55,983 nucleotides of DNA, from positions 16,757 to 72,739 of the forward strand of contig JAVKIA010000011.1 in assembly GCA_031459715.1 (NCBI GenBank). Direction: 5' to 3'. The notes below the pieces were generated by a model. That model did not search any database. It saw only the letters and a list, made by a program, of their open reading frames with translations, and was not told the DNA's origin. Positions 1-55,983 of this stretch are shown piece by piece. The position numbers and the translations under genes are program-made. The DNA is from Armatimonadota bacterium. GTDB taxonomy: Bacteria > Sysuimicrobiota > Sysuimicrobiia > Sysuimicrobiales > Humicultoraceae. Each line of letters starts with the position of its first letter. The stretch's first letter is position 1.

Positions 1-200
1 TGATGAACATTCCACCCTCTACTACGTTACTAGATATAAATTCATACTAATCATAGCTTGTGTGTACTTCTGTATAAAGTACCAAAAGCTACGTAGACCA
101 AAGGGAGACAACGGCAAAGCAATGTGGATAATGTAGGGATAAGCTGAGAGGTTCTCAGTTGATTGCATATAGCGAGTCGTACCCCACCGAAAGAGTAGCC
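1..200. other. AT-rich segment downstream of dnaA, probable origin unwinding region
   Basis: The first 110 bases are strikingly AT-rich compared with the rest of the window, and no convincing gene is present. The segment follows the dnaA stop codon, where many bacteria keep the dnaA-dnaN spacer and oriC. It contains one perfect DnaA box (123-131). Read on the minus strand, short TAG/TAA triplets lie beyond that box, loosely like a DnaA-trio element. An unwinding role is inferred from composition and position. dnaN would be expected just beyond position 1 but is not in the window. Confidence 0.5.
123..131 (-). promoter_or_regulatory. Perfect DnaA box
   Basis: TGTGGATAA is the exact reverse complement of the consensus DnaA box TTATCCACA. 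It lies between the dnaA stop codon and the AT-rich segment, the usual arrangement for a box that directs DnaA filament growth into an unwinding element. Confidence 0.7.
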
Positions 201-1541
201 TTACGCACGCCGCAGCCGGTCGACAATCTCTTTAATCCTAACAGCTAGATGAGGGTCTTGTTGCAGGGCTTGGCGTACGCGGTCACAGGCGTGCATAACT
301 GTGGTGTGATCACGCCCGCCAAACTCGCTTCCGATGTGGGGGAGAGAGGCATCGGTGAGCTCGCGTGCCAGATACATCGCTACTTGTCGCGGGAACGCTA
401 CGGCTTTGGTGCGACGCTTAGCGCGCATCTCCTCTATACGAATGTCGAAATGCTCGGCAACGATTTGCTGGATAGCGTGAATGGTGACGTACCTGCTTGC
501 AGCCGGTGGAAGGAGTTCGCGGAGGACCTCTTCTGCCAGGGGCCTGGTGATGGCGGTGCGGGTAAGCGTGGCGTAGGCAACCACGCGGACCAGTGCCCCT
601 TCGAGCTCGCGGATGTTAGTTTGGATCCGCTCCGCGATGAACTCAGCTACTTCGTCAGGAATATGGATCCCCTCGAGTTCGGCTTTCTTTCGCAGGATGG
701 CGATGCGCGTTTCCAGGTCGGGGGGCTGGATGTCGGTGATGAGCCCCCAGCTGAAGCGCGAGCGGAGTCGCTCTTCCAGCGTAGGGATTTCCCTTGGGGG
801 CTTGTCGCTGGTAATGATGATCTGCCGGCCAGACTCGTGGAGGGTGTTAAAGGTGTGGAAGAACTCCTCCTGCGTTCGCTCCTTCCCAGCCAGGAACTGG
901 ATATCGTCGATCAGCAGGACATCCACGGTGCGATACTTGTTTCGGAATTCTGGCATCCTGTCGTCCCGGATGGAGTTGATAAGCTCATTGGTGAACTTCT
1001 CGCCGCTCACGTAGACCACGTGGTACGGGGCCTCCAGCCCCAGCACGTGGTGCCCGATGGCCTGTAAGAGGTGAGTCTTGCCCAGGCCCACGCCGCCGTA
1101 GATGAAGAGCGGATTGTAGGCCCGGGCAGGCGCTTCGGCCACGGCGCGCGCGGCGGCGTGGGCGAAGCGGTTGCCGGTGCCTACGACGAACGTCTCGAAG
1201 CTGAACTTGGGGGAGAGGGTGAGGCCGTCTATGGTTCGCGGCGCGGTGGGCGGTCGCGAGATGGGCTGCTGGGCGTGGGGTGGGTCGGTAATAGAGAGGG
1301 CGATGGCCAGTTCGCGCCCCGCGATGGCCCGCAGTGCTCCGCGGATCAGATCCAGGTAGCGAGACTCCACCCACTCCTTGGCGAAGCGACTGGGCACAGC
1401 GAAGGTCAGGGTGTCGTCTCGCAGACTGACGGGCCGCATGACCTTGACGAAGGATTCCAGGCTGGGCTTGCTCAGCTGTCCCTCGATCCTCCGCACGGCT
1501 ACCTGCCAGAGCTCGTGGGCTGAAGTGGTGTCGACCGACAT
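201..1541 (-). CDS. dnaA: Chromosomal replication initiator protein DnaA
   Basis: DnaA is the AAA+ ATPase that binds DnaA boxes and melts oriC. Visible features are an N-terminal domain I ([12 protein letters not shown]), Walker [10 protein letters not shown], Walker [10 protein letters not shown], the sensor region [10 protein letters not shown], and a domain IV helix-turn-helix ending in the signature [11 protein letters not shown]. At 446 aa the length is normal. ATG 1541 was chosen because GGGAGGA lies just upstream and homologues begin near this residue; a TTG 84 bases earlier would overlap the previous gene and add a peptide unlike DnaA. It lies 80 bases downstream of an HATPase/HTH gene and is probably co-transcribed with it. 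Origin-like DNA lies on both sides of the pair. Confidence 0.97.
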
Positions 1542-1621
1542 GAGATCCTCCCGAGAGAAAGGTGCTGACCGTAGTTGCGCAGGAGTTTCCACTCCTTCCC
1601 GGGTGTGGGGTGGCATCTGCT

Positions 1622-2407
1622 TCAAGGGGCGAAAACCTCATCGAGATAGATGATGCCTTCCTCCGTCAGCGTGCGCTTGCCGCTTCCCTTGTCCTGCACC
1701 AGCTTCAGGTGTTCGAGGACCCGCAGGTCCCTATAGGCGGTGCTGTGGCTGATATCCAGCTCCTTGGCGATAGTTGTGGGCCCGGCTGCTCCCAGCTCTC
1801 CAATGAGGAGGAGGACCTTCTTCTGGCGAGGCGTGAGCTGCGGGCGCGGGTCGCGCCGGGGCGGAGAGTCTGCGCCTGGGGCAGGCGGGCGCGACAGGGA
1901 GAGGGTAATAACGGTCCCCCGGTCGAGATTGTCTTCGATGCCCAGTGTACCGCCGAGAAAGGCGAGCTGCTCTTTGGCCACCGGGAGGCCGGAGCCGACG
2001 CCGCGAATGTAGCGGCGCATTTCCCGCGTGGCGGTGGTGAAGCCCGGTTGCAGCGCGCGCTGCTTGTCGCGGATTCCCGGACCCTGATCGGAGATACGGA
2101 TGGTGTTGCCGTCGTCGAGGATGGTGATCACGGCGTTGTGGAAGTAGGCGTGAATCAGGTTCTCCACGACTTCCCGAATGACGACGAAGGGGATGCGTCC
2201 TCCTCGCTCGTGGGAGTAGTTGTACGTCTGGGCGGCTAGCTCCCCGATCAGCGTCTCGAAGTCGTCTCCGCTGAGGGAGACGATGCGCGGAGCCGTGAGG
2301 GGAGAATCGTAAATGGCCAGACGGACCTCCGGCTCCTCAACAGCTGCGGGTGCGCCCTCCGCCTGGCGTTCCTCGATCAGCTTGCGGATGATCTCCCGGA
2401 TCGGCAT
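1622..2407 (-). CDS. HATPase_c / winged-helix regulator upstream of dnaA
   Basis: The 261-residue protein combines a GHKL-type ATPase domain (about residues 45-175) with a C-terminal winged helix (about 190-261). The ATPase shows an N-box (VVENLIHAYFHNA), a G1 box (DQGPGI) and a G2-like GVGSGLPVAKEQ, most like anti-sigma/serine-kinase or sensor-kinase C-terminal domains. No H-box or sensor region is present. The wHTH reads LTPRQKKVLLLIGE then TTIAKELDISHSTAYRDLRVLE, a TrmB/MarR-like fold. It immediately precedes dnaA on the same strand, which suggests ATP-dependent transcriptional control linked to replication. The family is not one I can name, and its function is unknown. No clear ribosome-binding site precedes the ATG. 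Confidence 0.75.
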   Translation of the reverse strand: MPIREIIRKLIEERQAEGAPAAVEEPEVRLAIYDSPLTAPRIVSLSGDDFETLIGELAAQTYNYSHERGGRIPFVVIREVVENLIHAYFHNAVITILDDGNTIRISDQGPGIRDKQRALQPGFTTATREMRRYIRGVGSGLPVAKEQLAFLGGTLGIEDNLDRGTVITLSLSRPPAPGADSPPRRDPRPQLTPRQKKVLLLIGELGAAGPTTIAKELDISHSTAYRDLRVLEHLKLVQDKGSGKRTLTEEGIIYLDEVFAP

Positions 2408-2844
2408 GGGGCTAGCCGCACAGTGTGCGTGATTTCATGCTCCGGCCAGAATTCCTACCCCACGGTGCCTGAGAGCCATCTTTCCATGACTGTCCCGCGC
2501 TGCGCAGGAGCCTTTCGCGTCTGTGGAAAAGGTGCGTTGAAGCATAGAAGGGGTTCTCCACTCACGTGAGGCGTTCCTGTTGCCCATCCATGCCAAATTT
2601 TCCGGCGAAGTCACCGGAATCGCTATCCACATCTGTGGATGGGGGTGTGGACAGCGGGGCCTGGAGCGACTTCCCGTGCCCTCCGGCATACGAATTGAGT
2701 TCTCTGGGAGTCGGTGTTTATGGCCTTCAGTGATAGAACCGGCCGGATCTGTGGAAATGTCCGCGGCTTATAAACACGTTGTCCACAGCGAGGAGCCTGG
2801 GCTCGCTTCGGCAGGGGACTGACCGGCGCGGGATTTCGGAGCGG
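2408..2844. other. Gene-less origin-like region between divergent transcription units
   Basis: No reading frame in this stretch resembles a protein. It separates the minus-strand dnaA unit from the plus-strand rpmH operon and contains at least six DnaA-box-like nonamers (see 2522-2787). Together with the box and AT-rich tract on the far side of dnaA it resembles the bipartite origins of some Bacillota. That either half is the functional origin is inferred. Confidence 0.55.
2522..2787. promoter_or_regulatory. Cluster of DnaA-box-like nonamers
   Basis: Compared with TTATCCACA or its complement, the sites are TGTGGAAAA (2522-2530, one mismatch), CTATCCACA (2623-2631, one mismatch), TGTGGATGG (2634-2642, two), TGTGGACAG (2646-2654, two), TGTGGAAAT (2750-2758, two) and TTGTCCACA (2779-2787, one). 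The sites at 2623 and 2634 face each other across two bases. The density is far above the rest of the window and supports an origin and/or DnaA autoregulation. Confidence 0.6.
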
Positions 2845-2874
2845 TTGAATGCTTTTGGCGTCCTGTGCTATAGT
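2845..2874 (+). promoter_or_regulatory. Sigma-70-type promoter of the rpmH operon
   Basis: TTGAAT (2845-2850) and TATAGT (2869-2874) are separated by 18 bases and lie about 50 bases before the rpmH start. Both hexamers differ from consensus at few positions. It would drive rpmH-rnpA-yidD-yidC-jag. Confidence 0.65.
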
Positions 2875-2925
2875 CTAATGGCGCTTCGGGCCCGGTTTTT
2901 CTGGCAATGACTTGAGAGCGGTCCA

Positions 2926-3060
2926 ATGAAGAGGACCTACCAGCCGAAAGTCCGACGTCGTCAGAGGACACACGGATTCCTGGCCCGGATGTGGTCCAGC
3001 GGGGGGCGCCGCGTGCTCAAGCGTCGAAGGGCGAAGGGGCGCCGGAGGGTGGCCGTCTAG
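2926..3060 (+). CDS. rpmH: 50S ribosomal protein L34
   Basis: A 44-residue, extremely basic protein that begins MKRTYQPK and contains THGFLARM and [16 protein letters not shown], the unmistakable L34 pattern. It is part of the large ribosomal subunit. It is the first gene of the conserved rpmH-rnpA-yidD-yidC-jag block next to the origin and sits about 50 bases behind a good promoter. Residues 9 and 13 deviate slightly from the usual lysine/arginine run, with no other oddities. Confidence 0.97.
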
Positions 3061-3072
3061 CCGGATGGTACC

Positions 3073-3465
3073 GTGAGGGAATTCCGCCCCGGCGGAAGGC
3101 GAGCAGGCAGGAGTCTCACCAGAGGCGAGGAGTTCCGGACCGTTTACGCCGCCGGGAGGCGTCTGGCTTTCTCCGTGGCTACTATTTACGTCCTGCCCAG
3201 GCCGTCATCTGAGGCTCGTCTGGGCGTCTCTGTGGGGCGGAAGATCGGGGGAGCCGTGCAGCGGAATCGCCTTCGCCGGAGAATCCGGGAGGCTTTTGGT
3301 CGCGTAAGACCTCGTCTCTGGCAGGGGGTTGATATCGTTATTGTACCTCGGCCCTCGGCCGCCGACGTCCCCTTTAGCCGGCTGGTGTCCTCCATTTCGG
3401 CGGCGCTGGAAACGGCGGGGGTCTTGAGGGATCCGGTCGCAGGTGTCGATATCGTCTGCAGATGA
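3073..3465 (+). CDS. rnpA: Ribonuclease P protein component
   Basis: RnpA is the protein cofactor of RNase P, which matures tRNA 5' ends. The family signature is visible as [27 protein letters not shown] (about residues 49-75; RNR motif [10 protein letters not shown]), preceded by [13 protein letters not shown]. The GTG at 3073 is the first in-frame start after rpmH and gives 130 aa, slightly longer than average. The stop overlaps the yidD start by four bases (ATGA), indicating translational coupling. Confidence 0.93.
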
Positions 3466-3689
3466 CTGGCGCCAGGGTTGCAAGGGCCATCCTACTTGCT
3501 GTGATCAGGGTCTACCAGGTGGCTGTATCGCCGTTCTTGGGACCAAGGTGCAGGTTCTACCCATCCTGCTCCGCATATGCCTTTGAGGCGATTCAGCGGT
3601 ACGGGGCGGGCCGCGGAGCCGTCCTGGCGGTCCGCCGCATTCTTCGCTGTCATCCGTTGAACCCAGGCGGCTACGATCCCGTTCCCTAG
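3462..3689 (+). CDS. yidD: Membrane protein insertion efficiency factor YidD
   Basis: A 75-residue protein with an N-terminal hydrophobic helix and the diagnostic [15 protein letters not shown] and [16 protein letters not shown] motifs, including the three conserved cysteines. YidD helps YidC-dependent insertion of membrane proteins at the cytoplasmic face. It starts inside the rnpA stop codon (ATGA) and is 12 bases from yidC, the canonical operon order. Confidence 0.95.
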
Positions 3690-3701
3690 GGAGAGCTCTC
3701 A

Positions 3702-4409
3702 ATGCTCGGTCCGCTAAAGAACGTCCTTGGTGCCGTTTTGTTGATCCTGACTTCTTGGACCGGCAACATCGGTATCGGTGTGGTTCTCCTCACCGTGCTC
3801 ATTCGGGTTGTCCTTCACCCCCTTACTCGGTGGAGTCTCAAGTCGATGAAGCGTATGCAGGCGCTGGCACCGCAGATCGAGGTTCTCCGGCGGAAGCACA
3901 AGGACAATCCTCAGCAGGCCAACATTGAGATTATGAACCTATACCGGAGCAGCGGGGTCAATCCATTTGGAGGGTGTCTTCCCACCATCGTCCAAATTCC
4001 TGTGCTAATTGCACTTTTCCAGGTGCTGAATGAGAAGGACAGATTTGCCGGGCAGGCCCTGTTCGGCCTTCCGCTGGATGCCAGGCCGAACAGCTTTGCG
4101 ATCATCTCTCAGAATCCGCTTCTCATCCTGATCCCTGTTCTGGTGGGCGTGACGACCTACCTCCAGCAGAGGATGAGCGTGAGTGACCCCCAGCAGGCCA
4201 AGCTGTTTATATTCATGCCATTTCTCATCGCCTGGTTCAGCCTGAACTTTCCCGTAGGGCTTTCAGTGTACTGGATTGTGTCGACCGTCGTGTACCTTGT
4301 CGAGTACCTCCTTGTCGTGGGTCGCCCCGTTCGGCCATCCGCGGCGCCGGCAGGGTTGGAGGCATCGCGGAGAGCGAGAGTGCAGAGGTCGAGGAGGAGG
4401 AGTTCGTAG
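3702..4409 (+). CDS. yidC: Membrane protein insertase YidC/Oxa1/Alb3
   Basis: This short (235 aa) YidC lacks the large periplasmic domain of Gram-negative homologues and no lipobox is seen. It has the conserved cytoplasmic hairpin (MQALAPQIEVLRRKHKDNP) followed by GVNPFGGCLPTIVQIPVLIALF and three further membrane helices, with a basic C-terminal tail (RRARVQRSRRRSS) that may contact the ribosome. It inserts membrane proteins alone or with SecYEG. It is followed after three bases by jag. Confidence 0.95.
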   Translation: MLGPLKNVLGAVLLILTSWTGNIGIGVVLLTVLIRVVLHPLTRWSLKSMKRMQALAPQIEVLRRKHKDNPQQANIEIMNLYRSSGVNPFGGCLPTIVQIPVLIALFQVLNEKDRFAGQALFGLPLDARPNSFAIISQNPLLILIPVLVGVTTYLQQRMSVSDPQQAKLFIFMPFLIAWFSLNFPVGLSVYWIVSTVVYLVEYLLVVGRPVRPSAAPAGLEASRRARVQRSRRRSS

Positions 4410-4412
4410 GCC

Positions 4413-5600
4413 ATGAATGCCGGGTTGCGCGGCAGTGGCGCGGATCCAGCGCGCCTCAAGGTGAGCGTGGAGAAGGCCGGGAGGACTGTCGAAGAGGCTG
4501 TGGCGGCGGCGCTGGTCGAGATGGGTCTTCCACGCCAAGAGGTCGAAGTGGAGGTCCTGGACGAGGGGAGCCGAGGGATCTTGGGCATGGGGGCCCGTGA
4601 GGCCAGGGTTCGGGTTCGACGGCGCGGGGCAGGAGACGGCCCGGGCCCGGCAGTTCGCGAAGTCGCAGTGGAGATTATCCGCCTGATGGGGTTCGAGGCC
4701 GTCGTGACTACTTCGGCCGAGTCAGGAGTCGTGCGGGTAGCAGTCGACGGCGACGAACTTGCCGGCCTGATCGGCAAGCACGGGCAGACCCTGGCAGCCG
4801 TGGAGATCCTGGTCGCTGCAGTGGCGGCTCGCCGGCTTGGGATGCCGGTCCGGATTGAGATGGACGTCCTGGGCTACCGAGAACGTCGGATAGCCTCGCT
4901 TGAAGCCCTGGCGCGCAGGACGGCCGAGCGCGTGGCACGGATGCGCCGGGAGGTGTCGCTCAGCCCGATGAATTCCAGGGACAGGCGCGTCATTCACCTC
5001 GCCCTGCAGGACCATCCAGCTGTAATCACTGCCAGCCGCGGGGAAGGCGGGCTCCGGAGAGTCGTGGTGATGCCGCGAGGATCCGGGGATTCCCTGCAGG
5101 GCGGAAATGCCCGTGAAGAAGGTCGGCAGGCCGACGGGGCCGCCCGTCGGGGCAGAGAAGAGAGCTCGAGTCAGCGCCCCCAGGGGGTAGGCCCTGTGCC
5201 GGGCCGCGGGAATGAGCTGGCCTCGCGAGGGAACAATTTGAGAGTAAAGGGCTACTTCCGGCGCCGAACCCCAGGTGCCCGTCGGGGAAGGTCCCAGCTG
5301 GCCGAAGGCAACTCGATGAAGGTGTGGAGGTCCCCAGGAAAGAAGCCGTTCGGCCAGAGATCGGGTGGGACCCCTGCTCGGCCGGAGGGGCTCCCGGTGG
5401 ACGAAGAACTTGAGGCTGAGATCCAAGCACACCTGGAGAGGATCGAACGGAGTCGGTCGGCTCACAGAGATTCCAGGACCGCGCCCTTGGATCGAGATGC
5501 CGATCTCGGAGAGCGACCGGACTCGACCACTCTCGAGGGGTCGGCAACCCCGGCCGATCCCAGGGAGCCCGGGGACTCCAGGCGACCGGCGGCCGAGTAG
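4413..5600 (+). CDS. jag: Jag/KhpB RNA-binding protein with long disordered C-terminal extension
   Basis: Residues 15-65 are the Jag-N domain (EKAGRTVEEAVAAAL ... GSRGILGMGAREARV), about 75-150 a KH domain (LIGKHGQTLAAVEILV), and about 165-225 an R3H domain (SPMNSRDRRVIHLALQ then GEGGLRRVVVMP). KhpB proteins bind RNA and influence cell-wall growth. Homologues usually end soon after R3H, but this frame continues about 170 residues as charged, low-complexity sequence rich in Arg, Gly, Ser and Glu. The extension could be a real disordered tail or a chance open frame after a lost stop. The 5' part is secure; the extension is not. Confidence 0.85.
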   Translation: MNAGLRGSGADPARLKVSVEKAGRTVEEAVAAALVEMGLPRQEVEVEVLDEGSRGILGMGAREARVRVRRRGAGDGPGPAVREVAVEIIRLMGFEAVVTTSAESGVVRVAVDGDELAGLIGKHGQTLAAVEILVAAVAARRLGMPVRIEMDVLGYRERRIASLEALARRTAERVARMRREVSLSPMNSRDRRVIHLALQDHPAVITASRGEGGLRRVVVMPRGSGDSLQGGNAREEGRQADGAARRGREESSSQRPQGVGPVPGRGNELASRGNNLRVKGYFRRRTPGARRGRSQLAEGNSMKVWRSPGKKPFGQRSGGTPARPEGLPVDEELEAEIQAHLERIERSRSAHRDSRTAPLDRDADLGERPDSTTLEGSATPADPREPGDSRRPAAE

Positions 5601-5758
5601 ACACTGACGGTAAGACGGGGACTCACGCGCTTCCTCCCGCACTCCGATCCCTTCTTGCCGATGGCGCGGCCTCCATCGGGATCGAGCTCACCCCAGCCCA
5701 GATTGATGCCTTCGAGGCATATACCTCTGCGATTCGTCTTTGGGGTCGGCGCCTTGGC

Positions 5759-6325
5759 TTGACCCGGATCTTGTCGCCCGAGGATATTGTCAGGCTACAC
5801 TTCCTGGATTCACTGTCCTGCCTGACGGTCATTCCCGACACCCCGGGGCTGGGAGTTGTTGACGTAGGCTCCGGTGCAGGGTTTCCAGGAGTGCCGATCG
5901 CCATTGCCAGGCCAGACATTCGTCTGACCCTCATCGAGGCTTCAGAAAAGCGGGTGGCATTTCTCGAGCTTCTGACCATGGAGCTGGGCCTGGACGCGGA
6001 TGTTCTGCACGGACGGGCAGAGGAGATTTGCCGGCAGGCCGGTCACTATGAAGCCTACGATGTAGTCACCTCCAGGGCTGCCGCACCAATGAAGCGCCTG
6101 GCGGGGCTGTGCCTCCCCTTTCTCAGGGTCGGGGGTACTGCAGTCTTGCCGAAAGGTGCCAGGGGGGAGGGCGAGCTCCGGGAAGCTGTAGGCGCGATTT
6201 CTGCCTTCGGTGGGGAGGTTGCCGGCATTGAGCACGTGAGAATCCGGGGTTTGGAGGGCACAAGGAGAGTCATCGTAGTTCTCAGGAAAGTGCGATCTGC
6301 CCCTCTTTCTTACCCTCATAGGTAG
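5759..6325 (+). CDS. rsmG: 16S rRNA (guanine-527-N7) methyltransferase RsmG
   Basis: The SAM-binding core is clear: VVDVGSGAGFPGVPIAIARP, then LIEASEKRVAFLE and VTSRAAAPM. RsmG methylates G527 of 16S rRNA. TTG 5759 is the only ATG/GTG/TTG in the frame after the stop at 5417, but in-frame codons upstream (from about 5603) encode a typical RsmG N-terminus (GIELTPAQIDAFEAY ... LWGRRLGL). The real protein is therefore about 240 aa and starts at an unrecognised codon, or the region holds a frameshift. It follows jag as in many origins; mnmE and mnmG are absent between them. Confidence 0.85.
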   Translation: MTRILSPEDIVRLHFLDSLSCLTVIPDTPGLGVVDVGSGAGFPGVPIAIARPDIRLTLIEASEKRVAFLELLTMELGLDADVLHGRAEEICRQAGHYEAYDVVTSRAAAPMKRLAGLCLPFLRVGGTAVLPKGARGEGELREAVGAISAFGGEVAGIEHVRIRGLEGTRRVIVVLRKVRSAPLSYPHR

Positions 6326-6400
6326 GATGTGGCGGGCAACGAGGTGTGGCCGGTTCGGCCAGCTTGGCTGGGCTGGTGTCGCTGGGTGGCCCAGCCTGCC

Positions 6401-6417
6401 AATATTTCACGTGGAAT
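6401..6417. promoter_or_regulatory. parS centromere site 1
   Basis: AATATTTCACGTGGAAT has the TTTCACGTGGAA core expected of bacterial parS (consensus TGTTTCACGTGAAACA). An identical 17-mer occurs at 8065-8081, and the site lies just upstream of parA. ParB nucleates here before spreading and CTP-dependent sliding. Confidence 0.8.
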
Positions 6418-6559
6418 AGGGCGGAGCGTTTCCTGCACAGCCGGCTGCCTAAGGGCATGGGCTCTCCGGTCCCAGATGTCCTCCTCGGGCTCGGCTGTCT
6501 GTGCTCTCGCCCCACAAAAGTCGCCCTCCGATGCCGAAAATGTGAAGGAGAGAGGGCAT

Positions 6560-6610
6560 TGCCGACGAAGTCAGCAAGGAAAGCCCGGCTACCAGCCCGG
6601 TTCGTCGGCA
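6560..6610 (+). repeat. Perfect 10-bp inverted repeat before parA
   Basis: TGCCGACGAA (6560-6569) and TTCGTCGGCA (6601-6610) are perfect complements separated by 31 bases. The loop contains AAGGAAAG, the only Shine-Dalgarno-like string near the parA GTG at 6621. It could be a ParA/regulator operator or an RNA hairpin that masks or presents the ribosome-binding site. Confidence 0.5.
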
Positions 6611-6620
6611 GTATCGCGCC

Positions 6621-7415
6621 GTGCATCGGACCATCGCTATTGTCAATCAGAAGGGCGGCGTCGGGAAGTCAACCACAGCCGTCAACCTGGGGGCTAGCCT
6701 TGCTGTCCTCGGGACCTCTGTCCTCGTTTGCGACCTGGATCCCCAGGCTAACGCTACGAGTGGACTTGGCACTCCCAAGCCTTCAGCTGCGACATCCACA
6801 TACGGCGTGATCATCGAGGGGAGGCCCCTCCAGGCCTGCGTGGTGTCAACTGCGATTCCCGGGCTCTCGCTTTTGCCCTCCAGCTCGCATCTCTCTGGGG
6901 CTGAGGTGGAATTGGTCTCAATGGTGTCCAGGGAGTCGAGGCTCCGGCAGGCCCTCCAGGATGGTGCGGCAAGCTACGAGGTCGTGCTGCTGGATTGCCC
7001 GCCGTCTCTGGGGCTTCTGACCGTAAATGCCCTGACGGCGGCAACTGAGGTGCTTATTCCGATACAATGTGAGTACTACGCTCTCGAGGGATTGAGCCAG
7101 CTTCTCGAGTCGATAACGCTCGTGCAGCGGTATCTCAACCCTGCGCTCGAGGTCGGCGGCGTCCTGCTGACCATGTTCGATGCCCGTACCCGTCTCTCTG
7201 AGCAAGTTGCCGCCGAGGTCCGGCGTTTCTTCAAGGACAAGGTGTACAAAACTGTCATTCCGCGGAGCATCCGACTGGCGGAAGCGCCAAGTTACGGAAT
7301 GCCCATGATCCTATTCGATCCGTCCTCGCGCGGAGCGGACGCGTACGTGAACCTTGCGAAGGAGGTCGTGACGCGTGGAAGAGACGCGGCCACACTGGCC
7401 GGCCATGTCGGCTGA
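6621..7415 (+). CDS. parA: Chromosome partitioning ATPase ParA (Soj)
   Basis: This 264-aa deviant Walker ATPase begins HRTIAIVNQKGGVGKST. Further motifs are CDLDPQANATSGLG, VVLLDCPPSLGLLTVNAL and CEYYALEGLSQLL, all typical of chromosomal ParA/Soj. It binds DNA nonspecifically in its ATP form and is stimulated by ParB to segregate origins. GTG 6621 is the only possible start in the frame, with no close ribosome-binding site. It overlaps parB by 11 bases. Confidence 0.95.
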   Translation: MHRTIAIVNQKGGVGKSTTAVNLGASLAVLGTSVLVCDLDPQANATSGLGTPKPSAATSTYGVIIEGRPLQACVVSTAIPGLSLLPSSSHLSGAEVELVSMVSRESRLRQALQDGAASYEVVLLDCPPSLGLLTVNALTAATEVLIPIQCEYYALEGLSQLLESITLVQRYLNPALEVGGVLLTMFDARTRLSEQVAAEVRRFFKDKVYKTVIPRSIRLAEAPSYGMPMILFDPSSRGADAYVNLAKEVVTRGRDAATLAGHVG

Positions 7416-8298
7416 TGCCCGCAGGCGCGGGCTGGGGCGTGGTCTGGGAGCCTTGCTTGGCCGAGAGGCTTTCGACGAGGGTCTTGTACGGGACCTTTCA
7501 GTCCACGAGATTCGCCCCAGCCGGCTGCAGCCCCGTAGTCAGGTGTCTCCCGAGGATGTTGAGGAACTGGCGGCATCCATCGTGGATCGCGGCGTACTGC
7601 AGCCGATCGTCGTCCGCCCTGCCGATGACGGCTACGAACTGGTGGCTGGCGAGCGCAGGTGGCGCGCGGCGATGGCGGCGGGCCTCCAGGTTGTGCCTGC
7701 AATCGTCAGGAACCTATCCGATCAGGATGCGCTCGAGGTAGCCCTTCTCGAGAACATTCAACGGGAAGACCTGCGTCCCATGGAGAAAGCGAGGGCCTAC
7801 CGTCGGCTTCAGCAGGAATTCGGCATGACCCAGGACCAGATCGCCGCTCGTCTGCGGAAGAGCCAGGCCGCGATCGCGAATACCTTGCGACTCCTGCAGC
7901 TCCCTGAAGAGGTGCAGAAAAGTCTCGACGAAGGGCGGATCACGGAGGGGCACGCACGGGCGCTGCTGGCCTTGGCGGCTCCCCAGGCGGTGAAGGACGT
8001 GTGCCTAGAGGTCGAGCGGCGGAAACTCTCTGTCCGGCAGACCGAGCAACTCGTGCGCCGTTGGAATATTTCACGTGGAATCCGGCGACACCCCCGCGTG
8101 GTGGATCCCAATGTTGCCGCGGTCGAAGCCGAACTCTCCGCAGGTCTCCAGACAAAAGTGGCCATCCGACAGGGGAGGCGTCGCGGCCACGTCCTCATCG
8201 AGTTCTATTCCCCGGCCGATCTCGACAGGATCGTCTCGATACTGCTGGCTGTCACCAGAGGCGCGGATGTGCGGGAGCGAACGCCCGAAGACAGTTGA
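7405..8298 (+). CDS. parB: Chromosome partitioning protein ParB (Spo0J)
   Basis: ParB is a CTP-hydrolysing DNA clamp loaded at parS. It opens with the ParA-stimulating peptide RRRGLGRGLGALLG. The CTP-binding N-domain includes ELVAGERRWRAAMAAGL and ALLENIQREDLRPMEKARAY, followed by the helix-turn-helix (GMTQDQIAARLRKSQAAIANTLRLL) and a C-terminal dimerisation segment. ATG 7405 was chosen over an in-frame GTG 30 bases upstream because the signature peptide lies close behind it. The gene itself contains the second parS site (8065-8081). Confidence 0.95.
   Translation: MSADARRRGLGRGLGALLGREAFDEGLVRDLSVHEIRPSRLQPRSQVSPEDVEELAASIVDRGVLQPIVVRPADDGYELVAGERRWRAAMAAGLQVVPAIVRNLSDQDALEVALLENIQREDLRPMEKARAYRRLQQEFGMTQDQIAARLRKSQAAIANTLRLLQLPEEVQKSLDEGRITEGHARALLALAAPQAVKDVCLEVERRKLSVRQTEQLVRRWNISRGIRRHPRVVDPNVAAVEAELSAGLQTKVAIRQGRRRGHVLIEFYSPADLDRIVSILLAVTRGADVRERTPEDS
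8065..8081. promoter_or_regulatory. parS centromere site 2, inside parB
   Basis: This is identical over 17 bases to the site at 6401-6417, although here it must also encode residues NISRGI of ParB. Preservation of the exact 17-mer in a different context supports selection for ParB binding. Confidence 0.8.
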
Positions 8299-8307
8299 CT
8301 AGTACTC

Positions 8308-8886
8308 ATGGACCGAGCTCAGGCGTGGAACCTGGTGTGTGAGTGGATTAGCAACCCTAACCTCCGCAAGCACCTCTTGTCTGTGGAGGCGGCGATGCGG
8401 GCCTACGCACAGCGGTTCGGGGAGGACCCGGAGTTGTGGGGAGTCGTCGCCCTCTTGCACGACTTGGACTACGAGCGGTTTCCCTCCGCCGAGGCTGGCC
8501 ATCCATTCCGTGGGGTGGAGGCTCTTGAAGCAATGGGGGTTTCCCCGGTGATTACGCGGGCCATCCTCTCCCATGCTGACTACTCAGGCGTAGCCAGGAG
8601 TTCGAGATTGGAGAAGGCGCTCTTTGCCTGCGACGAGCTTACGGGCTTCATCATAGCGGTGGCGCTGGTAAAGCCCGGACGCTCGCTCGCGGAGGTCGAT
8701 GTCCGGTCCGTGCAGCGGAAGATGAAGGACAAGGCTTTCGCGAGGGCGGTCAGCCGCGACGACATTATCCGGGGCGCGGAGGAGCTGGGCGTACCGTTGG
8801 CGGAGCACATCGAGACTGTCCTGAGGGCGATGCAGCGGATCGCGGGCGACCTTGGCCTTGGCGGGGAGCTGCGACCTGGACACTGA
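8308..8886 (+). CDS. HD-domain metal-dependent phosphohydrolase
   Basis: The 192-aa protein has an HD-superfamily core: HLLSVEAAMRAYAQRFGED, then ALLHDLDYERFPSAEAGHP and AILSHADYSG, giving the H...HD...H...D metal ligands. These small single-domain proteins are annotated as HDIG/HD hydrolases, and the substrate (nucleotide or phosphate ester) cannot be read from the sequence. It starts nine bases after parB, which suggests co-transcription. No transmembrane segment is visible. Confidence 0.8.
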   Translation: MDRAQAWNLVCEWISNPNLRKHLLSVEAAMRAYAQRFGEDPELWGVVALLHDLDYERFPSAEAGHPFRGVEALEAMGVSPVITRAILSHADYSGVARSSRLEKALFACDELTGFIIAVALVKPGRSLAEVDVRSVQRKMKDKAFARAVSRDDIIRGAEELGVPLAEHIETVLRAMQRIAGDLGLGGELRPGH

Positions 8887-8994
8887 TAGCGTGGGGGAAA
8901 CACGCGCAAGCCGCAGGGAGTTGTCGCGGCGCAGGATGTCGGTCCCTGGTTGTGGAAGACGGTAGTGAGTACCGCAGTGGTTCACAGAGGGTAG

Positions 8995-9477
8995 ATGCCG
9001 GCCTTCAGCAGCGTCGACACGCTGGGCGTGCTTGTGGTGGCCGGGTATCTAATACTGTCGGCCGGTGTGGTCATCCTGGGCGTCTGCGTCGCACGTCTGT
9101 CGCGGGTGGTCCGCTCGGTTGGCGCCTCGCAGAGCGCAGCGGAGGGCGCGGCACTCCGCGGTAGTGTGCGCGCGATCTCCGGCCAGGTCAAGCGCCTTGA
9201 GTCCCAACTGTCGGAAGTCCAGAAGCTCCTCCAGTCCTGCGTCCGCCATGTAGGTGTCGTCCGGTACGATGCCTTCCGGGACATGGGCGGGCACATGAGC
9301 TTCAGCCTGGCATTACTTGACGACGATCGGAATGGGATTGTTCTCACTGTTCTTAACGGGCGGGACGGGAGCCGCGGGTACGCCAAGGCCGTCCAGCGCG
9401 GGAAGTCGAGTTCCCCGCTGTCGGAGGAGGAGCAGGAGGCCATGGCGCAGGCCCTCAATCTTGCATGCGCCGGGTAG
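8995..9477 (+). CDS. DUF4446 family membrane-anchored protein
   Basis: A 160-aa protein with one N-terminal membrane helix (LVVAGYLILSAGVVILGV), a coiled-coil stretch around residues 45-80 (AISGQVKRLESQLSEVQKLL), and a conserved C-terminal domain with VRYDAFRDMGGHMSFSLALLD and GIVLTVLNGRDGSRGYAK. These match the DUF4446 family, commonly found next to parB in Bacillota. Function is unknown. The neighbourhood suggests an envelope or chromosome-organisation role, but this is only inference. Confidence 0.8.
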   Translation: MPAFSSVDTLGVLVVAGYLILSAGVVILGVCVARLSRVVRSVGASQSAAEGAALRGSVRAISGQVKRLESQLSEVQKLLQSCVRHVGVVRYDAFRDMGGHMSFSLALLDDDRNGIVLTVLNGRDGSRGYAKAVQRGKSSSPLSEEEQEAMAQALNLACAG

Positions 9478-9508
9478 TGGTACCGGAGCGACCCCGCAGA
9501 GGGGGCCG

Positions 9509-10192
9509 ATGATCTTTCGAAACCGGGTGGAGGCAGGGCGGCAGCTCGGCAATGCCTTGCTGCCGTTCCGGGGAGAGCGTACCTACGTGCTCGCTATCCC
9601 CAGGGGTGGCGTGGTTGTTGGGGCTATTGTAGCGAAGATGCTGGACGCCCCTCTGGACGTTATCGTGCCACGCAAGCTGCGGTCTCCATACAATCCGGAG
9701 CTGGCGATCGGCGCCGTCGCGCATGACGGGACAGTCTATCTGGACGTAGGCCTGGGCGAGAGCCTTGGCGTCGATGATGCTTACCTGCAGGAAGAGGTGC
9801 AGTACCAGCGCCAAGAGATAGCCCGGAGGCTGACGATATACCGCGGGGGCGACGAATACCCTCCAATGCAGCAGTGGACAGCACTGGTCGTGGACGATGG
9901 AATCGCCACTGGGTCGACGATGATCGCTGCTCTGCGTGCTGTACGGCGGATGGCATACCGGCAGGTGGTCGCCGCCATTCCAGTGGCGCCGGCGGAGGGG
10001 CTGCAGCGGCTGCGCGCAGAGGCGGATCACGTGGTCTGCCTCCATGCGCCAGCGATCTTCTACGCGGTGGGCCAGTTCTACGAGGACTTCTCGCAGACCA
10101 CTGACGAGGAGGTTGTAGCGCTACTTCGGGAAGCCCGGGAGCGGATGCGGCGGGCATCCGCGCCAGGACCCTCCGAAAGTGCATCGCGTTAA
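9509..10192 (+). CDS. Phosphoribosyltransferase-domain protein
   Basis: The 227-aa protein starts with FRNRVEAGRQLGNAL and contains AIPRGGVVVGAIVAKMLDAPLDV and the PRPP-binding loop VVDDGIATGSTM, both standard for type I phosphoribosyltransferases of the PRTase-like erythromycin-esterase-associated group. The acceptor is unknown. ATG 9509 follows GAGGGGGCC. An upstream in-frame start would read through an arginine-rich, non-homologous stretch overlapping the previous gene, so it was rejected. Confidence 0.8.
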   Translation: MIFRNRVEAGRQLGNALLPFRGERTYVLAIPRGGVVVGAIVAKMLDAPLDVIVPRKLRSPYNPELAIGAVAHDGTVYLDVGLGESLGVDDAYLQEEVQYQRQEIARRLTIYRGGDEYPPMQQWTALVVDDGIATGSTMIAALRAVRRMAYRQVVAAIPVAPAEGLQRLRAEADHVVCLHAPAIFYAVGQFYEDFSQTTDEEVVALLREARERMRRASAPGPSESASR

Positions 10193-10199
10193 GGCATGC

Positions 10200-10227
10200 G
10201 GGCCCGGGTGGGTGCGGTTCCGGGCCC
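10200..10227 (+). other. GC-rich hairpin before gcvT
   Basis: GGGCCCGG (10200-10207) can pair with CCGGGCCC (10220-10227) around a 12-base loop, directly after the preceding stop codon. There is no T-run, so intrinsic termination is doubtful. It occupies most of the 44-base spacer, which leaves no room for a glycine riboswitch. Confidence 0.4.
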
Positions 10228-10236
10228 CGGGATCCT

Positions 10237-11379
10237 GTGACAGCAGCATTGGCACCCGCGGAGAGCCATAGCGTGACGAGAATCCATCCTGAGGGTCTCA
10301 AGCGTACACCACTGTATCCGGCCCACCTTCGGCTCGGAGCGCGGATGGTCCCATTTGCAGGATGGGAGATGCCTGTGCAGTACTCCGGGATAATTCAGGA
10401 GCACCGGGCAGTGCGTTCCCGCGTTGGGCTCTTTGACGTCTCCCACATGGGGGAGATCCTTGTGGAGGGTCCGGGCGCACTGCCGTTGCTGCAGCGGTTG
10501 GTCACCAACGATGTCGCGCAGCTTGCGGTAGGCCGCGGCCTTTACACGCCCATGTGCTATCCCCACGGGGGCATCGTGGATGACCTGACCGTTTTCCGGG
10601 TGGCCCCGATCCGTTACCTGCTGGTGGTGAACGCGGCGACAACGGCGAAGGATCTGGCGTGGCTTGAAGAACACCGGGGGGAGGTAACGGTGCGTGATAT
10701 TTCGCGGGAAATGGCGCTGTTGGCGCTGCAGGGGCCGGCAGCGGCGCGGGTGCTGGGTGCGCTGACAACCGCACCGGTCGCAGAGATGCACCCGTTTGAT
10801 GTCCTTCCTCAAGCCGAAGTAGCGGGGCGACGGGTCTTTCTCTCTCGCACAGGGTACACCGGCGAGGACGGCTTCGAGATCGGCCCTGCCTGGGATGATG
10901 CGTCCCACGTTTGGCACGCGTTGCTCGATGCAGGCGGCGTCGCCGGCTTGGTGCCTGTTGGCTTGGGTGCGCGCGATACCTTGCGGCTTGAAGCCGGATA
11001 CATGCTGTATGGCAGCGACATCGACGAGACCACCTCGCCGCTGGAGGCCCCGCTGGGGTGGACGGTGAAGTGGGATAAGGGGGACTTCATTGGTCGGGAG
11101 GCGCTCATCTCCCAGCGGGAGAGAGGACCCGAGCGCAGGCTGGTGGGCCTGACGGTCGAGGGCCGGGCGGTGGCGCGGCCGGGGTGTGTGATCCTTCACG
11201 ATGGGCAGCCGGTGGGCAGGGTGACGAGCGGGACATTCAGTCCGACGCTGCGGGTGAGCATTGCTCTGGGATACATCCTACGGCCCCTGGCGGCTCGGGG
11301 AACGGTAGTGTCGGTGGAGATCCGCGGGCGCAGGGTGCCGGCGCGCGTGACGCGGCTACCGTTCTACCGGGCTGGATAG
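10237..11379 (+). CDS. gcvT: Glycine cleavage system T protein (aminomethyltransferase)
   Basis: GcvT transfers the methylene group from the H-protein aminomethyl-lipoyl arm to tetrahydrofolate, releasing ammonia. Family motifs include LGARMVPFAGWEMPVQY, GLFDVSHMGEI, RTGYTGEDGFEI and LGARDTLRLEAGYMLYG. At 380 aa it is near the usual 360-375, with about ten extra residues after the GTG start; translation could begin at the internal GTG that starts VTRIHPEG. It is the first gene of the gcvT-H-PA-PB operon. Confidence 0.95.
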   Translation: MTAALAPAESHSVTRIHPEGLKRTPLYPAHLRLGARMVPFAGWEMPVQYSGIIQEHRAVRSRVGLFDVSHMGEILVEGPGALPLLQRLVTNDVAQLAVGRGLYTPMCYPHGGIVDDLTVFRVAPIRYLLVVNAATTAKDLAWLEEHRGEVTVRDISREMALLALQGPAAARVLGALTTAPVAEMHPFDVLPQAEVAGRRVFLSRTGYTGEDGFEIGPAWDDASHVWHALLDAGGVAGLVPVGLGARDTLRLEAGYMLYGSDIDETTSPLEAPLGWTVKWDKGDFIGREALISQRERGPERRLVGLTVEGRAVARPGCVILHDGQPVGRVTSGTFSPTLRVSIALGYILRPLAARGTVVSVEIRGRRVPARVTRLPFYRAG

Positions 11380-11435
11380 GGGTGCAGTGGGGCAAGGGAT
11401 ATTCCGGCTGCGGCCTGCGAGGTAGGGGGAGGCGG

Positions 11436-11825
11436 ATGTACCCTGAACAGCTGCGCTATACACGTGAGCACGAATGGGCGAAAATTGAGGACGGGAAGGT
11501 CCGCGTGGGTATCACCCAGTTTGCTGCGGAGAGGTTGAGCGACGTGGTCTTCGTTGAGCTGCCGAAGCCAGGTACGGTGCTCAGGCAGTTCCAGCCCTTT
11601 GGCGTGATCGAATCGGTGAAGGCCGTGTCCGATCTGTACGCGCCGGTTTCCGGTACCGTTGTCGAGGTGAACGCGGCCCTGGCAGACCGGCCGGAGCTGG
11701 TGAATCAGGACCCGTACGGGGAGGGCTGGATGTTGATCGTAGAGCCGGCCGACCTCACTGAGCTAGATCGGCTGTTGACCGCGCACGACTACCGGCAACT
11801 GATCGGCGACGGCCGGGATAGCTAG
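11436..11825 (+). CDS. gcvH: Glycine cleavage system H protein
   Basis: This 129-aa lipoyl carrier shuttles the aminomethyl group between P, T and L proteins. RYTREHEWAKIEDGKVRVGIT begins the domain, and the lipoylation lysine is K62 in GVIESVKAV. The ATG follows GGGGGAGGCGG. It lies in the gcv operon with gcvT upstream and gcvPA 29 bases downstream. Confidence 0.96.
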   Translation: MYPEQLRYTREHEWAKIEDGKVRVGITQFAAERLSDVVFVELPKPGTVLRQFQPFGVIESVKAVSDLYAPVSGTVVEVNAALADRPELVNQDPYGEGWMLIVEPADLTELDRLLTAHDYRQLIGDGRDS

Positions 11826-11854
11826 CGGAAGTACAGGATTACAGGAGTCCTTTA

Positions 11855-13231
11855 GTGGAGCGACCAGCGCCGAGGGAGTGGATTCCTCACCGGTACATTC
11901 CTCTCACCCCCGGGGATCGTGCGCACATGCTGCAGGCTATCGGCGTTGAGGGTGTGGATGACCTCTTCCGCGATATCCCACAGAGCGTCCGGCTCCTCCG
12001 TGACCTGAACCTGCCGCCGGCTCCCAGCGACGCCGAGTTGCTGCGGGAGCTGCGTACCATGAGCCAGGGCAATGCCGACGCCGACCGGTACCCTTGCTTT
12101 CTGGGTGCCGGAGCCTACGATCACTTCATTCCCAGCGTGGTCTGGCACCTGGCGGGGCGGGCGGAATTCTACACCGCCTATACGCCTTATCAGGCGGAGA
12201 TGATGCAGGGGGAGCTTCAGGCGACCTACGAGTACCAGAGCATGCTCTGCGCGCTGACTGGCATGGAGGTGGCCAACGCCTCCATGTATGACGGGGCGAG
12301 CGCCACGGCCGAGGCGACGGTTATGGCCCGGGACCTGACGCGGCGGGACCAAGTCCTGGTCTCCGCGGCCGTACACCCGGAGTATCGTCAGGTCATCCGG
12401 ACTTACACACGGCATCTCGGCATGCGGGTTGTGGACCTCCCTTACCGGCATGGGATAACTCCCCTGGATGCCGTGAGCGATGCGCTCTCAGGCCAGACGG
12501 CGGCGCTGGTCGTCCAGCATCCCAACTTCTTCGGTGCGTTGGAGCACGTCCAGGACCTGGCCCAAGTGGCACACGGGGCGGGGGCTCTGCTCATCGTGTC
12601 GGTAGCTGACCCGGTTGCCTACGGGCTGCTCAAGCCCCCGGGTGCGCAGGGCGCTGATATTGTGGCCGGGGAGGGGCAACCGCTGGGTAACCCGCTGAAT
12701 TTCGGCGGGCCGTACCTCGGGATGCTCGCTACGCGCCAGGCCTTTGTCCGGCGCATGCCCGGGCGGTTGGTTGGGCAGACTGTCGACACGCAGGGGCGGC
12801 GCGGATTCGTGCTTACGCTGCAGACCCGTGAACAGCACATCCGCCGCGAGCGGGCCACCAGCAACATCTGCACCAACGAGGCGCTCAACGCCCTGGCCGC
12901 GGCGATCTACATGGCGGCCCTCGGCAAGACGGGCATGCGTCAGGTGGCCGAGGTCTGCGTGCGCAAGGCTGACTACGCGCGCAGGTGCATCAGCCGGATC
13001 CCCGGATTCGACGTGGCCTTCCCTGTTCCCACCTTTCACGAGTTCGTCGTCCGTTGCCCGCTGCCGCCGGAGGAGATCAATCACCGGCTGCTGGCCAAGG
13101 GGATCCTCGGGGGGCTTCCCCTCCGCCGCTTCTACCCGGAGCTTGGCGACAGCTGGCTGGTCTGCGTGACCGAGAGCCGGACCCGTGAAGACATCGACCG
13201 TCTGGCGGCCGTCCTGGAGGAGATGGTCTAG
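11855..13231 (+). CDS. gcvPA: Glycine dehydrogenase (decarboxylating) subunit 1
   Basis: The N-terminal half of a split P protein, 458 aa, starting at GTG. Motifs include [37 protein letters not shown] and [18 protein letters not shown]. With gcvPB it forms the PLP-dependent decarboxylase that transfers aminomethyl to GcvH. The two-subunit form is typical of Bacillota, thermophiles and archaea, unlike the single P protein of E. coli. Its stop overlaps the gcvPB start by one base. Confidence 0.95.
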
Positions 13232-14709
13232 TGGCTAAGGGTGATTTTCCCTTGCTCGTAGAGCGGGGAGCGCCGGGGCGGGTGGGCGCGGCAATTCCGC
13301 GGAGTGACGTCCCGGAGGTGCCGCTGGAAGAGGTCCTTCCCCCGGAGCAGCTGCGTGCTGCGGGCCCTCCTCTGCCTGAGGTGAGCGAGCCGGATCTGGT
13401 ACGCCACTACACCCAACTCTCCCGGCGCAACTACGCCGTGGACGTCGGCTTCTACCCGCTGGGCTCCTGCACGATGAAGTACAACCCGAAAGTAAATGAG
13501 GACGCGGCCCGCCTTCCCGGATTTGCCCGGCTGCACCCCTATGTGCCAGATGAGCTCGCCCAGGGCGCGCTGCGGCTGCTCAGCGAGCTGGAGGAGATGC
13601 TGGTGGAAATCTGCGGCATGGATGCGGTGACGTTTCAGCCTGCCGCAGGTGCGCATGGGGAGCTCACCGCCTTGTTGATGGTCCGCGCCCACTTCGCCGA
13701 CCGGGGCGAGTCGCGCACGCGGGTAATCGTGCCGGACTCCGCCCACGGGACCAACCCCGCCTCGGCCGCCATGTGCGGCTATGAGGTCGTGCAGGTGAGA
13801 AGTGATGCCCGCGGCAACATGGATGTGGAGGAGCTCCGGCAGGTGGCAGATGAGCGGGTCGCGGCTCTGATGCTGACCAACCCCAACACCCTGGGTCTGT
13901 TTGAGGAGCACATCACCGAGGTTGAGGAGATCATCCACGGCTGTGGAGCGCAGATGTATCTGGATGGGGCCAACTTCAATGCGGTCCTGGGTATCTCCCG
14001 CCCCGGCGACCAGGGTTTTGATGTCATGCACCTGAACCTGCACAAGACCTTCAGCACGCCGCACGGCGGTGGCGGCCCTGGGGCTGGACCGGTGGCGGTG
14101 AAGGCCCACCTGGCGCCCTACCTGCCGGTGCCAGTGGTAGTTCGGGAGGGAGACCGCTTCCGCCTGGATTACGACCGTCCCCGGTCCATCGGTAAGGTCC
14201 GCAGCTTCTACGGCAACTTCGGCGTGCTGGTCCGCGCATACACCTACATTCGCACCTTTGGACCCCTCTTGCGCCAGATCGCCGAGGCTGCCGTGCTCAA
14301 TGCCAACTACCTGCTTTCACTGCTGCGGCCCGCCTTTGACATCCCCTACGACCGGCCCTGCATGCATGAATTCGTTCTGGCGGGGACCCGCCAGAGGCGG
14401 GAGTTTGGCGTGACCACCAGGGACATCGCCAAGCGGTTGATGGACTACGGCTACCACGCCCCCACCATCTACTTCCCCCTGATCGTGGACGAGGCAATGA
14501 TGATCGAGCCCACCGAGACGGAGAGCCGGGAAACCATTGAAGCCTTTGCCCGCGCCCTGCTGGCGATCGCGGAGGAGTGCCGCACCGCCCCCGAGGTGGT
14601 TCGGTCGGCCCCGCACACCACGGTGGTCTCCCGGCTGGACGAAGTGAGGGCCGCTCGCAGGCCCGATCTGCACTGGCCTCTAGAGGGCGCAGAGGCTGCG
14701 CCTTTCTGA
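13231..14709 (+). CDS. gcvPB: Glycine dehydrogenase (decarboxylating) subunit 2
   Basis: The 492-aa C-terminal half of the P protein carries the PLP-binding lysine in [17 protein letters not shown] (about K272). [16 protein letters not shown] and [14 protein letters not shown]-like motifs ([13 protein letters not shown]) are also present. The GTG start uses the last base of the gcvPA stop, so translation is coupled. It ends the operon. No lpd gene for the L protein is in this window, so that subunit must be encoded elsewhere. Confidence 0.95.
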
Positions 14710-14765
14710 GAGAACCTGCGAAAGCACGAGATCACCCGCGTCCCGTCCCCTCCAGCCTCGGGTAT

Positions 14766-14779
14766 CGTACATATGTTCG
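14766..14779. promoter_or_regulatory. LexA box 1 upstream of lexA
   Basis: CGTACATATGTTCG matches the CGAACRNRYGTTYG-type SOS box of Bacillota and Actinobacteria except for one base in the left arm. It lies upstream of the -35 hexamer of lexA, 20 bases from the second box. Confidence 0.75.
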
Positions 14780-14791
14780 CCCATTCTGAGC

Positions 14792-14820
14792 TTGCAAGCC
14801 GAACTTATGTTCGCTATAAA
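14792..14820 (+). promoter_or_regulatory. lexA promoter with embedded LexA box 2
   Basis: TTGCAA (14792-14797) and TATAAA (14815-14820) are 17 bases apart, an excellent sigma-70 promoter. The spacer contains a perfect palindromic SOS box, CGAACTTATGTTCG (14800-14813). LexA bound here would occlude polymerase, giving autorepression. The predicted transcript start falls at about 14827, almost on the first downstream ATG. Confidence 0.85.
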
Positions 14821-14839
14821 GAGCGCGATGAAGGAACGC

Positions 14840-15466
14840 ATGGCCCGGCCACTCACCCCCCGGCAACGGCAGATCCTGGAGTGCCTGGCGGTCGCCATCC
14901 GCCGCTTCGGGATCGTCCCCTCGGTGCGTGAGATCGGGCAGGCCGTTGGGCTGCGTTCGCCGTCTACGGTGCACCAGCATCTGGATGCGCTGGAGCGCAA
15001 GGGCTACATCAAGCGTCACGGCGAACGTATGCGCGTGCTGCAGATCACTGAGCGCAGCGTCCTGCCGGACGGCGAGGAGGTCGTGTCGCTCCCTCTGGTC
15101 GGCAGGGTTTCGGCCGGCCTGCCCATCCTCGCCGAGGAACACGTCGAGGACATGATCCCCGTGCCCCGGCGCATGGTGGGCTGGCAGGACGAGTGCTTCC
15201 TTCTCACGGTGCGCGGCGACAGCATGGTCGGTGCGGGCATCATGCACGGGGATCTGGTGGTGGTGCGTTGCCAGCCTGCAGCGGAGCCCGGCGACATTGT
15301 GGTCGCCCTCTACGGGGAGGAGGCCACAGTCAAGCGTCTGCGCCTGGATAACGGCAGACCCGTGCTGGCACCGGAGAACCCGGCCTTCCCGGTCCTCCGT
15401 GGCGAGTTCGAGGTCATCGGCAAGGTCGTGGGGCTCTTGCGCAGCTACAGGCAGGTGCATGGATGA
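14840..15466 (+). CDS. lexA: LexA repressor
   Basis: LexA represses SOS genes and self-cleaves when RecA filaments form. The winged helix includes PSVREIGQAVGLRSPSTVHQHL. The cleavage site is Ala92-Gly93 in RVSAGLPI, with catalytic Ser128 (GDSMV) and Lys165 (TVKRL). ATG 14840 follows AAGGA with good spacing and matches family N-termini (RPLTPRQRQIL). ATG 14828 is an alternative and would make the mRNA nearly leaderless. Starts further upstream lie inside the operator and promoter. The gene is autoregulated by the two boxes. Confidence 0.95.
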   Translation: MARPLTPRQRQILECLAVAIRRFGIVPSVREIGQAVGLRSPSTVHQHLDALERKGYIKRHGERMRVLQITERSVLPDGEEVVSLPLVGRVSAGLPILAEEHVEDMIPVPRRMVGWQDECFLLTVRGDSMVGAGIMHGDLVVVRCQPAAEPGDIVVALYGEEATVKRLRLDNGRPVLAPENPAFPVLRGEFEVIGKVVGLLRSYRQVHG

Positions 15467-15681
15467 TCGCACCCTGGCCTTCTGCCCCGCACTTGATCCT
15501 GCCGCCTCCACGACGGGGAGTCGTCCGGCGGTCGTCGCGCCCGCGGTGCGCAGAGGAGTGGAGGAAAACGGCCTCTCTCGCCTGGGCGCTCTTTGTGGAT
15601 GACCGTAGGGCTATCAGCCTCAAATGGGGCCTGTTGCTCCTCCTGCTGGTTGCCGGGGCGCTGGCAGAGATGCCGTTCTAA
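15463..15681 (+). CDS. Small putative membrane protein coupled to lexA
   Basis: This 72-residue frame begins at an ATG whose last base is shared with the lexA stop region (ATGA overlap). Residues 1-35 are basic and proline-rich. Residues 52-69 form a hydrophobic stretch (KWGLLLLLLVAGALAE), a likely single membrane helix near the C-terminus. I recognise no family. The overlap suggests that, if real, it is translated with lexA and is SOS-induced, like the small division inhibitors near lexA in Bacillota. High GC makes chance frames common, so confidence is modest. Confidence 0.4.
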   Translation: MIAPWPSAPHLILPPPRRGVVRRSSRPRCAEEWRKTASLAWALFVDDRRAISLKWGLLLLLLVAGALAEMPF

Positions 15682-15814
15682 GCTCCCTGCCGGCGGTGTC
15701 CGGTCCCCCCTATGTCCCCAAGGGGCGCTGCGGGGCGGAGCTGTGCCCGTCTCTCTCCGCTGCCCGCATCGGGCCCCCCAGGAGGCCCGGGGGCGGCCGG
15801 CGAAACCTGCGGCC

Positions 15815-16345
15815 GTGGACGAGGCGCAGGCACGTCTCCACCTGGAGCGCGGCGAGGAGCTCCTGCAGCGAGGGGAGTGGAAGGCTGCAGAGCAGGCCCT
15901 CCGGGAGGCTGTCGCCCTGCACCCGGCATCCGCCCTCGCCTGGAGCAAGCTGGGCGTGGCGCTGGCCAGGCAGGGACGGTACGCGGAGGCAGAGGAGGTC
16001 CTGCTGCGCGCCGTCCAGCTCGATCCCCGCTGTGCTCCGGCCCACAACAACCTGGGTAACGTCTACCGCGAACAGGGACGGCGCGAGGATGCGCTGCGCG
16101 CCTACCGCCAGGCGATCGCAGCGGATCCAGACTACTGGGTGGCGCACCAGAATCTGGGTGCGCTGTACAAGGAGATGGGTCGGCTGGGTGAGGCCGTGGC
16201 TGAATTCCGCACAGCCACGCGCCTGTCCGTGCGCGGGCCCCGTGGCCAGCGGCGCGGCTGCCTGGGGCCCTTCATCCTGGGTGTAGGAGGCGTACTGGTC
16301 GTAGCGCTGCTGGGCGCGTCCTGGCTGGCGCGGCATATGCCCTGA
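15815..16345 (+). CDS. Membrane-anchored TPR-repeat protein
   Basis: About 176 aa with three to four tetratricopeptide repeats (residues 1-125; examples AWSKLGVALARQGRYAEAEEVLLRA, AHNNLGNVYREQGRREDALRAY and HQNLGALYKEMGRLGEAVAEF). A C-terminal hydrophobic helix follows (PFILGVGGVLVVALLGASWLA), suggesting tail anchoring with the repeats in the cytoplasm as a protein-interaction scaffold. GTG 15815 is the start nearest the first repeat. The frame stays open upstream to about 15593, but that part is Arg/Pro/Cys-rich and unlike a protein. No strong ribosome-binding site resolves the start. Confidence 0.7.
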   Translation: MDEAQARLHLERGEELLQRGEWKAAEQALREAVALHPASALAWSKLGVALARQGRYAEAEEVLLRAVQLDPRCAPAHNNLGNVYREQGRREDALRAYRQAIAADPDYWVAHQNLGALYKEMGRLGEAVAEFRTATRLSVRGPRGQRRGCLGPFILGVGGVLVVALLGASWLARHMP

Positions 16346-16362
16346 GCCGGCTGCAGGAGCGC

Positions 16363-16406
16363 CTCGAGGGTGGGCGCGTCCGAACTCGAGGGTGGGCGCG
16401 CCCGAA
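16363..16406. repeat. Two tandem 22-bp repeats upstream of trxA
   Basis: CTCGAGGGTGGGCGCGTCCGAA-type units occupy 16363-16384 and 16385-16406 and differ at one base. They lie between the TPR gene and a TATAGT (16436-16441) that may be the -10 element of trxA. A duplicated regulatory site or simple slippage are both possible. Confidence 0.6.
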
Positions 16407-16481
16407 ATAGGGTGGCTGCTGCCGGCGTTAGGGAGTATAGTGTGGGGAGATTCCAGAGACGGCAAGGAGGATCGCGTTCGA

Positions 16482-16820
16482 ATGTCTCAGCCTGTGCATG
16501 TGACGGAGCAGTCCTTCGAGCGAGAGGTCTTGCAGGCGGAGATTCCGGTGCTGGTGGATTTCTGGGCGGAGTGGTGCGCCCCATGTCGGATGATTGCGCC
16601 CATCGTTGAGGAGCTGGCCCGGGAGTACGAAGGGCGGCTGAAGGTGGCCAAGGTGGACGTCGACGACAATCAGACTCTGGCCATGAAGTTCAACATCATG
16701 AGCATTCCCACGCTGGGAATCTTCAAGCGGGGGCAGCTGGTGGAGAGAATCGTGGGCTATATGCCCAGGGCTGAGCTGAAGCGGCGCGTGGACGCTGCCC
16801 TGGGCGCCAGCGTGCGTTAG
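16482..16820 (+). CDS. trxA: Thioredoxin
   Basis: A 112-aa thioredoxin with active site WCAPC (Cys32, Cys35), VDFWAEWCAPCRMIAP context, and the cis-proline loop MSIPT. It reduces protein disulfides using electrons from thioredoxin reductase. ATG 16482 lies 11 bases after GGCAAGGAGG. In-frame upstream starts would add a non-homologous peptide. It converges on trxB, and the two stop codons overlap within the four bases TTAG. Confidence 0.95.
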   Translation: MSQPVHVTEQSFEREVLQAEIPVLVDFWAEWCAPCRMIAPIVEELAREYEGRLKVAKVDVDDNQTLAMKFNIMSIPTLGIFKRGQLVERIVGYMPRAELKRRVDAALGASVR

Positions 16821-17866
16821 CAGCCGGCCTCAGGGGCGGGGGGAGTCTTCGCCTTTTCCCCCGTCCCTGTGCGGGCCTCGGCCCTCCCCCGGGTCTCCTC
16901 CCCCCGCAGCCAGCGCTCCGCTTCGATGGCGGCCATGCAGCCGAAGGCCGCAGCGGTGAGGGCCTGGCGGTAGGTGTGGTCGTGCACCTCGCCGGCGACG
17001 AAGACTCCCTCCACACTGGACATCATCCCGCGGGTGCGCAGCAGGTACCCCTGCTCATCCATGGCCAGCTGCCCTTTGAAGATCTCCGTGTTCGGCCTGT
17101 GCCCGATGGCAATGAAGACGCCGTCGGTGCGGCGCTCGCTGAGCTCCCCGGTGATGCGGTTGCGCAGGCGCACCGCCGTCACCCTGTCGTTGCCCAGGAT
17201 ATCGGCGACCTCAGTGTTCCAGATAAAGGCGATCTTGGGGTGATGGAAGGCCCGGTCCTGCATGATCTTGCTGGCCCGCAGCTGGTCCCGCCGGTGGACC
17301 ACCGTCACCGAGCGGGCCAGGTTGGCCAGGTAGAGCGCCTCCTCCATGGCACTGTCGCCGCCGCCCACCACCATGACGTCCTGCTTGCGGAAGAAGAACC
17401 CGTCGCAGGTGGCGCACGTGGAGACCCCCCGGCCGAGGAAGCGCTCCTCCGCCGGGAGGCCCAGCATTTTCGGCCGGGCCCCGGTGGCCACGATGAGCGC
17501 GCGGGCGCGCACTTCCTGGCCGCTCTGAGTGCGGATGCGGAAGGGACGGCGGGAGAGGTCCACCTCCACGGCGTCTTCACTGATGAACTCTGCGCCCACG
17601 CGGTGCGCCTGTGCACGCATGGCCTGCATCAGGTCGGGGCCCATGATCCCTTCGGGGAAGCCGGGGAAGTTCTCCACCAGGGTGGTCAACATAAGCTGCC
17701 CCCCTGCCTCCGCGCCCTCGATGACCAGCGGCGCCAGGTTCGCCCGGGCGGCGTAGATGGCCGCGGTCAAACCGGCGCAGGCCCCGCCCAGGATGACCAG
17801 ATGGCGCTCTCCGGAGGCCTCCGCGGGCCCAAGCTGTTCGCGTGCACGGCTCATGGATCTCTTCAT
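16817..17866 (-). CDS. trxB: Thioredoxin reductase-like flavoprotein
   Basis: The 349-aa protein has the redox-active CATC in GVSTCATCDGFFFRKQ, the NADPH-binding VVGGGDSAMEEAL, and VVHRRDQLRAS, which favours NADPH. Two FAD motifs deviate: the N-terminal GxGxxG reads GGACAG (third glycine replaced by Ala, and Cys for Pro), and the C-terminal GD motif reads AGEVHDHTYRQA (Glu for Asp). ATG 17866 follows GGAGGGG. Convergent overlap with trxA supports a thioredoxin partner, though the FAD-site changes suggest a divergent subfamily. Confidence 0.9.
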   Translation of the reverse strand: MKRSMSRAREQLGPAEASGERHLVILGGACAGLTAAIYAARANLAPLVIEGAEAGGQLMLTTLVENFPGFPEGIMGPDLMQAMRAQAHRVGAEFISEDAVEVDLSRRPFRIRTQSGQEVRARALIVATGARPKMLGLPAEERFLGRGVSTCATCDGFFFRKQDVMVVGGGDSAMEEALYLANLARSVTVVHRRDQLRASKIMQDRAFHHPKIAFIWNTEVADILGNDRVTAVRLRNRITGELSERRTDGVFIAIGHRPNTEIFKGQLAMDEQGYLLRTRGMMSSVEGVFVAGEVHDHTYRQALTAAAFGCMAAIEAERWLRGEETRGRAEARTGTGEKAKTPPAPEAGC

Positions 17867-17968
17867 CCCCTCCTGCTCAATCCAACTGCCTAGCGTACCC
17901 CACTCTCCACCCTGAGGCAACGGAGGGCAAGGCCCTCGCAGCTATATTACAATATCGTTGTCAGCTCT

Positions 17969-17999
17969 CTTGACAATAATGATGTCAGGTACTTATACT
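17969..17999 (+). promoter_or_regulatory. Heat-shock promoter with HspR-like operator
   Basis: TTGACA (17970-17975) and TATACT (17994-17999) are 18 bases apart. Overlapping them is the interrupted palindrome CTTGACA-N7-TGTCAGG (17969-17989), which resembles the HAIR element bound by HspR (CTTGAGT-N7-ACTCAAG). The overlap predicts repression of hspR-hsp20-dnaK-grpE-dnaJ-clpB until heat shock. Consensus knowledge comes from Actinobacteria; binding here is inferred. Confidence 0.7.
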
Positions 18000-18044
18000 T
18001 CCAGGGCGGAGGCGTCGCCAAGGGACGCCCCCGGGGATTGTGGC

Positions 18045-18386
18045 GTGAGGGACCGGGGGGATCGACCGCTCTACGTCATCAGCATCGCAGCGGACCTGGC
18101 GGGGGTGCACCCCCGGACGCTGCGCATCTACGAGGAGAAGGGGCTGCTCTCCCCGGTGCGGCGGAACCGCATCCGCCTCTATGCCGACCGGGACATCGAG
18201 CGGGTGCGGCTGATCCGCTACCTGACCCAGGAGCTGGGGGTGAACCTGGCGGGGGTCAAGCTGCTGCTGGAAGTCTATGAGCAGCGCGAGGAAGGTCGCA
18301 GCGGCGACGCGCGCTGGAGCATCATGCGAAGATCGGTCCGGCTGCGGCATGGCGATGAGGACCTGGAACGGAAAGGAGGCAGGTAG
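18045..18386 (+). CDS. hspR: MerR-family heat-shock repressor HspR
   Basis: The MerR helix-turn-helix is clear: YVISIAADLAGVHPRTLRIYEEKGLLSPVR, then LYADRDIERVRLIRYL and ELGVNLAGVKLLLE, closest to HspR. HspR represses chaperone genes with DnaK as co-repressor. GTG 18045 was chosen because ATG codons at 17958 and 17982 lie upstream of the predicted transcript start (about 18006) and would encode a non-homologous leader. No strong ribosome-binding site precedes it. It is the first gene of the chaperone operon, three bases before hsp20. Confidence 0.85.
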   Translation: MRDRGDRPLYVISIAADLAGVHPRTLRIYEEKGLLSPVRRNRIRLYADRDIERVRLIRYLTQELGVNLAGVKLLLEVYEQREEGRSGDARWSIMRRSVRLRHGDEDLERKGGR

Positions 18387-18388
18387 CG

Positions 18389-18832
18389 ATGAGCATCAGG
18401 CGGTGGGATCCATTTGACGAACTGGCGTCTCTGCGCGAGTCCATGGAACGGCTCTTCGACGAGTTCTTCACCCGGCGACCAGGTCGGGCCCTGGCGCCTA
18501 CCGTGTGGGAGCCGGCGGTGGAGCTCTTTGAGACCGAGGACGACGTAGTTTTCCGGGCAGAAATGCCGGGCATCGACCCCAAGAGCGTGGACGTCACGGT
18601 TTCGGAGGACACGCTGGCGGTGAAGGGCGAGGCCCGCGCGGAGCATGAGCAGAAGGGGCGCAGTTACTACCGGAGGGAGCTGCGCTACGGCGCCTTCGAG
18701 CGCACCGTGACCCTGCCCGTCTCGGTGCAGTCGGACCAGGCCAAAGCCACCTTCAAGAACGGCATCCTGGAGATCCGCATGCCCAAGGCGGAGCGGGCAA
18801 AGGCCAAGACCATCAAGGTGGAGGTTGAGTAG
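18389..18832 (+). CDS. hsp20: Hsp20/alpha-crystallin small heat-shock protein
   Basis: A 147-aa protein with the alpha-crystallin domain at about residues 40-140: [28 protein letters not shown], the [21 protein letters not shown] strand region, and the closing [10 protein letters not shown] motif. It is an ATP-independent holdase that passes clients to DnaK/ClpB, both encoded downstream. GGAAAGGAGG precedes the ATG. The dnaK GTG follows two bases after the stop. Confidence 0.95.
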
Positions 18833-18834
18833 TC

Positions 18835-20739
18835 GTGGGACGGGTCGTGGGTATTGACCTGGGAACCACCAACTCCGTCATCGCCACCATGGTGGGCGGT
18901 GAGGTGCAGGTGATCCCCAACGCGGAGGGCAGCCGTCTCACGCCCTCCGTGGTCGGCTTCACCAAGACGGGGGAGCGGCTGGTCGGGCAGATGGCCAAGC
19001 GCCAGGCCGTGCTCAACCCGGAGAACACCATCTACTCCATCAAACGCTTCATGGGCCGGCGCTTCAGCGAGGTGGAGACCGAGCGGCGCATGGTGCCCTA
19101 CAAGGTGGAGGAGGGTAGCAACGGGATGGCCGTGGCCCGAATCCCCGCGGCCGGCAAGACCTTTACCCCCGAGGAGATCTCCGCCATGATCCTGCAGAAG
19201 CTGAAGACGGACGCGGAGGCCTACCTGGGGGAGAAGATCACCGAGGCGGTGATCACGGTTCCGGCCTATTTCAACGACGCGCAGCGCACCGCCACCAAGA
19301 ACGCCGGGGAGATCGCCGGCCTCAAGGTGCTGCGCATCATCAACGAGCCCACCGCCTCGGCCCTGGCCTATGGCCTGGATAAGAAGGGCGCAGAGACCGT
19401 GCTGGTCTTTGACCTGGGCGGGGGCACTTTCGACGTGACCATCCTGGAGATCGGCGAGGGCGTCTTCGAGGTGAAGGCCACCAGCGGCGACACGCACCTG
19501 GGCGGCGACGACTGGGACGAGCGCATCGTCAACTGGCTGGCCGATGAGTTCCGCAAGGAGCAGGGGATCGACCTGCGCAAGGACCGCCAGGCGCTGCAGC
19601 GGCTGCGCGAGGCGGCGGAGCGGGCCAAGGTGGAGCTCTCCACCGTGGTGCAGACCACCATCAACCTGCCCTTTATCACCGCCGACGCCACCGGCCCCAA
19701 GCACCTGGACTACGTGCTCACCCGGGCCAAGCTCGAGGAGCTGACCGCCGACCTGGTGGAGCGGTGCATCGGGCCGCTGAAGCAGGCCCTCAGCGACGCC
19801 AAGATGACCGAGCGAGACCTGGACGAGGTCATCCTGGTGGGCGGCGCCACCCGTATGCCCATGATCCAGGAACTGGTACGGCGGCTCACCGGGAAGGAGC
19901 CCAACAAGGAGGTCCACCCCGACGAGGTGGTGGCCGTGGGGGCGGCGATCCAGGCGGGCGTGCTGGCCGGGCAGGTGCGCGATGTGGTCCTGCTGGACGT
20001 CACCCCGCTGTCGCTGGGCGTGGAGACCCTGGGCGGCGTGATGACCGTCCTGGTGCCGCGCAACACCACCATCCCCACCCGCAAGAGCGAGGTCTTCACC
20101 ACGGCGCAGGACGGTCAGACGCAGGTGGAGGTGCACGTCCTGCAGGGGGAGCGGCCCATGGCCCGTGACAACCGAACCCTGGGGCGCTTCATCCTGGACG
20201 GCATCCCCCCGGCGCCCCGCGGCGTGCCGCAGATCGAGGTGACCTTCGACATCGACGCCAACGGCATCCTCAACGTGGCGGCGCGGGACCGCGCCACCGG
20301 TCGGGAGCAGTCCATCAAGATCACCGGGACCTCCACCCTGGCCAAGGACGAGGTGGAGAGGATGGTCAAGGAGGCGGAGCGCTTTGCCGAGGAGGACCGA
20401 CGCAAGCGCGAGGCCGCCGAGATCCGGAACCGCGGCGACAGCGTGGCCTACCAGACGGAGCGGATGCTCAAGGAGGTGGGGCAGAAGGTCTCCGCCGACG
20501 AGCGGCAGCGCGTGGAGGCGGCGCTGAAGGAGCTGCGGGAGGCTCTGGGCACTGAGGACACTGAGCGCATCCGCCGGGCGACCGACGCGCTGCAGCAGGC
20601 CTCCTACAAGCTGGCCGAGGAGATGTACAAGGCCACAGCCGGCACTCCGGCCGGCTCGGGGAGCTCTCCCGGCGCCGGCGGCGAGACCAAGCCCGGCGAC
20701 GACGTCATCGACGCCGAGTACCGGCGGACGGATAGCTAG
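18835..20739 (+). CDS. dnaK: Chaperone protein DnaK (Hsp70)
   Basis: This 634-aa Hsp70 starts [14 protein letters not shown]. Further landmarks are [32 protein letters not shown], the interdomain linker [14 protein letters not shown] and the C-terminal [10 protein letters not shown]. It refolds client proteins with DnaJ and GrpE and in HspR systems also acts as co-repressor. The GTG start comes two bases after hsp20. Long open frames on the opposite strand here are GC-driven shadows. Confidence 0.98.
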
Positions 20740-20762
20740 CCGCCGGCCGTTGAGGTAAAGAG

Positions 20763-21383
20763 ATGACCGAGCGCAAAGCCAGGCCCGTCAACGGCGAGGC
20801 GGAGGAGCCGCTGGCCGTGGGTACGCCTGAGGTCCCCCAGGCGCCGGCCGGGGAAGCAGGCCAGGCGGCGCCAGCCGGCGGGGAGGAAGTGGCAGGGACC
20901 GCCGTCCCCACCGTGGAGGAGCTGACGGCGGAGCTGGCGCGGTATAAGGCGGAGGCGGAGCAGCACTGGCAGCAGTTTCTTCACGCCGCCGCCGACCTGG
21001 AGAACTACAAGAAGCAGGCGGCCCGGGCGCGGGAGGAAGCGGTGGAGCGGACCCGCCGCGCCATGCTGGCCGTGATCCTCTCGGTGGTGGACAACATCGA
21101 GCGGGCGCTGGAGTACAGCGGGCAGAGCGACGCTGCGGCTTCCATCGTTGAGGGGATCCGGATGACGCACCGCCAGGTGCTCGAGCTGCTGGCGAACATG
21201 GGGGTGCGGCCGTTCGAGACGGTGGGGAAGCCGTTCGACGCCCGCTACCACGACGCGGTGGAAGTGGTGTCCGCCTCCGCCGAGCACCCCAGCGGGACGG
21301 TGGTGGCGGAGGTGCAGCGCGGCTACCTCATCGGCGACGAGGTCTTGCGGCCCGCTCGCGTGCGGGTGGCGCGGGAGGGGTAA
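20763..21383 (+). CDS. grpE: Nucleotide exchange factor GrpE
   Basis: 206 aa. The first 55 residues are Ala/Gly/Pro-rich and probably disordered. A long coiled coil follows (VEELTAELARYKAEAEQHWQQFLHAAADLENYKKQ), and a C-terminal beta-wing domain ends VVAEVQRGYLIGDEVLRPARVRVA, the GrpE signature. It releases ADP from DnaK. It sits between dnaK and dnaJ in the heat-shock operon. Confidence 0.95.
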   Translation: MTERKARPVNGEAEEPLAVGTPEVPQAPAGEAGQAAPAGGEEVAGTAVPTVEELTAELARYKAEAEQHWQQFLHAAADLENYKKQAARAREEAVERTRRAMLAVILSVVDNIERALEYSGQSDAAASIVEGIRMTHRQVLELLANMGVRPFETVGKPFDARYHDAVEVVSASAEHPSGTVVAEVQRGYLIGDEVLRPARVRVAREG

Positions 21384-21407
21384 CCGGAGCCGCCGGGGCT
21401 GGTGGGG

Positions 21408-22388
21408 ATGGAGTTCAAGGACTACTACCGGATCCTGGGCGTGGAGCCCACGGCGGACGCCAAGACTATCAGCCGGGCCTACAAGCGCCTCGCCCGCCAG
21501 TACCACCCCGACGTGAACAAGGCAGCCGGAGCGGAGGAGCGGTTTAAGGAGATCAACGAGGCCTACCAGGTGCTGGGCGACGCGCAGAAGCGAGCGCGTT
21601 ACGACCAGATCTACGAGGCCTACCGCCGCGGCGGAGTGCACTGGCAGGAGCTCTTTCGTGGCGTCCCCGGCGGGTGGGCGCAGGCGCCCGGGGGATTCAC
21701 CGTCACCATCGAGGAAGGAAACCTGGAGGATTTGCTCGGGTTCAGCGACTTCTTCCGCCAGTTCTTCGGTGGAGGCGCGGTCTCCGCCGCGCGAGGGCGG
21801 GGCAGCCGGGGCGGTCCAGTCGGCGTGGAGGAGTTGCTGCGGCAGGCGGCCGGCAGCTCCAGGACCGAGCCGGCGGCTGAAGCGTCGCTGGAGATCTCCC
21901 TGGAAGAGGCCTTCCGCGGCGCGCAGAAATCGGTAACGCTGCGGCTGGACGGGAGGTCCCGGCGGCTTGACGTCACCATTCCCAGAGGCATCCGCAGCGG
22001 GCAGAAGATCCGCCTGCCGGGCGCCCTGGACGGCAGCGACGTCTACCTCACGGTGACCGTGCGCCCGCACGCGCTATTTGTGCGGCAGGGAGATGACGTG
22101 CAGGTGGAGGTGCCGGTGGCGCTGACCGAGGCGCTGCTCGGTGCGGAGATAGAGGTGCCCACGCTGGAAGGGAAGGTCTCCATGAAGATCCCAGCGGAGA
22201 CGCAGAACGGGCAAACCTTCCGCCTGCGCGGCCTGGGCATGCCCCGGCCGGGGGGAGGTCGGGGCGACCAATTGGTCCGGGTGAAAGTGGTCCTGCCCGT
22301 TCGCCTGAGCGAGCAGGAGCGGCGGGTCTTCGAGGAGATGCGACAGCGCCGCCGGGAGAATCCCCGGGAGTCCCTGGGGCTGAAGTAG
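21408..22388 (+). CDS. dnaJ: DnaJ/CbpA-type J-domain co-chaperone
   Basis: Residues 1-70 are a J domain ([37 protein letters not shown] present). A Gly-rich linker follows, then the two C-terminal beta-barrel client-binding domains ([18 protein letters not shown] ... [23 protein letters not shown]). The CxxCxGxG zinc repeats of type I DnaJ are absent, so it is a type II or CbpA-like protein. ATG 21408 was preferred over GTG 21402. It stimulates the DnaK ATPase; being the only J protein in the operon, it is probably the main DnaK partner. Confidence 0.93.
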
Positions 22389-22416
22389 CCTGGCGGGGCG
22401 AAGGAGCTGGACGGCC

Positions 22417-25044
22417 ATGGCCATGCGTTTTGACCGGTTGACGGAGAAGGCGCAGGAGGCGCTGCTGGCGGCGCAGGAGCAGGCGCGGGCCCGGGGGCAC
22501 CAGCAGGTGGATGTGGAGCACGTGCTCCTGGCGCTGCTGGACCAGCCCGAGGGCGTCGTCCCTCGCGTGATCGCCCGCCTGGGGACGGATCCTCGCATCC
22601 TGCGCACCCGGCTGGACGCGGAGCTGGAGCGGCGGCCCCGGGTCGTCGGCGCACCGGCCGGGGAAGGGCTGTTCATCACCCCTCGGCTGCAGCGGGTCCT
22701 GCACGGCGCGCAGGAGGAGGCCCAGAGGCTCAGCGATGAGTACGTGAGCACCGAGCATCTCCTCCTAGCGGCGGTGCGGGAGGAGGGCGACGCTGCGGCC
22801 CGCACCCTGCGCGAGGCGGGGGTTACCTCTGAGGGGATCTACCGCGTGCTGCAGGAGGTGCGGGGGCACCAGCGGGTCACCGACCCCAACCCCGAGTCCA
22901 AGTACCAGGTGCTGGAGCGGTACGGGCGGGAGCTGACCGCGCTGGCGGCCCAGGGCAAGCTGGACCCGGTGATCGGGCGGGACGACGAGATCCGCCGCGT
23001 CATCCAGGTGCTCTCCCGGCGGACGAAGAACAACCCTGTCCTCATCGGCGACCCCGGGGTGGGCAAGACAGCCATCGTCGAGGGGCTGGCGCAGCGCATC
23101 GTGCGCAAGGACGTCCCCGAGGGGCTGAAGGACAAACGCATCTTCCAGCTGGACATGGGCGCGCTGCTGGCGGGGACCAAGTACCGGGGGGAGTTCGAGG
23201 ATCGGCTGAAGGCGGTGCTCAAGGAGATCGCCGAGTCCCAGGGGGGCATCATCCTCTTCATTGACGAGCTGCACACCGTGGTGGGGGCCGGCGCCGCCGA
23301 GGGGGCCATCGACGCGGCCAACATGCTCAAACCCATGCTGGCCCGGGGGGAGCTGCACACCATCGGGGCCACCACCCTGGACGAGTACCGCAAGCACGTG
23401 GAGAAGGACGCCGCTCTGGAACGGCGTTTCCAGCCCGTGTTCGTGGACGAGCCCTCGGTGGAGGACACCATCTCCATCCTCCGCGGCCTGAAGGAGCGCT
23501 ACGAAGTGCACCACGGGGTGCGCATCACCGACGCGGCGGTCATCGCCGCAGCCACCCTCTCGCACCGCTACATCACCGAGCGCTTCCTACCCGACAAGGC
23601 CATCGACCTCATTGACGAGGCGGCGGCACGCCTACGCACGGAGATCGACAGCAAGCCGGCGGAGCTGGACGAGGTAGACCGGCGGATCATGCAGCTGGAG
23701 ATCGAGCGCGAGGCCTTGCGCCGCGAGTCCGATGCCAGCAGCCGGGAGCGTCTGGAGCGCCTGGAGGAGGAGCTGGCGGAGCTGCGCCGCCAGTCCGAGG
23801 AGCTGCGCGCGCAGTGGGAGGAGGAGAAGCGGGCGATTCAGGCCATCCGGGAGACCAAGCAGCGGATCGAGGAGGCCCGCCGGCAGATCGAGGATGCCGA
23901 GCGCAAGGCCGATCTGGAAGCGGCGGCGCGGCTGCGCTACGGGACCGTGCCCGACCTGCAGAAGCAGCTGGCCGCTCAGGAGGCCAAGCTGCGGGAGATC
24001 CAGCAGGGACGGCGGCTTCTCAAAGAGGAGGTGGAGCCGGAGGACATCGCCGAGGTCGTCTCCCGCTGGACGGGGATCCCGGTGACCCGGCTGATGGAAG
24101 GTGAGATGGCCAAGCTGCTCCACCTGGAGGAGCGGCTGCACCAGCGCATCATCGGCCAGGATGAGGCGGTGCAGGCGGTTGCCGACGCCATCCGCCGGGC
24201 CCGCGCCGGCCTCAAGGACCCGCGCCGGCCCATCGGCTCCTTCCTCTTCCTGGGCCCCACCGGGGTGGGCAAGACGGAGCTGGCGCGTGCGCTGGCCGCC
24301 CTGCTCTTCGACGACGAGGAGGCCATGGTCCGCTTGGACATGTCGGAGTACCAGGAGCGGCACACCGTCAGCCGGCTGATCGGCGCTCCCCCGGGCTACG
24401 TGGGCTACGAGGAGGGCGGACAGCTCACCGAGGCGGTGCGCCGCCGCCCCTACCGCGTGGTCCTCTTCGACGAGGTGGAAAAGGCGCATACCGACGTTTT
24501 CAACGTCCTCCTGCAAATTATGGAGGACGGACGCCTGACCGACGGCCACGGCCGCACCGTGGACTTTAAGAACACCGTGGTCATCATGACCAGCAACATC
24601 GGCGGCCGCTACCTGCAGCGGCTGGAGCCCGGGCAGGAGGCGCAGTTCCAGATGGCTCGCATCCAGGTGCTGGACGACGTGCGCAAGGCCTTCCGCCCGG
24701 AGTTCCTCAACCGCATCGACGAGATCATCGTCTTCCGCCCCCTGGGCCTGGAGGAGCTGCGGCAGATCGTGGACCTGCAGCTGGGCGACCTGCGGCGGCG
24801 GCTGGCCGCGGAGAAGATCGGCCTGGAGGTGACCGCCGCGGCCCGGGACTACCTGGCGCGCGAGGGCTACAACCCCGACTTCGGCGCCCGCCCGCTGCGC
24901 CGGCTGATCCAGCGGGCGGTGGAGAATGCCCTGGCCAGGCGCATCCTGGCCGGCGAGCTGCGCGAAGGGGACCTGGCCGTGGTAGACTTCCAGCGAGGCG
25001 AGCTGATCATCGAACGGCGCACGCCGGTGGGCGCCGAGGCGTAA
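22417..25044 (+). CDS. clpB: ATP-dependent disaggregase ClpB
   Basis: An 875-aa Hsp100 protein. The N-domain spans about 1-150 ([19 protein letters not shown]). AAA1 has Walker [10 protein letters not shown] (about residue 210). A coiled-coil middle domain spans about 400-540 ([21 protein letters not shown]). AAA2 has Walker [10 protein letters not shown] (about 613) with [41 protein letters not shown]. The middle domain and the lack of an IGF/L loop identify ClpB rather than ClpC/ClpA. It extracts proteins from aggregates with DnaK. It closes the hspR operon. Confidence 0.97.
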
Positions 25045-25115
25045 CGCAGGCTAGGATCCCCGAGGCCTCCTGCCGAGTTCCTGACGCGCACCCCCGCGGG
25101 TGGAGGAGGCGCATT

Positions 25116-26618
25116 GTGCTGGAAGTGATCGTCTTCACAAGCGGCGGTGTGCTCCTGGCGCTGGAGATCGTGGCCAGCCGGGTCCTGGCTCCGTTCTTCG
25201 GGAACTCCGTGTACGTCTGGGGCAGCCTGATCGGTGTCTTCCTGGCGGGGCTCAGCCTGGGCTACCTGGTGGGCGGCCGGGTGGCCGACTACCGGCCGTC
25301 GCCCGCCCTTTTCAGCGCCCTGGTCTTCCTGGCCGGCGCGCTGACCTTTCCTATTCCCCTTCTCTCCCGCCAGGTGATGCAGGCGCTGGTGCTGGCGGAT
25401 GCGGGTCCGCGGGCCGGCCCGCTGGCAGCGGCGACCATCCTCTTCTTCCTGCCCACCGTGGTAATGGGGATGGTCTCCCCCTTCGCCGTCCGCCTGCGGG
25501 CGCGCACTGTGAGTACGGTGGGCAACGTGGCTGGTGTGCTGTACGCCCTCTCCACACTGGGTTCCATCAGCGGCGCGCTGGTCGCCGCCTTCGTCCTCCT
25601 CAATGCCTTCGGCGTGCGCAGCATCATCCACGGTCTGGGGGTGGCTATGATGGTCCTGGCCGCCGCCGGGCTCCTGGTGGCGCGGCGCCGTCCGGCGGCG
25701 GCCGCGGCCGGGCTGGCGGTGGTGCTGGCCACGGCGGGCGCGGCGGCCGCGTGGGCCGACCCGGGGGCACCGGTGGTTTTCGAGCGCGACACCGTCTACC
25801 ACAGAATCAGCGTCTCCGACGAAGGGGGCGTCCGTTACCTGCGGCTGGACAACTACTGGCAGAGTGCCCTCGACCTGGAGAATCCGGAGCGGGAGGTCTT
25901 CCAGTACAGCACCTACATGCACCTGCCCGTGGCCCTCATGCCGCGGGCCCTGGAGCATGGCCGGGTGCGCGTGGCCATGATCGGGCTGGGCGGCGGAACG
26001 GTTCCGCGCCGCTACCTGCGCGAGTACCCCTGGGTGGAGGTGGACGTGGCGGAGCTGGATCCCGCTGTGGTGGAGACAGCGCGACGCTGGTTTGGGCTGC
26101 CGGCCAGCCGCCGGCTGCGGGTGGTGGCGGAGGACGGCCGGATCTTCCTGCTGCGCTCCCCGCAGCGCTTCCACATCATCCTGCTGGATGCCTACCTGAT
26201 CGACACCATCCCCTTCCACCTGGCGACGCGCGAGTTCTTCGAGCTGGCCGCGACGCGGCTGGCGCCCGGCGGTGTCGTAGCCAGCAACGTGATCGGGGCG
26301 CTGGAGGGCGGGAGCAGTCGGCTCTTCCGGGCGATCTACAAGACCTTTCGCGCTGTCTTCCCCACCGTGTACGTCTTTCCGGTGGGGTACGGCGGCCTTG
26401 GCAGCCCGGAGCTCCTGCGCAACATCATTATCGTCGGGACCGCGGAACCGCCGCTGTCCCCGCAGCAGGTCCTGGGGCGGGCCAGGGTGGTGTCTGCGCA
26501 CGTGGAAGGACTGGCGGAGGCGGCGGCGGCCCTCTACACGGCTCCGATCCGCACCGACGACGTGCCGCTGCTCACCGACGACTTCGCGCCGGTGGACGCT
26601 CTGGTCTCGGGGCGGTAG
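25116..26618 (+). CDS. Membrane-fused spermidine-synthase-like protein
   Basis: 500 aa. Residues 1-220 contain about seven hydrophobic segments. Residues 225-500 form a Rossmann methyltransferase-like domain with VAMIGLGGGTVPRRY, VEVDVAELDPAVVETARR and the FHIILLDAY motif, typical of fused MFS/spermidine synthases. Some relatives make polyamines from decarboxylated SAM, but many fused forms lack proven activity, so the substrate is uncertain. The GTG start lies behind GGTGGAGGAGG. It follows clpB by 71 bases, possibly as a separate unit. Confidence 0.8.
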   Translation: MLEVIVFTSGGVLLALEIVASRVLAPFFGNSVYVWGSLIGVFLAGLSLGYLVGGRVADYRPSPALFSALVFLAGALTFPIPLLSRQVMQALVLADAGPRAGPLAAATILFFLPTVVMGMVSPFAVRLRARTVSTVGNVAGVLYALSTLGSISGALVAAFVLLNAFGVRSIIHGLGVAMMVLAAAGLLVARRRPAAAAAGLAVVLATAGAAAAWADPGAPVVFERDTVYHRISVSDEGGVRYLRLDNYWQSALDLENPEREVFQYSTYMHLPVALMPRALEHGRVRVAMIGLGGGTVPRRYLREYPWVEVDVAELDPAVVETARRWFGLPASRRLRVVAEDGRIFLLRSPQRFHIILLDAYLIDTIPFHLATREFFELAATRLAPGGVVASNVIGALEGGSSRLFRAIYKTFRAVFPTVYVFPVGYGGLGSPELLRNIIIVGTAEPPLSPQQVLGRARVVSAHVEGLAEAAAALYTAPIRTDDVPLLTDDFAPVDALVSGR

Positions 26619-26690
26619 CCTGGCGCACCCGTCGGCCTCCAGATGCTGGGGGTTATGGAGCATCGGCCCTGTGGCAGCCGGGGATGGACG

Positions 26691-26930
26691 GTGGCAATCG
26701 TCAAGTTGAACGTCGGGGATGTGGTGCGCACGCGCAAGGCGCACCCCTGCGGCAGCGATCAGTGGGAGATCGTCCGCCTGGGGGCGGATGTGCGCATCCG
26801 CTGCATGGGCTGCGGTCGCAGTGTCCTCATGCCCCGGGTGAAGCTGGAACGGCGCATCCGCCAGTTCGTGCGCCGCGCCGCCTCCATAGACTCCTCATCC
26901 GGTCCCCGGGGTGATCTCACCGGCCCCTGA
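26691..26930 (+). CDS. DUF951 family protein
   Basis: A 79-aa protein starting at GTG with AIVKLNVGDVVRTRKAHPCGSDQWEIVRLGADVRIRC and CMGCGRSVLMPR, the DUF951 pattern including the paired Cys-x-x-Cys that may bind zinc. Function is unknown. It is almost always next to ychF in Bacillota, as here (four bases before the preferred ychF start), which suggests a translation-linked role. The tail after QFVRRA is not conserved. Confidence 0.85.
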   Translation: MAIVKLNVGDVVRTRKAHPCGSDQWEIVRLGADVRIRCMGCGRSVLMPRVKLERRIRQFVRRAASIDSSSGPRGDLTGP

Positions 26931-26934
26931 ATCT

Positions 26935-28023
26935 GTGGCGCTGCGGGTCGGGATCGTCGGTTTGCCCAACGCCGGCAAGTCCACGCTGCTGAACGCGCTG
27001 GCCAGAGCGGGCGCGCCTGTGGCCGCCTATCCTTTCACCACTATCGACCCCAACCGGGGGATGGTAGCGGTGCCCGACGAGCGCCTGGGTGCCATCGCCA
27101 GCGTCACCCACCCCCAGCGCGTCGTCCCGGCCGCGGTGGAGTTCGTGGACATCGCCGGGCTGGTTCGCGGCGCCCACCGGGGCGAGGGCCTGGGCAACCA
27201 GTTCCTGGCGCACATCCGCGAGGTGGACGCCCTGGTGCACGTGGTCCGTGTCTTCGAAGCGGCGGATGTGCCGCACGTGGAGGGCGCGCTGGATCCCCTG
27301 CGCGATGCCGAGATCGTGGAGACCGAACTGGCCCTGGCCGACCTGTCCACGGTGGAACGGGTCCGGGAAAAGGTTGCCCCACGGGCCCGCAGTGGGGCAA
27401 GGGGGGCGCAGCAGGAGCTGGCCCTGACCGACCGTCTGCGGGAGGCACTGCAGCGGGGCATCCCCGTGCGGCGGCTGCACCTGCACCCCGTGGAGGCGGA
27501 GCAGGTGAGTCGGTGGCACCTGCTCACCTGTCGCCCGGTCATCTATGTGGCCAACATCTCCGAGGGGGTCGCGCCGCAGGACCCGCGGGTCCAGGGCCTG
27601 GTGCGGCACGCCGAGGCCCAGGACGCGGCCATCGTGGTGGTGGACGCGCGACTGGAGTCCGAGCTTGCCGACCTGTTGCCGGAGGAGGCTGCGGAGTTCC
27701 GGGCGGTGACGGGAGAGGAGGCCGCACTGCCCCGCTTAGTGCGGGCGGCATACACCCTGCTGGGCTACGTGACCTTCTTCAGCGTGGTCTCGGCGGAGGT
27801 GCGTGCCTGGCCGGTGGTGCGGGGGACGACGGCCGTAGAGGCGGCGGGGAGGATTCACACGGACATGGCCCAGGGCTTCATCCGCGCGGAGGTCATCCCC
27901 TGGCAGGCCCTGGTGGCGGTTGGCGGGCTGCATCAGGCCCGCGAGCGCGGGCTGCTCAGGCTGGAGGGGCGTTCCTACCAGGTGCAGGACGGCGACGTGA
28001 TCACCTTCCGCTTTGCGGTTTGA
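26935..28023 (+). CDS. ychF: Redox-regulated ATPase/GTPase YchF
   Basis: An OBG-family P-loop protein with LRVGIVGLPNAGKSTLLNAL, PFTTIDPNRGMVAVPD, VEFVDIAGLVRGAHRGEGLGNQFL and a C-terminal TGS domain (GFIRAEVIPW ... GDVITFRFAV). YchF prefers ATP and binds ribosomes, with roles in stress translation. GTG 26935 matches the family N-terminus. GTG 26911 would overlap the DUF951 gene and add eight residues. It ends convergently, 27 bases from the coo operon. Confidence 0.93.
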   Translation: MALRVGIVGLPNAGKSTLLNALARAGAPVAAYPFTTIDPNRGMVAVPDERLGAIASVTHPQRVVPAAVEFVDIAGLVRGAHRGEGLGNQFLAHIREVDALVHVVRVFEAADVPHVEGALDPLRDAEIVETELALADLSTVERVREKVAPRARSGARGAQQELALTDRLREALQRGIPVRRLHLHPVEAEQVSRWHLLTCRPVIYVANISEGVAPQDPRVQGLVRHAEAQDAAIVVVDARLESELADLLPEEAAEFRAVTGEEAALPRLVRAAYTLLGYVTFFSVVSAEVRAWPVVRGTTAVEAAGRIHTDMAQGFIRAEVIPWQALVAVGGLHQARERGLLRLEGRSYQVQDGDVITFRFAV

Positions 28024-28050
28024 GCGGAGGTGCCTGTCTTAGGTTAAACT

Positions 28051-29310
28051 CTAGGCCGCGTAGGCCTCAGGGAATGTGCGTAGTGCACGCACGAAAGGTG
28101 CGCAGGTGCCTTTCTGAATGAGCACCTCCTTCCACGGGCTAACGTCCACGCGCTCCCGGATCAGGGCCGTGTAGACCCCGGCACCCTCTACCTCGCCCAC
28201 CAGGATGAAGCCCACAAGCGTCCCGCCGCGAAAGACGAGCTTGCGGTACACCCGGTCGCGACGGTGTGCGTGCACGTCGTAGCCTTCCTGGGGAGGATGG
28301 ATCAATCCAGCGGAGATGACCGGGATGCCGGCCAGCTCCACCGCGTTGAGCAGCCCCCAGGCGCCGGGGTACTCCCGCGATCCGCCAGCCATGTTCTCTC
28401 CAGCAACCTGGCCCATGAACACTGCGTTGGTCCACGTGCCGCTGACAACGGGCTCCCCGGTCACCACATCGGCCGTTTCCACCACATCTCCCGCGGCGTA
28501 AATCTGGGGATAGCTGGTCTGCAGGAAGCGATTGACGAGGATGCCGTGCCGCGTGGCCAGCCCGGCCGTACGGGCGATATCCGCGTTTGCCCGGACGCCC
28601 GTGGCTATCACCACAAGGCCGGCAGCGAGCTCTGTTCCGTCGTCGAGGACGACGCCGCGCAGGCGACCCTCCTGCCGGCAGAGGGCACGGACGGTACGGC
28701 CAAAGATCATCTCAATGCCCTGGGCTTGTAGCGCCGCCTGGACTATCTCGGCCGCAGGGGCGTCAAGCTGCTGAGGAACGATCCAGGGCAACATCTCCAC
28801 AATGGTCACCGACAGCCCCAGGTGGCGCAGGCCAAGAGCAACCTTCGTCCCGATGCGCCCGCCGCCGACAATGACGGCGGGAGAGGAAGGGCCGATGGCC
28901 CGCACAGCGGCCTTGAGGACAGTGGCGTCATCCAGCGTGCGCAGCACGAAGCTGCCGGGGCCGGGCACGCCATCAATGGGCGGAAGTGCGGGGGACGCGC
29001 CCGTGGCGATGAGCAGTCTATCGTAGGCAAGGGTACGGCCGTCGTCCAGGATGACGCGTGCTTCCGCGGGGACCACAGCCCTTACCCGCGCGCCCAGATG
29101 CACCATCACATCCCTGGGGAGGTGGAGAGGATCGCGATGGAGATGCTGTGCCTCGGGCGCATCGTGGAGGAGGTAGGGCAGCAGCGGGCGGTAGTAGGCT
29201 GCATGGAGCTCGTCGGAGACGATGGTGATCTCGCTGGAAGGGTCGCGCCGGCGAATGGCCTGGGCTGCGGCATTGCCCGCTGCGCCGTTGCCGATAATCA
29301 GGTGCCGCAT
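28051..29310 (-). CDS. FAD/NAD-dependent oxidoreductase of the CO dehydrogenase operon
   Basis: A 419-aa two-dinucleotide-binding flavoprotein. FAD motif IIGNGAAGNAAAQAIRRRDP, NAD(P) motif AVIVGGGRIGTKVALGLRHLG, and the FAD-contacting IYAAGDVVETAD are all present, as in rubredoxin and nitrite reductase-like NADH oxidoreductases. As the third gene of a cooS-cooF-flavoprotein operon (three bases after cooF), it probably passes CO-derived electrons from CooF to NAD(P)+. Equivalent FNOR genes occur in clostridial CODH operons. The acceptor is inferred. Confidence 0.88.
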   Translation of the reverse strand: MRHLIIGNGAAGNAAAQAIRRRDPSSEITIVSDELHAAYYRPLLPYLLHDAPEAQHLHRDPLHLPRDVMVHLGARVRAVVPAEARVILDDGRTLAYDRLLIATGASPALPPIDGVPGPGSFVLRTLDDATVLKAAVRAIGPSSPAVIVGGGRIGTKVALGLRHLGLSVTIVEMLPWIVPQQLDAPAAEIVQAALQAQGIEMIFGRTVRALCRQEGRLRGVVLDDGTELAAGLVVIATGVRANADIARTAGLATRHGILVNRFLQTSYPQIYAAGDVVETADVVTGEPVVSGTWTNAVFMGQVAGENMAGGSREYPGAWGLLNAVELAGIPVISAGLIHPPQEGYDVHAHRRDRVYRKLVFRGGTLVGFILVGEVEGAGVYTALIRERVDVSPWKEVLIQKGTCAPFVRALRTFPEAYAA

Positions 29311-29313
29311 ACC

Positions 29314-29817
29314 TTAGCCCTCCTGTCCGGCCAGCATGGTAGCTGCGGTCCGCCGAGCGATAGCGGCCCACTCTTCGGGCTCAGCGTAAACCAGCGCTTT
29401 GGTCGGACAGGCTTCCACGCAGGCCGGAATGGCCCGATCCGGGCAGCGGTCACACTTGGCCGCCACCCACCGTCCCCCGTCCAGCCGGCGGCCGATAACG
29501 CCGTAGGGGCAGACCATGATGCAGGTCCAGCAGCCGATGCACTTGTCGGTGCGCTGGGTCACGACGCCCTGGCGGTCCCAGTCGCGGTAGATCGCCCCGC
29601 TCAGGCAGGCCGCCAGGCAGGGGGCATCGTCGCAGTGGCGGCACAGTATGGGAATGTTGCGCCCGTCGGACGACTCAACGTACAGGCGCTTCTTGGGGGG
29701 CGGTGTCTCGAAGATGGCGGTGAAGAGTTCCTTCGAGGCGGAATGCTCCACCGCGCAGGCGAGCTCGCACTCGCGACATCCCGTGCAACGGTCCAAGCGG
29801 ACGAAGATGTGCTTCAT
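29314..29817 (-). CDS. cooF: CooF-like four-cluster ferredoxin
   Basis: The 167-aa polyferredoxin has sixteen clustered cysteines: CTGCRECELAC, CRHCDDAPCLAAC, CIGCWTCIMVC and CDRCPDRAIPACVEAC, enough for four [4Fe-4S] clusters. It resembles CooF and HycB/DmsB-type electron-transfer subunits. It starts ten bases after cooS and probably takes electrons directly from the CODH D-cluster and delivers them to the downstream flavoprotein. Confidence 0.93.
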   Translation of the reverse strand: MKHIFVRLDRCTGCRECELACAVEHSASKELFTAIFETPPPKKRLYVESSDGRNIPILCRHCDDAPCLAACLSGAIYRDWDRQGVVTQRTDKCIGCWTCIMVCPYGVIGRRLDGGRWVAAKCDRCPDRAIPACVEACPTKALVYAEPEEWAAIARRTAATMLAGQEG

Positions 29818-29827
29818 GGCAGGCCCC

Positions 29828-31723
29828 TCAAACCCCCAGCGTAGCTCGCCGCTCGCGGATCGCCTGGAGCAGCTTCCGGGCTGCGGCCACCGGATCGGGC
29901 TCGACGATGAAGTAGCCGCCGAAGAGTTCCTTAACCCCTTCGGTGAGGAGCCGGGTCACGGCAGGACCTCCCAGTACCGGTGGGACCACGCCCACGTGCA
30001 CCGGAAGGCCAGCGGCCACAGCCCAGGTGCCGATGGCGATGGCTTTCTCGGTAGTTGCCTCAGGGGCGCTGGCCACCACCGGAAGCTTGTCCAGGTCAAC
30101 GCCGAGCTTGTTGGCCACGGCTACGGCCACGTCGGCGGCGCGGGTGTTGTCCACGCAGGAGCCCATATGGAGCACCAGAGGCAGGGAAGAGTCGAGGCCC
30201 ACCGCCTGGCCCACCGCGCCCAGGACCGCGCCGAGCCCGGGTCCTGCATACTCTCGGGCTGCATCGGAGGTGAGGAGGCCGTGTCGGGCATAGGCGCCAG
30301 CGCCGCAGCCCGTAGCCAGGAGGAGCACGTTCTCCTTGGCCAGCTCCTTGGCCAGGGAGACAAAGCCAGAGTCCTGGGTGACCCGGACATTATTACACCC
30401 GGCGAAGAGACAGATGCCCAGGATGTTGCCGCTGACGATGTTGTCGATCAGAGGTTTCAAGGGGTCATCTTTGTTCACCGCCGCCAGGGCGCCTAGGATG
30501 GCCTCGCTGGAGAAGCCAGCGACAGCGGCGCTGGCGTGCGTAGGGATGTTGACCTTGGCCGGGTCGCGCCTGCGGTAGGCGTCGATGGCCAGGCGTATGA
30601 TCTCACGGGCAGAGGCGCGGGCGTGGCCTTCGTGAAATTCAACGTGGCGTGCCCCCGGGATCTTGCTGATGGGCATGGTGGTGACGAGCTGGGTGTGGTA
30701 GCACTCAGCGACATTGGCCAGACTGGGCATGATGCACTGGTAGTCCACAACCATGGCGTCCAGGGCCCCGGTGAGGATGGCCAGTTCCTGGGATACAGAG
30801 TGTGTGGCTGGCGGGATGCCGTGGCGCATGAGCACTTCATTCCCGGTACAGCAGATCCCGACCAGGTTGAGGCCGTCAGCGGCTCCAGCGGCACGAGCCT
30901 CATCCTGCATCTCGGAAGCGACCTGCACGATAACGTCTGAGAGCACAGGGTTGTGGCCGTGGAGGGCGATGTTGACGGCATCCGCCTTAAGCACCCCTAG
31001 ATTGGCCCGAGAGACCACGGGTCTGGGGACGCCAAACAGGATGTCGGCCAGGTCGGTGGCTATGTGCATTCCGGCGTAGTCGGCCAGCGCGCACTTGATC
31101 CCGCCAAGCAGGATGTTTGCCGGGTCGGCGTCAGTACCGTACGTGGTACGGTGCATGACCTCAGCCACGGCCCCATCGATGCTGGTGGGCACCACGCCAT
31201 ACTTGAGAAAGGTCTGGACGCGGCCCGGCGTTACGGTGGTCGCGGCCCACGTCAGCGGTGCCTCCTTTTCGGAGAACTCGGCCAGGGCCGCGGCGGCCAC
31301 CTCGCCCATAAGTGCCTGGGTATCCTTCCCGTCTAACGGGATCCCCACCCGGGTGGCCACCTCCCGGAGCTTAGCCTCGTCCTTGACCGGATAGTCCGAG
31401 GCCTCCCCACGGCCGGCCCTGAGCATAGTGTGCGCCAGGTGCTTGGCGTGCCCGGAGTGGGAGGCGGTGCCCGCGGCGATCATCCGGGCCAGATTTCGCG
31501 CCACGATGGTATCCGCGCTGGCCCCGCAGGTGCCGGTCCGGGGGCCTTCGCCGAACGGGTCGATGCGGCACGGCCCCTGGAGGCACATCCGGCAGCACAG
31601 CCCCGTCAGCCCAAAGCCGCACTGGGGCTGCTGGGCTTGAAAGCGATCCCATACCGTAGCGATCCCACGGCGCTGGGCGACCTCTAGCATCGCCTGGGAC
31701 GCGATGTCGAGCGACCGCTCCAT
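29828..31723 (-). CDS. cooS: Anaerobic Ni-Fe carbon monoxide dehydrogenase catalytic subunit
   Basis: CooS oxidises CO to CO2 at a [Ni-4Fe-5S] C-cluster. The N-terminal cysteines of the B/D clusters appear in GLCCRMCLQGPCRI and GTCGA. C-cluster ligands lie in HGHNPVLSD, VGICCTGNE, DYQCIMPSL, LFAGCNNVRVTQ, LATGCGAGAYARHG and LHMGSCVDNTRA. At 631 aa the length is normal. ATG 31723 follows a GGAAAGGAGG ribosome-binding site. No acsB, cooC or cooA homologue is visible nearby, so this is more likely respiratory or redox CODH than an acetyl-CoA synthase cluster. Confidence 0.97.
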   Translation of the reverse strand: MERSLDIASQAMLEVAQRRGIATVWDRFQAQQPQCGFGLTGLCCRMCLQGPCRIDPFGEGPRTGTCGASADTIVARNLARMIAAGTASHSGHAKHLAHTMLRAGRGEASDYPVKDEAKLREVATRVGIPLDGKDTQALMGEVAAAALAEFSEKEAPLTWAATTVTPGRVQTFLKYGVVPTSIDGAVAEVMHRTTYGTDADPANILLGGIKCALADYAGMHIATDLADILFGVPRPVVSRANLGVLKADAVNIALHGHNPVLSDVIVQVASEMQDEARAAGAADGLNLVGICCTGNEVLMRHGIPPATHSVSQELAILTGALDAMVVDYQCIMPSLANVAECYHTQLVTTMPISKIPGARHVEFHEGHARASAREIIRLAIDAYRRRDPAKVNIPTHASAAVAGFSSEAILGALAAVNKDDPLKPLIDNIVSGNILGICLFAGCNNVRVTQDSGFVSLAKELAKENVLLLATGCGAGAYARHGLLTSDAAREYAGPGLGAVLGAVGQAVGLDSSLPLVLHMGSCVDNTRAADVAVAVANKLGVDLDKLPVVASAPEATTEKAIAIGTWAVAAGLPVHVGVVPPVLGGPAVTRLLTEGVKELFGGYFIVEPDPVAAARKLLQAIRERRATLGV

Positions 31724-31774
31724 GGGCACCCCCCTCCTTTCCCTGGACCCTTGCAAACCCCCCCAACCAAAACA

Positions 31775-31875
31775 TAAAGAGGCGGGCCCTGTTCGGGTCG
31801 CCTCCTTTGCAGCCGGCAGGCGAAGGGATTGCTCCCCTCACCCTATCGCCCGTATGTTCCAGGCGGAACACACGG
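31775..31875 (-). promoter_or_regulatory. Structured leader upstream of cooS, candidate riboswitch/attenuator
   Basis: On the minus strand, reading toward cooS, there is first an 11-bp hairpin with four-base loop (31850-31860 with 31865-31875, one G-U pair), then a stem GGCGATAGGG/CCCTTCGCC, then a strong hairpin (about 31775-31808, GAGGCG/CGCCTC plus CCC/GGG) followed by TTTATGTTTT. The last resembles an intrinsic terminator about 50 bases before the cooS start. The rest of the 464-base spacer (31724-32187) holds no gene, only this leader and the rpsF promoter. No known riboswitch class could be assigned by eye. Confidence 0.5.
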
Positions 31876-32072
31876 ATCGGAGACGCTGCCTATTTGACCA
31901 CGCTGCATACGGTCATGCCCGCCAACCTGCTCTCCGGGGCATTACCTTGGCCTTACAGTCCACTACTTTCAGTATACTCGGAAGCGTCCCCGAGTTCCTG
32001 CGAGGTGGGAACGGCTGTGCATGCCCCGCGCCCTGAAAGCTCCTCGCCCTGAGAGCCCCGCACCCCTGCAAA

Positions 32073-32100
32073 TTGCCCTGCCCCCGGCCGATGCTATAAT
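32073..32100 (+). promoter_or_regulatory. Promoter of the rpsF-ssb-rpsR operon
   Basis: TTGCCC (32073-32078) and a perfect TATAAT (32095-32100) are separated by 16 bases. The rpsF ATG lies about 80 bases downstream of the predicted start. Confidence 0.7.
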
Positions 32101-32187
32101 TGGGTGTCTTGCAAAGCTCCTGCCCTGCCCGCCGCCAGGCGTCGGCAGGGCCCCCGGCGGCTGTCGGGAGTCCAGGGGAGGGAAGGG

Positions 32188-32583
32188 ATGCCTCAGTACG
32201 AGATGGTCTATATCGTCCGGCCGGATCTGGAGCCGGACGCCGTGCGGGCTGCGGTCGACCGCATCGGTCAGCGCGTGACCGAGCAGGGCGGCAGCGTGGA
32301 CCATGTGGAGGTGTGGGGCAAGCGCCGGCTGGCCTATCCGCTGCGGAAGTTCCGTGAGGGGATCTACGTGCTGACCCGCTTCACCATTGACAGCGCCCAC
32401 ATCCCGGAGTTCAAGCGGTTGACCCGCATCATGGACGAGGTGATGCGGCTGCTGATCGTCAAGGCCGAGGGCCCGCTGCCGGCGGTCAAGGCCGTCCCCG
32501 CGCCGTCCGCCGAGCCGCGCGCGGCCCACGAGCCTGTGGCAGTGGAGCCGTCCGCCGACCGCGGCGGCCCCGAGGGAACCTAG
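32188..32583 (+). CDS. rpsF: 30S ribosomal protein S6
   Basis: 131 aa with the S6 pattern YEMVYIVRPDLEPDAV, WGKRRLAYPLRKFREGIYVLTRF and RIMDEVMRLLIVKAEG, plus an Ala/Pro/Glu-rich tail of about 35 residues. S6 pairs with S18 in the 30S platform. ATG 32188 follows GGGGAGGGAAGGG. It heads the conserved rpsF-ssb-rpsR cluster. Confidence 0.96.
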   Translation: MPQYEMVYIVRPDLEPDAVRAAVDRIGQRVTEQGGSVDHVEVWGKRRLAYPLRKFREGIYVLTRFTIDSAHIPEFKRLTRIMDEVMRLLIVKAEGPLPAVKAVPAPSAEPRAAHEPVAVEPSADRGGPEGT

Positions 32584-32592
32584 GAGGGTGCC

Positions 32593-32988
32593 GTGCTGAA
32601 CCGGGTGATCCTGATTGGTCGCCTCACCCGCGACCCAGAACTGCGGTACGTGCCCAGCGGTCAGCCCGTGGCCTCGTTCACCCTGGCGGTGGACCGCCCG
32701 TTCACCAACCAGGCGGGCGAGCGGGAGACCGACTTCATCGACATCGTGGCCTGGCGCAAGCTGGCCGACCAGGTCTCGCAGCACCTGAGCAAGGGGCGGC
32801 TGGTGGCTGTGGAGGGACGGCTGCAGATCCGTTCCTATGAGACCCAGGACGGGCAAAAGCGCAAGGTGGCCGAAGTGGTGGCCGACGCCGTGCGGTTCCT
32901 CGACCGCAAGGGCGCCCAGGCAGCGACGGCGGCACCGGAGCCGGCCGCCGCGGATTTCGAACCTGAGGAGGAGGACGTGCCGTTCTAG
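32593..32988 (+). CDS. ssb: Single-stranded DNA-binding protein
   Basis: A 131-aa SSB with an OB fold: LNRVILIGRLTRDPELRYVPSGQPVASFTLAV, DFIDIVAWRKLADQV and GRLVAVEGRLQIRSY. The acidic tip EEEDVPF recruits replication and repair partners. The GTG start follows TAGGAGGG. Its position between rpsF and rpsR is the standard arrangement. Confidence 0.96.
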   Translation: MLNRVILIGRLTRDPELRYVPSGQPVASFTLAVDRPFTNQAGERETDFIDIVAWRKLADQVSQHLSKGRLVAVEGRLQIRSYETQDGQKRKVAEVVADAVRFLDRKGAQAATAAPEPAAADFEPEEEDVPF

Positions 32989-33030
32989 ACCGGACCGGGT
33001 CCGGTCCGGGGCGGAACTGGGGAGGGTCCC

Positions 33031-33288
33031 ATGGCCGACCGCGAGAAGGAGAAGAGTGACCGCAAGCAGTGGCGCCGGCGTCCCAAGCGCAAAGTCTGCG
33101 CTTTTTGCGCCGAAAAAGCCACTTTTATCGACTATAAGGATGCCGGCAAGCTGCGCCGCTATGTCACGGAGCGGGGAAAGATCCTGCCGCGGCGGATCTC
33201 CGGGACCTGTGCCAGGCACCAGCGGTCACTGGCGGTGGCGATCAAACGGGCCAGAGAGCTGGCCATGCTACCCTATACCAGCGAATAG
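33031..33288 (+). CDS. rpsR: 30S ribosomal protein S18
   Basis: 85 aa containing the S18 core [50 protein letters not shown] zinc-binding form is suggested by CAFCAE near residue 23 and the later Cys/His of GTCARHQ. It is the third gene of the rpsF operon and is followed by a strong hairpin. Confidence 0.96.
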
Positions 33289-33402
33289 GGCATCCTGCGA
33301 CGTTGTGGCCCATTAGAGGGCCAATTTGGCCCCTCTTGACGCAGTTGTCCAGCGCGTAGCGCTGTTCGGTATAGCCAGGCGCCAGAGGACGACAGTACGA
33401 TA

Positions 33403-33425
33403 GAGGCGGGGATCATCCCCGCCTC
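33403..33425 (+). terminator. Strong hairpin after rpsR
   Basis: GAGGCGGGGA (33403-33412) and TCCCCGCCTC (33416-33425) are perfect complements around a three-base loop, 115 bases beyond rpsR and 40 before the DUF2232 gene. Only TT follows, so it may act as a weak terminator or attenuator between the ribosomal-protein genes and the lonC-dnaB half of the cluster. Confidence 0.5.
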
Positions 33426-33464
33426 TTCGCATTACCCTGGCGCACCGGAGACCCCGGAAGGACA

Positions 33465-34505
33465 ATGAGGCGTACCCGTCTCAGCACACGAGGCCTGACC
33501 GAGGGCGCGATTCAGGCTGCCCTGGTGGCAGTACTGGCTCTCCTTACGCGGTACGTCCCGCTGGCCGTACTGGCCACGACCTTCCTGATGCCCCTCCCCT
33601 TGATGGTACTCACGATCCGCCACGGCGTGCGGCCGGCGGTGCTGGCAGCAGTGGTTTCCGGCCTGGTGGCCGGTGTGCTCTCCGGAGACCTGCTGACCGG
33701 CGTGGGGATCCTCGTGGCAGTGGCTCCATTCGGCATCATGGTGGGCTTGGGGGCGCGGCGGGGGTGGAGTGGGCCGGCCATTGTGGGGGTAGCGGTCCTG
33801 GTTTCAGGAGTGTCGCTGGTGGCCAACGGGCTGCTGCTGCTGGCCTTCCTGGGGATCAATCCGGTGCAGCAGTACAGCGAGATGGTGTTGACCATGCGCC
33901 AGCAGATGGAGGGTGCGGCCTCCCTCTACGGGCGGCTGGGTCTCGGCCAGGAGGCGGCGGAGTCCTATCGCCGCACCATGCTGGCGGTGCTGGACCTGAT
34001 GCCGCGGCTGGTGCTCTTCGGCTTCGTGACCACGGCGGTGACCACCGGCTGGCTGAACTACGAGGTCGCCCGGCCGATCCTGCGCCGGGTCGGCCACCCC
34101 CTGCCGGCGCTGCCCCCGGCGTCGACCTGGCGATTGCCTGGCTTGGCCCTGTGGCTGTTGCCCCTGGCCTGGCTGATCTCAGCCCTGGGGTGGCAGCCGG
34201 TGACGTCCCTGTCCGATCGGCTGCGCAGCACTCTGCCCCCTGCCCTCCTGCCCGTCCCCTCGGACCTTGGCCTCAACCTCCTGGCATTGCTCTCGGTGGC
34301 CCTGCTGGTCCAGGGACTGATCGTGGGGTGGGTCTTCCTGGGGCGGTACCGCCTGCACCGGGCCCTCCGCGTCCTGCTGCTGCTGTGGCTGGCGTTCAAC
34401 CCCCTCTTCAGCAACCTGCTGCTGATCGTGGGCCTGGTCGACTCCGTTTTTCCCCTGCGGGAGCGGCTGGCGCGGCGGGCAGCCCCGGCGGAGGCGAAGC
34501 CGTGA
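33465..34505 (+). CDS. DUF2232 (YybS-like) polytopic membrane protein
   Basis: A 346-aa protein with about eight hydrophobic segments, beginning LTEGAIQAALVAVLALLTRYVPL and containing the pattern TFLMPLPLMVLTIRHGVRPAVLAAV, as in YybS/DUF2232 proteins. These have an S-component-like fold and unknown function, and are encoded before rplI in Bacillota. Its stop overlaps the rplI GTG (GTGA). Confidence 0.85.
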   Translation: MRRTRLSTRGLTEGAIQAALVAVLALLTRYVPLAVLATTFLMPLPLMVLTIRHGVRPAVLAAVVSGLVAGVLSGDLLTGVGILVAVAPFGIMVGLGARRGWSGPAIVGVAVLVSGVSLVANGLLLLAFLGINPVQQYSEMVLTMRQQMEGAASLYGRLGLGQEAAESYRRTMLAVLDLMPRLVLFGFVTTAVTTGWLNYEVARPILRRVGHPLPALPPASTWRLPGLALWLLPLAWLISALGWQPVTSLSDRLRSTLPPALLPVPSDLGLNLLALLSVALLVQGLIVGWVFLGRYRLHRALRVLLLLWLAFNPLFSNLLLIVGLVDSVFPLRERLARRAAPAEAKP

Positions 34506-34948
34506 AGGTCATCCTATTGCAGGACGTTCCGGCGCTGGGGCGGGCCGGCACGCTGGTCGAGGTTAAGGAAGGCTACGCCCGCAACTACCTCCTCCCCCGG
34601 GGGTTGGCCCGCGAGGCGACCGCGGGGGCGATCCGGGCCCGCGAGGTGCTGCGGCAGGCAGAGGAGCAGCGTCGTGCCCGGATGCAACGGGAGACCGAGC
34701 AGCTGGCGCAGGCCCTCTCCGCTCTGACCCTGGAGATTCCGGCGCGCGCCGGCGCGGAGGGGCGCCTCTTCGGTGCTGTCACGGCGCAGCAGGTCGCTGA
34801 TGCGCTGCGCCAGCGCGGCTTCCCGGTGGACAAGAAGCAGGTAGAGCTGGAGCACCCCATCCGCGTCGAGGGGTTCCACCGCGTGGCGGTGCGCCTGCCC
34901 ACCGGCCGGCTGGTTCGGGTCGCCGTCAACGTGGTCGGGCGGAGGTGA
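34502..34948 (+). CDS. rplI: 50S ribosomal protein L9
   Basis: 148 aa; the L9 N-domain is KVILLQDVPALGRAGTLVEVKEGYARNYLLPRGLA. A connecting helix and the C-domain follow (GRLFGAVTAQQVADALRQRGFPVDKKQV). The GTG start sits in the preceding stop codon, so translation is coupled. The DHH-family gdpP gene often found next to rplI in Bacillota is absent here. Confidence 0.95.
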   Translation: MKVILLQDVPALGRAGTLVEVKEGYARNYLLPRGLAREATAGAIRAREVLRQAEEQRRARMQRETEQLAQALSALTLEIPARAGAEGRLFGAVTAQQVADALRQRGFPVDKKQVELEHPIRVEGFHRVAVRLPTGRLVRVAVNVVGRR

Positions 34949-34957
34949 GGGTGTTTC

Positions 34958-36640
34958 ATGGCTGTCCGCTTCCCCCTGCACCGATCGCCGCGCCGGCTCC
35001 GGGGAGGAGCGCGCGTCCGCCGCGAAGTGGAGGCCCTCGCCCGCAAGACTGTGAGCGCTGAGGTGGAACGCCGGGTACAGGAGCTGCTGCTGCGACGCCA
35101 ACGAGCGTTCCTGCAGGAGCTGCGTCTGCAGGTGCTGCAGGAGTTGGGCGGCGGGGAAACGCCGGAAAGCGCGCGCCGGCTGGAGGCGCTGGATCGTCTG
35201 GAGCGGGTCCACGTGGCCCGCCCGGTGCTGGAGCGGCTGCGGCCGCGCACGCTGCGGCAGGTGGTGGGGCAGGAGCGGGCGGTGCGGGCGCTGCTCAGCA
35301 AGATTGCCGTCCCCTTCCCCCAGCACGTCATCCTGTACGGACCTCCCGGCGTGGGCAAGACGACTGTGGCCCGGCTTGTCCTGGAGGAAGCCAAACGGCT
35401 GCCCTTCGCCCCGTTTGCGCCTGATGCGCCATTTGTGGAGGTGAACGGAGCCGCCCTGCGCTGGGACCTGCGCGAGACAGCCGACCCCCTCCTGGGCTCC
35501 GTCTGCGACCCCATCCACCTGGGCGGGCATCATGGCCCAACAGACAGCGGCCCGCCCGAGCTCAGACTGGGCCTGGTCACCAGAGCGCACGGAGGCGTGC
35601 TGTTCATCGACGAGGTGGGGGAGCTGGACGCGGCGGCGCAGGCCCGCCTGCTCAAGGTGCTGGAGGACCGGCGGGTATACTTCGCCTCCCCCTCCTACGA
35701 CCCGGACGACCCGGCGCTGCCGGCATACGTGCGGCGCCTCTTCGAGCACGGGGCCCCCGCCGACTTCGTTCTCATCGGGGCCACCACCAAGGATCCCGAG
35801 GAGATCAGCCCGATGATCCGCTCCCGGTGCGCGGAGGTGTATTTCGACCCCCTGTCCCCAGAGCACATCCGACGCATCGTCCGGGCCGCGGCCCGTCGGC
35901 TTGGCGTCGAACTGGCACGCGAGGTCCCCGGGCTGGTCGGTGAGTACACGGCCGAGGGGCGCAAGGCGGTGAGCCTGCTGGCCGACGCCTACGGTGTGGC
36001 CCTGCACCGTCGCCGCGGCCGGCGGGGGCGCGTGCGCATCGGACGGGCGGACCTCCTGGAGGTCATCCGCGCCAGCCGCCTCTCGCCCTCGGTCCCGCCC
36101 CGCAGTGGGGAGAAGCAGGAGATCGGTCGCGCCTTCGCCCTGGGTGTGGCCAACTTCGTCGGGTCGCTCGTCGAGGTAGAGGCGGCGGCCTTTCCCGCCG
36201 CCCGTCCCGGTCAGGGGACCATCCGCTTCAACGAGACCGCCGGCAGCATGGCCCGGGACTCGGTCTTCAACGCGGCGGCGGTGCTGCGCGCTGTGGCCGG
36301 GATTGACCTCTCTGACTTCGACCTGCACGTCAATATCATCGGGGGAGGGTTAATCGACGGGCCCAGCGCCGGCCTGGCCATGGTCGTGGCCATGATGAGC
36401 GCGGTGCAGCGTCGCCCGATCCGCCAGGACGTGGCCATGACCGGAGAGGTCTCCATCCAGGGGAAGGTGCGGCAGGTTGGTGGCATCCCCGAGAAGCTGG
36501 TCGGCGCCCGGCAGGCCGGGATGCGCAAGGTGCTCCTCCCCGCAGAAAACCTGGCCGACGTAGGGGAGGCGCCCCGGGGCCTGGAAGTGGTCCCGGTGGC
36601 CACCGTACAGGAGGCCCTCCCTCACCTATTCCAGGCCTGA
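34958..36640 (+). CDS. lonC: LonC-type ATP-dependent protease
   Basis: 560 aa. A basic, coiled N-terminal part (1-90) replaces the Lon substrate domain. The AAA+ module shows Walker A YGPPGVGKTT and Walker B GGVLFIDEVGEL. The Lon protease domain has catalytic Ser about 470 in LIDGPSAGLAMV and Lys about 513 in GIPEKLVGARQAG. This matches the LonC/LonB-like soluble proteases found between rplI and dnaB in thermophilic clostridia. It degrades misfolded or unfolded proteins, and some LonC members are reported to be ATP-independent. Confidence 0.9.
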   Translation: MAVRFPLHRSPRRLRGGARVRREVEALARKTVSAEVERRVQELLLRRQRAFLQELRLQVLQELGGGETPESARRLEALDRLERVHVARPVLERLRPRTLRQVVGQERAVRALLSKIAVPFPQHVILYGPPGVGKTTVARLVLEEAKRLPFAPFAPDAPFVEVNGAALRWDLRETADPLLGSVCDPIHLGGHHGPTDSGPPELRLGLVTRAHGGVLFIDEVGELDAAAQARLLKVLEDRRVYFASPSYDPDDPALPAYVRRLFEHGAPADFVLIGATTKDPEEISPMIRSRCAEVYFDPLSPEHIRRIVRAAARRLGVELAREVPGLVGEYTAEGRKAVSLLADAYGVALHRRRGRRGRVRIGRADLLEVIRASRLSPSVPPRSGEKQEIGRAFALGVANFVGSLVEVEAAAFPAARPGQGTIRFNETAGSMARDSVFNAAAVLRAVAGIDLSDFDLHVNIIGGGLIDGPSAGLAMVVAMMSAVQRRPIRQDVAMTGEVSIQGKVRQVGGIPEKLVGARQAGMRKVLLPAENLADVGEAPRGLEVVPVATVQEALPHLFQA

Positions 36641-36669
36641 GCGCTCCGGCTGTCCCCGTCATCCCCAGG

Positions 36670-36720
36670 TTATCCACCGGAAATACCCGGAACCTGGCGC
36701 CAAATCAGGGTTTCTCCACA
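36670..36720. promoter_or_regulatory. DnaA-box-like sites upstream of dnaB
   Basis: TTATCCACC (36670-36678) and TTCTCCACA (36712-36720) each match the DnaA box TTATCCACA at eight of nine positions, in the same orientation, 42 bases apart. A hairpin CCAGGTT/AACCTGG (36665-36697) encloses the first. The pair sits just upstream of the dnaB promoter, suggesting DnaA-linked control of helicase expression. Confidence 0.45.
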
Positions 36721-36794
36721 AGGGAACTCACAATGGGCCGTTCCAATTCGAAGGGGGATGTTGGATGGCTCGGAAGGACCGAGCAGTCAGGCCC

Positions 36795-36823
36795 TTGAAA
36801 GAATCAAACATTTGTTCGATAGT
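36795..36823 (+). promoter_or_regulatory. dnaB promoter with embedded LexA-like box
   Basis: TTGAAA (36795-36800) and GATAGT (36818-36823) are 17 bases apart. Spanning the spacer is CAAACATTTGTTCG (36805-36818), which retains the GTTCG half of the SOS box and an AAAC left arm, at the same position as the box in the lexA promoter. LexA binding would be weaker than at lexA. Confidence 0.5.
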
Positions 36824-36854
36824 AGAGGTGGCCAGAGGTCTTGGGAGGAAATCC

Positions 36855-39188
36855 ATGCGGGTCGTGCCGTTGGAGCGGGTTCCCCCGCAGAGCATCGAGG
36901 CCGAGCAGGGCGTCCTGGGCTCGATGCTGCTGGAGCGGGACGCCATCGCTCGGGTTGTGGAGATGCTCCGGGGCGAGGACTTCTACCGGGAAGCGCACCG
37001 CCGCATCTACGACGCTATGGTGGACCTGTTCGAGCGGGGAGAACCGGTGGATCTGATCACCGTGACCGACCGGTTGAAGGCGCGGGGCCAGCTGGAGGAT
37101 ATCGGCGGCGCGGCGTACGTCACCTCCCTGCTGGACGCCGTCCCCACGGCGGCCAATGTCGAGTACTACGCACGGCTGGTCCTCCAGAAGTCGCTTCTCA
37201 GGCAGTTGATAGCCGCGGGGACCGAGATCGTGGGCATGGGGTTCCGCGAAGAGCAGGATGTGGAAGTGCTCCTCGACCAGGCGGAGAAGCTGGTCTTTGG
37301 CATTGCCAGCCGGCGAATGACCCAGGATTTCCTGCCCATCCGGGAGGTGCTCCAGGAGTCCTTTGACCGCATCGACCGCCGCTACCAGGACAAGGGCACC
37401 GTCACCGGGGTGCCCACCGGGTTCGTCGATCTGGACCGCCTGACCGCCGGGCTGCAGCCCGCCGACCTGATCATCGTGGCCGCCCGGCCGGCTATGGGCA
37501 AGTGCCTCAAGTACGACACCGAGATCGTTGACGCCCAGACGGGTGCCGTCCGCACGATCCAGGAGGTCGTGGGGGCGCGCCAGGCCTCCCTTTTCACCCT
37601 CGACGACTCCATGAGACTGTCTCCCACCGCCCCCAGCCACTTCGTGGACGACGGGATCAGGCCGGTCTTCCGCGTGCGGCTGGCCAGCGGGCGGGAGGTG
37701 GAAACCACGCTCTCCCACCCCTTTTTGACCCCGCACGGTTGGTGCGCCCTCCACGACCTCTCCCCCGGCGCCCTGGTGGCCGTGCCCCGGCGCCTTCCCG
37801 TGTTCGGCGCGCTGGACCTGCCGGCGCACGAGGTGCGGCTGCTCGCCTACCTCACCAGCGGCCGCCTGCCCGCCTCCCCTCTCCTGGCCGCGGATTTCGC
37901 CGACGCCGTGGCTGTGGCGGACGCCATCCGCCTGGGCCGGCAGGCGGAGCGTGCCCGGCCAGCCGGCACGGTCATCTCCGGGGGCTCCCCGGTGGCGGAG
38001 GCGGTGGACGTCCTGCGGGCGCGCTACCGAGGGCTGGACGGGCCGTCCGCCACACGCTTCATCCCCGCAGAGGTGGCCACCCTGCGGCGGGAGAAGCTCG
38101 CCCTCTTCCTGAACCGCTTGCTTGCGGCCTGCGGCCAGATCGGCGGAGAGGGTGAGCACCTGACGCTGGAAGCCGAGATGCCCTCCCCCCGTGTGGCCCG
38201 CCAGGTGCAGCACCTGCTGCTGCGCTTCGGAGTGCCCTCCGTGATCGCGGGAACTTCCCTGCGCGTCGGACCGGCGGGAATGGTCCCGCTGATCCGGGAG
38301 GTGGGCGTCTTGGGGTGGGAGCGGCTGCGCCGCTGGGCGCGGAACCAGCAGCGCTCCCTCCTGCAGGAGGTGGACGTGATGTGGGATACCGTGGTCGCCG
38401 TGGAGGAGGCCGGCGCCTTCCAGGTGTATGACCTCACCGTGCCGCGGACGCACAACTTCATCGCCAACGACGTCTGCGTGCACAACACCACGTTCTGCCT
38501 GAACATCGCGCAGCACGCCGCGCTGCAGCAGAAGACGCCGGTGGCCATCTTCAGCCTGGAGACCAGCAGCGAGCAGGTGGTGCAGCGGATGCTGGCCGCG
38601 GAGGCAGAGGTGGACGGGTCGAGGCTGCGCACCGGGTTCCTCTCCGACAGCGACTGGCCCAGGCTGGCCCACGCCATGGCCCGCCTCTCCGAGGCGCCCA
38701 TCTTCATTGACGACAGCGCCGCCATCAACGTCATCGAGATGCGGGCCAAGGCCCGCAAGCTGAAGGCGGAGCAGGGGCTGGGGCTGATCATCATCGACTA
38801 TCTGCAGATGATCCAGTCTTACAAGCGGACGGAGAACCGCACCCAGGAGATCTCGGAGATCGCCCGGGCGACCAAGTCTCTGGCCAAGGAGCTGGACGTC
38901 CCGGTGATCGCCATCTCGCAGCTCTCCAGGGCGGTGGAGGCGTTGGGGAACCGGAGGCCGCAGTTGTCTCACCTCAGAGAGAGTGGCGAGCTGGAGCAGG
39001 TGGCCGACCTGGTGCTTTTTATCTACCGGGAAGACTACTACAACGAGAACACCGAGAAGAAGAACATTGCCGAGATCATCCTTTCCAAGCACCGAAACGG
39101 TCCCACCGGGACGGTGGAGCTGTACTTCGACAAGGAGCACAGCCGGTTCGTCGGGCTGGACCGGCGCCGCGGCGGGGCGGGGCGCTAG
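36855..39188 (+). CDS. dnaB: Replicative DNA helicase DnaB, intein-containing precursor
   Basis: The 777-aa precursor comprises a DnaB N-domain (PPQSIEAEQGVLGSMLL ... EDFYREAHRRIYDAM), the RecA-like helicase core, and an intein at residues 217-544. After splicing the exteins give a 449-aa helicase with a restored Walker A, RPAMGK-TTFCLNIA. Later motifs are IIIDYLQMIQSYKRTENRTQEISEI and LSQL-type SQLSRAVEALGNRRPQLSHLRESG. ATG 36855 follows GGGAGGAAATCC. Upstream starts would lie within the promoter and LexA-like site. It unwinds DNA at the fork. Without splicing the P-loop is broken, so splicing is essential. Confidence 0.97.
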   Translation: MRVVPLERVPPQSIEAEQGVLGSMLLERDAIARVVEMLRGEDFYREAHRRIYDAMVDLFERGEPVDLITVTDRLKARGQLEDIGGAAYVTSLLDAVPTAANVEYYARLVLQKSLLRQLIAAGTEIVGMGFREEQDVEVLLDQAEKLVFGIASRRMTQDFLPIREVLQESFDRIDRRYQDKGTVTGVPTGFVDLDRLTAGLQPADLIIVAARPAMGKCLKYDTEIVDAQTGAVRTIQEVVGARQASLFTLDDSMRLSPTAPSHFVDDGIRPVFRVRLASGREVETTLSHPFLTPHGWCALHDLSPGALVAVPRRLPVFGALDLPAHEVRLLAYLTSGRLPASPLLAADFADAVAVADAIRLGRQAERARPAGTVISGGSPVAEAVDVLRARYRGLDGPSATRFIPAEVATLRREKLALFLNRLLAACGQIGGEGEHLTLEAEMPSPRVARQVQHLLLRFGVPSVIAGTSLRVGPAGMVPLIREVGVLGWERLRRWARNQQRSLLQEVDVMWDTVVAVEEAGAFQVYDLTVPRTHNFIANDVCVHNTTFCLNIAQHAALQQKTPVAIFSLETSSEQVVQRMLAAEAEVDGSRLRTGFLSDSDWPRLAHAMARLSEAPIFIDDSAAINVIEMRAKARKLKAEQGLGLIIIDYLQMIQSYKRTENRTQEISEIARATKSLAKELDVPVIAISQLSRAVEALGNRRPQLSHLRESGELEQVADLVLFIYREDYYNENTEKKNIAEIILSKHRNGPTGTVELYFDKEHSRFVGLDRRRGGAGR
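37503..38486 (+). mobile_element. DnaB intein with degenerate LAGLIDADG endonuclease
   Basis: This 328-codon in-frame insertion lies between Gly-Lys and Thr of the DnaB Walker A. Splicing landmarks are Cys1 (CLKYDTEIVD), block B VETTLSHPFLTPHGW, block F VYDLTVPRTHNFIAND and block G VCVHN followed by Thr+1. Between them (about residues 110-270) are relics of two LAGLIDADG helices: VRLLAYLTSGRL and LALFLNRLLAACGQI. Both lack the catalytic acidic residue. The element should splice but not home. The insertion point is a known intein site in DnaB proteins. Confidence 0.92.
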
Positions 39189-39293
39189 CTCACCCCAGCA
39201 ATGCGCACGGCGCATTGTTGGAGACCCCGAGCCGTACCGTGGAGAATTCCCCGGACGTGCTCCCTGGGCCTCCCTGCCCCCGCTTAACGCGTC

Positions 39294-40637
39294 GTGATGC
39301 CCGGGTACGGAGCCGCGCTGCGGGTGCTGCTGGCCGCGGCCGTGCTGCTGGCGTGGCCGGCGGGACCTGCCTGGCATGCGGCCGCCGCCGCGGTCGATCC
39401 CGCCCCCACGGCCGCCCCCGACCGTCCCTCCTGGCTGCCCCGCCGTGCGCTCTGGATCGAGGTATCGGCGAACCTCCCGCTGCTGAGCAGCCGGGCGGCC
39501 ATCCGAGGTCTGGTAGCCCGGGTTCGGGCGGCCGGCATAGATACCCTTATCCCCGAGGCGAAGAACGCCTGGGGGTTTGTCACCTACGAGTCCGGCTTCG
39601 CCCCGCATATCCGGACCTCCCCGGTGGCGCGATCCTTTTCCCCGTCCTACCCTCCGCCGCGGGAATGGTACCCGGAGGCGTTCGACCCGCTGGCCACGGT
39701 GATCGAGGAGGCACACGCAGCGGGGCTGCAGGTACACGTCGCAGTCAACGTCTTCGGTGCGGGGCTGGACCGCGAGGGGGTGGGCCTGGCCTTTGAGCGA
39801 CCCGCGTGGCGGGAGGTGCACGCGACCGGGACGCCGGGGGAGGCAGGCGTCACGCTGGCCTCCGGAGCGGGGACGCCTGGGGCCATCGTCTTTACCAACC
39901 CTGCGCACCCCGAGGTGCAGCTCTACGAGCTGGCCGTCCTGTGGGAGATCGTCTCGCGCTACCCCATCGACGGGATAGTCCTGGACCGGGCGCGCTATTC
40001 CGCCTTGTCGGCCGACTTCTCCGAGCTGACCCGGGCCCGATTCGAGGCGGCGCTGGACCGTCCGCTCGTCCGCTGGCCGGACGAGGTCCTCCGGCCCTCC
40101 GGGGAGAGCCTGCGCCGAGGGCCCCTCTTTGGCGCCTGGGTGGCGTGGCGCGCCCGTGTGATCCGGGAATTTGTGCGGGCAGCCGGACAGTTAGTACGCC
40201 GAATTCGCCCGGGGATCCCGCTGGCCATGTACGTGGGGGCGTGGTATCCCACGGCGTATGAGGTCGGACAGAACTGGGGTCGTCCCGACGCACCCCCGCT
40301 GTTTTCGGCCTGGACCCCGGCGTGGGGCGAGGCCTCCCTGCTCCCCCACCTGGACTACCTGATTGCTGGCCTGTACTACCCCTCGCTCTCACCGCGAGAG
40401 GCCCTCTTCCAGAGGAGGCCGCCCTGGCGCAGCGTCGCCGGCGGAGCGGCCCTCGCCCGGGAGGTGACGCGCGGCACCCCGGTGCTGGGAGGGATCTGGC
40501 TCCAGCTGTACGCCGCGGACCGGGCGCGCGGCAGGCGAGCGATCCGCACGGCCGCCCGCCAGACCGACGGCGTCATGGTGTTTGATCTCTCAGATGTGAT
40601 TCAGGGAGACTGGTGGGAGGCGATAGCCCATCCCTGA
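39294..40637 (+). CDS. Secreted GHL10-like family 10 glycosyl hydrolase
   Basis: 447 aa. An N-terminal signal-like helix (LRVLLAAAVLLAWPAGPAWHAAAAA) is followed by RALWIEVSANLPLLSSRAAIRGLVARVRAAGIDTLIPEAKN, the start of a TIM-barrel. IDGIVLDRARYS and YLIAGLYYPSL fit the putative glycoside hydrolase-like 10 family (DUF187-related). Such proteins are thought to act on envelope or environmental polysaccharides, and the substrate is unknown. GTG 39294 and ATG 39297 are adjacent possible starts. It stands alone between dnaB and an M32 peptidase. Confidence 0.75.
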   Translation: MMPGYGAALRVLLAAAVLLAWPAGPAWHAAAAAVDPAPTAAPDRPSWLPRRALWIEVSANLPLLSSRAAIRGLVARVRAAGIDTLIPEAKNAWGFVTYESGFAPHIRTSPVARSFSPSYPPPREWYPEAFDPLATVIEEAHAAGLQVHVAVNVFGAGLDREGVGLAFERPAWREVHATGTPGEAGVTLASGAGTPGAIVFTNPAHPEVQLYELAVLWEIVSRYPIDGIVLDRARYSALSADFSELTRARFEAALDRPLVRWPDEVLRPSGESLRRGPLFGAWVAWRARVIREFVRAAGQLVRRIRPGIPLAMYVGAWYPTAYEVGQNWGRPDAPPLFSAWTPAWGEASLLPHLDYLIAGLYYPSLSPREALFQRRPPWRSVAGGAALAREVTRGTPVLGGIWLQLYAADRARGRRAIRTAARQTDGVMVFDLSDVIQGDWWEAIAHP

Positions 40638-40666
40638 CGATAGCCAGTCCCTGAGAGGAGGCAGAG

Positions 40667-42211
40667 ATGCCGCAAATCCCTGAAGCCATAGAGCAGCTCA
40701 GGGCGCACCTGGCGCCCATCGTCGACCTGCGCCACGCCGCCGGGGTTCTGGGCTGGGACCAGCAGACCCACATGCCTCCCGGCGGTGGGAGGGCGCGGGC
40801 GGAGCAGCTGGCCACCCTCAGCCGGCTCATCCACGAGATGTTCACCTCCCGGCGCACGGGGGAGCTGCTGGAGGCGGCGGAGCGGGCAGCGGAGCAGCTC
40901 GATCCCGACTCCGACGAGGCGGCACTGGTACGCGTGACGCGGCGCGACTATGACCGGGCGACGAAGCTCCCCTCCGAGTTTGTCGCCGCCCGCAGCCGCG
41001 CCTCCAGCCTGAGCATTGAGGCGTGGCGGCAGGCCCGTCCGGCCAACGACTTCGCCGCCTTCTGTCCGCACCTGCAGCAGATGGTGGACTACGCCCGCCG
41101 CACTGCCGACTACCTGGGATATGCCCAGCACCCCTATGACGCGCTGCTGGACCTCTACGAGCCGTTGATGACCTCGCGGGAGGTGACCGAGCTGTTCGCC
41201 AGACTGCGGGAGGGGATCGTACCGCTCGTGCGCGCCATCGCTGCGGCGCCGCAGGTGGATGACAGCGTTCTGCACCAGGAATACGACGAGGCGAAGCAAC
41301 AGAGCTTCGCTCTGGAGGTGGTCCAGGCCTTCGGCTACGACATCTCCCGCGGCCGCCTCGACCGGGCGCCGCACCCCTTTGCCGCCAGCTTCAGCCGTGA
41401 CGATGCCCGCATCACCACCCGGTTCGACCGTCGCTTTTTCAACCCGGCGGTCTTCGCCATCTTCCACGAGGCGGGCCACGCTATGTACCACCAGGGGATG
41501 GCTCCCTCCCTGGAGCGGACCCCGCTTGCCGGTGGCGCCAGCCTGGGCGTCCACGAGTCCCAGTCGCGGATGTGGGAGAACCTGGTCGGGCGCAGCCGGC
41601 CGTTTTGGCAGCACTACTTCCCCCGACTGCGAGAGCTCTTCCCGGAGCAGCTCACGGGGGTAGACGCGGAGGGATTCTACCGGGCGGTAAACAAGGTGCA
41701 GCCGAGTTTGATTCGGGTAGAGGCCGACGAGGTTACCTACAACCTGCACATCATCCTGCGCTTCGAGCTGGAGAAGGCCCTGGTGGAGGGGTCGCTCAGG
41801 GTGGAGGACGCCCCGGGGGCCTGGAACGCCAGGATGGCCGAATACCTGGGGGTGACGCCCCCCAGCGACGCCGACGGCCTGATGCAGGACATCCACTGGG
41901 CCAGCGGCTCCATCGGCTACTTCCCCACCTACACGCTGGGGAACGTGATGGCAGCCCAGCTCTTCGCTGCGGCCCTGCGGGAGCATCCCGCGCTCCCAGA
42001 GGATTTCGCCCGGGGGGAGTTCCGGGTGCTGCTTGAGTGGCTGCGGAAGCACGTCCACCGGCACGGGCGGAAGTTTTTCCCACAGGACCTCCTGCAGCGC
42101 GCCACAGGCAGCCGCCTCACCCCTGAGCCGTACCTGCGATACCTGTGGGTCAAATTTGGCGAGATCTACGGGATCAGCGCACCGGAAACGGCTGGTCTAA
42201 GTTTCCCTTGA
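40667..42211 (+). CDS. Thermostable carboxypeptidase, M32 family
   Basis: 514 aa, with the zinc motif HEAGH at residues 267-271 (IFHEAGHAMYHQGM), the second-shell motif HESQSRMWENLVGRSRPFW, and the N-terminal GVLGWDQQTHMPPGG typical of Taq/Pfu carboxypeptidases. It removes C-terminal residues from peptides in the cytoplasm using a metal. The ATG follows GAGAGGAGG. It lies 29 bases after the glycosidase gene. Confidence 0.95.
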   Translation: MPQIPEAIEQLRAHLAPIVDLRHAAGVLGWDQQTHMPPGGGRARAEQLATLSRLIHEMFTSRRTGELLEAAERAAEQLDPDSDEAALVRVTRRDYDRATKLPSEFVAARSRASSLSIEAWRQARPANDFAAFCPHLQQMVDYARRTADYLGYAQHPYDALLDLYEPLMTSREVTELFARLREGIVPLVRAIAAAPQVDDSVLHQEYDEAKQQSFALEVVQAFGYDISRGRLDRAPHPFAASFSRDDARITTRFDRRFFNPAVFAIFHEAGHAMYHQGMAPSLERTPLAGGASLGVHESQSRMWENLVGRSRPFWQHYFPRLRELFPEQLTGVDAEGFYRAVNKVQPSLIRVEADEVTYNLHIILRFELEKALVEGSLRVEDAPGAWNARMAEYLGVTPPSDADGLMQDIHWASGSIGYFPTYTLGNVMAAQLFAAALREHPALPEDFARGEFRVLLEWLRKHVHRHGRKFFPQDLLQRATGSRLTPEPYLRYLWVKFGEIYGISAPETAGLSFP

Positions 42212-42234
42212 CGCGAACGTATGTTCGATACTAG
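42208..42234 (+). promoter_or_regulatory. SOS box overlapping promoter of a radical SAM gene
   Basis: CGAACGTATGTTCG (42214-42227) is a perfect palindromic LexA box identical in its arms to the one in the lexA promoter. It directly abuts TTGACG (42208-42213). A possible -10, TACTAG (42229-42234), is only 15 bases away, so that element is uncertain. The arrangement predicts LexA repression and induction by DNA damage. Confidence 0.8.
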
Positions 42235-42336
42235 GATCGACCCGGGATGGTAGTTTCAGCTCAGTCATCAGGGATGCTGACCCGGGGGGCTCCCGATCAG
42301 GGACACCTGGTTCCCTGGTCATTTTGGACGACAGGC

Positions 42337-43233
42337 ATGCGCTCCACGGCACGGGTCCAGTGGGTGGAGGTCCAGGTCAAGTCGGTCCTTAATCGGGTCC
42401 GTGGGATGCCCTTCCGGTGGTCGATTAACCCGTATAGGGGATGCGCTCACGCCTGCGTGTACTGCTACGCCCGGCTCACGCACTGGTTCCTGGACCAGGA
42501 CGGGATCCGCGACTGGTCCTCCCGAATCTTCGTCAAGGTAAACGCGCCGGAGGTGCTGCGCCGGGAGCTCACCCGACCCACCTGGCGCCGGGAGCAGGTG
42601 CACATCGGCACGGCCACTGACCCCTACCAGCCAGCGGAGGGTACCTACCGCATCACCCGCCGGGTCCTGGAGGTGTTGAGTAACGCCGACACGCCGGTCG
42701 CCCTGGTCACCAAATCTACCATGGTCGTCCGTGACCGGGACGTCCTGGGGAAGCTGGCCCGGGGACCCGGGGCCCTGGTCATGTTCAGCCTGACCACGGT
42801 GGACCCGGCCCTCGCCCGGGAGATTGAGCCCGACGTCCCCCCGCCGCAGCGACGTCTAGAGGCCATGTGCATGCTGGCAGAGGCAGGGGTGGCCACGGGC
42901 GTCTTCCTGGCTCCTGTGCTCCCGGGGATCACCGACGGGGAGGAGCAGCTGGCTGCGGTGGTGGAGGCGGCCAGGGCCTACGGGGCCTCCGCCCTCTTCA
43001 CAAATACCCTCCACCTGGGCCAGGTCACACGGGAGGCGTTCTTTTCCTACCTGGAGCACAAGCGACCCGCCCTCGTGCCGGAGTACGAGCGTCTCTACCG
43101 GGGCAAGTATGCGCCCCGGGCCACGCAGCAGCGGATCCAGCAGGTTGTTGCCGCCCTCAAGGCGCGCGCGGGCTTTGCGGGCCCGCCGGTGAGACCAGCT
43201 CCTGTCCCTTCCGCCCAGCTCCGGTTGCTTTAG
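42337..43233 (+). CDS. SplB-like radical SAM protein, probable DNA-repair enzyme
   Basis: About 298 aa. The radical SAM motif Cx3Cx2C is in PYRGCAHACVYCYAR. Upstream EVQVKSVLNRV and later QVHIGTATDPYQPAEG and LVTKSTMVVRDRDVL match the SplB/Rv2578c-like group annotated as DNA photolyase-type radical SAM proteins. A perfect LexA box in front of the gene supports a repair or damage role, but the lesion is unknown and spore photoproduct lyase activity cannot be assumed. The frame stays open to an ATG at 42247; the later ATG was chosen from typical N-termini and is uncertain. Confidence 0.85.
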   Translation: MRSTARVQWVEVQVKSVLNRVRGMPFRWSINPYRGCAHACVYCYARLTHWFLDQDGIRDWSSRIFVKVNAPEVLRRELTRPTWRREQVHIGTATDPYQPAEGTYRITRRVLEVLSNADTPVALVTKSTMVVRDRDVLGKLARGPGALVMFSLTTVDPALAREIEPDVPPPQRRLEAMCMLAEAGVATGVFLAPVLPGITDGEEQLAAVVEAARAYGASALFTNTLHLGQVTREAFFSYLEHKRPALVPEYERLYRGKYAPRATQQRIQQVVAALKARAGFAGPPVRPAPVPSAQLRLL

Positions 43234-43318
43234 CTGCTTCGGAACGAGGGTTGCTGCGGAATGCCCGATGGCCCGGCTGGCCCGGGCGCGGCTGCCCGTT
43301 ACCCGGCCGGTCCCCTCG

Positions 43319-43347
43319 TTGACAGACGCGGGTGTCCTCTCTAGGCT
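43319..43347 (+). promoter_or_regulatory. Citrate synthase promoter
   Basis: TTGACA (43319-43324) and TAGGCT (43342-43347) are separated by 17 bases and lie about 30 bases upstream of the preferred GTG start. Confidence 0.55.
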
Positions 43348-43377
43348 AGGCCCGTAGGTACCATGCGGGGAGGAGAA

Positions 43378-44502
43378 GTGCAGTCTCAGGTTCAGCCCGG
43401 GCTGGAGGGCGTGGTTGCCGCCGCTTCAGCCATCTGCTTTGTCGACGGGCACGAGGGGCGGCTTCTCTACCAGGGCTACGACATCCACGACCTCGCGGAG
43501 CAATGCACCTTCGAAGAGGTCGTCTACCTCCTCTGGCACGGCGAGCTGCCGGCGCGGCCGCAACTGGAGGCGCTGCGTCGTGAGCTGGGCGCGGCGCGGG
43601 CGTTGCCGGCCGCGGTCCAGGGGCTGCTGAGCGGTCTGCCGCGGACGGCCGACCCCATGGACGTCCTGCGCACAGTCGTCTCCGCTCTGGCCCTCTACGA
43701 CGCCGACCTCGAGGATCGCAGCCGCGAAGGCAACCTGCGCAAGGCGGCGCGCCTGGTGGCGCAGTTTCCCACCATCGTCGCCGCCTACCACCGCCTGCGC
43801 CAGGGGCAGGCGCCGGTGGCGCCGCAGCCGGAGGCGGGGCACGCTGCCGACTTCCTGCGCATGCTCTTCGGCCGCGAGCCTGACCCCGAGCATGCCCGGG
43901 CCATGGACGTGGCGCTCATCCTCCATGCGGACCACGAGCTCAACGCCAGTACCTTTGCCGCGCGGGTGACGGCGGCCACCCTTTCCGACATCTACGCGGC
44001 AGTCACCTCCGCCATCGGCACGCTCAAGGGTCCGCTGCATGGCGGGGCCAACGCGGCGGTGATGGAGCTGCTGCAGGAGGCGGGCACGCTGGAGCGGGTG
44101 GAGCCCGTGGTGCTGGAGAAGCTGGCGCGGAAGGAGAGGATCCCCGGCTTTGGCCACCGGGTCTACCGCACCGAGGATCCCCGAGTACGGCACCTGCGGC
44201 GGCTGTCCCAGCGGCTGGGGGAAAGGGCGGGCGATCTGCGCTGGTTCCAGATGACGCGGAGGATGGAAGAGGTGGTCATGCGGGAGCGTCAGCTCTACCC
44301 CAACGTCGACCTCTACTCCGCGTCGGTCTACGCGGCCTTGGGCATCACGCCCGATCTCTTCCCGCCCATCTTCGCCGTCAGCCGCATCAGCGGGTGGACG
44401 GGGCACATCCTGGAGCAATACGCCGACAACCGTCTCATCCGTCCGCGTGCCGATTACATCGGACCGCGGCAACGGGAGTTTGTCCCCCTCGACCGCCGCT
44501 GA
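43378..44502 (+). CDS. gltA: Citrate synthase
   Basis: This 374-aa type I-like enzyme condenses acetyl-CoA and oxaloacetate. Motifs include LLYQGYDIHDLAE, LHADHELNASTFAARV, GPLHGGANAAVMELL, GFGHRVYRTEDPR and the active-site region ASVYAALGITPDLFPPIFAVSRISGW. GTG 43378 is preferred because GGGGAGGAG lies just before it; an in-frame ATG 15 bases upstream has no ribosome-binding site and would place GGGAGGAG inside the gene. It ends 20 bases from a convergent hydrolase gene. Confidence 0.95.
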   Translation: MQSQVQPGLEGVVAAASAICFVDGHEGRLLYQGYDIHDLAEQCTFEEVVYLLWHGELPARPQLEALRRELGAARALPAAVQGLLSGLPRTADPMDVLRTVVSALALYDADLEDRSREGNLRKAARLVAQFPTIVAAYHRLRQGQAPVAPQPEAGHAADFLRMLFGREPDPEHARAMDVALILHADHELNASTFAARVTAATLSDIYAAVTSAIGTLKGPLHGGANAAVMELLQEAGTLERVEPVVLEKLARKERIPGFGHRVYRTEDPRVRHLRRLSQRLGERAGDLRWFQMTRRMEEVVMRERQLYPNVDLYSASVYAALGITPDLFPPIFAVSRISGWTGHILEQYADNRLIRPRADYIGPRQREFVPLDRR

Positions 44503-44522
44503 GGCGTCGGATACTCCCCGCC

Positions 44523-45311
44523 CTACCCCACCTCGCGCACAAACGCCACCAGCTCGCGGTTGAACGCCTCGGGGGCCTCCAGGTTGGAGAGGTGCCCCGC
44601 CCGGGGCAGGAGGACCAGGCGGGCGCCACGGATGCCCTCGGCGATGACGCGGGCACTGTTGGGCGTGGTCAGCCCATCTTCCTCTCCCACCAGGACCAGT
44701 GTGGGGGCGGTGATGGCTGGCAGCTGAGGGCGGCTGTCCGGCCGTCCGGCCAGGGCGCGCAGCGCGCCGGCCAGTGCCTCCGCGGGGGGGTCGCCAATAA
44801 TCTGCCGCAGGCGCGCCGCCACCTCCGGACGGGAGGCGCGGGTGGTCGGTCCGACGAGGCCCTGCAGCAACTGCTCCAGGGCCGCCAGGCCCTCCCGCTG
44901 CGCCCGCTCGGCCAGGGCCAGCCGGCCAGCACGCCCCTCCGGCGTGTCCGCCTCGGCCCGGGTGTCCGCCAGCACCAGCGCCCGCACGAATTCCGGCGCC
45001 CGCGCGACTAGGCGGAAGGCCACGTACCCACCCATGGAGAGCCCTACCACCACCGCACTGTTGACCCCCAGGCTGCGCGCCAGCCCCAGCACGTCCCCGG
45101 CCAGGTCCTCCAGGGTGTAGGGCCCCGGGGAGAGATCGGACTCGCCGAAGCCGCGGAAGTCCACAGCCAGCATGCGCGCCTGCCCGCGCAGCGCGTCCTG
45201 CTGTGGCGCCCACATCCGGCGGTTCAGAGGGAAGGCGTGGAGGAAGAGCACCGCCGGTCCCGTCCCTCCCAGATCGCACCCCAGCCTCATCCCGTCGATC
45301 ACCCGGCGCAT
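44523..45311 (-). CDS. Alpha/beta-fold hydrolase
   Basis: 262 aa. VLFLHAFPLNRRMW supplies the oxyanion region, VVGLSMGGYVAFRL the nucleophile elbow (Ser in GLSMGG), PTLVLVGEEDGLT the acid strand, and PRAGHLSNLEAPEAF the catalytic His. The protein resembles 3-oxoadipate enol-lactonase or BioH/haloperoxidase-like esterases, but the substrate is not evident. ATG 45311 follows AGGAGGTGG. The much longer open frame upstream is a GC-driven artefact. It is divergent from the phosphoesterase gene. Confidence 0.85.
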   Translation of the reverse strand: MRRVIDGMRLGCDLGGTGPAVLFLHAFPLNRRMWAPQQDALRGQARMLAVDFRGFGESDLSPGPYTLEDLAGDVLGLARSLGVNSAVVVGLSMGGYVAFRLVARAPEFVRALVLADTRAEADTPEGRAGRLALAERAQREGLAALEQLLQGLVGPTTRASRPEVAARLRQIIGDPPAEALAGALRALAGRPDSRPQLPAITAPTLVLVGEEDGLTTPNSARVIAEGIRGARLVLLPRAGHLSNLEAPEAFNRELVAFVREVG

Positions 45312-45356
45312 GCCGCCACCTCCTGTAGCGCTCCTGTTATCATAGCGGGGGACGCC

Positions 45357-45920
45357 ATGGTCCGCATCCTTGCCTGCGCTGACCTGCACGGCCATGCCGA
45401 GCGCGTGGCCCGGGTGCGCGCCCTGGTGCTGGAGCAGCAGCCGGCTGTGCTGCTCCTGCCCGGCGACCTTACGCACCTCGGGCGTGGCGAGGAGGCGCTG
45501 GTCCTGCTGCACTCCCTGCCGCTGACCGTACTCACGATTCCCGGCAACATGGACACGCCCGGTGTCAAGTCTGCCATGCGGAGGCAAGGCGCCCTGCTGG
45601 AGGGCCCGCCGCGGGCCGTCGCCGGGGTGACGTTCGGCGGCCCGGACGTGGACCACCCCTGCGATGTGCTCGTGGTGCACGAGCCGCCCCACGGCGTTCT
45701 GGACCGGGTGGCCAGCGGCCGGCACATCGGTTCGCCCGCAGTGCGGGAAAAGGTGCTGCGGCTGCGGCCACGAGTGGTGGCCTGCGGGCACGTGCACGAG
45801 TCGCCGGGGATAGAGCGCCTCGGCGACACCCTGGTGGTCAACTGCACCATGGGCGACGGCAGGAGTGGCGGGGCGCTGATCGAGATCACCGCCGCAGAGG
45901 TCACCGCCCGCATTCTTTAG
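45357..45920 (+). CDS. Calcineurin-like metallophosphoesterase
   Basis: A 187-aa phosphoesterase with RILACADLHGHAERV (D-x-H), LLLPGDLTHLG (GD), LTIPGNMDTPG (GN), VLVVHEPPHG and VVACGHVHES (GHxH), giving the full set of metal-binding motifs. It is of the small YfcE/MJ0936-like type, and its substrate (phosphodiester or nucleotide) is unknown. ATG 45357 is only 45 bases from the divergent hydrolase start, so both genes share a small promoter region. Confidence 0.85.
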   Translation: MVRILACADLHGHAERVARVRALVLEQQPAVLLLPGDLTHLGRGEEALVLLHSLPLTVLTIPGNMDTPGVKSAMRRQGALLEGPPRAVAGVTFGGPDVDHPCDVLVVHEPPHGVLDRVASGRHIGSPAVREKVLRLRPRVVACGHVHESPGIERLGDTLVVNCTMGDGRSGGALIEITAAEVTARIL

Positions 45921-46115
45921 GACGCCCCAGGCATCGCGGGGGATTCTTGGACCCCGCCCAAGCGCGATCCACACTTCTGGGAGAGCCACCTTGCCGCTGC
46001 GCGCCCGGCACCGGGATTTTCGCAGCCTGCACGCCCCTTCCGGCCTGTCGCGTGTCAAGGTGAGCCTGGGGAGACCTGCCCGTGCGATCATGAGCGCCGT
46101 CATCCCGGTGAGGTC

Positions 46116-46847
46116 ATGGGTGTGGGGCGATCCGCGGTGTACGAACCCGCCGCTGTCCCGGTGTCGCCGCGCAACGGAGCAACACCGCCACAGGCGAACC
46201 GCGCCCCTGTCCCACTTCCTTCCGTCGATGCCCTGCTGCCGCTGGTGTACTCCATCGCCCGGACCATGAGCTACGCCCTGCCGGCGGTCGTGGAGCTGGA
46301 CGACTTGGTGCACGACGGGGTGGTTGGCCTGCTGGAATGCGCCCGCCGCTTCGACCCTTCGCGCGGCGTTGACTTCCGTACCTACGCCAGCCACCGCATC
46401 CGCGGTGCCATCCTGGACGGCCTGCGGGCGAGGGACCCGCTGCCGCGCAGCCTGCGCCGCGCGGCGAAGGCGGCGGGACGCGCCGCCGGGGAGGGGAGAG
46501 ATGGAACGCGGCCGGGCCCGCTGCGGGTGGCGACCCAGTTTCTCAGTCTCGACGATGTCGGGCCCGTGTCGGAAGAGGCGCCGGAGCCGGAGGCCGAACT
46601 GCTGGCCAAGGAGCTGCGCACCGCGCTCGTTCAGGCCATGGCGGCCTTGCCGCCGCGCGACCGGGAGATCCTCAGGCTGCGGTTCGGCCGGGGGATGCGC
46701 CTGCGTCAGGTGGCGGCGCACTGCCGCATCTCCGTCAGCCGCGTGGCCGAGCTGCAGGAGCGGGCGGTCCGCCGGCTGCGGGCGGTCCTGGAGGTGCCGC
46801 GGGCGGCGGAGCTCTCACCAAACGGCCGACGTCGCCGCGGGCCGTAA
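46116..46847 (+). CDS. FliA/WhiG-like sigma-70 family factor
   Basis: 243 aa. Region 2 reads LLPLVYSIARTMSYALPAVVELDDLVHDGVVGLLECARRFDPSRGVDFRTYASHRIRGAILDGLR, and region 4 AALPPRDREILRLRFGRGMRLRQVAAHCRISVSRVAELQERAVRRLR. The RGAILDGLR sequence is typical of FliA/WhiG-type sigma factors. Region 3 is short and Arg/Gly-rich. No flagellar gene is present here. ATG 46116 follows GGTGAGG. It stands 43 bases upstream of a two-component pair, which it might serve or be controlled by. Confidence 0.85.
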   Translation: MGVGRSAVYEPAAVPVSPRNGATPPQANRAPVPLPSVDALLPLVYSIARTMSYALPAVVELDDLVHDGVVGLLECARRFDPSRGVDFRTYASHRIRGAILDGLRARDPLPRSLRRAAKAAGRAAGEGRDGTRPGPLRVATQFLSLDDVGPVSEEAPEPEAELLAKELRTALVQAMAALPPRDREILRLRFGRGMRLRQVAAHCRISVSRVAELQERAVRRLRAVLEVPRAAELSPNGRRRRGP

Positions 46848-46890
46848 ATGGGCACATGCCGTCTCGCCTGATCAGGCGGGGGGAAGACCG

Positions 46891-47562
46891 GTGTGGACGC
46901 CTGCAGCACCCCACTTCCTGTGCAACGCGCTGACGGCCATTCAGGCGTGCGTGCGCTCTCGCCCCGCCCTGGCCGAGGAGATGATCGCCGTCCTGGCCCG
47001 GTTTGTGCGGGCGACCCTAGGCCGAAGCGAAGGGTTGGTCTCCGTGGCCGAGGAGCTGGCGCTGGTGGGAATGTACCTGGGTCTGGAGCGGCTCCGCCTG
47101 GGGTCCCGCCTGCGCACCATCATAGATGTGGACCCGGGGGTGCTGGGGGCACCCATCCCCGCGCTGGTGGCGCAGCCGCTGGTGGAGAACGCGGTGGTGC
47201 ACGCTGCCGCCAGCCGCGCAGCAGGGGCCACGCTGCGGCTGACCGTGCGTGGACGGCCGGGGCGCCGGGAGGTGCTCATTGTGGTGGCCGACGACGGGCC
47301 GGGGATGGTCCGGGTGCCCGTGCGCGGAAGCCTCGAGCAGACCCTGACCATCGCCGGGGCGGGCCGCCTGGGCCTGGGCACGCTGCGCCGCCGTCTGGAC
47401 GCACGGTACGGCAGTGACGCCAGGCTGCGGGTGCTGCGCCGTCCTGGCGGAGGGACCGTCGCGGTGGTGACGCTGCCGCTGGAGCCGGCGGTCGGGGTGC
47501 ACCCGGGAGTCCGGGGTGCCGCAGCGGCGCAGGAGAACGGTGCGCGCGCTGATCGTGGATGA
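46891..47562 (+). CDS. LytS/YpdA-type histidine kinase lacking a sensor domain
   Basis: The protein is only 223 aa and begins almost at the H-box: PHFLCNALTAI with the candidate phospho-His at residue 8, matching PHFLFNxL of LytS kinases. The HATPase domain follows (LVENAVVHAA N-box, ADDGPGM G1, AGRLGLGTLRRRLDARYG G2). No membrane segment or input domain is visible, so it is cytoplasmic and must be controlled by a partner. The GTG follows GGGGGGAAG. It overlaps the response-regulator gene by 23 bases. Confidence 0.8.
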   Translation: MWTPAAPHFLCNALTAIQACVRSRPALAEEMIAVLARFVRATLGRSEGLVSVAEELALVGMYLGLERLRLGSRLRTIIDVDPGVLGAPIPALVAQPLVENAVVHAAASRAAGATLRLTVRGRPGRREVLIVVADDGPGMVRVPVRGSLEQTLTIAGAGRLGLGTLRRRLDARYGSDARLRVLRRPGGGTVAVVTLPLEPAVGVHPGVRGAAAAQENGARADRG

Positions 47563-48238
47563 CGAGCCGCCGGCGTGCCGCCGCCTGGCCGGGCTGTTGG
47601 AAGAGCTGGGGGCCACCGTGGCCGGCACGGCGGGGACAGCCGCGGAGGCGCTGCGGCTGCTGGACAGAGTGCCGGTAGACGCGGCCTTCCTGGACGTGCG
47701 CCTCCCGGAGGTGGACGGACTGGCGCTGGGGGACCGGCTGCAGCGCCAGGGCGTGCCGGTAGTCTTCGTCACCGGCTTTCCGGACTTCGCCCTGCCCGCC
47801 TTCGACCTGGGGGCGGTGGACTACCTGCTGAAGCCGGTGAGCCGCGACCGCCTGGGAAGGGCCCTGGCACGGCTGGCGGGGCGGTCGGCAACCTCCGGCG
47901 GCGTGGACCGCCTCTGCGTGCGTGAGGGCCAGGACCGCCGCCTCCTGCCGCTGTCTCACGTCCTCTACCTGCGGCGAGACGGCGAGATCACCACCGTGGC
48001 CCTGGACGGTGAGGCGTTACGGGTGCGGGAGGCACTGCGGCGGCTGGAGGCTGTGCTGGCCCCGCACGGGTTCTTCCGCTGCCACCGCGCCTACCTGGTC
48101 AACCTGCGTCGGGTGCGTCGCATCGTGCCGTGGTCCCGCGACGCGCAGAGCCTGTTGCTGGACGATCCGAAGGAAACCCTCATCCCCCTGGCCAAATCCC
48201 GCATACAGGAGTTGCGCCAGTTGGTGCTCTGGCCATAG
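47540..48238 (+). CDS. LytTR-family response regulator
   Basis: 232 aa. The receiver domain has the acidic pocket VDDE (Asp7-Asp8), phospho-acceptor Asp52 in FLDVRLPEVDG, Thr79 and Lys99 (YLLKPV). The LytTR DNA-binding domain covers about 135-232 (VLYLRRDGEITTVAL ... FFRCHRAYLVNLRRVRRIVP). It presumably receives phosphate from the overlapping kinase and binds direct repeats near target promoters. GTG 47540, just after AGGAGA, matches family N-termini; an in-frame GTG at 47516 is less likely. Confidence 0.9.
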   Translation: MRALIVDDEPPACRRLAGLLEELGATVAGTAGTAAEALRLLDRVPVDAAFLDVRLPEVDGLALGDRLQRQGVPVVFVTGFPDFALPAFDLGAVDYLLKPVSRDRLGRALARLAGRSATSGGVDRLCVREGQDRRLLPLSHVLYLRRDGEITTVALDGEALRVREALRRLEAVLAPHGFFRCHRAYLVNLRRVRRIVPWSRDAQSLLLDDPKETLIPLAKSRIQELRQLVLWP

Positions 48239-48241
48239 CCG

Positions 48242-49033
48242 ATGGATCTGGGACTGCGGGGGCGTACAGCCCTGGTGACGGGCGCCAGCCGTGGACTGGG
48301 GAAGGCAGTGGCGGTGGCGCTGGCGGCCGAGGGAGCGCGGGTAGCCATCTGCGCGCGGGACGCCCCAACACTGGCGGCGGCGGCGGAGGAGATCGCCCGG
48401 GGTGGCGGGACGGTGCTACCGGTGGCCGGGGACGTCACGCGGGGCGACGACGTGGCCCGGGTGGTGAGTGCCGCGGTGCAACAGTTTGGGGCCATCGACA
48501 TCCTGGTAAGCAACATGGCAGGACCACCCGCCGGCACGTTCCTGGAGATGGACGAGGCGGCCTGGCGTGAGGCGGTGGATCTGATCTTGCTTGGCGCGGT
48601 GCGGCTGTGCCGGGCGGTGCTGCCCGCCATGCGGCAGCGCCGCTGGGGGCGGATCATCGCCATCACCTCCTACGTACTGAAGCAACCGCTGGCGGCGCTG
48701 ACGATATCCAGCTCGCTGCGCGCTGCCGTCGCCGGGCTGACCAAGACCCTGGCCAATGAGTATGGTCGAGACAACATCCTGGTAAACGCCGTCTGCCCCG
48801 GACCCATCGCCACTGACCGGCTGGACCAGCTGACCCGGGGCTACGCGGAGCGGGAAGGCATCTCCGTGGAGGAGGCAGAGCGGCGCCTCTGGACCGGGGA
48901 CATGCCGCTGGGGCGTGTGGGCCGCCCGGAGGAGCTGGCAGCGGTGGTGGCCTTCCTGGCTTCGGAGCGGGCCAGCTTCGTCACCGGCACCGTGATCCAG
49001 GTCGATGGGGGGAAAGTCAAGTCTCTGCTCTAG
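48242..49033 (+). CDS. Short-chain dehydrogenase/reductase with altered active site
   Basis: 263 aa, with the NAD(P) motif [29 protein letters not shown] in place of the usual NNAG, and [14 protein letters not shown]. Where the catalytic YxxxK is expected, the sequence reads [16 protein letters not shown], with no Tyr-x-x-x-Lys. It resembles a BKR-like SDR subgroup known to lack the canonical tetrad, so oxidoreductase activity is uncertain. It begins three bases after the regulator gene and is likely part of the same unit. Confidence 0.85.
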
Positions 49034-49097
49034 GCGGAGTTCTCGACCGGCGCTGTTCCTCCCGAGGCGCCGGGCACCGTTCGCCCTGAAGGGCCGG

Positions 49098-49787
49098 GTG
49101 CTCATCGTTCCGGGCGCAGGCCTTGCCGCCGTGCTGGTCCTGCTGGTAGCTGTGGGCGCGCCGCCGGCGCGGGCCCACACCCCCATCCGCTTTCCTACCG
49201 ACGACGGGATGGCCATCGCCGGCTATGAGATCGGCCGCGGCCGCACGGCGGTCATCCTCTCGCCCATGTACGCCACCGACCAGCGCATCTGGTTCCCCCT
49301 GGCCGAGGAGCTGGCCCGCCGCGGCTATACCGCCATCACCTACGACTACCGGGGCATCGGTCGCTCCGGCGGAAGATTTGTAATCGCGCAGACGTACCGT
49401 GATGCGCTGGCCGCCGTCGCCTACGCCACCCGCAGAGGCCCACGGCCGGTAGTCCTCATCGGCGCCAGCATGGGAGGGACCGTCTCCCTGAAGGCGGCGG
49501 CGCTGCGGCCGGTGGCTGGCGTGGTGGTCATCGCCAGCGGCATGCGCTTCCGGGGCCTGGACGTCCGTCCCCACCTGCCGACGCTGCGCACTCCCAAGCT
49601 CTTCATCGCGGGGACGGGCGACCAGCCCTTCGCCGACAGCGTACGCACCATGCACATGCGCACCCCCCCGCCGAAGGCCCTGCGCCTCTACCCCACAGGG
49701 GCCCACGGTGTCCACCTTTTCGCCACTCCCCAAGGCCCGGCGATTCGGGCGGAGATCCTGACCTTCGTCCGCACCTACGCGGACTGA
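49098..49787 (+). CDS. Exported alpha/beta hydrolase
   Basis: About 229 aa. A signal-peptide-like N-terminus (GLAAVLVLLVAVGAPPARA, cleavage after ARA) precedes an alpha/beta hydrolase core: FPTDDGMAIAGYEI, AITYDYRGIGRSGG, VVLIGASMGGTVSL (Ser nucleophile) and the C-terminal HGVHLF histidine. GTG 49098 puts the hydrophobic stretch at the N-terminus. An in-frame ATG at 49005, overlapping the SDR gene by 29 bases, would add a basic leader. The substrate is unknown. It may be co-transcribed with the SDR gene. Confidence 0.75.
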   Translation: MLIVPGAGLAAVLVLLVAVGAPPARAHTPIRFPTDDGMAIAGYEIGRGRTAVILSPMYATDQRIWFPLAEELARRGYTAITYDYRGIGRSGGRFVIAQTYRDALAAVAYATRRGPRPVVLIGASMGGTVSLKAAALRPVAGVVVIASGMRFRGLDVRPHLPTLRTPKLFIAGTGDQPFADSVRTMHMRTPPPKALRLYPTGAHGVHLFATPQGPAIRAEILTFVRTYAD

Positions 49788-49820
49788 GGCGGGAGGCGGT
49801 GGTATACTTGTCCCGGCCTC

Positions 49821-49898
49821 GCCCCCATCGTCTAGCCAGGCCTAGGACACCGGTCTTTCAAGCCGGCAACGCGGGTTCGAATCCCGCTGGGGGCACCA
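49821..49898 (+). tRNA. tRNA-Glu (anticodon TTC)
   Basis: Acceptor GCCCCCA (49821-49827) pairs with TGGGGGC (49888-49894), followed by discriminator A and encoded CCA (49896-49898). The anticodon arm is CCGGT-CTTTCAA-GCCGG with anticodon TTC, and the T arm contains GGTTCGAATCC. The sequence between resembles other bacterial tRNA-Glu genes. TATACT at 49803-49808 may be the -10 element. Confidence 0.95.
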
Positions 49899-49927
49899 TC
49901 AATCCCGCTACCGCAGCTTGATCGCAA

Positions 49928-49957
49928 TTGCAATCCACGCCGGAAGCCCTCTATACT
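49928..49957 (+). promoter_or_regulatory. Promoter of the ABC transporter operon
   Basis: TTGCAA (49928-49933) and TATACT (49952-49957) are 18 bases apart, about 75 bases before the substrate-binding-protein GTG. The elements lie just after the tRNA-Glu gene, giving the transporter its own start. Confidence 0.6.
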
Positions 49958-50029
49958 TTCTGCCAATAGACCCACAAAGCCCGGTTGGCCACGGCAAATG
50001 CCAGAGATTGCTGAGGGGGTGGAGAGTGC

Positions 50030-51502
50030 GTGAGTGACCAGAGGACCGACAGGTGGGTGCGGGTTGCGGAAAACCGGTGGCGACGTCTCTCTCGTCGGGA
50101 GTTTCTCAAACTGACGGCCGCTGGGGCAGCGGGGGTGGGTGTCGCCGCCAGCGGGCTGCGCTCTATCTTCGGGCCCATCCATGTGGTGCGGGCGCAGCCG
50201 AGGACCCTGCGCATCATGACCTGGAGCCACTTCGTTCCGGCCTACGACACCTGGTTCGACCCCTTCGCCAAGCAGTGGGGGGCGAGTCGGGGGATCGAGG
50301 TGACCGTGGACCACATCTCCTTTGCCGACGTCGTCCCTCGGGCCACCGCGGAGGTGGCAGCACAGCAGGGGCACGACCTCTACTTCTTCCTGGCACCTCC
50401 CTCGGCATTTGAGCAGCAGGTGCTGGACCTGACCGACATCAACCAAGAGGCCGAGCGGCGCTACGGTCCCATGATCCCCCTGGTGCGGCAGAGCACCTAC
50501 AACCGCAACACCCGCAAGTTCTTCGGCTTCTCGGACAACTGGGTGCCCGACCCGGGCGACTACCTGAAAAGCGTGTGGGCCGGGGTGGGCTTCGCCCAGG
50601 GCCCGAAGACCTGGGACGACCTGCTGGTGGCCGGACGGGAGATCAAGCAAAAGTTTCCCCGGATCCAGATCCCCATTGGCATCGGGCTTTCCCAGGACAT
50701 CGACTCCAACATGGCCACCCGGGCCATCATGTGGTCCTTCGGCGCTTCCATCCAGGACAAGGACGAGAACATCGTCCTCAACTCCGAAGAGACCATCCGC
50801 GCCGTGGAGTTCGGTGCCAGGCTCTTCCGCGAGGTGAGCACCCCGGCCGTCCTGAGCTGGAATGCCGCCTCCAACAACCAGGCGCTGGAGGCAGGGCAGA
50901 CTGCCTACATCCTCAACTCCATCTCCGCCTACCGCTCGGCACAGGACCGTCGCCTGCCCACGGCCGCGGACATCTTCTTTGTCCCGGCGTTGCGCGGCCC
51001 CAGGGCCCGCTGGGCCAGCGAGCACGTGATGGGGGTCTGGGTGATCTGGCGGTTCGCCCAGGCACCGGATCGGGCCAAGGAATTCCTCCTCCACCTGGTG
51101 GACAACTACCGGGATGCGGTGATGGCCAGCAAGCTCTACAACTTCCCCTCCTTCTTCGGCAGCGTGGCGGAGAAGACTGTGCCCCTGGCCCAGAAGCCGG
51201 CGGAGGGGCGGAAGTGGATCCGCTCCGTGGTGTTTAAGGATCCCTTCGCCTCGGTGCCGCCGGACAAGCTGAAGGTGCTGGCCGACGCCGAGCAGTGGTC
51301 CACCAACATCGGCTACCCTGGCCCGGCCAACCCGGCCGAAGGCGAGATCTTCGACACCTTCGTCATCCCGGACATGTTCGCCAAGGCGGCCACGGGGCAG
51401 CTCACTGCGCGGCAGGCGGTGCTAGAGGCGGACCGGCGGGTGAAGGAGATCTTCGCCAAGTGGCGCCGTGCCGGGCTGGTGGGCGGCGGCAAAGACAGGT
51501 AA
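50030..51502 (+). CDS. ABC transporter substrate-binding protein with Tat signal
   Basis: 490 aa, starting GTG. A twin-arginine signal (RLSRREFLKLTAAGAAGVGVAASGL) directs export. The rest is an extracellular solute-binding protein family 1-like fold: LRIMTWSHFVPAYDTWFDPFAKQW, KTWDDLLVAGREI, and GQTAYILNSISAYR. This architecture usually binds sugars, polyols or oligosaccharides. It is the first gene of a complete importer operon with ATPase and two permeases. A Tat route may indicate folding before export. Confidence 0.88.
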   Translation: MSDQRTDRWVRVAENRWRRLSRREFLKLTAAGAAGVGVAASGLRSIFGPIHVVRAQPRTLRIMTWSHFVPAYDTWFDPFAKQWGASRGIEVTVDHISFADVVPRATAEVAAQQGHDLYFFLAPPSAFEQQVLDLTDINQEAERRYGPMIPLVRQSTYNRNTRKFFGFSDNWVPDPGDYLKSVWAGVGFAQGPKTWDDLLVAGREIKQKFPRIQIPIGIGLSQDIDSNMATRAIMWSFGASIQDKDENIVLNSEETIRAVEFGARLFREVSTPAVLSWNAASNNQALEAGQTAYILNSISAYRSAQDRRLPTAADIFFVPALRGPRARWASEHVMGVWVIWRFAQAPDRAKEFLLHLVDNYRDAVMASKLYNFPSFFGSVAEKTVPLAQKPAEGRKWIRSVVFKDPFASVPPDKLKVLADAEQWSTNIGYPGPANPAEGEIFDTFVIPDMFAKAATGQLTARQAVLEADRRVKEIFAKWRRAGLVGGGKDR

Positions 51503-51586
51503 CATCAACCAGATGTGAAGGCCAGGCGGGGTGCGTCCGGTCTGCGGGCGCACCTCGCCCTGTCCCCTGGGGTGAGGCGAAAAGGT

Positions 51587-52657
51587 ATGGAGCGGGGCTA
51601 CGTCGAGACGCGGGACCTGCACAAGTTCTTCGGAGAGGTGCACGCTGTGGATGGCGTCAACCTCTCCGTGAGGCAAGGGGAGCTGCTGGTCCTCCTGGGG
51701 CCTTCAGGCTGCGGGAAGACCACGTTGATGCGCATGATCGCTGGCCTGGAGACGCCCACCGCCGGTGAGATCTTCATCGCCGGCGAGCGCATGGACGCCG
51801 ACGTGCCGCCCCGCGCCCGCGGCATCGCCATGGTCTTCCAGAGCTACGCCCTCTACCCGCACAAGACCGCCTTCCGCAACATCTCCTTCCCCCTGGAGGC
51901 GATGCGACAGCCGCCGCGCCTGGTGCGGGAGCGGGTGCACGGCGGGGCGCGCATGTTCGGCATCGAGCGCCTGCTGGACCGCTTCCCCCGTCAGCTTTCC
52001 GGCGGGGAGCGGCAGCGTGTGGCGCTGGCCCGGGCGGTGGTGCGCGACCCCAAGGTCTTCCTCTTCGACGAACCGCTCTCCAACCTGGACGCGCAGTTGC
52101 GGGCCATCGCCCGCTACGAGCTCAAGGAGTTCCAGCGGCAGATCGGGACCACCACCATCTACGTCACCCACGACCAGGTGGAGGCCATGGGGCTGGGCGA
52201 CCGCATCGCGGTCATGGAGAAGGGGAGGGTGCGCCAGGTGGGCAGCCCGCAGGAGGTCTACGACTACCCCGCGGACACCTTTGTAGCCACCTTCCTCGGT
52301 TCCCCGCCGATGAACCTGGTCGAGCACGACGAGGAGACGCTCATCGGCTTTCGCCCCGAACACTTCCTGCCGCGGGAGGTCTTTGATCCGCGGGACCAAG
52401 TGGTGGTCTACCACCTGCGGGTGCGGCAGGTGGAGCACCTGGGCGCGGACCGGCTGGTTTACGGCTTGCTGGAGGAGAAGCGCCGCTCGGACCAGCCGGT
52501 CATCGCCGGACTGCCGGTGAACGTGACCATGCCGGTGGCGGAGGGGCAGGTCTACGAGTTTGCCGTGCCCCGCCGGGCGATCCGCTCCTTCGATCGCCGC
52601 ACCGGCCTGGCGCGGGATCGCGGTCCCGGAGATGGCTCGGCGGGAGCGGCACGGTGA
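51587..52657 (+). CDS. ABC transporter ATP-binding protein, MalK/UgpC-type
   Basis: 356 aa. Walker A LLGPSGCGKTT, Q-loop FQSYALYPH, signature LSGGERQRVALARA, Walker B VFLFDEPLSNLDA and switch HDQVEAMGLGDRI are all present. A C-terminal TOBE-like regulatory domain (from about 240) places it with carbohydrate importers. ATG 51587 follows AAAAGG. An in-frame upstream start at 51515 would add 24 non-homologous residues. The ATPase energises the downstream permease pair. Confidence 0.93.
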   Translation: MERGYVETRDLHKFFGEVHAVDGVNLSVRQGELLVLLGPSGCGKTTLMRMIAGLETPTAGEIFIAGERMDADVPPRARGIAMVFQSYALYPHKTAFRNISFPLEAMRQPPRLVRERVHGGARMFGIERLLDRFPRQLSGGERQRVALARAVVRDPKVFLFDEPLSNLDAQLRAIARYELKEFQRQIGTTTIYVTHDQVEAMGLGDRIAVMEKGRVRQVGSPQEVYDYPADTFVATFLGSPPMNLVEHDEETLIGFRPEHFLPREVFDPRDQVVVYHLRVRQVEHLGADRLVYGLLEEKRRSDQPVIAGLPVNVTMPVAEGQVYEFAVPRRAIRSFDRRTGLARDRGPGDGSAGAAR

Positions 52658-52726
52658 CCGGGAGCCCGGCATGGAGCCCGGTGGCCAGGCGGTGGTGACG
52701 CGGTGGCCCTGAAGGAGGCGCAGTCA

Positions 52727-53644
52727 GTGGTGGCGGCAGCCCCGGCGGTCTTCCGCCGCAGGACGCTGGCCGACCGGGACGATGCGCTGGGCCGGCTGCT
52801 TCTGGCTCCCGCTCTCCTCTACGTCGTCCTCCTGGTGGGTGTGCCCTTTGGCATGGCCGTTCTGCTCAGTCTCAGCGCAGCGCGTTCGGGGACCCTGACC
52901 TTCCCCTGGGTGGGGCTGCGCAACTTCTGGACCATTGCCGCCGACGCGCAGTTCCGCCTGGCCCTGCGCAACACCACCCTCTTCACCGTCGTCTCCCAGG
53001 TTCTGGTGATGGTCATGGCCACAGCCGCGGCCAGTGTCCTGGAGGCGGCCTTCTTCGGGCGGCGGGGTGTGCGCATGCTCCTGCTGCTGCCCTGGGCCGT
53101 TCCCGTTTCCCTGGCGGCCATGGCCTGGACGTGGATCTTTGACTCCACCTTCAGCGTGGTCAACTGGACCTTCCGGGCGGTAGGGCTGCTGAAGGGCTGG
53201 CTCTACTGGTTCGGTGACCCTACGCTGGCCATGATCGCCATCATCACCGTGCACGTGTGGCGCATGTTCCCCTTCGCCACGGTCATCGTCCTGGCCGGCA
53301 TGTCCGCCATCCCCGCGGAGATCCGGGAGGCGGCCGTGGTGGACGGCGCCTCCTTCTGGCGGCGGCTCTTCCAGGTGCACCTGCCGCTGCTGCTGCCCGT
53401 GGTCACGGTGGCCGTCCTCTTCGGCGTGGTCTTCACCTCCACCGACCTCAGCGTCGTCTACCTGCTCACCCGCGGCGGTCCGTACAACAGCACCCACGTC
53501 CTGGCCAGCCTGGCTTTCCAGCGGGGCATCCTGGGCGCCGACCTGGGACAGGGGGCGGCCATCGCCCTCTTCCTCCTCCCCGTGCTGGTGGTGGTGGCCA
53601 TCCTGATGCTGAGGGTGGCCCGGCGGGCGGAGGTGGGAGGATGA
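52727..53644 (+). CDS. ABC transporter permease, MalF/UgpA-like
   Basis: About 305 aa with six membrane segments and the cytoplasmic EAA loop (IPAEIREAAVVDGASFWRRLFQVHLPLL). It is the first membrane subunit of a carbohydrate-type importer. GTG 52727 is preferred because AAGGAGG lies eight bases upstream; GTG 52703 would swallow that ribosome-binding site. Its stop overlaps the next gene (ATGA). Confidence 0.92.
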   Translation: MVAAAPAVFRRRTLADRDDALGRLLLAPALLYVVLLVGVPFGMAVLLSLSAARSGTLTFPWVGLRNFWTIAADAQFRLALRNTTLFTVVSQVLVMVMATAAASVLEAAFFGRRGVRMLLLLPWAVPVSLAAMAWTWIFDSTFSVVNWTFRAVGLLKGWLYWFGDPTLAMIAIITVHVWRMFPFATVIVLAGMSAIPAEIREAAVVDGASFWRRLFQVHLPLLLPVVTVAVLFGVVFTSTDLSVVYLLTRGGPYNSTHVLASLAFQRGILGADLGQGAAIALFLLPVLVVVAILMLRVARRAEVGG

Positions 53645-54501
53645 AGCGGCGCCTGGCGCGTGCAGCCAAGCGCGTGGGGCTCTACGGAGCCGCGCTGGCC
53701 TTCACCGTCTTCGCCGTCTTCCCCTTCTACTGGATGTTCCTCACGGCGTTCAAGCAGGACCGTGACCTATACGTAGGGGGGACGGTGGCCACCCACATCC
53801 CCTGGATCTTCAACGATCCGCCCACCCTGGAGCACGTGCAGTTGCTCTTCCGTCAGACGCTTTACCTGACCTGGGTGCGCAACACAGTGTGGATCGGGGG
53901 GCTGGTGGTGCTGATTACCCTTCTCTTCGCGCTGCCGGCAGGCTACGCCCTGGCCCGTCTGGCCGGGCGCTGGGGCGAGCGGTTGGGCATCGGCATCTTC
54001 CTTACCTACCTCATCCCGCCCACCCTGCTGTTCATCCCCTTCTCCCGCGTCATCGCCGTCCTCGGCCTGCAGAACTCCCCCTGGGCGCTGGTGCTGGTCT
54101 ACCCTACCTTCACCATCCCCTTCTGTACCTGGCTGCTAATGGGTTTCTTCCGATCCATCCCCCGGGACATCGAGGAGCAGGCCATGATCGACGGCTACAG
54201 CCGGCTGTCGGCCATGCGCAAGGTGGTCCTCCCCCTGGCCATCTCCGGGATCCTCACCGCTGCCATCTTCGCCTTCACCCTGGTGATGCAGGACTTCGTT
54301 TACGCCCTGACCTTCATCAGCTCCGTGGGCAAGATGACCGTCAGCCTGGGCATCCCGGTGGCTCTGGTGCGGGGCGACGTCTTCTACTGGGGGTCGCTGA
54401 TGGCGGCAGCCCTGATCACCAGCGTGCCCATCGCCATCGTGTACAACCTGTTCATCGATCGCTTCATCGCCGGCCTGACCGCGGGCGCGGTGAAGGGGTA
54501 G
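53641..54501 (+). CDS. ABC transporter permease, MalG/UgpE-like
   Basis: 286 aa with six membrane segments (GLYGAALAFTVFAVFPFYWMFLTAFK is the first) and the EAA loop IPRDIEEQAMIDGYSRLSAMRKVVLPLAISG. It pairs with the preceding permease to form the transmembrane pore. The ATG overlaps the previous stop by four bases. Codon-rich frames running into it from upstream are shadows. Confidence 0.93.
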   Translation: MKRRLARAAKRVGLYGAALAFTVFAVFPFYWMFLTAFKQDRDLYVGGTVATHIPWIFNDPPTLEHVQLLFRQTLYLTWVRNTVWIGGLVVLITLLFALPAGYALARLAGRWGERLGIGIFLTYLIPPTLLFIPFSRVIAVLGLQNSPWALVLVYPTFTIPFCTWLLMGFFRSIPRDIEEQAMIDGYSRLSAMRKVVLPLAISGILTAAIFAFTLVMQDFVYALTFISSVGKMTVSLGIPVALVRGDVFYWGSLMAAALITSVPIAIVYNLFIDRFIAGLTAGAVKG

Positions 54502-54518
54502 CCTGCCGGAGAACGGCC

Positions 54519-54569
54519 CCGGTGCAGTTCAGTTCCTACCAGGCACCGGTGCCGGTGCAGTTCAGCTCC
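54519..54569. repeat. Pair of 18-bp direct repeats
   Basis: CCGGTGCAGTTCAGTTCC (54519-54536) and CCGGTGCAGTTCAGCTCC (54552-54569) differ at one base and start 33 bases apart, in the short spacer between the convergent transporter operon and the DUF35 gene. They might be remnants of a duplication or binding sites. No terminator-like T-run accompanies them. Confidence 0.6.
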
Positions 54570-54578
54570 CACGCAGCC

Positions 54579-55529
54579 TCAATCGTTATCACCGTGGCCT
54601 GATATCGCCTGCGGTCTGAAATAGGCTATGTCCAGGATGTGTCCTTTGCGCTCCGGAGCGAAGACGGCCTCGACCCTCATGCCCGCGTGCCAGCTACTCA
54701 CCTCCGCTCCCCCCAGCCGGTGCACCAGGTCCGTGTCTGCTCCGTCCAGCCGAATGAGACCAAACTTTTGCCCGCCTCGTTCAGTAAACGCTGTAAGGAT
54801 CCCGCCAGGCCCCACTTCTACCCATGCTTCCGTATCCAGCCCGCAGCGGGGGCACAGGCTGCGGGCTGGCACCAGTACTCGCTGGCACCTGGGGCAGCGG
54901 CTGCCGTATATGCGCTTCTCATCTCGTAGTCCCGCCAGGAACCGGGTGGCAGTCTTGCCCGCTGCGTAGATAAACGTCAGATACACACCTTGCTCAACTA
55001 CAGCGGTCTCGTAGGCGAGGGGATGATCGGGCTGGTAGGAATCTGCGGGCATCGGCGTATGGACTGGTGGCTGCTCGTCCGTAATTTCGAAATGCCGGAT
55101 ATCGGTCATGCTTCCCTGTCGTTTATCCCGCCACACCGCCCGTACCCGCAGGCCGATGCGCAACTTCGATAGGTCCGTTTCGGCCAGGTAGTGGTTGAGC
55201 GTCGTGTCTGCGCCATCCAGCTGAATGAGGGCCATGCCGTAGGGCACCGGTCGAGGCTCGCCCGTGGCCGGATCCACGATCGGCAGGTGTACCACGGTGA
55301 ACGCGCGCACGGTTCCTCTGTCAGCCACCGGGACCCACTCCTGGAGTGGGGCATGGCAGTTGCCACAGACGGGACGGGGAGGCAAGTAGACTCGCCGGCA
55401 GACGGGACAGCGCAGACCCAGCAGTCTACCCTCTTCCTTCAGCGTGCGAAAGAAATGCCCAAAGTACCACCCTGTGCCATAGCGCCAGGTTAGGTTCATG
55501 GAGATTGGCACATGTACGAATTCGCTCAT
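54579..55529 (-). CDS. Tandem DUF35 (OB-fold and zinc-ribbon) protein
   Basis: 316 aa containing two full DUF35 modules. Module 1 (about 30-145) has a zinc ribbon CPVCRRVYLPPRPVCGNC and an OB fold with TVRAFTVVHLP and PYGMALIQLDGADT. Module 2 (about 205-305) repeats it with CPRCQRVLVPARSLCPRC and FGLIRLDGADTDLV. DUF35 proteins bind acyl-CoA and partner with thiolases or HMG-CoA synthase-like enzymes, channelling intermediates. A thiolase gene lies 39 bases upstream on the same strand, supporting that pairing. Fusion of two copies in one protein is uncommon. Confidence 0.88.
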   Translation of the reverse strand: MSEFVHVPISMNLTWRYGTGWYFGHFFRTLKEEGRLLGLRCPVCRRVYLPPRPVCGNCHAPLQEWVPVADRGTVRAFTVVHLPIVDPATGEPRPVPYGMALIQLDGADTTLNHYLAETDLSKLRIGLRVRAVWRDKRQGSMTDIRHFEITDEQPPVHTPMPADSYQPDHPLAYETAVVEQGVYLTFIYAAGKTATRFLAGLRDEKRIYGSRCPRCQRVLVPARSLCPRCGLDTEAWVEVGPGGILTAFTERGGQKFGLIRLDGADTDLVHRLGGAEVSSWHAGMRVEAVFAPERKGHILDIAYFRPQAISGHGDND

Positions 55530-55568
55530 CGTGCTGCTATCCCCCGCTTGCTGATCTGCCGCCTGAAG

Positions 55569-55983
55569 CTAAAACGCCTGGCTGGATAAAATCATGACGT
55601 CACTCCAGGCGTACACCCCGTAGCCAGTGGCCAACGCCGTCTGCACCCCAGGCACCTGGTGCTCCCCGGCGCGCCCCATGACTTGCATGGCCGCTTCGGC
55701 CACTCTGATAACCCCCGAGGCTCCCACCGGGTTGGTCGACAGTACCCCGCCCGAGGGATTCACCGGCAGCTCCCCATCTATCAGGGTAGTGCCCTCGTCG
55801 ATCAGACGACCTGCCTCCCCATCCCCACAGAATCCCAGGGCCTCATACCACGCCAGCTCGGAGTAACTCACAGGCTCGTAGAGTTCAGCCGCGTCCAGCT
55901 GGCGCAGCGGATCAACGATACCGGCCTGGCGATAAGCCTCATGGGCGGCATCTCGCAACGTGCGCATGGTCACCAGCCTGCGG
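55569..55983 (-). CDS. Thiolase (acetyl-CoA acetyltransferase-like), C-terminal part
   Basis: About 138 residues of the C-terminal half are visible; the frame runs open to the window edge, so the N-terminus with the nucleophilic cysteine is outside. LPVNPSGGVLSTNPVGASGVIRVAEAAMQVMGRA matches SCP2-type thiolases, where GHP of classic thiolases is replaced (here TNP). It precedes the DUF35 gene on the same strand, as in lipid-transfer-protein/thiolase pairs acting on acetoacetyl- or 3-ketoacyl-CoA. Confidence 0.85.
   Translation of the reverse strand, partial: RRLVTMRTLRDAAHEAYRQAGIVDPLRQLDAAELYEPVSYSELAWYEALGFCGDGEAGRLIDEGTTLIDGELPVNPSGGVLSTNPVGASGVIRVAEAAMQVMGRAGEHQVPGVQTALATGYGVYAWSDVMILSSQAF

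Follow-up and report, generated by a model that had tools for sequence, protein, structure and literature searches.

A predicted SOS-controlled, SplB-like radical SAM gene with a candidate clamp-binding C-terminus in a bacterium of the order Sysuimicrobiales

The window analysed here, that is, the whole DNA stretch of 55,983 nucleotides, contains a radical SAM gene preceded by a promoter with an embedded LexA-type palindrome, and a lexA gene with boxes of its own. The relevant features are as follows.

14766–14779, no strand assigned: upstream LexA box of lexA, CGTACATATGTTCG, matching 9 of 10 positions
14800–14813, no strand assigned: LexA box of lexA, CGAACTTATGTTCG, matching 10 of 10 positions
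14840–15463, plus strand: lexA (LexA DNA-binding domain and S24 peptidase; HTH and S24 domains found)
42208–42213, plus strand: −35 element TTGACG, overlapping the stop codon of the carboxypeptidase ORF that precedes it; similar elements in 20 orthologous promoters
42214–42227, no strand assigned: LexA (SOS) box CGAACGTATGTTCG, in the spacer between the −35 and −10 elements
42232–42237, plus strand: −10-like element TAGGAT, 18 bp from the −35 element; orthologues have TATAAT-like elements in this position
42247–43233, plus strand: radical SAM gene of the Rv2578c/PA0069 branch of COG1533, 328 amino acids from the ATG at 42247; alternative ATG at 42337
42424–42471, plus strand: CxxxCxxC cluster-binding motif NPYRGCAHACVYCYAR; intein site in several orthologues
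42607–42627, plus strand: GTATDPY, the first Thr of which (42610–42612) occupies the position of the hydrogen-donor cysteine of spore photoproduct lyase (SPL; Cys140 in Gt, Cys141 in Bs)
43216–43230, plus strand: QLRLL at the C-terminus, a candidate clamp-binding pentapeptide of the QL(S/D)LF type; Q-x-x-L-[F/L] family-wide

The upstream ORF (40667–42211), whose translation reads as an M32-type carboxypeptidase, ends with its stop codon (42209–42211) inside the −35 element, and an ORF that appears from its translation to be citrate synthase-like begins about 130 bp 3′ of the radical SAM gene. This layout indicates that the gene is monocistronic and has its own promoter. The ATG at 42247, located just past this promoter, fits the nearest orthologues better than that at 42337, the start implied by the end (42336) of the region named in a preliminary description of the locus. 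This preliminary description had reported a lone radical SAM gene with a perfect LexA palindrome abutting its −35 element, and both statements were confirmed: the gene stands alone by its layout, and CGAACGTATGTTCG lies immediately 3′ of TTGACG and ahead of TAGGAT, matching all ten specified positions of the palindrome, while its inner four bases, GTAT, are not palindromic themselves. Two perfect boxes were found in the window against about 0.06 expected from base composition, the second being that of the lexA promoter. Across the 2.76 Mb genome, 11 perfect boxes stood against an expectation of about 2.8, a count that is unconvincing alone, and the box is persuasive because of its promoter position and its conservation. 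When one mismatch was allowed, the genome gave 66 boxes versus 65 for a reversed control pattern, and this count was discarded as evidence.

Conservation was examined in two sets of relatives. The preliminary description took orthologues without LexA boxes as the observation that would speak against it; upstream DNA could be read for 23 orthologues of the same order (the window gene counted in), of which 19 carry a perfect box and two others an imperfect one (L017, 9/10; L018, 8/10), and no box precedes the remaining two (L008 and L013), in the former of which an ORF ends just 5′ of the start. All 20 orthologous promoters inspected show the arrangement TTGACn-box-TATNNT. The more distant set came from a contig scan that yielded 80 homologues, mostly from Actinomycetota and Chloroflexota, 78 of which could be scored for the 200 nt upstream. 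The perfect core GAACN4GTTC was present in 51 of these 78 (46 of 62 in Actinomycetota, 3 of 9 in Chloroflexota, and 1 of 1 in Eremiobacterota), compared with 3 of 2353 control windows taken from those loci, although these box and motif counts are not independent events, as the homologues are phylogenetically related. A box of this type was not found at the homologues from several other phyla (L030–L034, Acidobacteria MAGs). Proteobacterial homologues located on large replicons have the LexA motif of their own class: all five alphaproteobacterial homologues examined are preceded by the alpha-type LexA site GTTCN7GTTC, and the Aeromonas homologue has CTGTATATATAAACAG upstream. One gene family thus bears three different LexA motifs.

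In the window, the lexA promoter and the −35/−10 spacer of the radical SAM gene share the same type of operator. Elsewhere in the genome, a perfect box, TTGACTATACGAACGCATGTTCGTATACT, lies in a promoter-like setting ahead of a gene of the DNA polymerase III alpha type (contig C56; PHP and NTPase domains), which is probably dnaE2, another overlaps the start codon region of the dnaG primase gene (G000:C30:6237-6250, L046), and a third, within a consensus promoter, precedes a small ORF that has no Pfam match (G000:C16:31745-31758, L045). The conserved box, the lexA gene with the same box and the host's own SOS regulon argue for the LexA/SOS control that had been proposed for the radical SAM gene; judged from these sequence features, such control is conserved and well supported, with LexA expected to bind the box and DNA damage to induce the gene.

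Several other observations were made on the regulon. The ORF that follows the small ORF on C16 resembles a B-family DNA polymerase by eye, and its available piece has no Pfam match. A second complete LexA-like gene (HTH and S24 domains; G000:C5:31281, L035) has a near-box, CGAACAGATGTTTG, upstream. In the window, a 9/10 box, CAAACATTTGTTCG, lies at 36805–36818, just ahead of the probable true start of dnaB, whose ORF (36765–39188) includes an apparent in-frame intein.

The protein matches the Radical_SAM profile PF04055 with 58.9 bits (cut-off 29.5), and the three cluster cysteines are invariant in the alignment of 20 homologues (A1). The best-scoring family was Rv2578c (NF038135), with 299.6 bits over 276 residues and an equivalog cut-off of 430, followed by PA0069 (NF033668), with 242.7 bits and a cut-off of 360, while the model of true SPL (TIGR04070) gave only 16.1 bits against a cut-off of 400. 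The designation "SplB/Rv2578c type" therefore holds at the level of the superfamily and does not extend to true SPL, and the NF038135 score makes the protein a member of a sister lineage inside this superfamily rather than an Rv2578c equivalog. Apparent inteins were seen at the third cluster cysteine in six same-order orthologues (L010, L014, L024, L026, L028, and L029), a site that parallels the NCBIfam model "intein-containing Rv2578c".

Partners of the bacterial sliding clamp carry a C-terminal QL(S/D)LF motif (PMC9690074), and the window protein ends in QLRLL. The relatives end in QLTLL, QLSLF, QQLALF, QPTLF, QYSLF, and similar peptides, and in A1 Q300 is nearly invariant and L303 invariant, behind a tail that varies in length and sequence. 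QxxL[FLIMVW] occurs within the last 12 residues of 57 of the 80 homologues, compared with 1 of 265 neighbouring ORFs and 0.6% of shuffled tails. This clamp-type motif spans the order of the window, Actinomycetota and Proteobacteria; the tails of Chloroflexota deviate (QLALT, QLSLS). The pattern suggests that the C-terminal tag probably clips the enzyme to the replication clamp. It could be argued that the pentapeptide is a fold element or a chance low-complexity feature of an enzyme that is SOS-induced and not recruited to the clamp, as the motif comprises no more than five residues, the terminal Phe is missing from QLRLL, and the AlphaFold2 model places a short helix at the C-terminus. We regard this as unlikely, because the motif agrees with the canonical one and is conserved in distant phyla at the excess given above, behind a variable tail that was modelled with low confidence (pLDDT 56–58). 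No report of a clamp-type C-terminus in the SplB-like family was found in the freely accessible literature searched, so that we consider this tail provisionally as new to the literature.

An archaeal PCNA-interacting (PIP) motif at the same place was considered and rejected: one protein (L153) ends in QLTIEHWLKKEGKGDK, but two other close Asgard homologues, L156 and L157, have no such motif, and the bacterial clamp motif is absent from the closest Asgard homologues. Another Asgard COG1533-like subfamily (L167, L174, L178, L179, and L184) has conserved TG[IM]DKFL-like ends that resemble PIP motifs and could be a parallel clamp tag.

Structural comparison was carried out with the AlphaFold2 model obtained from A1 (mean pLDDT 87.4, pTM 0.86). 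In a fold search of the PDB with this model, ranks 1–6 were all SPL, and all other radical SAM enzymes scored lower, among them pyruvate formate-lyase (PFL)-activating enzyme, lipoyl synthase, MiaB, and RlmN. A single-sequence search of the PDB with the window protein gave no meaningful match, and a profile search matched SPL weakly. Alignment with a true SPL (L133) by hhalign reached a probability of 86% and paired AACTSDP of SPL with IGTATDP, by which Thr takes the place of the hydrogen-donor cysteine. This cysteine (Cys141 in Bs, Cys140 in Gt) is the H donor of SPL, and its loss inactivates the enzyme in vivo (PMC3742179). None of the 61 parsed homologues has Cys at this position. In many actinobacterial members, a Cys lies four residues C-terminal to it (GTNVDCYQ); the window protein (GTATDPYQ) has none there. 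The Tyr97/Tyr99 pair of SPL is Tyr/Tyr in the window protein and Phe/Phe in 4 of the 61 homologues.

These data bear on the idea that the enzyme is a genuine lyase of the SPL mechanism, mending 5-thyminyl-5,6-dihydrothymine in dry or UV-exposed cells that do not sporulate. The best structural neighbour and the weak profile match favour it, and earlier authors interpreted the SOS-controlled splB as photoproduct repair (PMC3323433). Nevertheless, the missing cysteine counts against plain SPL chemistry, and with the Phe/Phe pair of some members and the negligible TIGR04070 score it makes such a lyase quite improbable; canonical SPL identity was rejected on the cysteine. It is therefore suggested that reading the gene as an "SOS-regulated spore photoproduct lyase" or as photoreactivation is wrong in chemistry. 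SpoIVA and Spo0A had no match in the host genome, which is 97% complete, and the host accordingly appears to be non-sporulating, as the preliminary description had supposed; true SPL had no match in it either.

The possibility that the SOS-induced enzyme modifies protein or RNA, such as a replication protein reached via the clamp or a tRNA, and not DNA, has also been weighed. Radical SAM enzymes with a similar core (PFL-activating enzyme, lipoyl synthase, MiaB, and RlmN) act in this way, but their fold matches are clearly below those of SPL, and a clamp motif combined with SOS control across several phyla suits DNA better, so we give this option little credence. That the gene belongs to anti-phage defence or a mobile element and uses SOS merely as an alarm is highly improbable: radical SAM "mobile pair" relatives do occur on Bacteroides plasmids and homologues are encoded in viral records, but no PADLOC model matched, gene and box are conserved through the order, and the one mobile-pair-B example examined (L152) has neither the C-terminal motif nor any of the LexA site types tested.

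Taken together, the non-SPL catalytic residue and the clamp-type tail point to an SOS-induced, clamp-tethered radical SAM enzyme that would act on DNA lesions at replication sites, a reading to which, resting as it does on sequence and a predicted structure, we assign a probability of roughly two in three; it presumes LexA binding, induction, clamp binding, and a DNA substrate. In the undamaged cell, LexA bound between the −35 and −10 elements would block RNA polymerase. Upon damage, RecA-driven self-cleavage of LexA would turn on the radical SAM gene together with lexA and the probable error-prone polymerase gene. The pentapeptide of the disordered tail would then bring the SPL-like enzyme to DnaN clamps on DNA that has just been replicated or contains gaps, where the 5′-deoxyadenosyl radical generated from the [4Fe-4S] cluster and SAM would most likely reverse or process a base lesion directly. 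The substrate is probably something other than the spore photoproduct alone. Regulation, the SPL-like fold, and the clamp-type C-terminus make a DNA role of the enzyme probable, and it may well be the repair enzyme proposed in the preliminary description, plain SPL chemistry being the less likely mechanism. The clamp motif turns this into a concrete hypothesis of workplace, namely the DnaN clamp, beside the translesion polymerases, and the convergence of three LexA motifs on one family indicates that these genes have come repeatedly under SOS control. More tentatively, with odds a little short of even, the Rv2578c/PA0069 enzymes may form a widespread branch of direct reversal, in which, in bacteria that do not sporulate at all, SOS-induced and clamp-tethered proteins would apply SPL-like chemistry without the SPL cysteine to a lesion other than the spore photoproduct.

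An SOS-run SplB-type enzyme in a non-sporulator was originally presented as a novelty; this does not hold, as such enzymes have been in print since 2012 (PMC3323433, PMC7739468, PMC8565304). The first of these papers predicted that splB of alpha- and beta-Proteobacteria is under SOS control, and the second names a radical SAM protein both for Balneolaeota and for the core SOS regulon of Gram-positive bacteria. SplB (COG1533) was listed for Bacteroidetes and said to be SOS regulated in several species (PMC8565304), and SplB-like enzymes have been described in SOS-linked operons (PMC3765255). The LexA regulon of S. venezuelae includes the radical SAM protein vnz_31145, for which no family is stated (PMC9380542). 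Consequently, the regulation was largely anticipated, and the additions of this work are one further uncultured lineage, the non-SPL catalytic residue, and the conserved clamp-type tail.

Among the known systems, SPL (TIGR04070; PDB 4FHC-4FHG, 4K9R, and 4RH0) is the closest PDB fold, with a TM-score of about 0.67–0.68 by query length and a common CxxxCxxC motif. The window protein differs from it in sharing only about 15% identity, in having no equivalent of Cys140/141, in its LexA control, and in a host in which the sporulation genes searched for had no match. Radical SAM mobile pair protein B (TIGR04470) has a related core (131 bits) but forms a plasmid-borne pair in Bacteroides. Distant radical SAM homologues were also seen in Acidianus/Sulfolobus bicaudaviruses and in the gut virus Dulem virus 36 (H45–H48 and H50). 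The PA0069 family shares the homologous core, LexA sites upstream of the alpha- and gammaproteobacterial copies examined, and QLSLL, QYSLF, or QLRLF ends, whereas its LexA motif is different and the window protein scores below its cut-off; we infer that the splB of PMC3323433 belongs to this family. The Rv2578c family of Actinomycetota likewise has LexA-type boxes upstream, a C-terminal clamp-like motif and, in some orthologues, inteins at the cluster cysteine motif, but the window protein remains under its equivalog cut-off and has GTATDPYQ where many actinobacterial members have GTNVDCYQ. Both the radical SAM protein that PMC7739468 lists for the Gram-positive core regulon and vnz_31145 (PMC9380542) resemble the gene described here in being SOS-regulated radical SAM genes, and the former is likely equivalent to Rv2578c.
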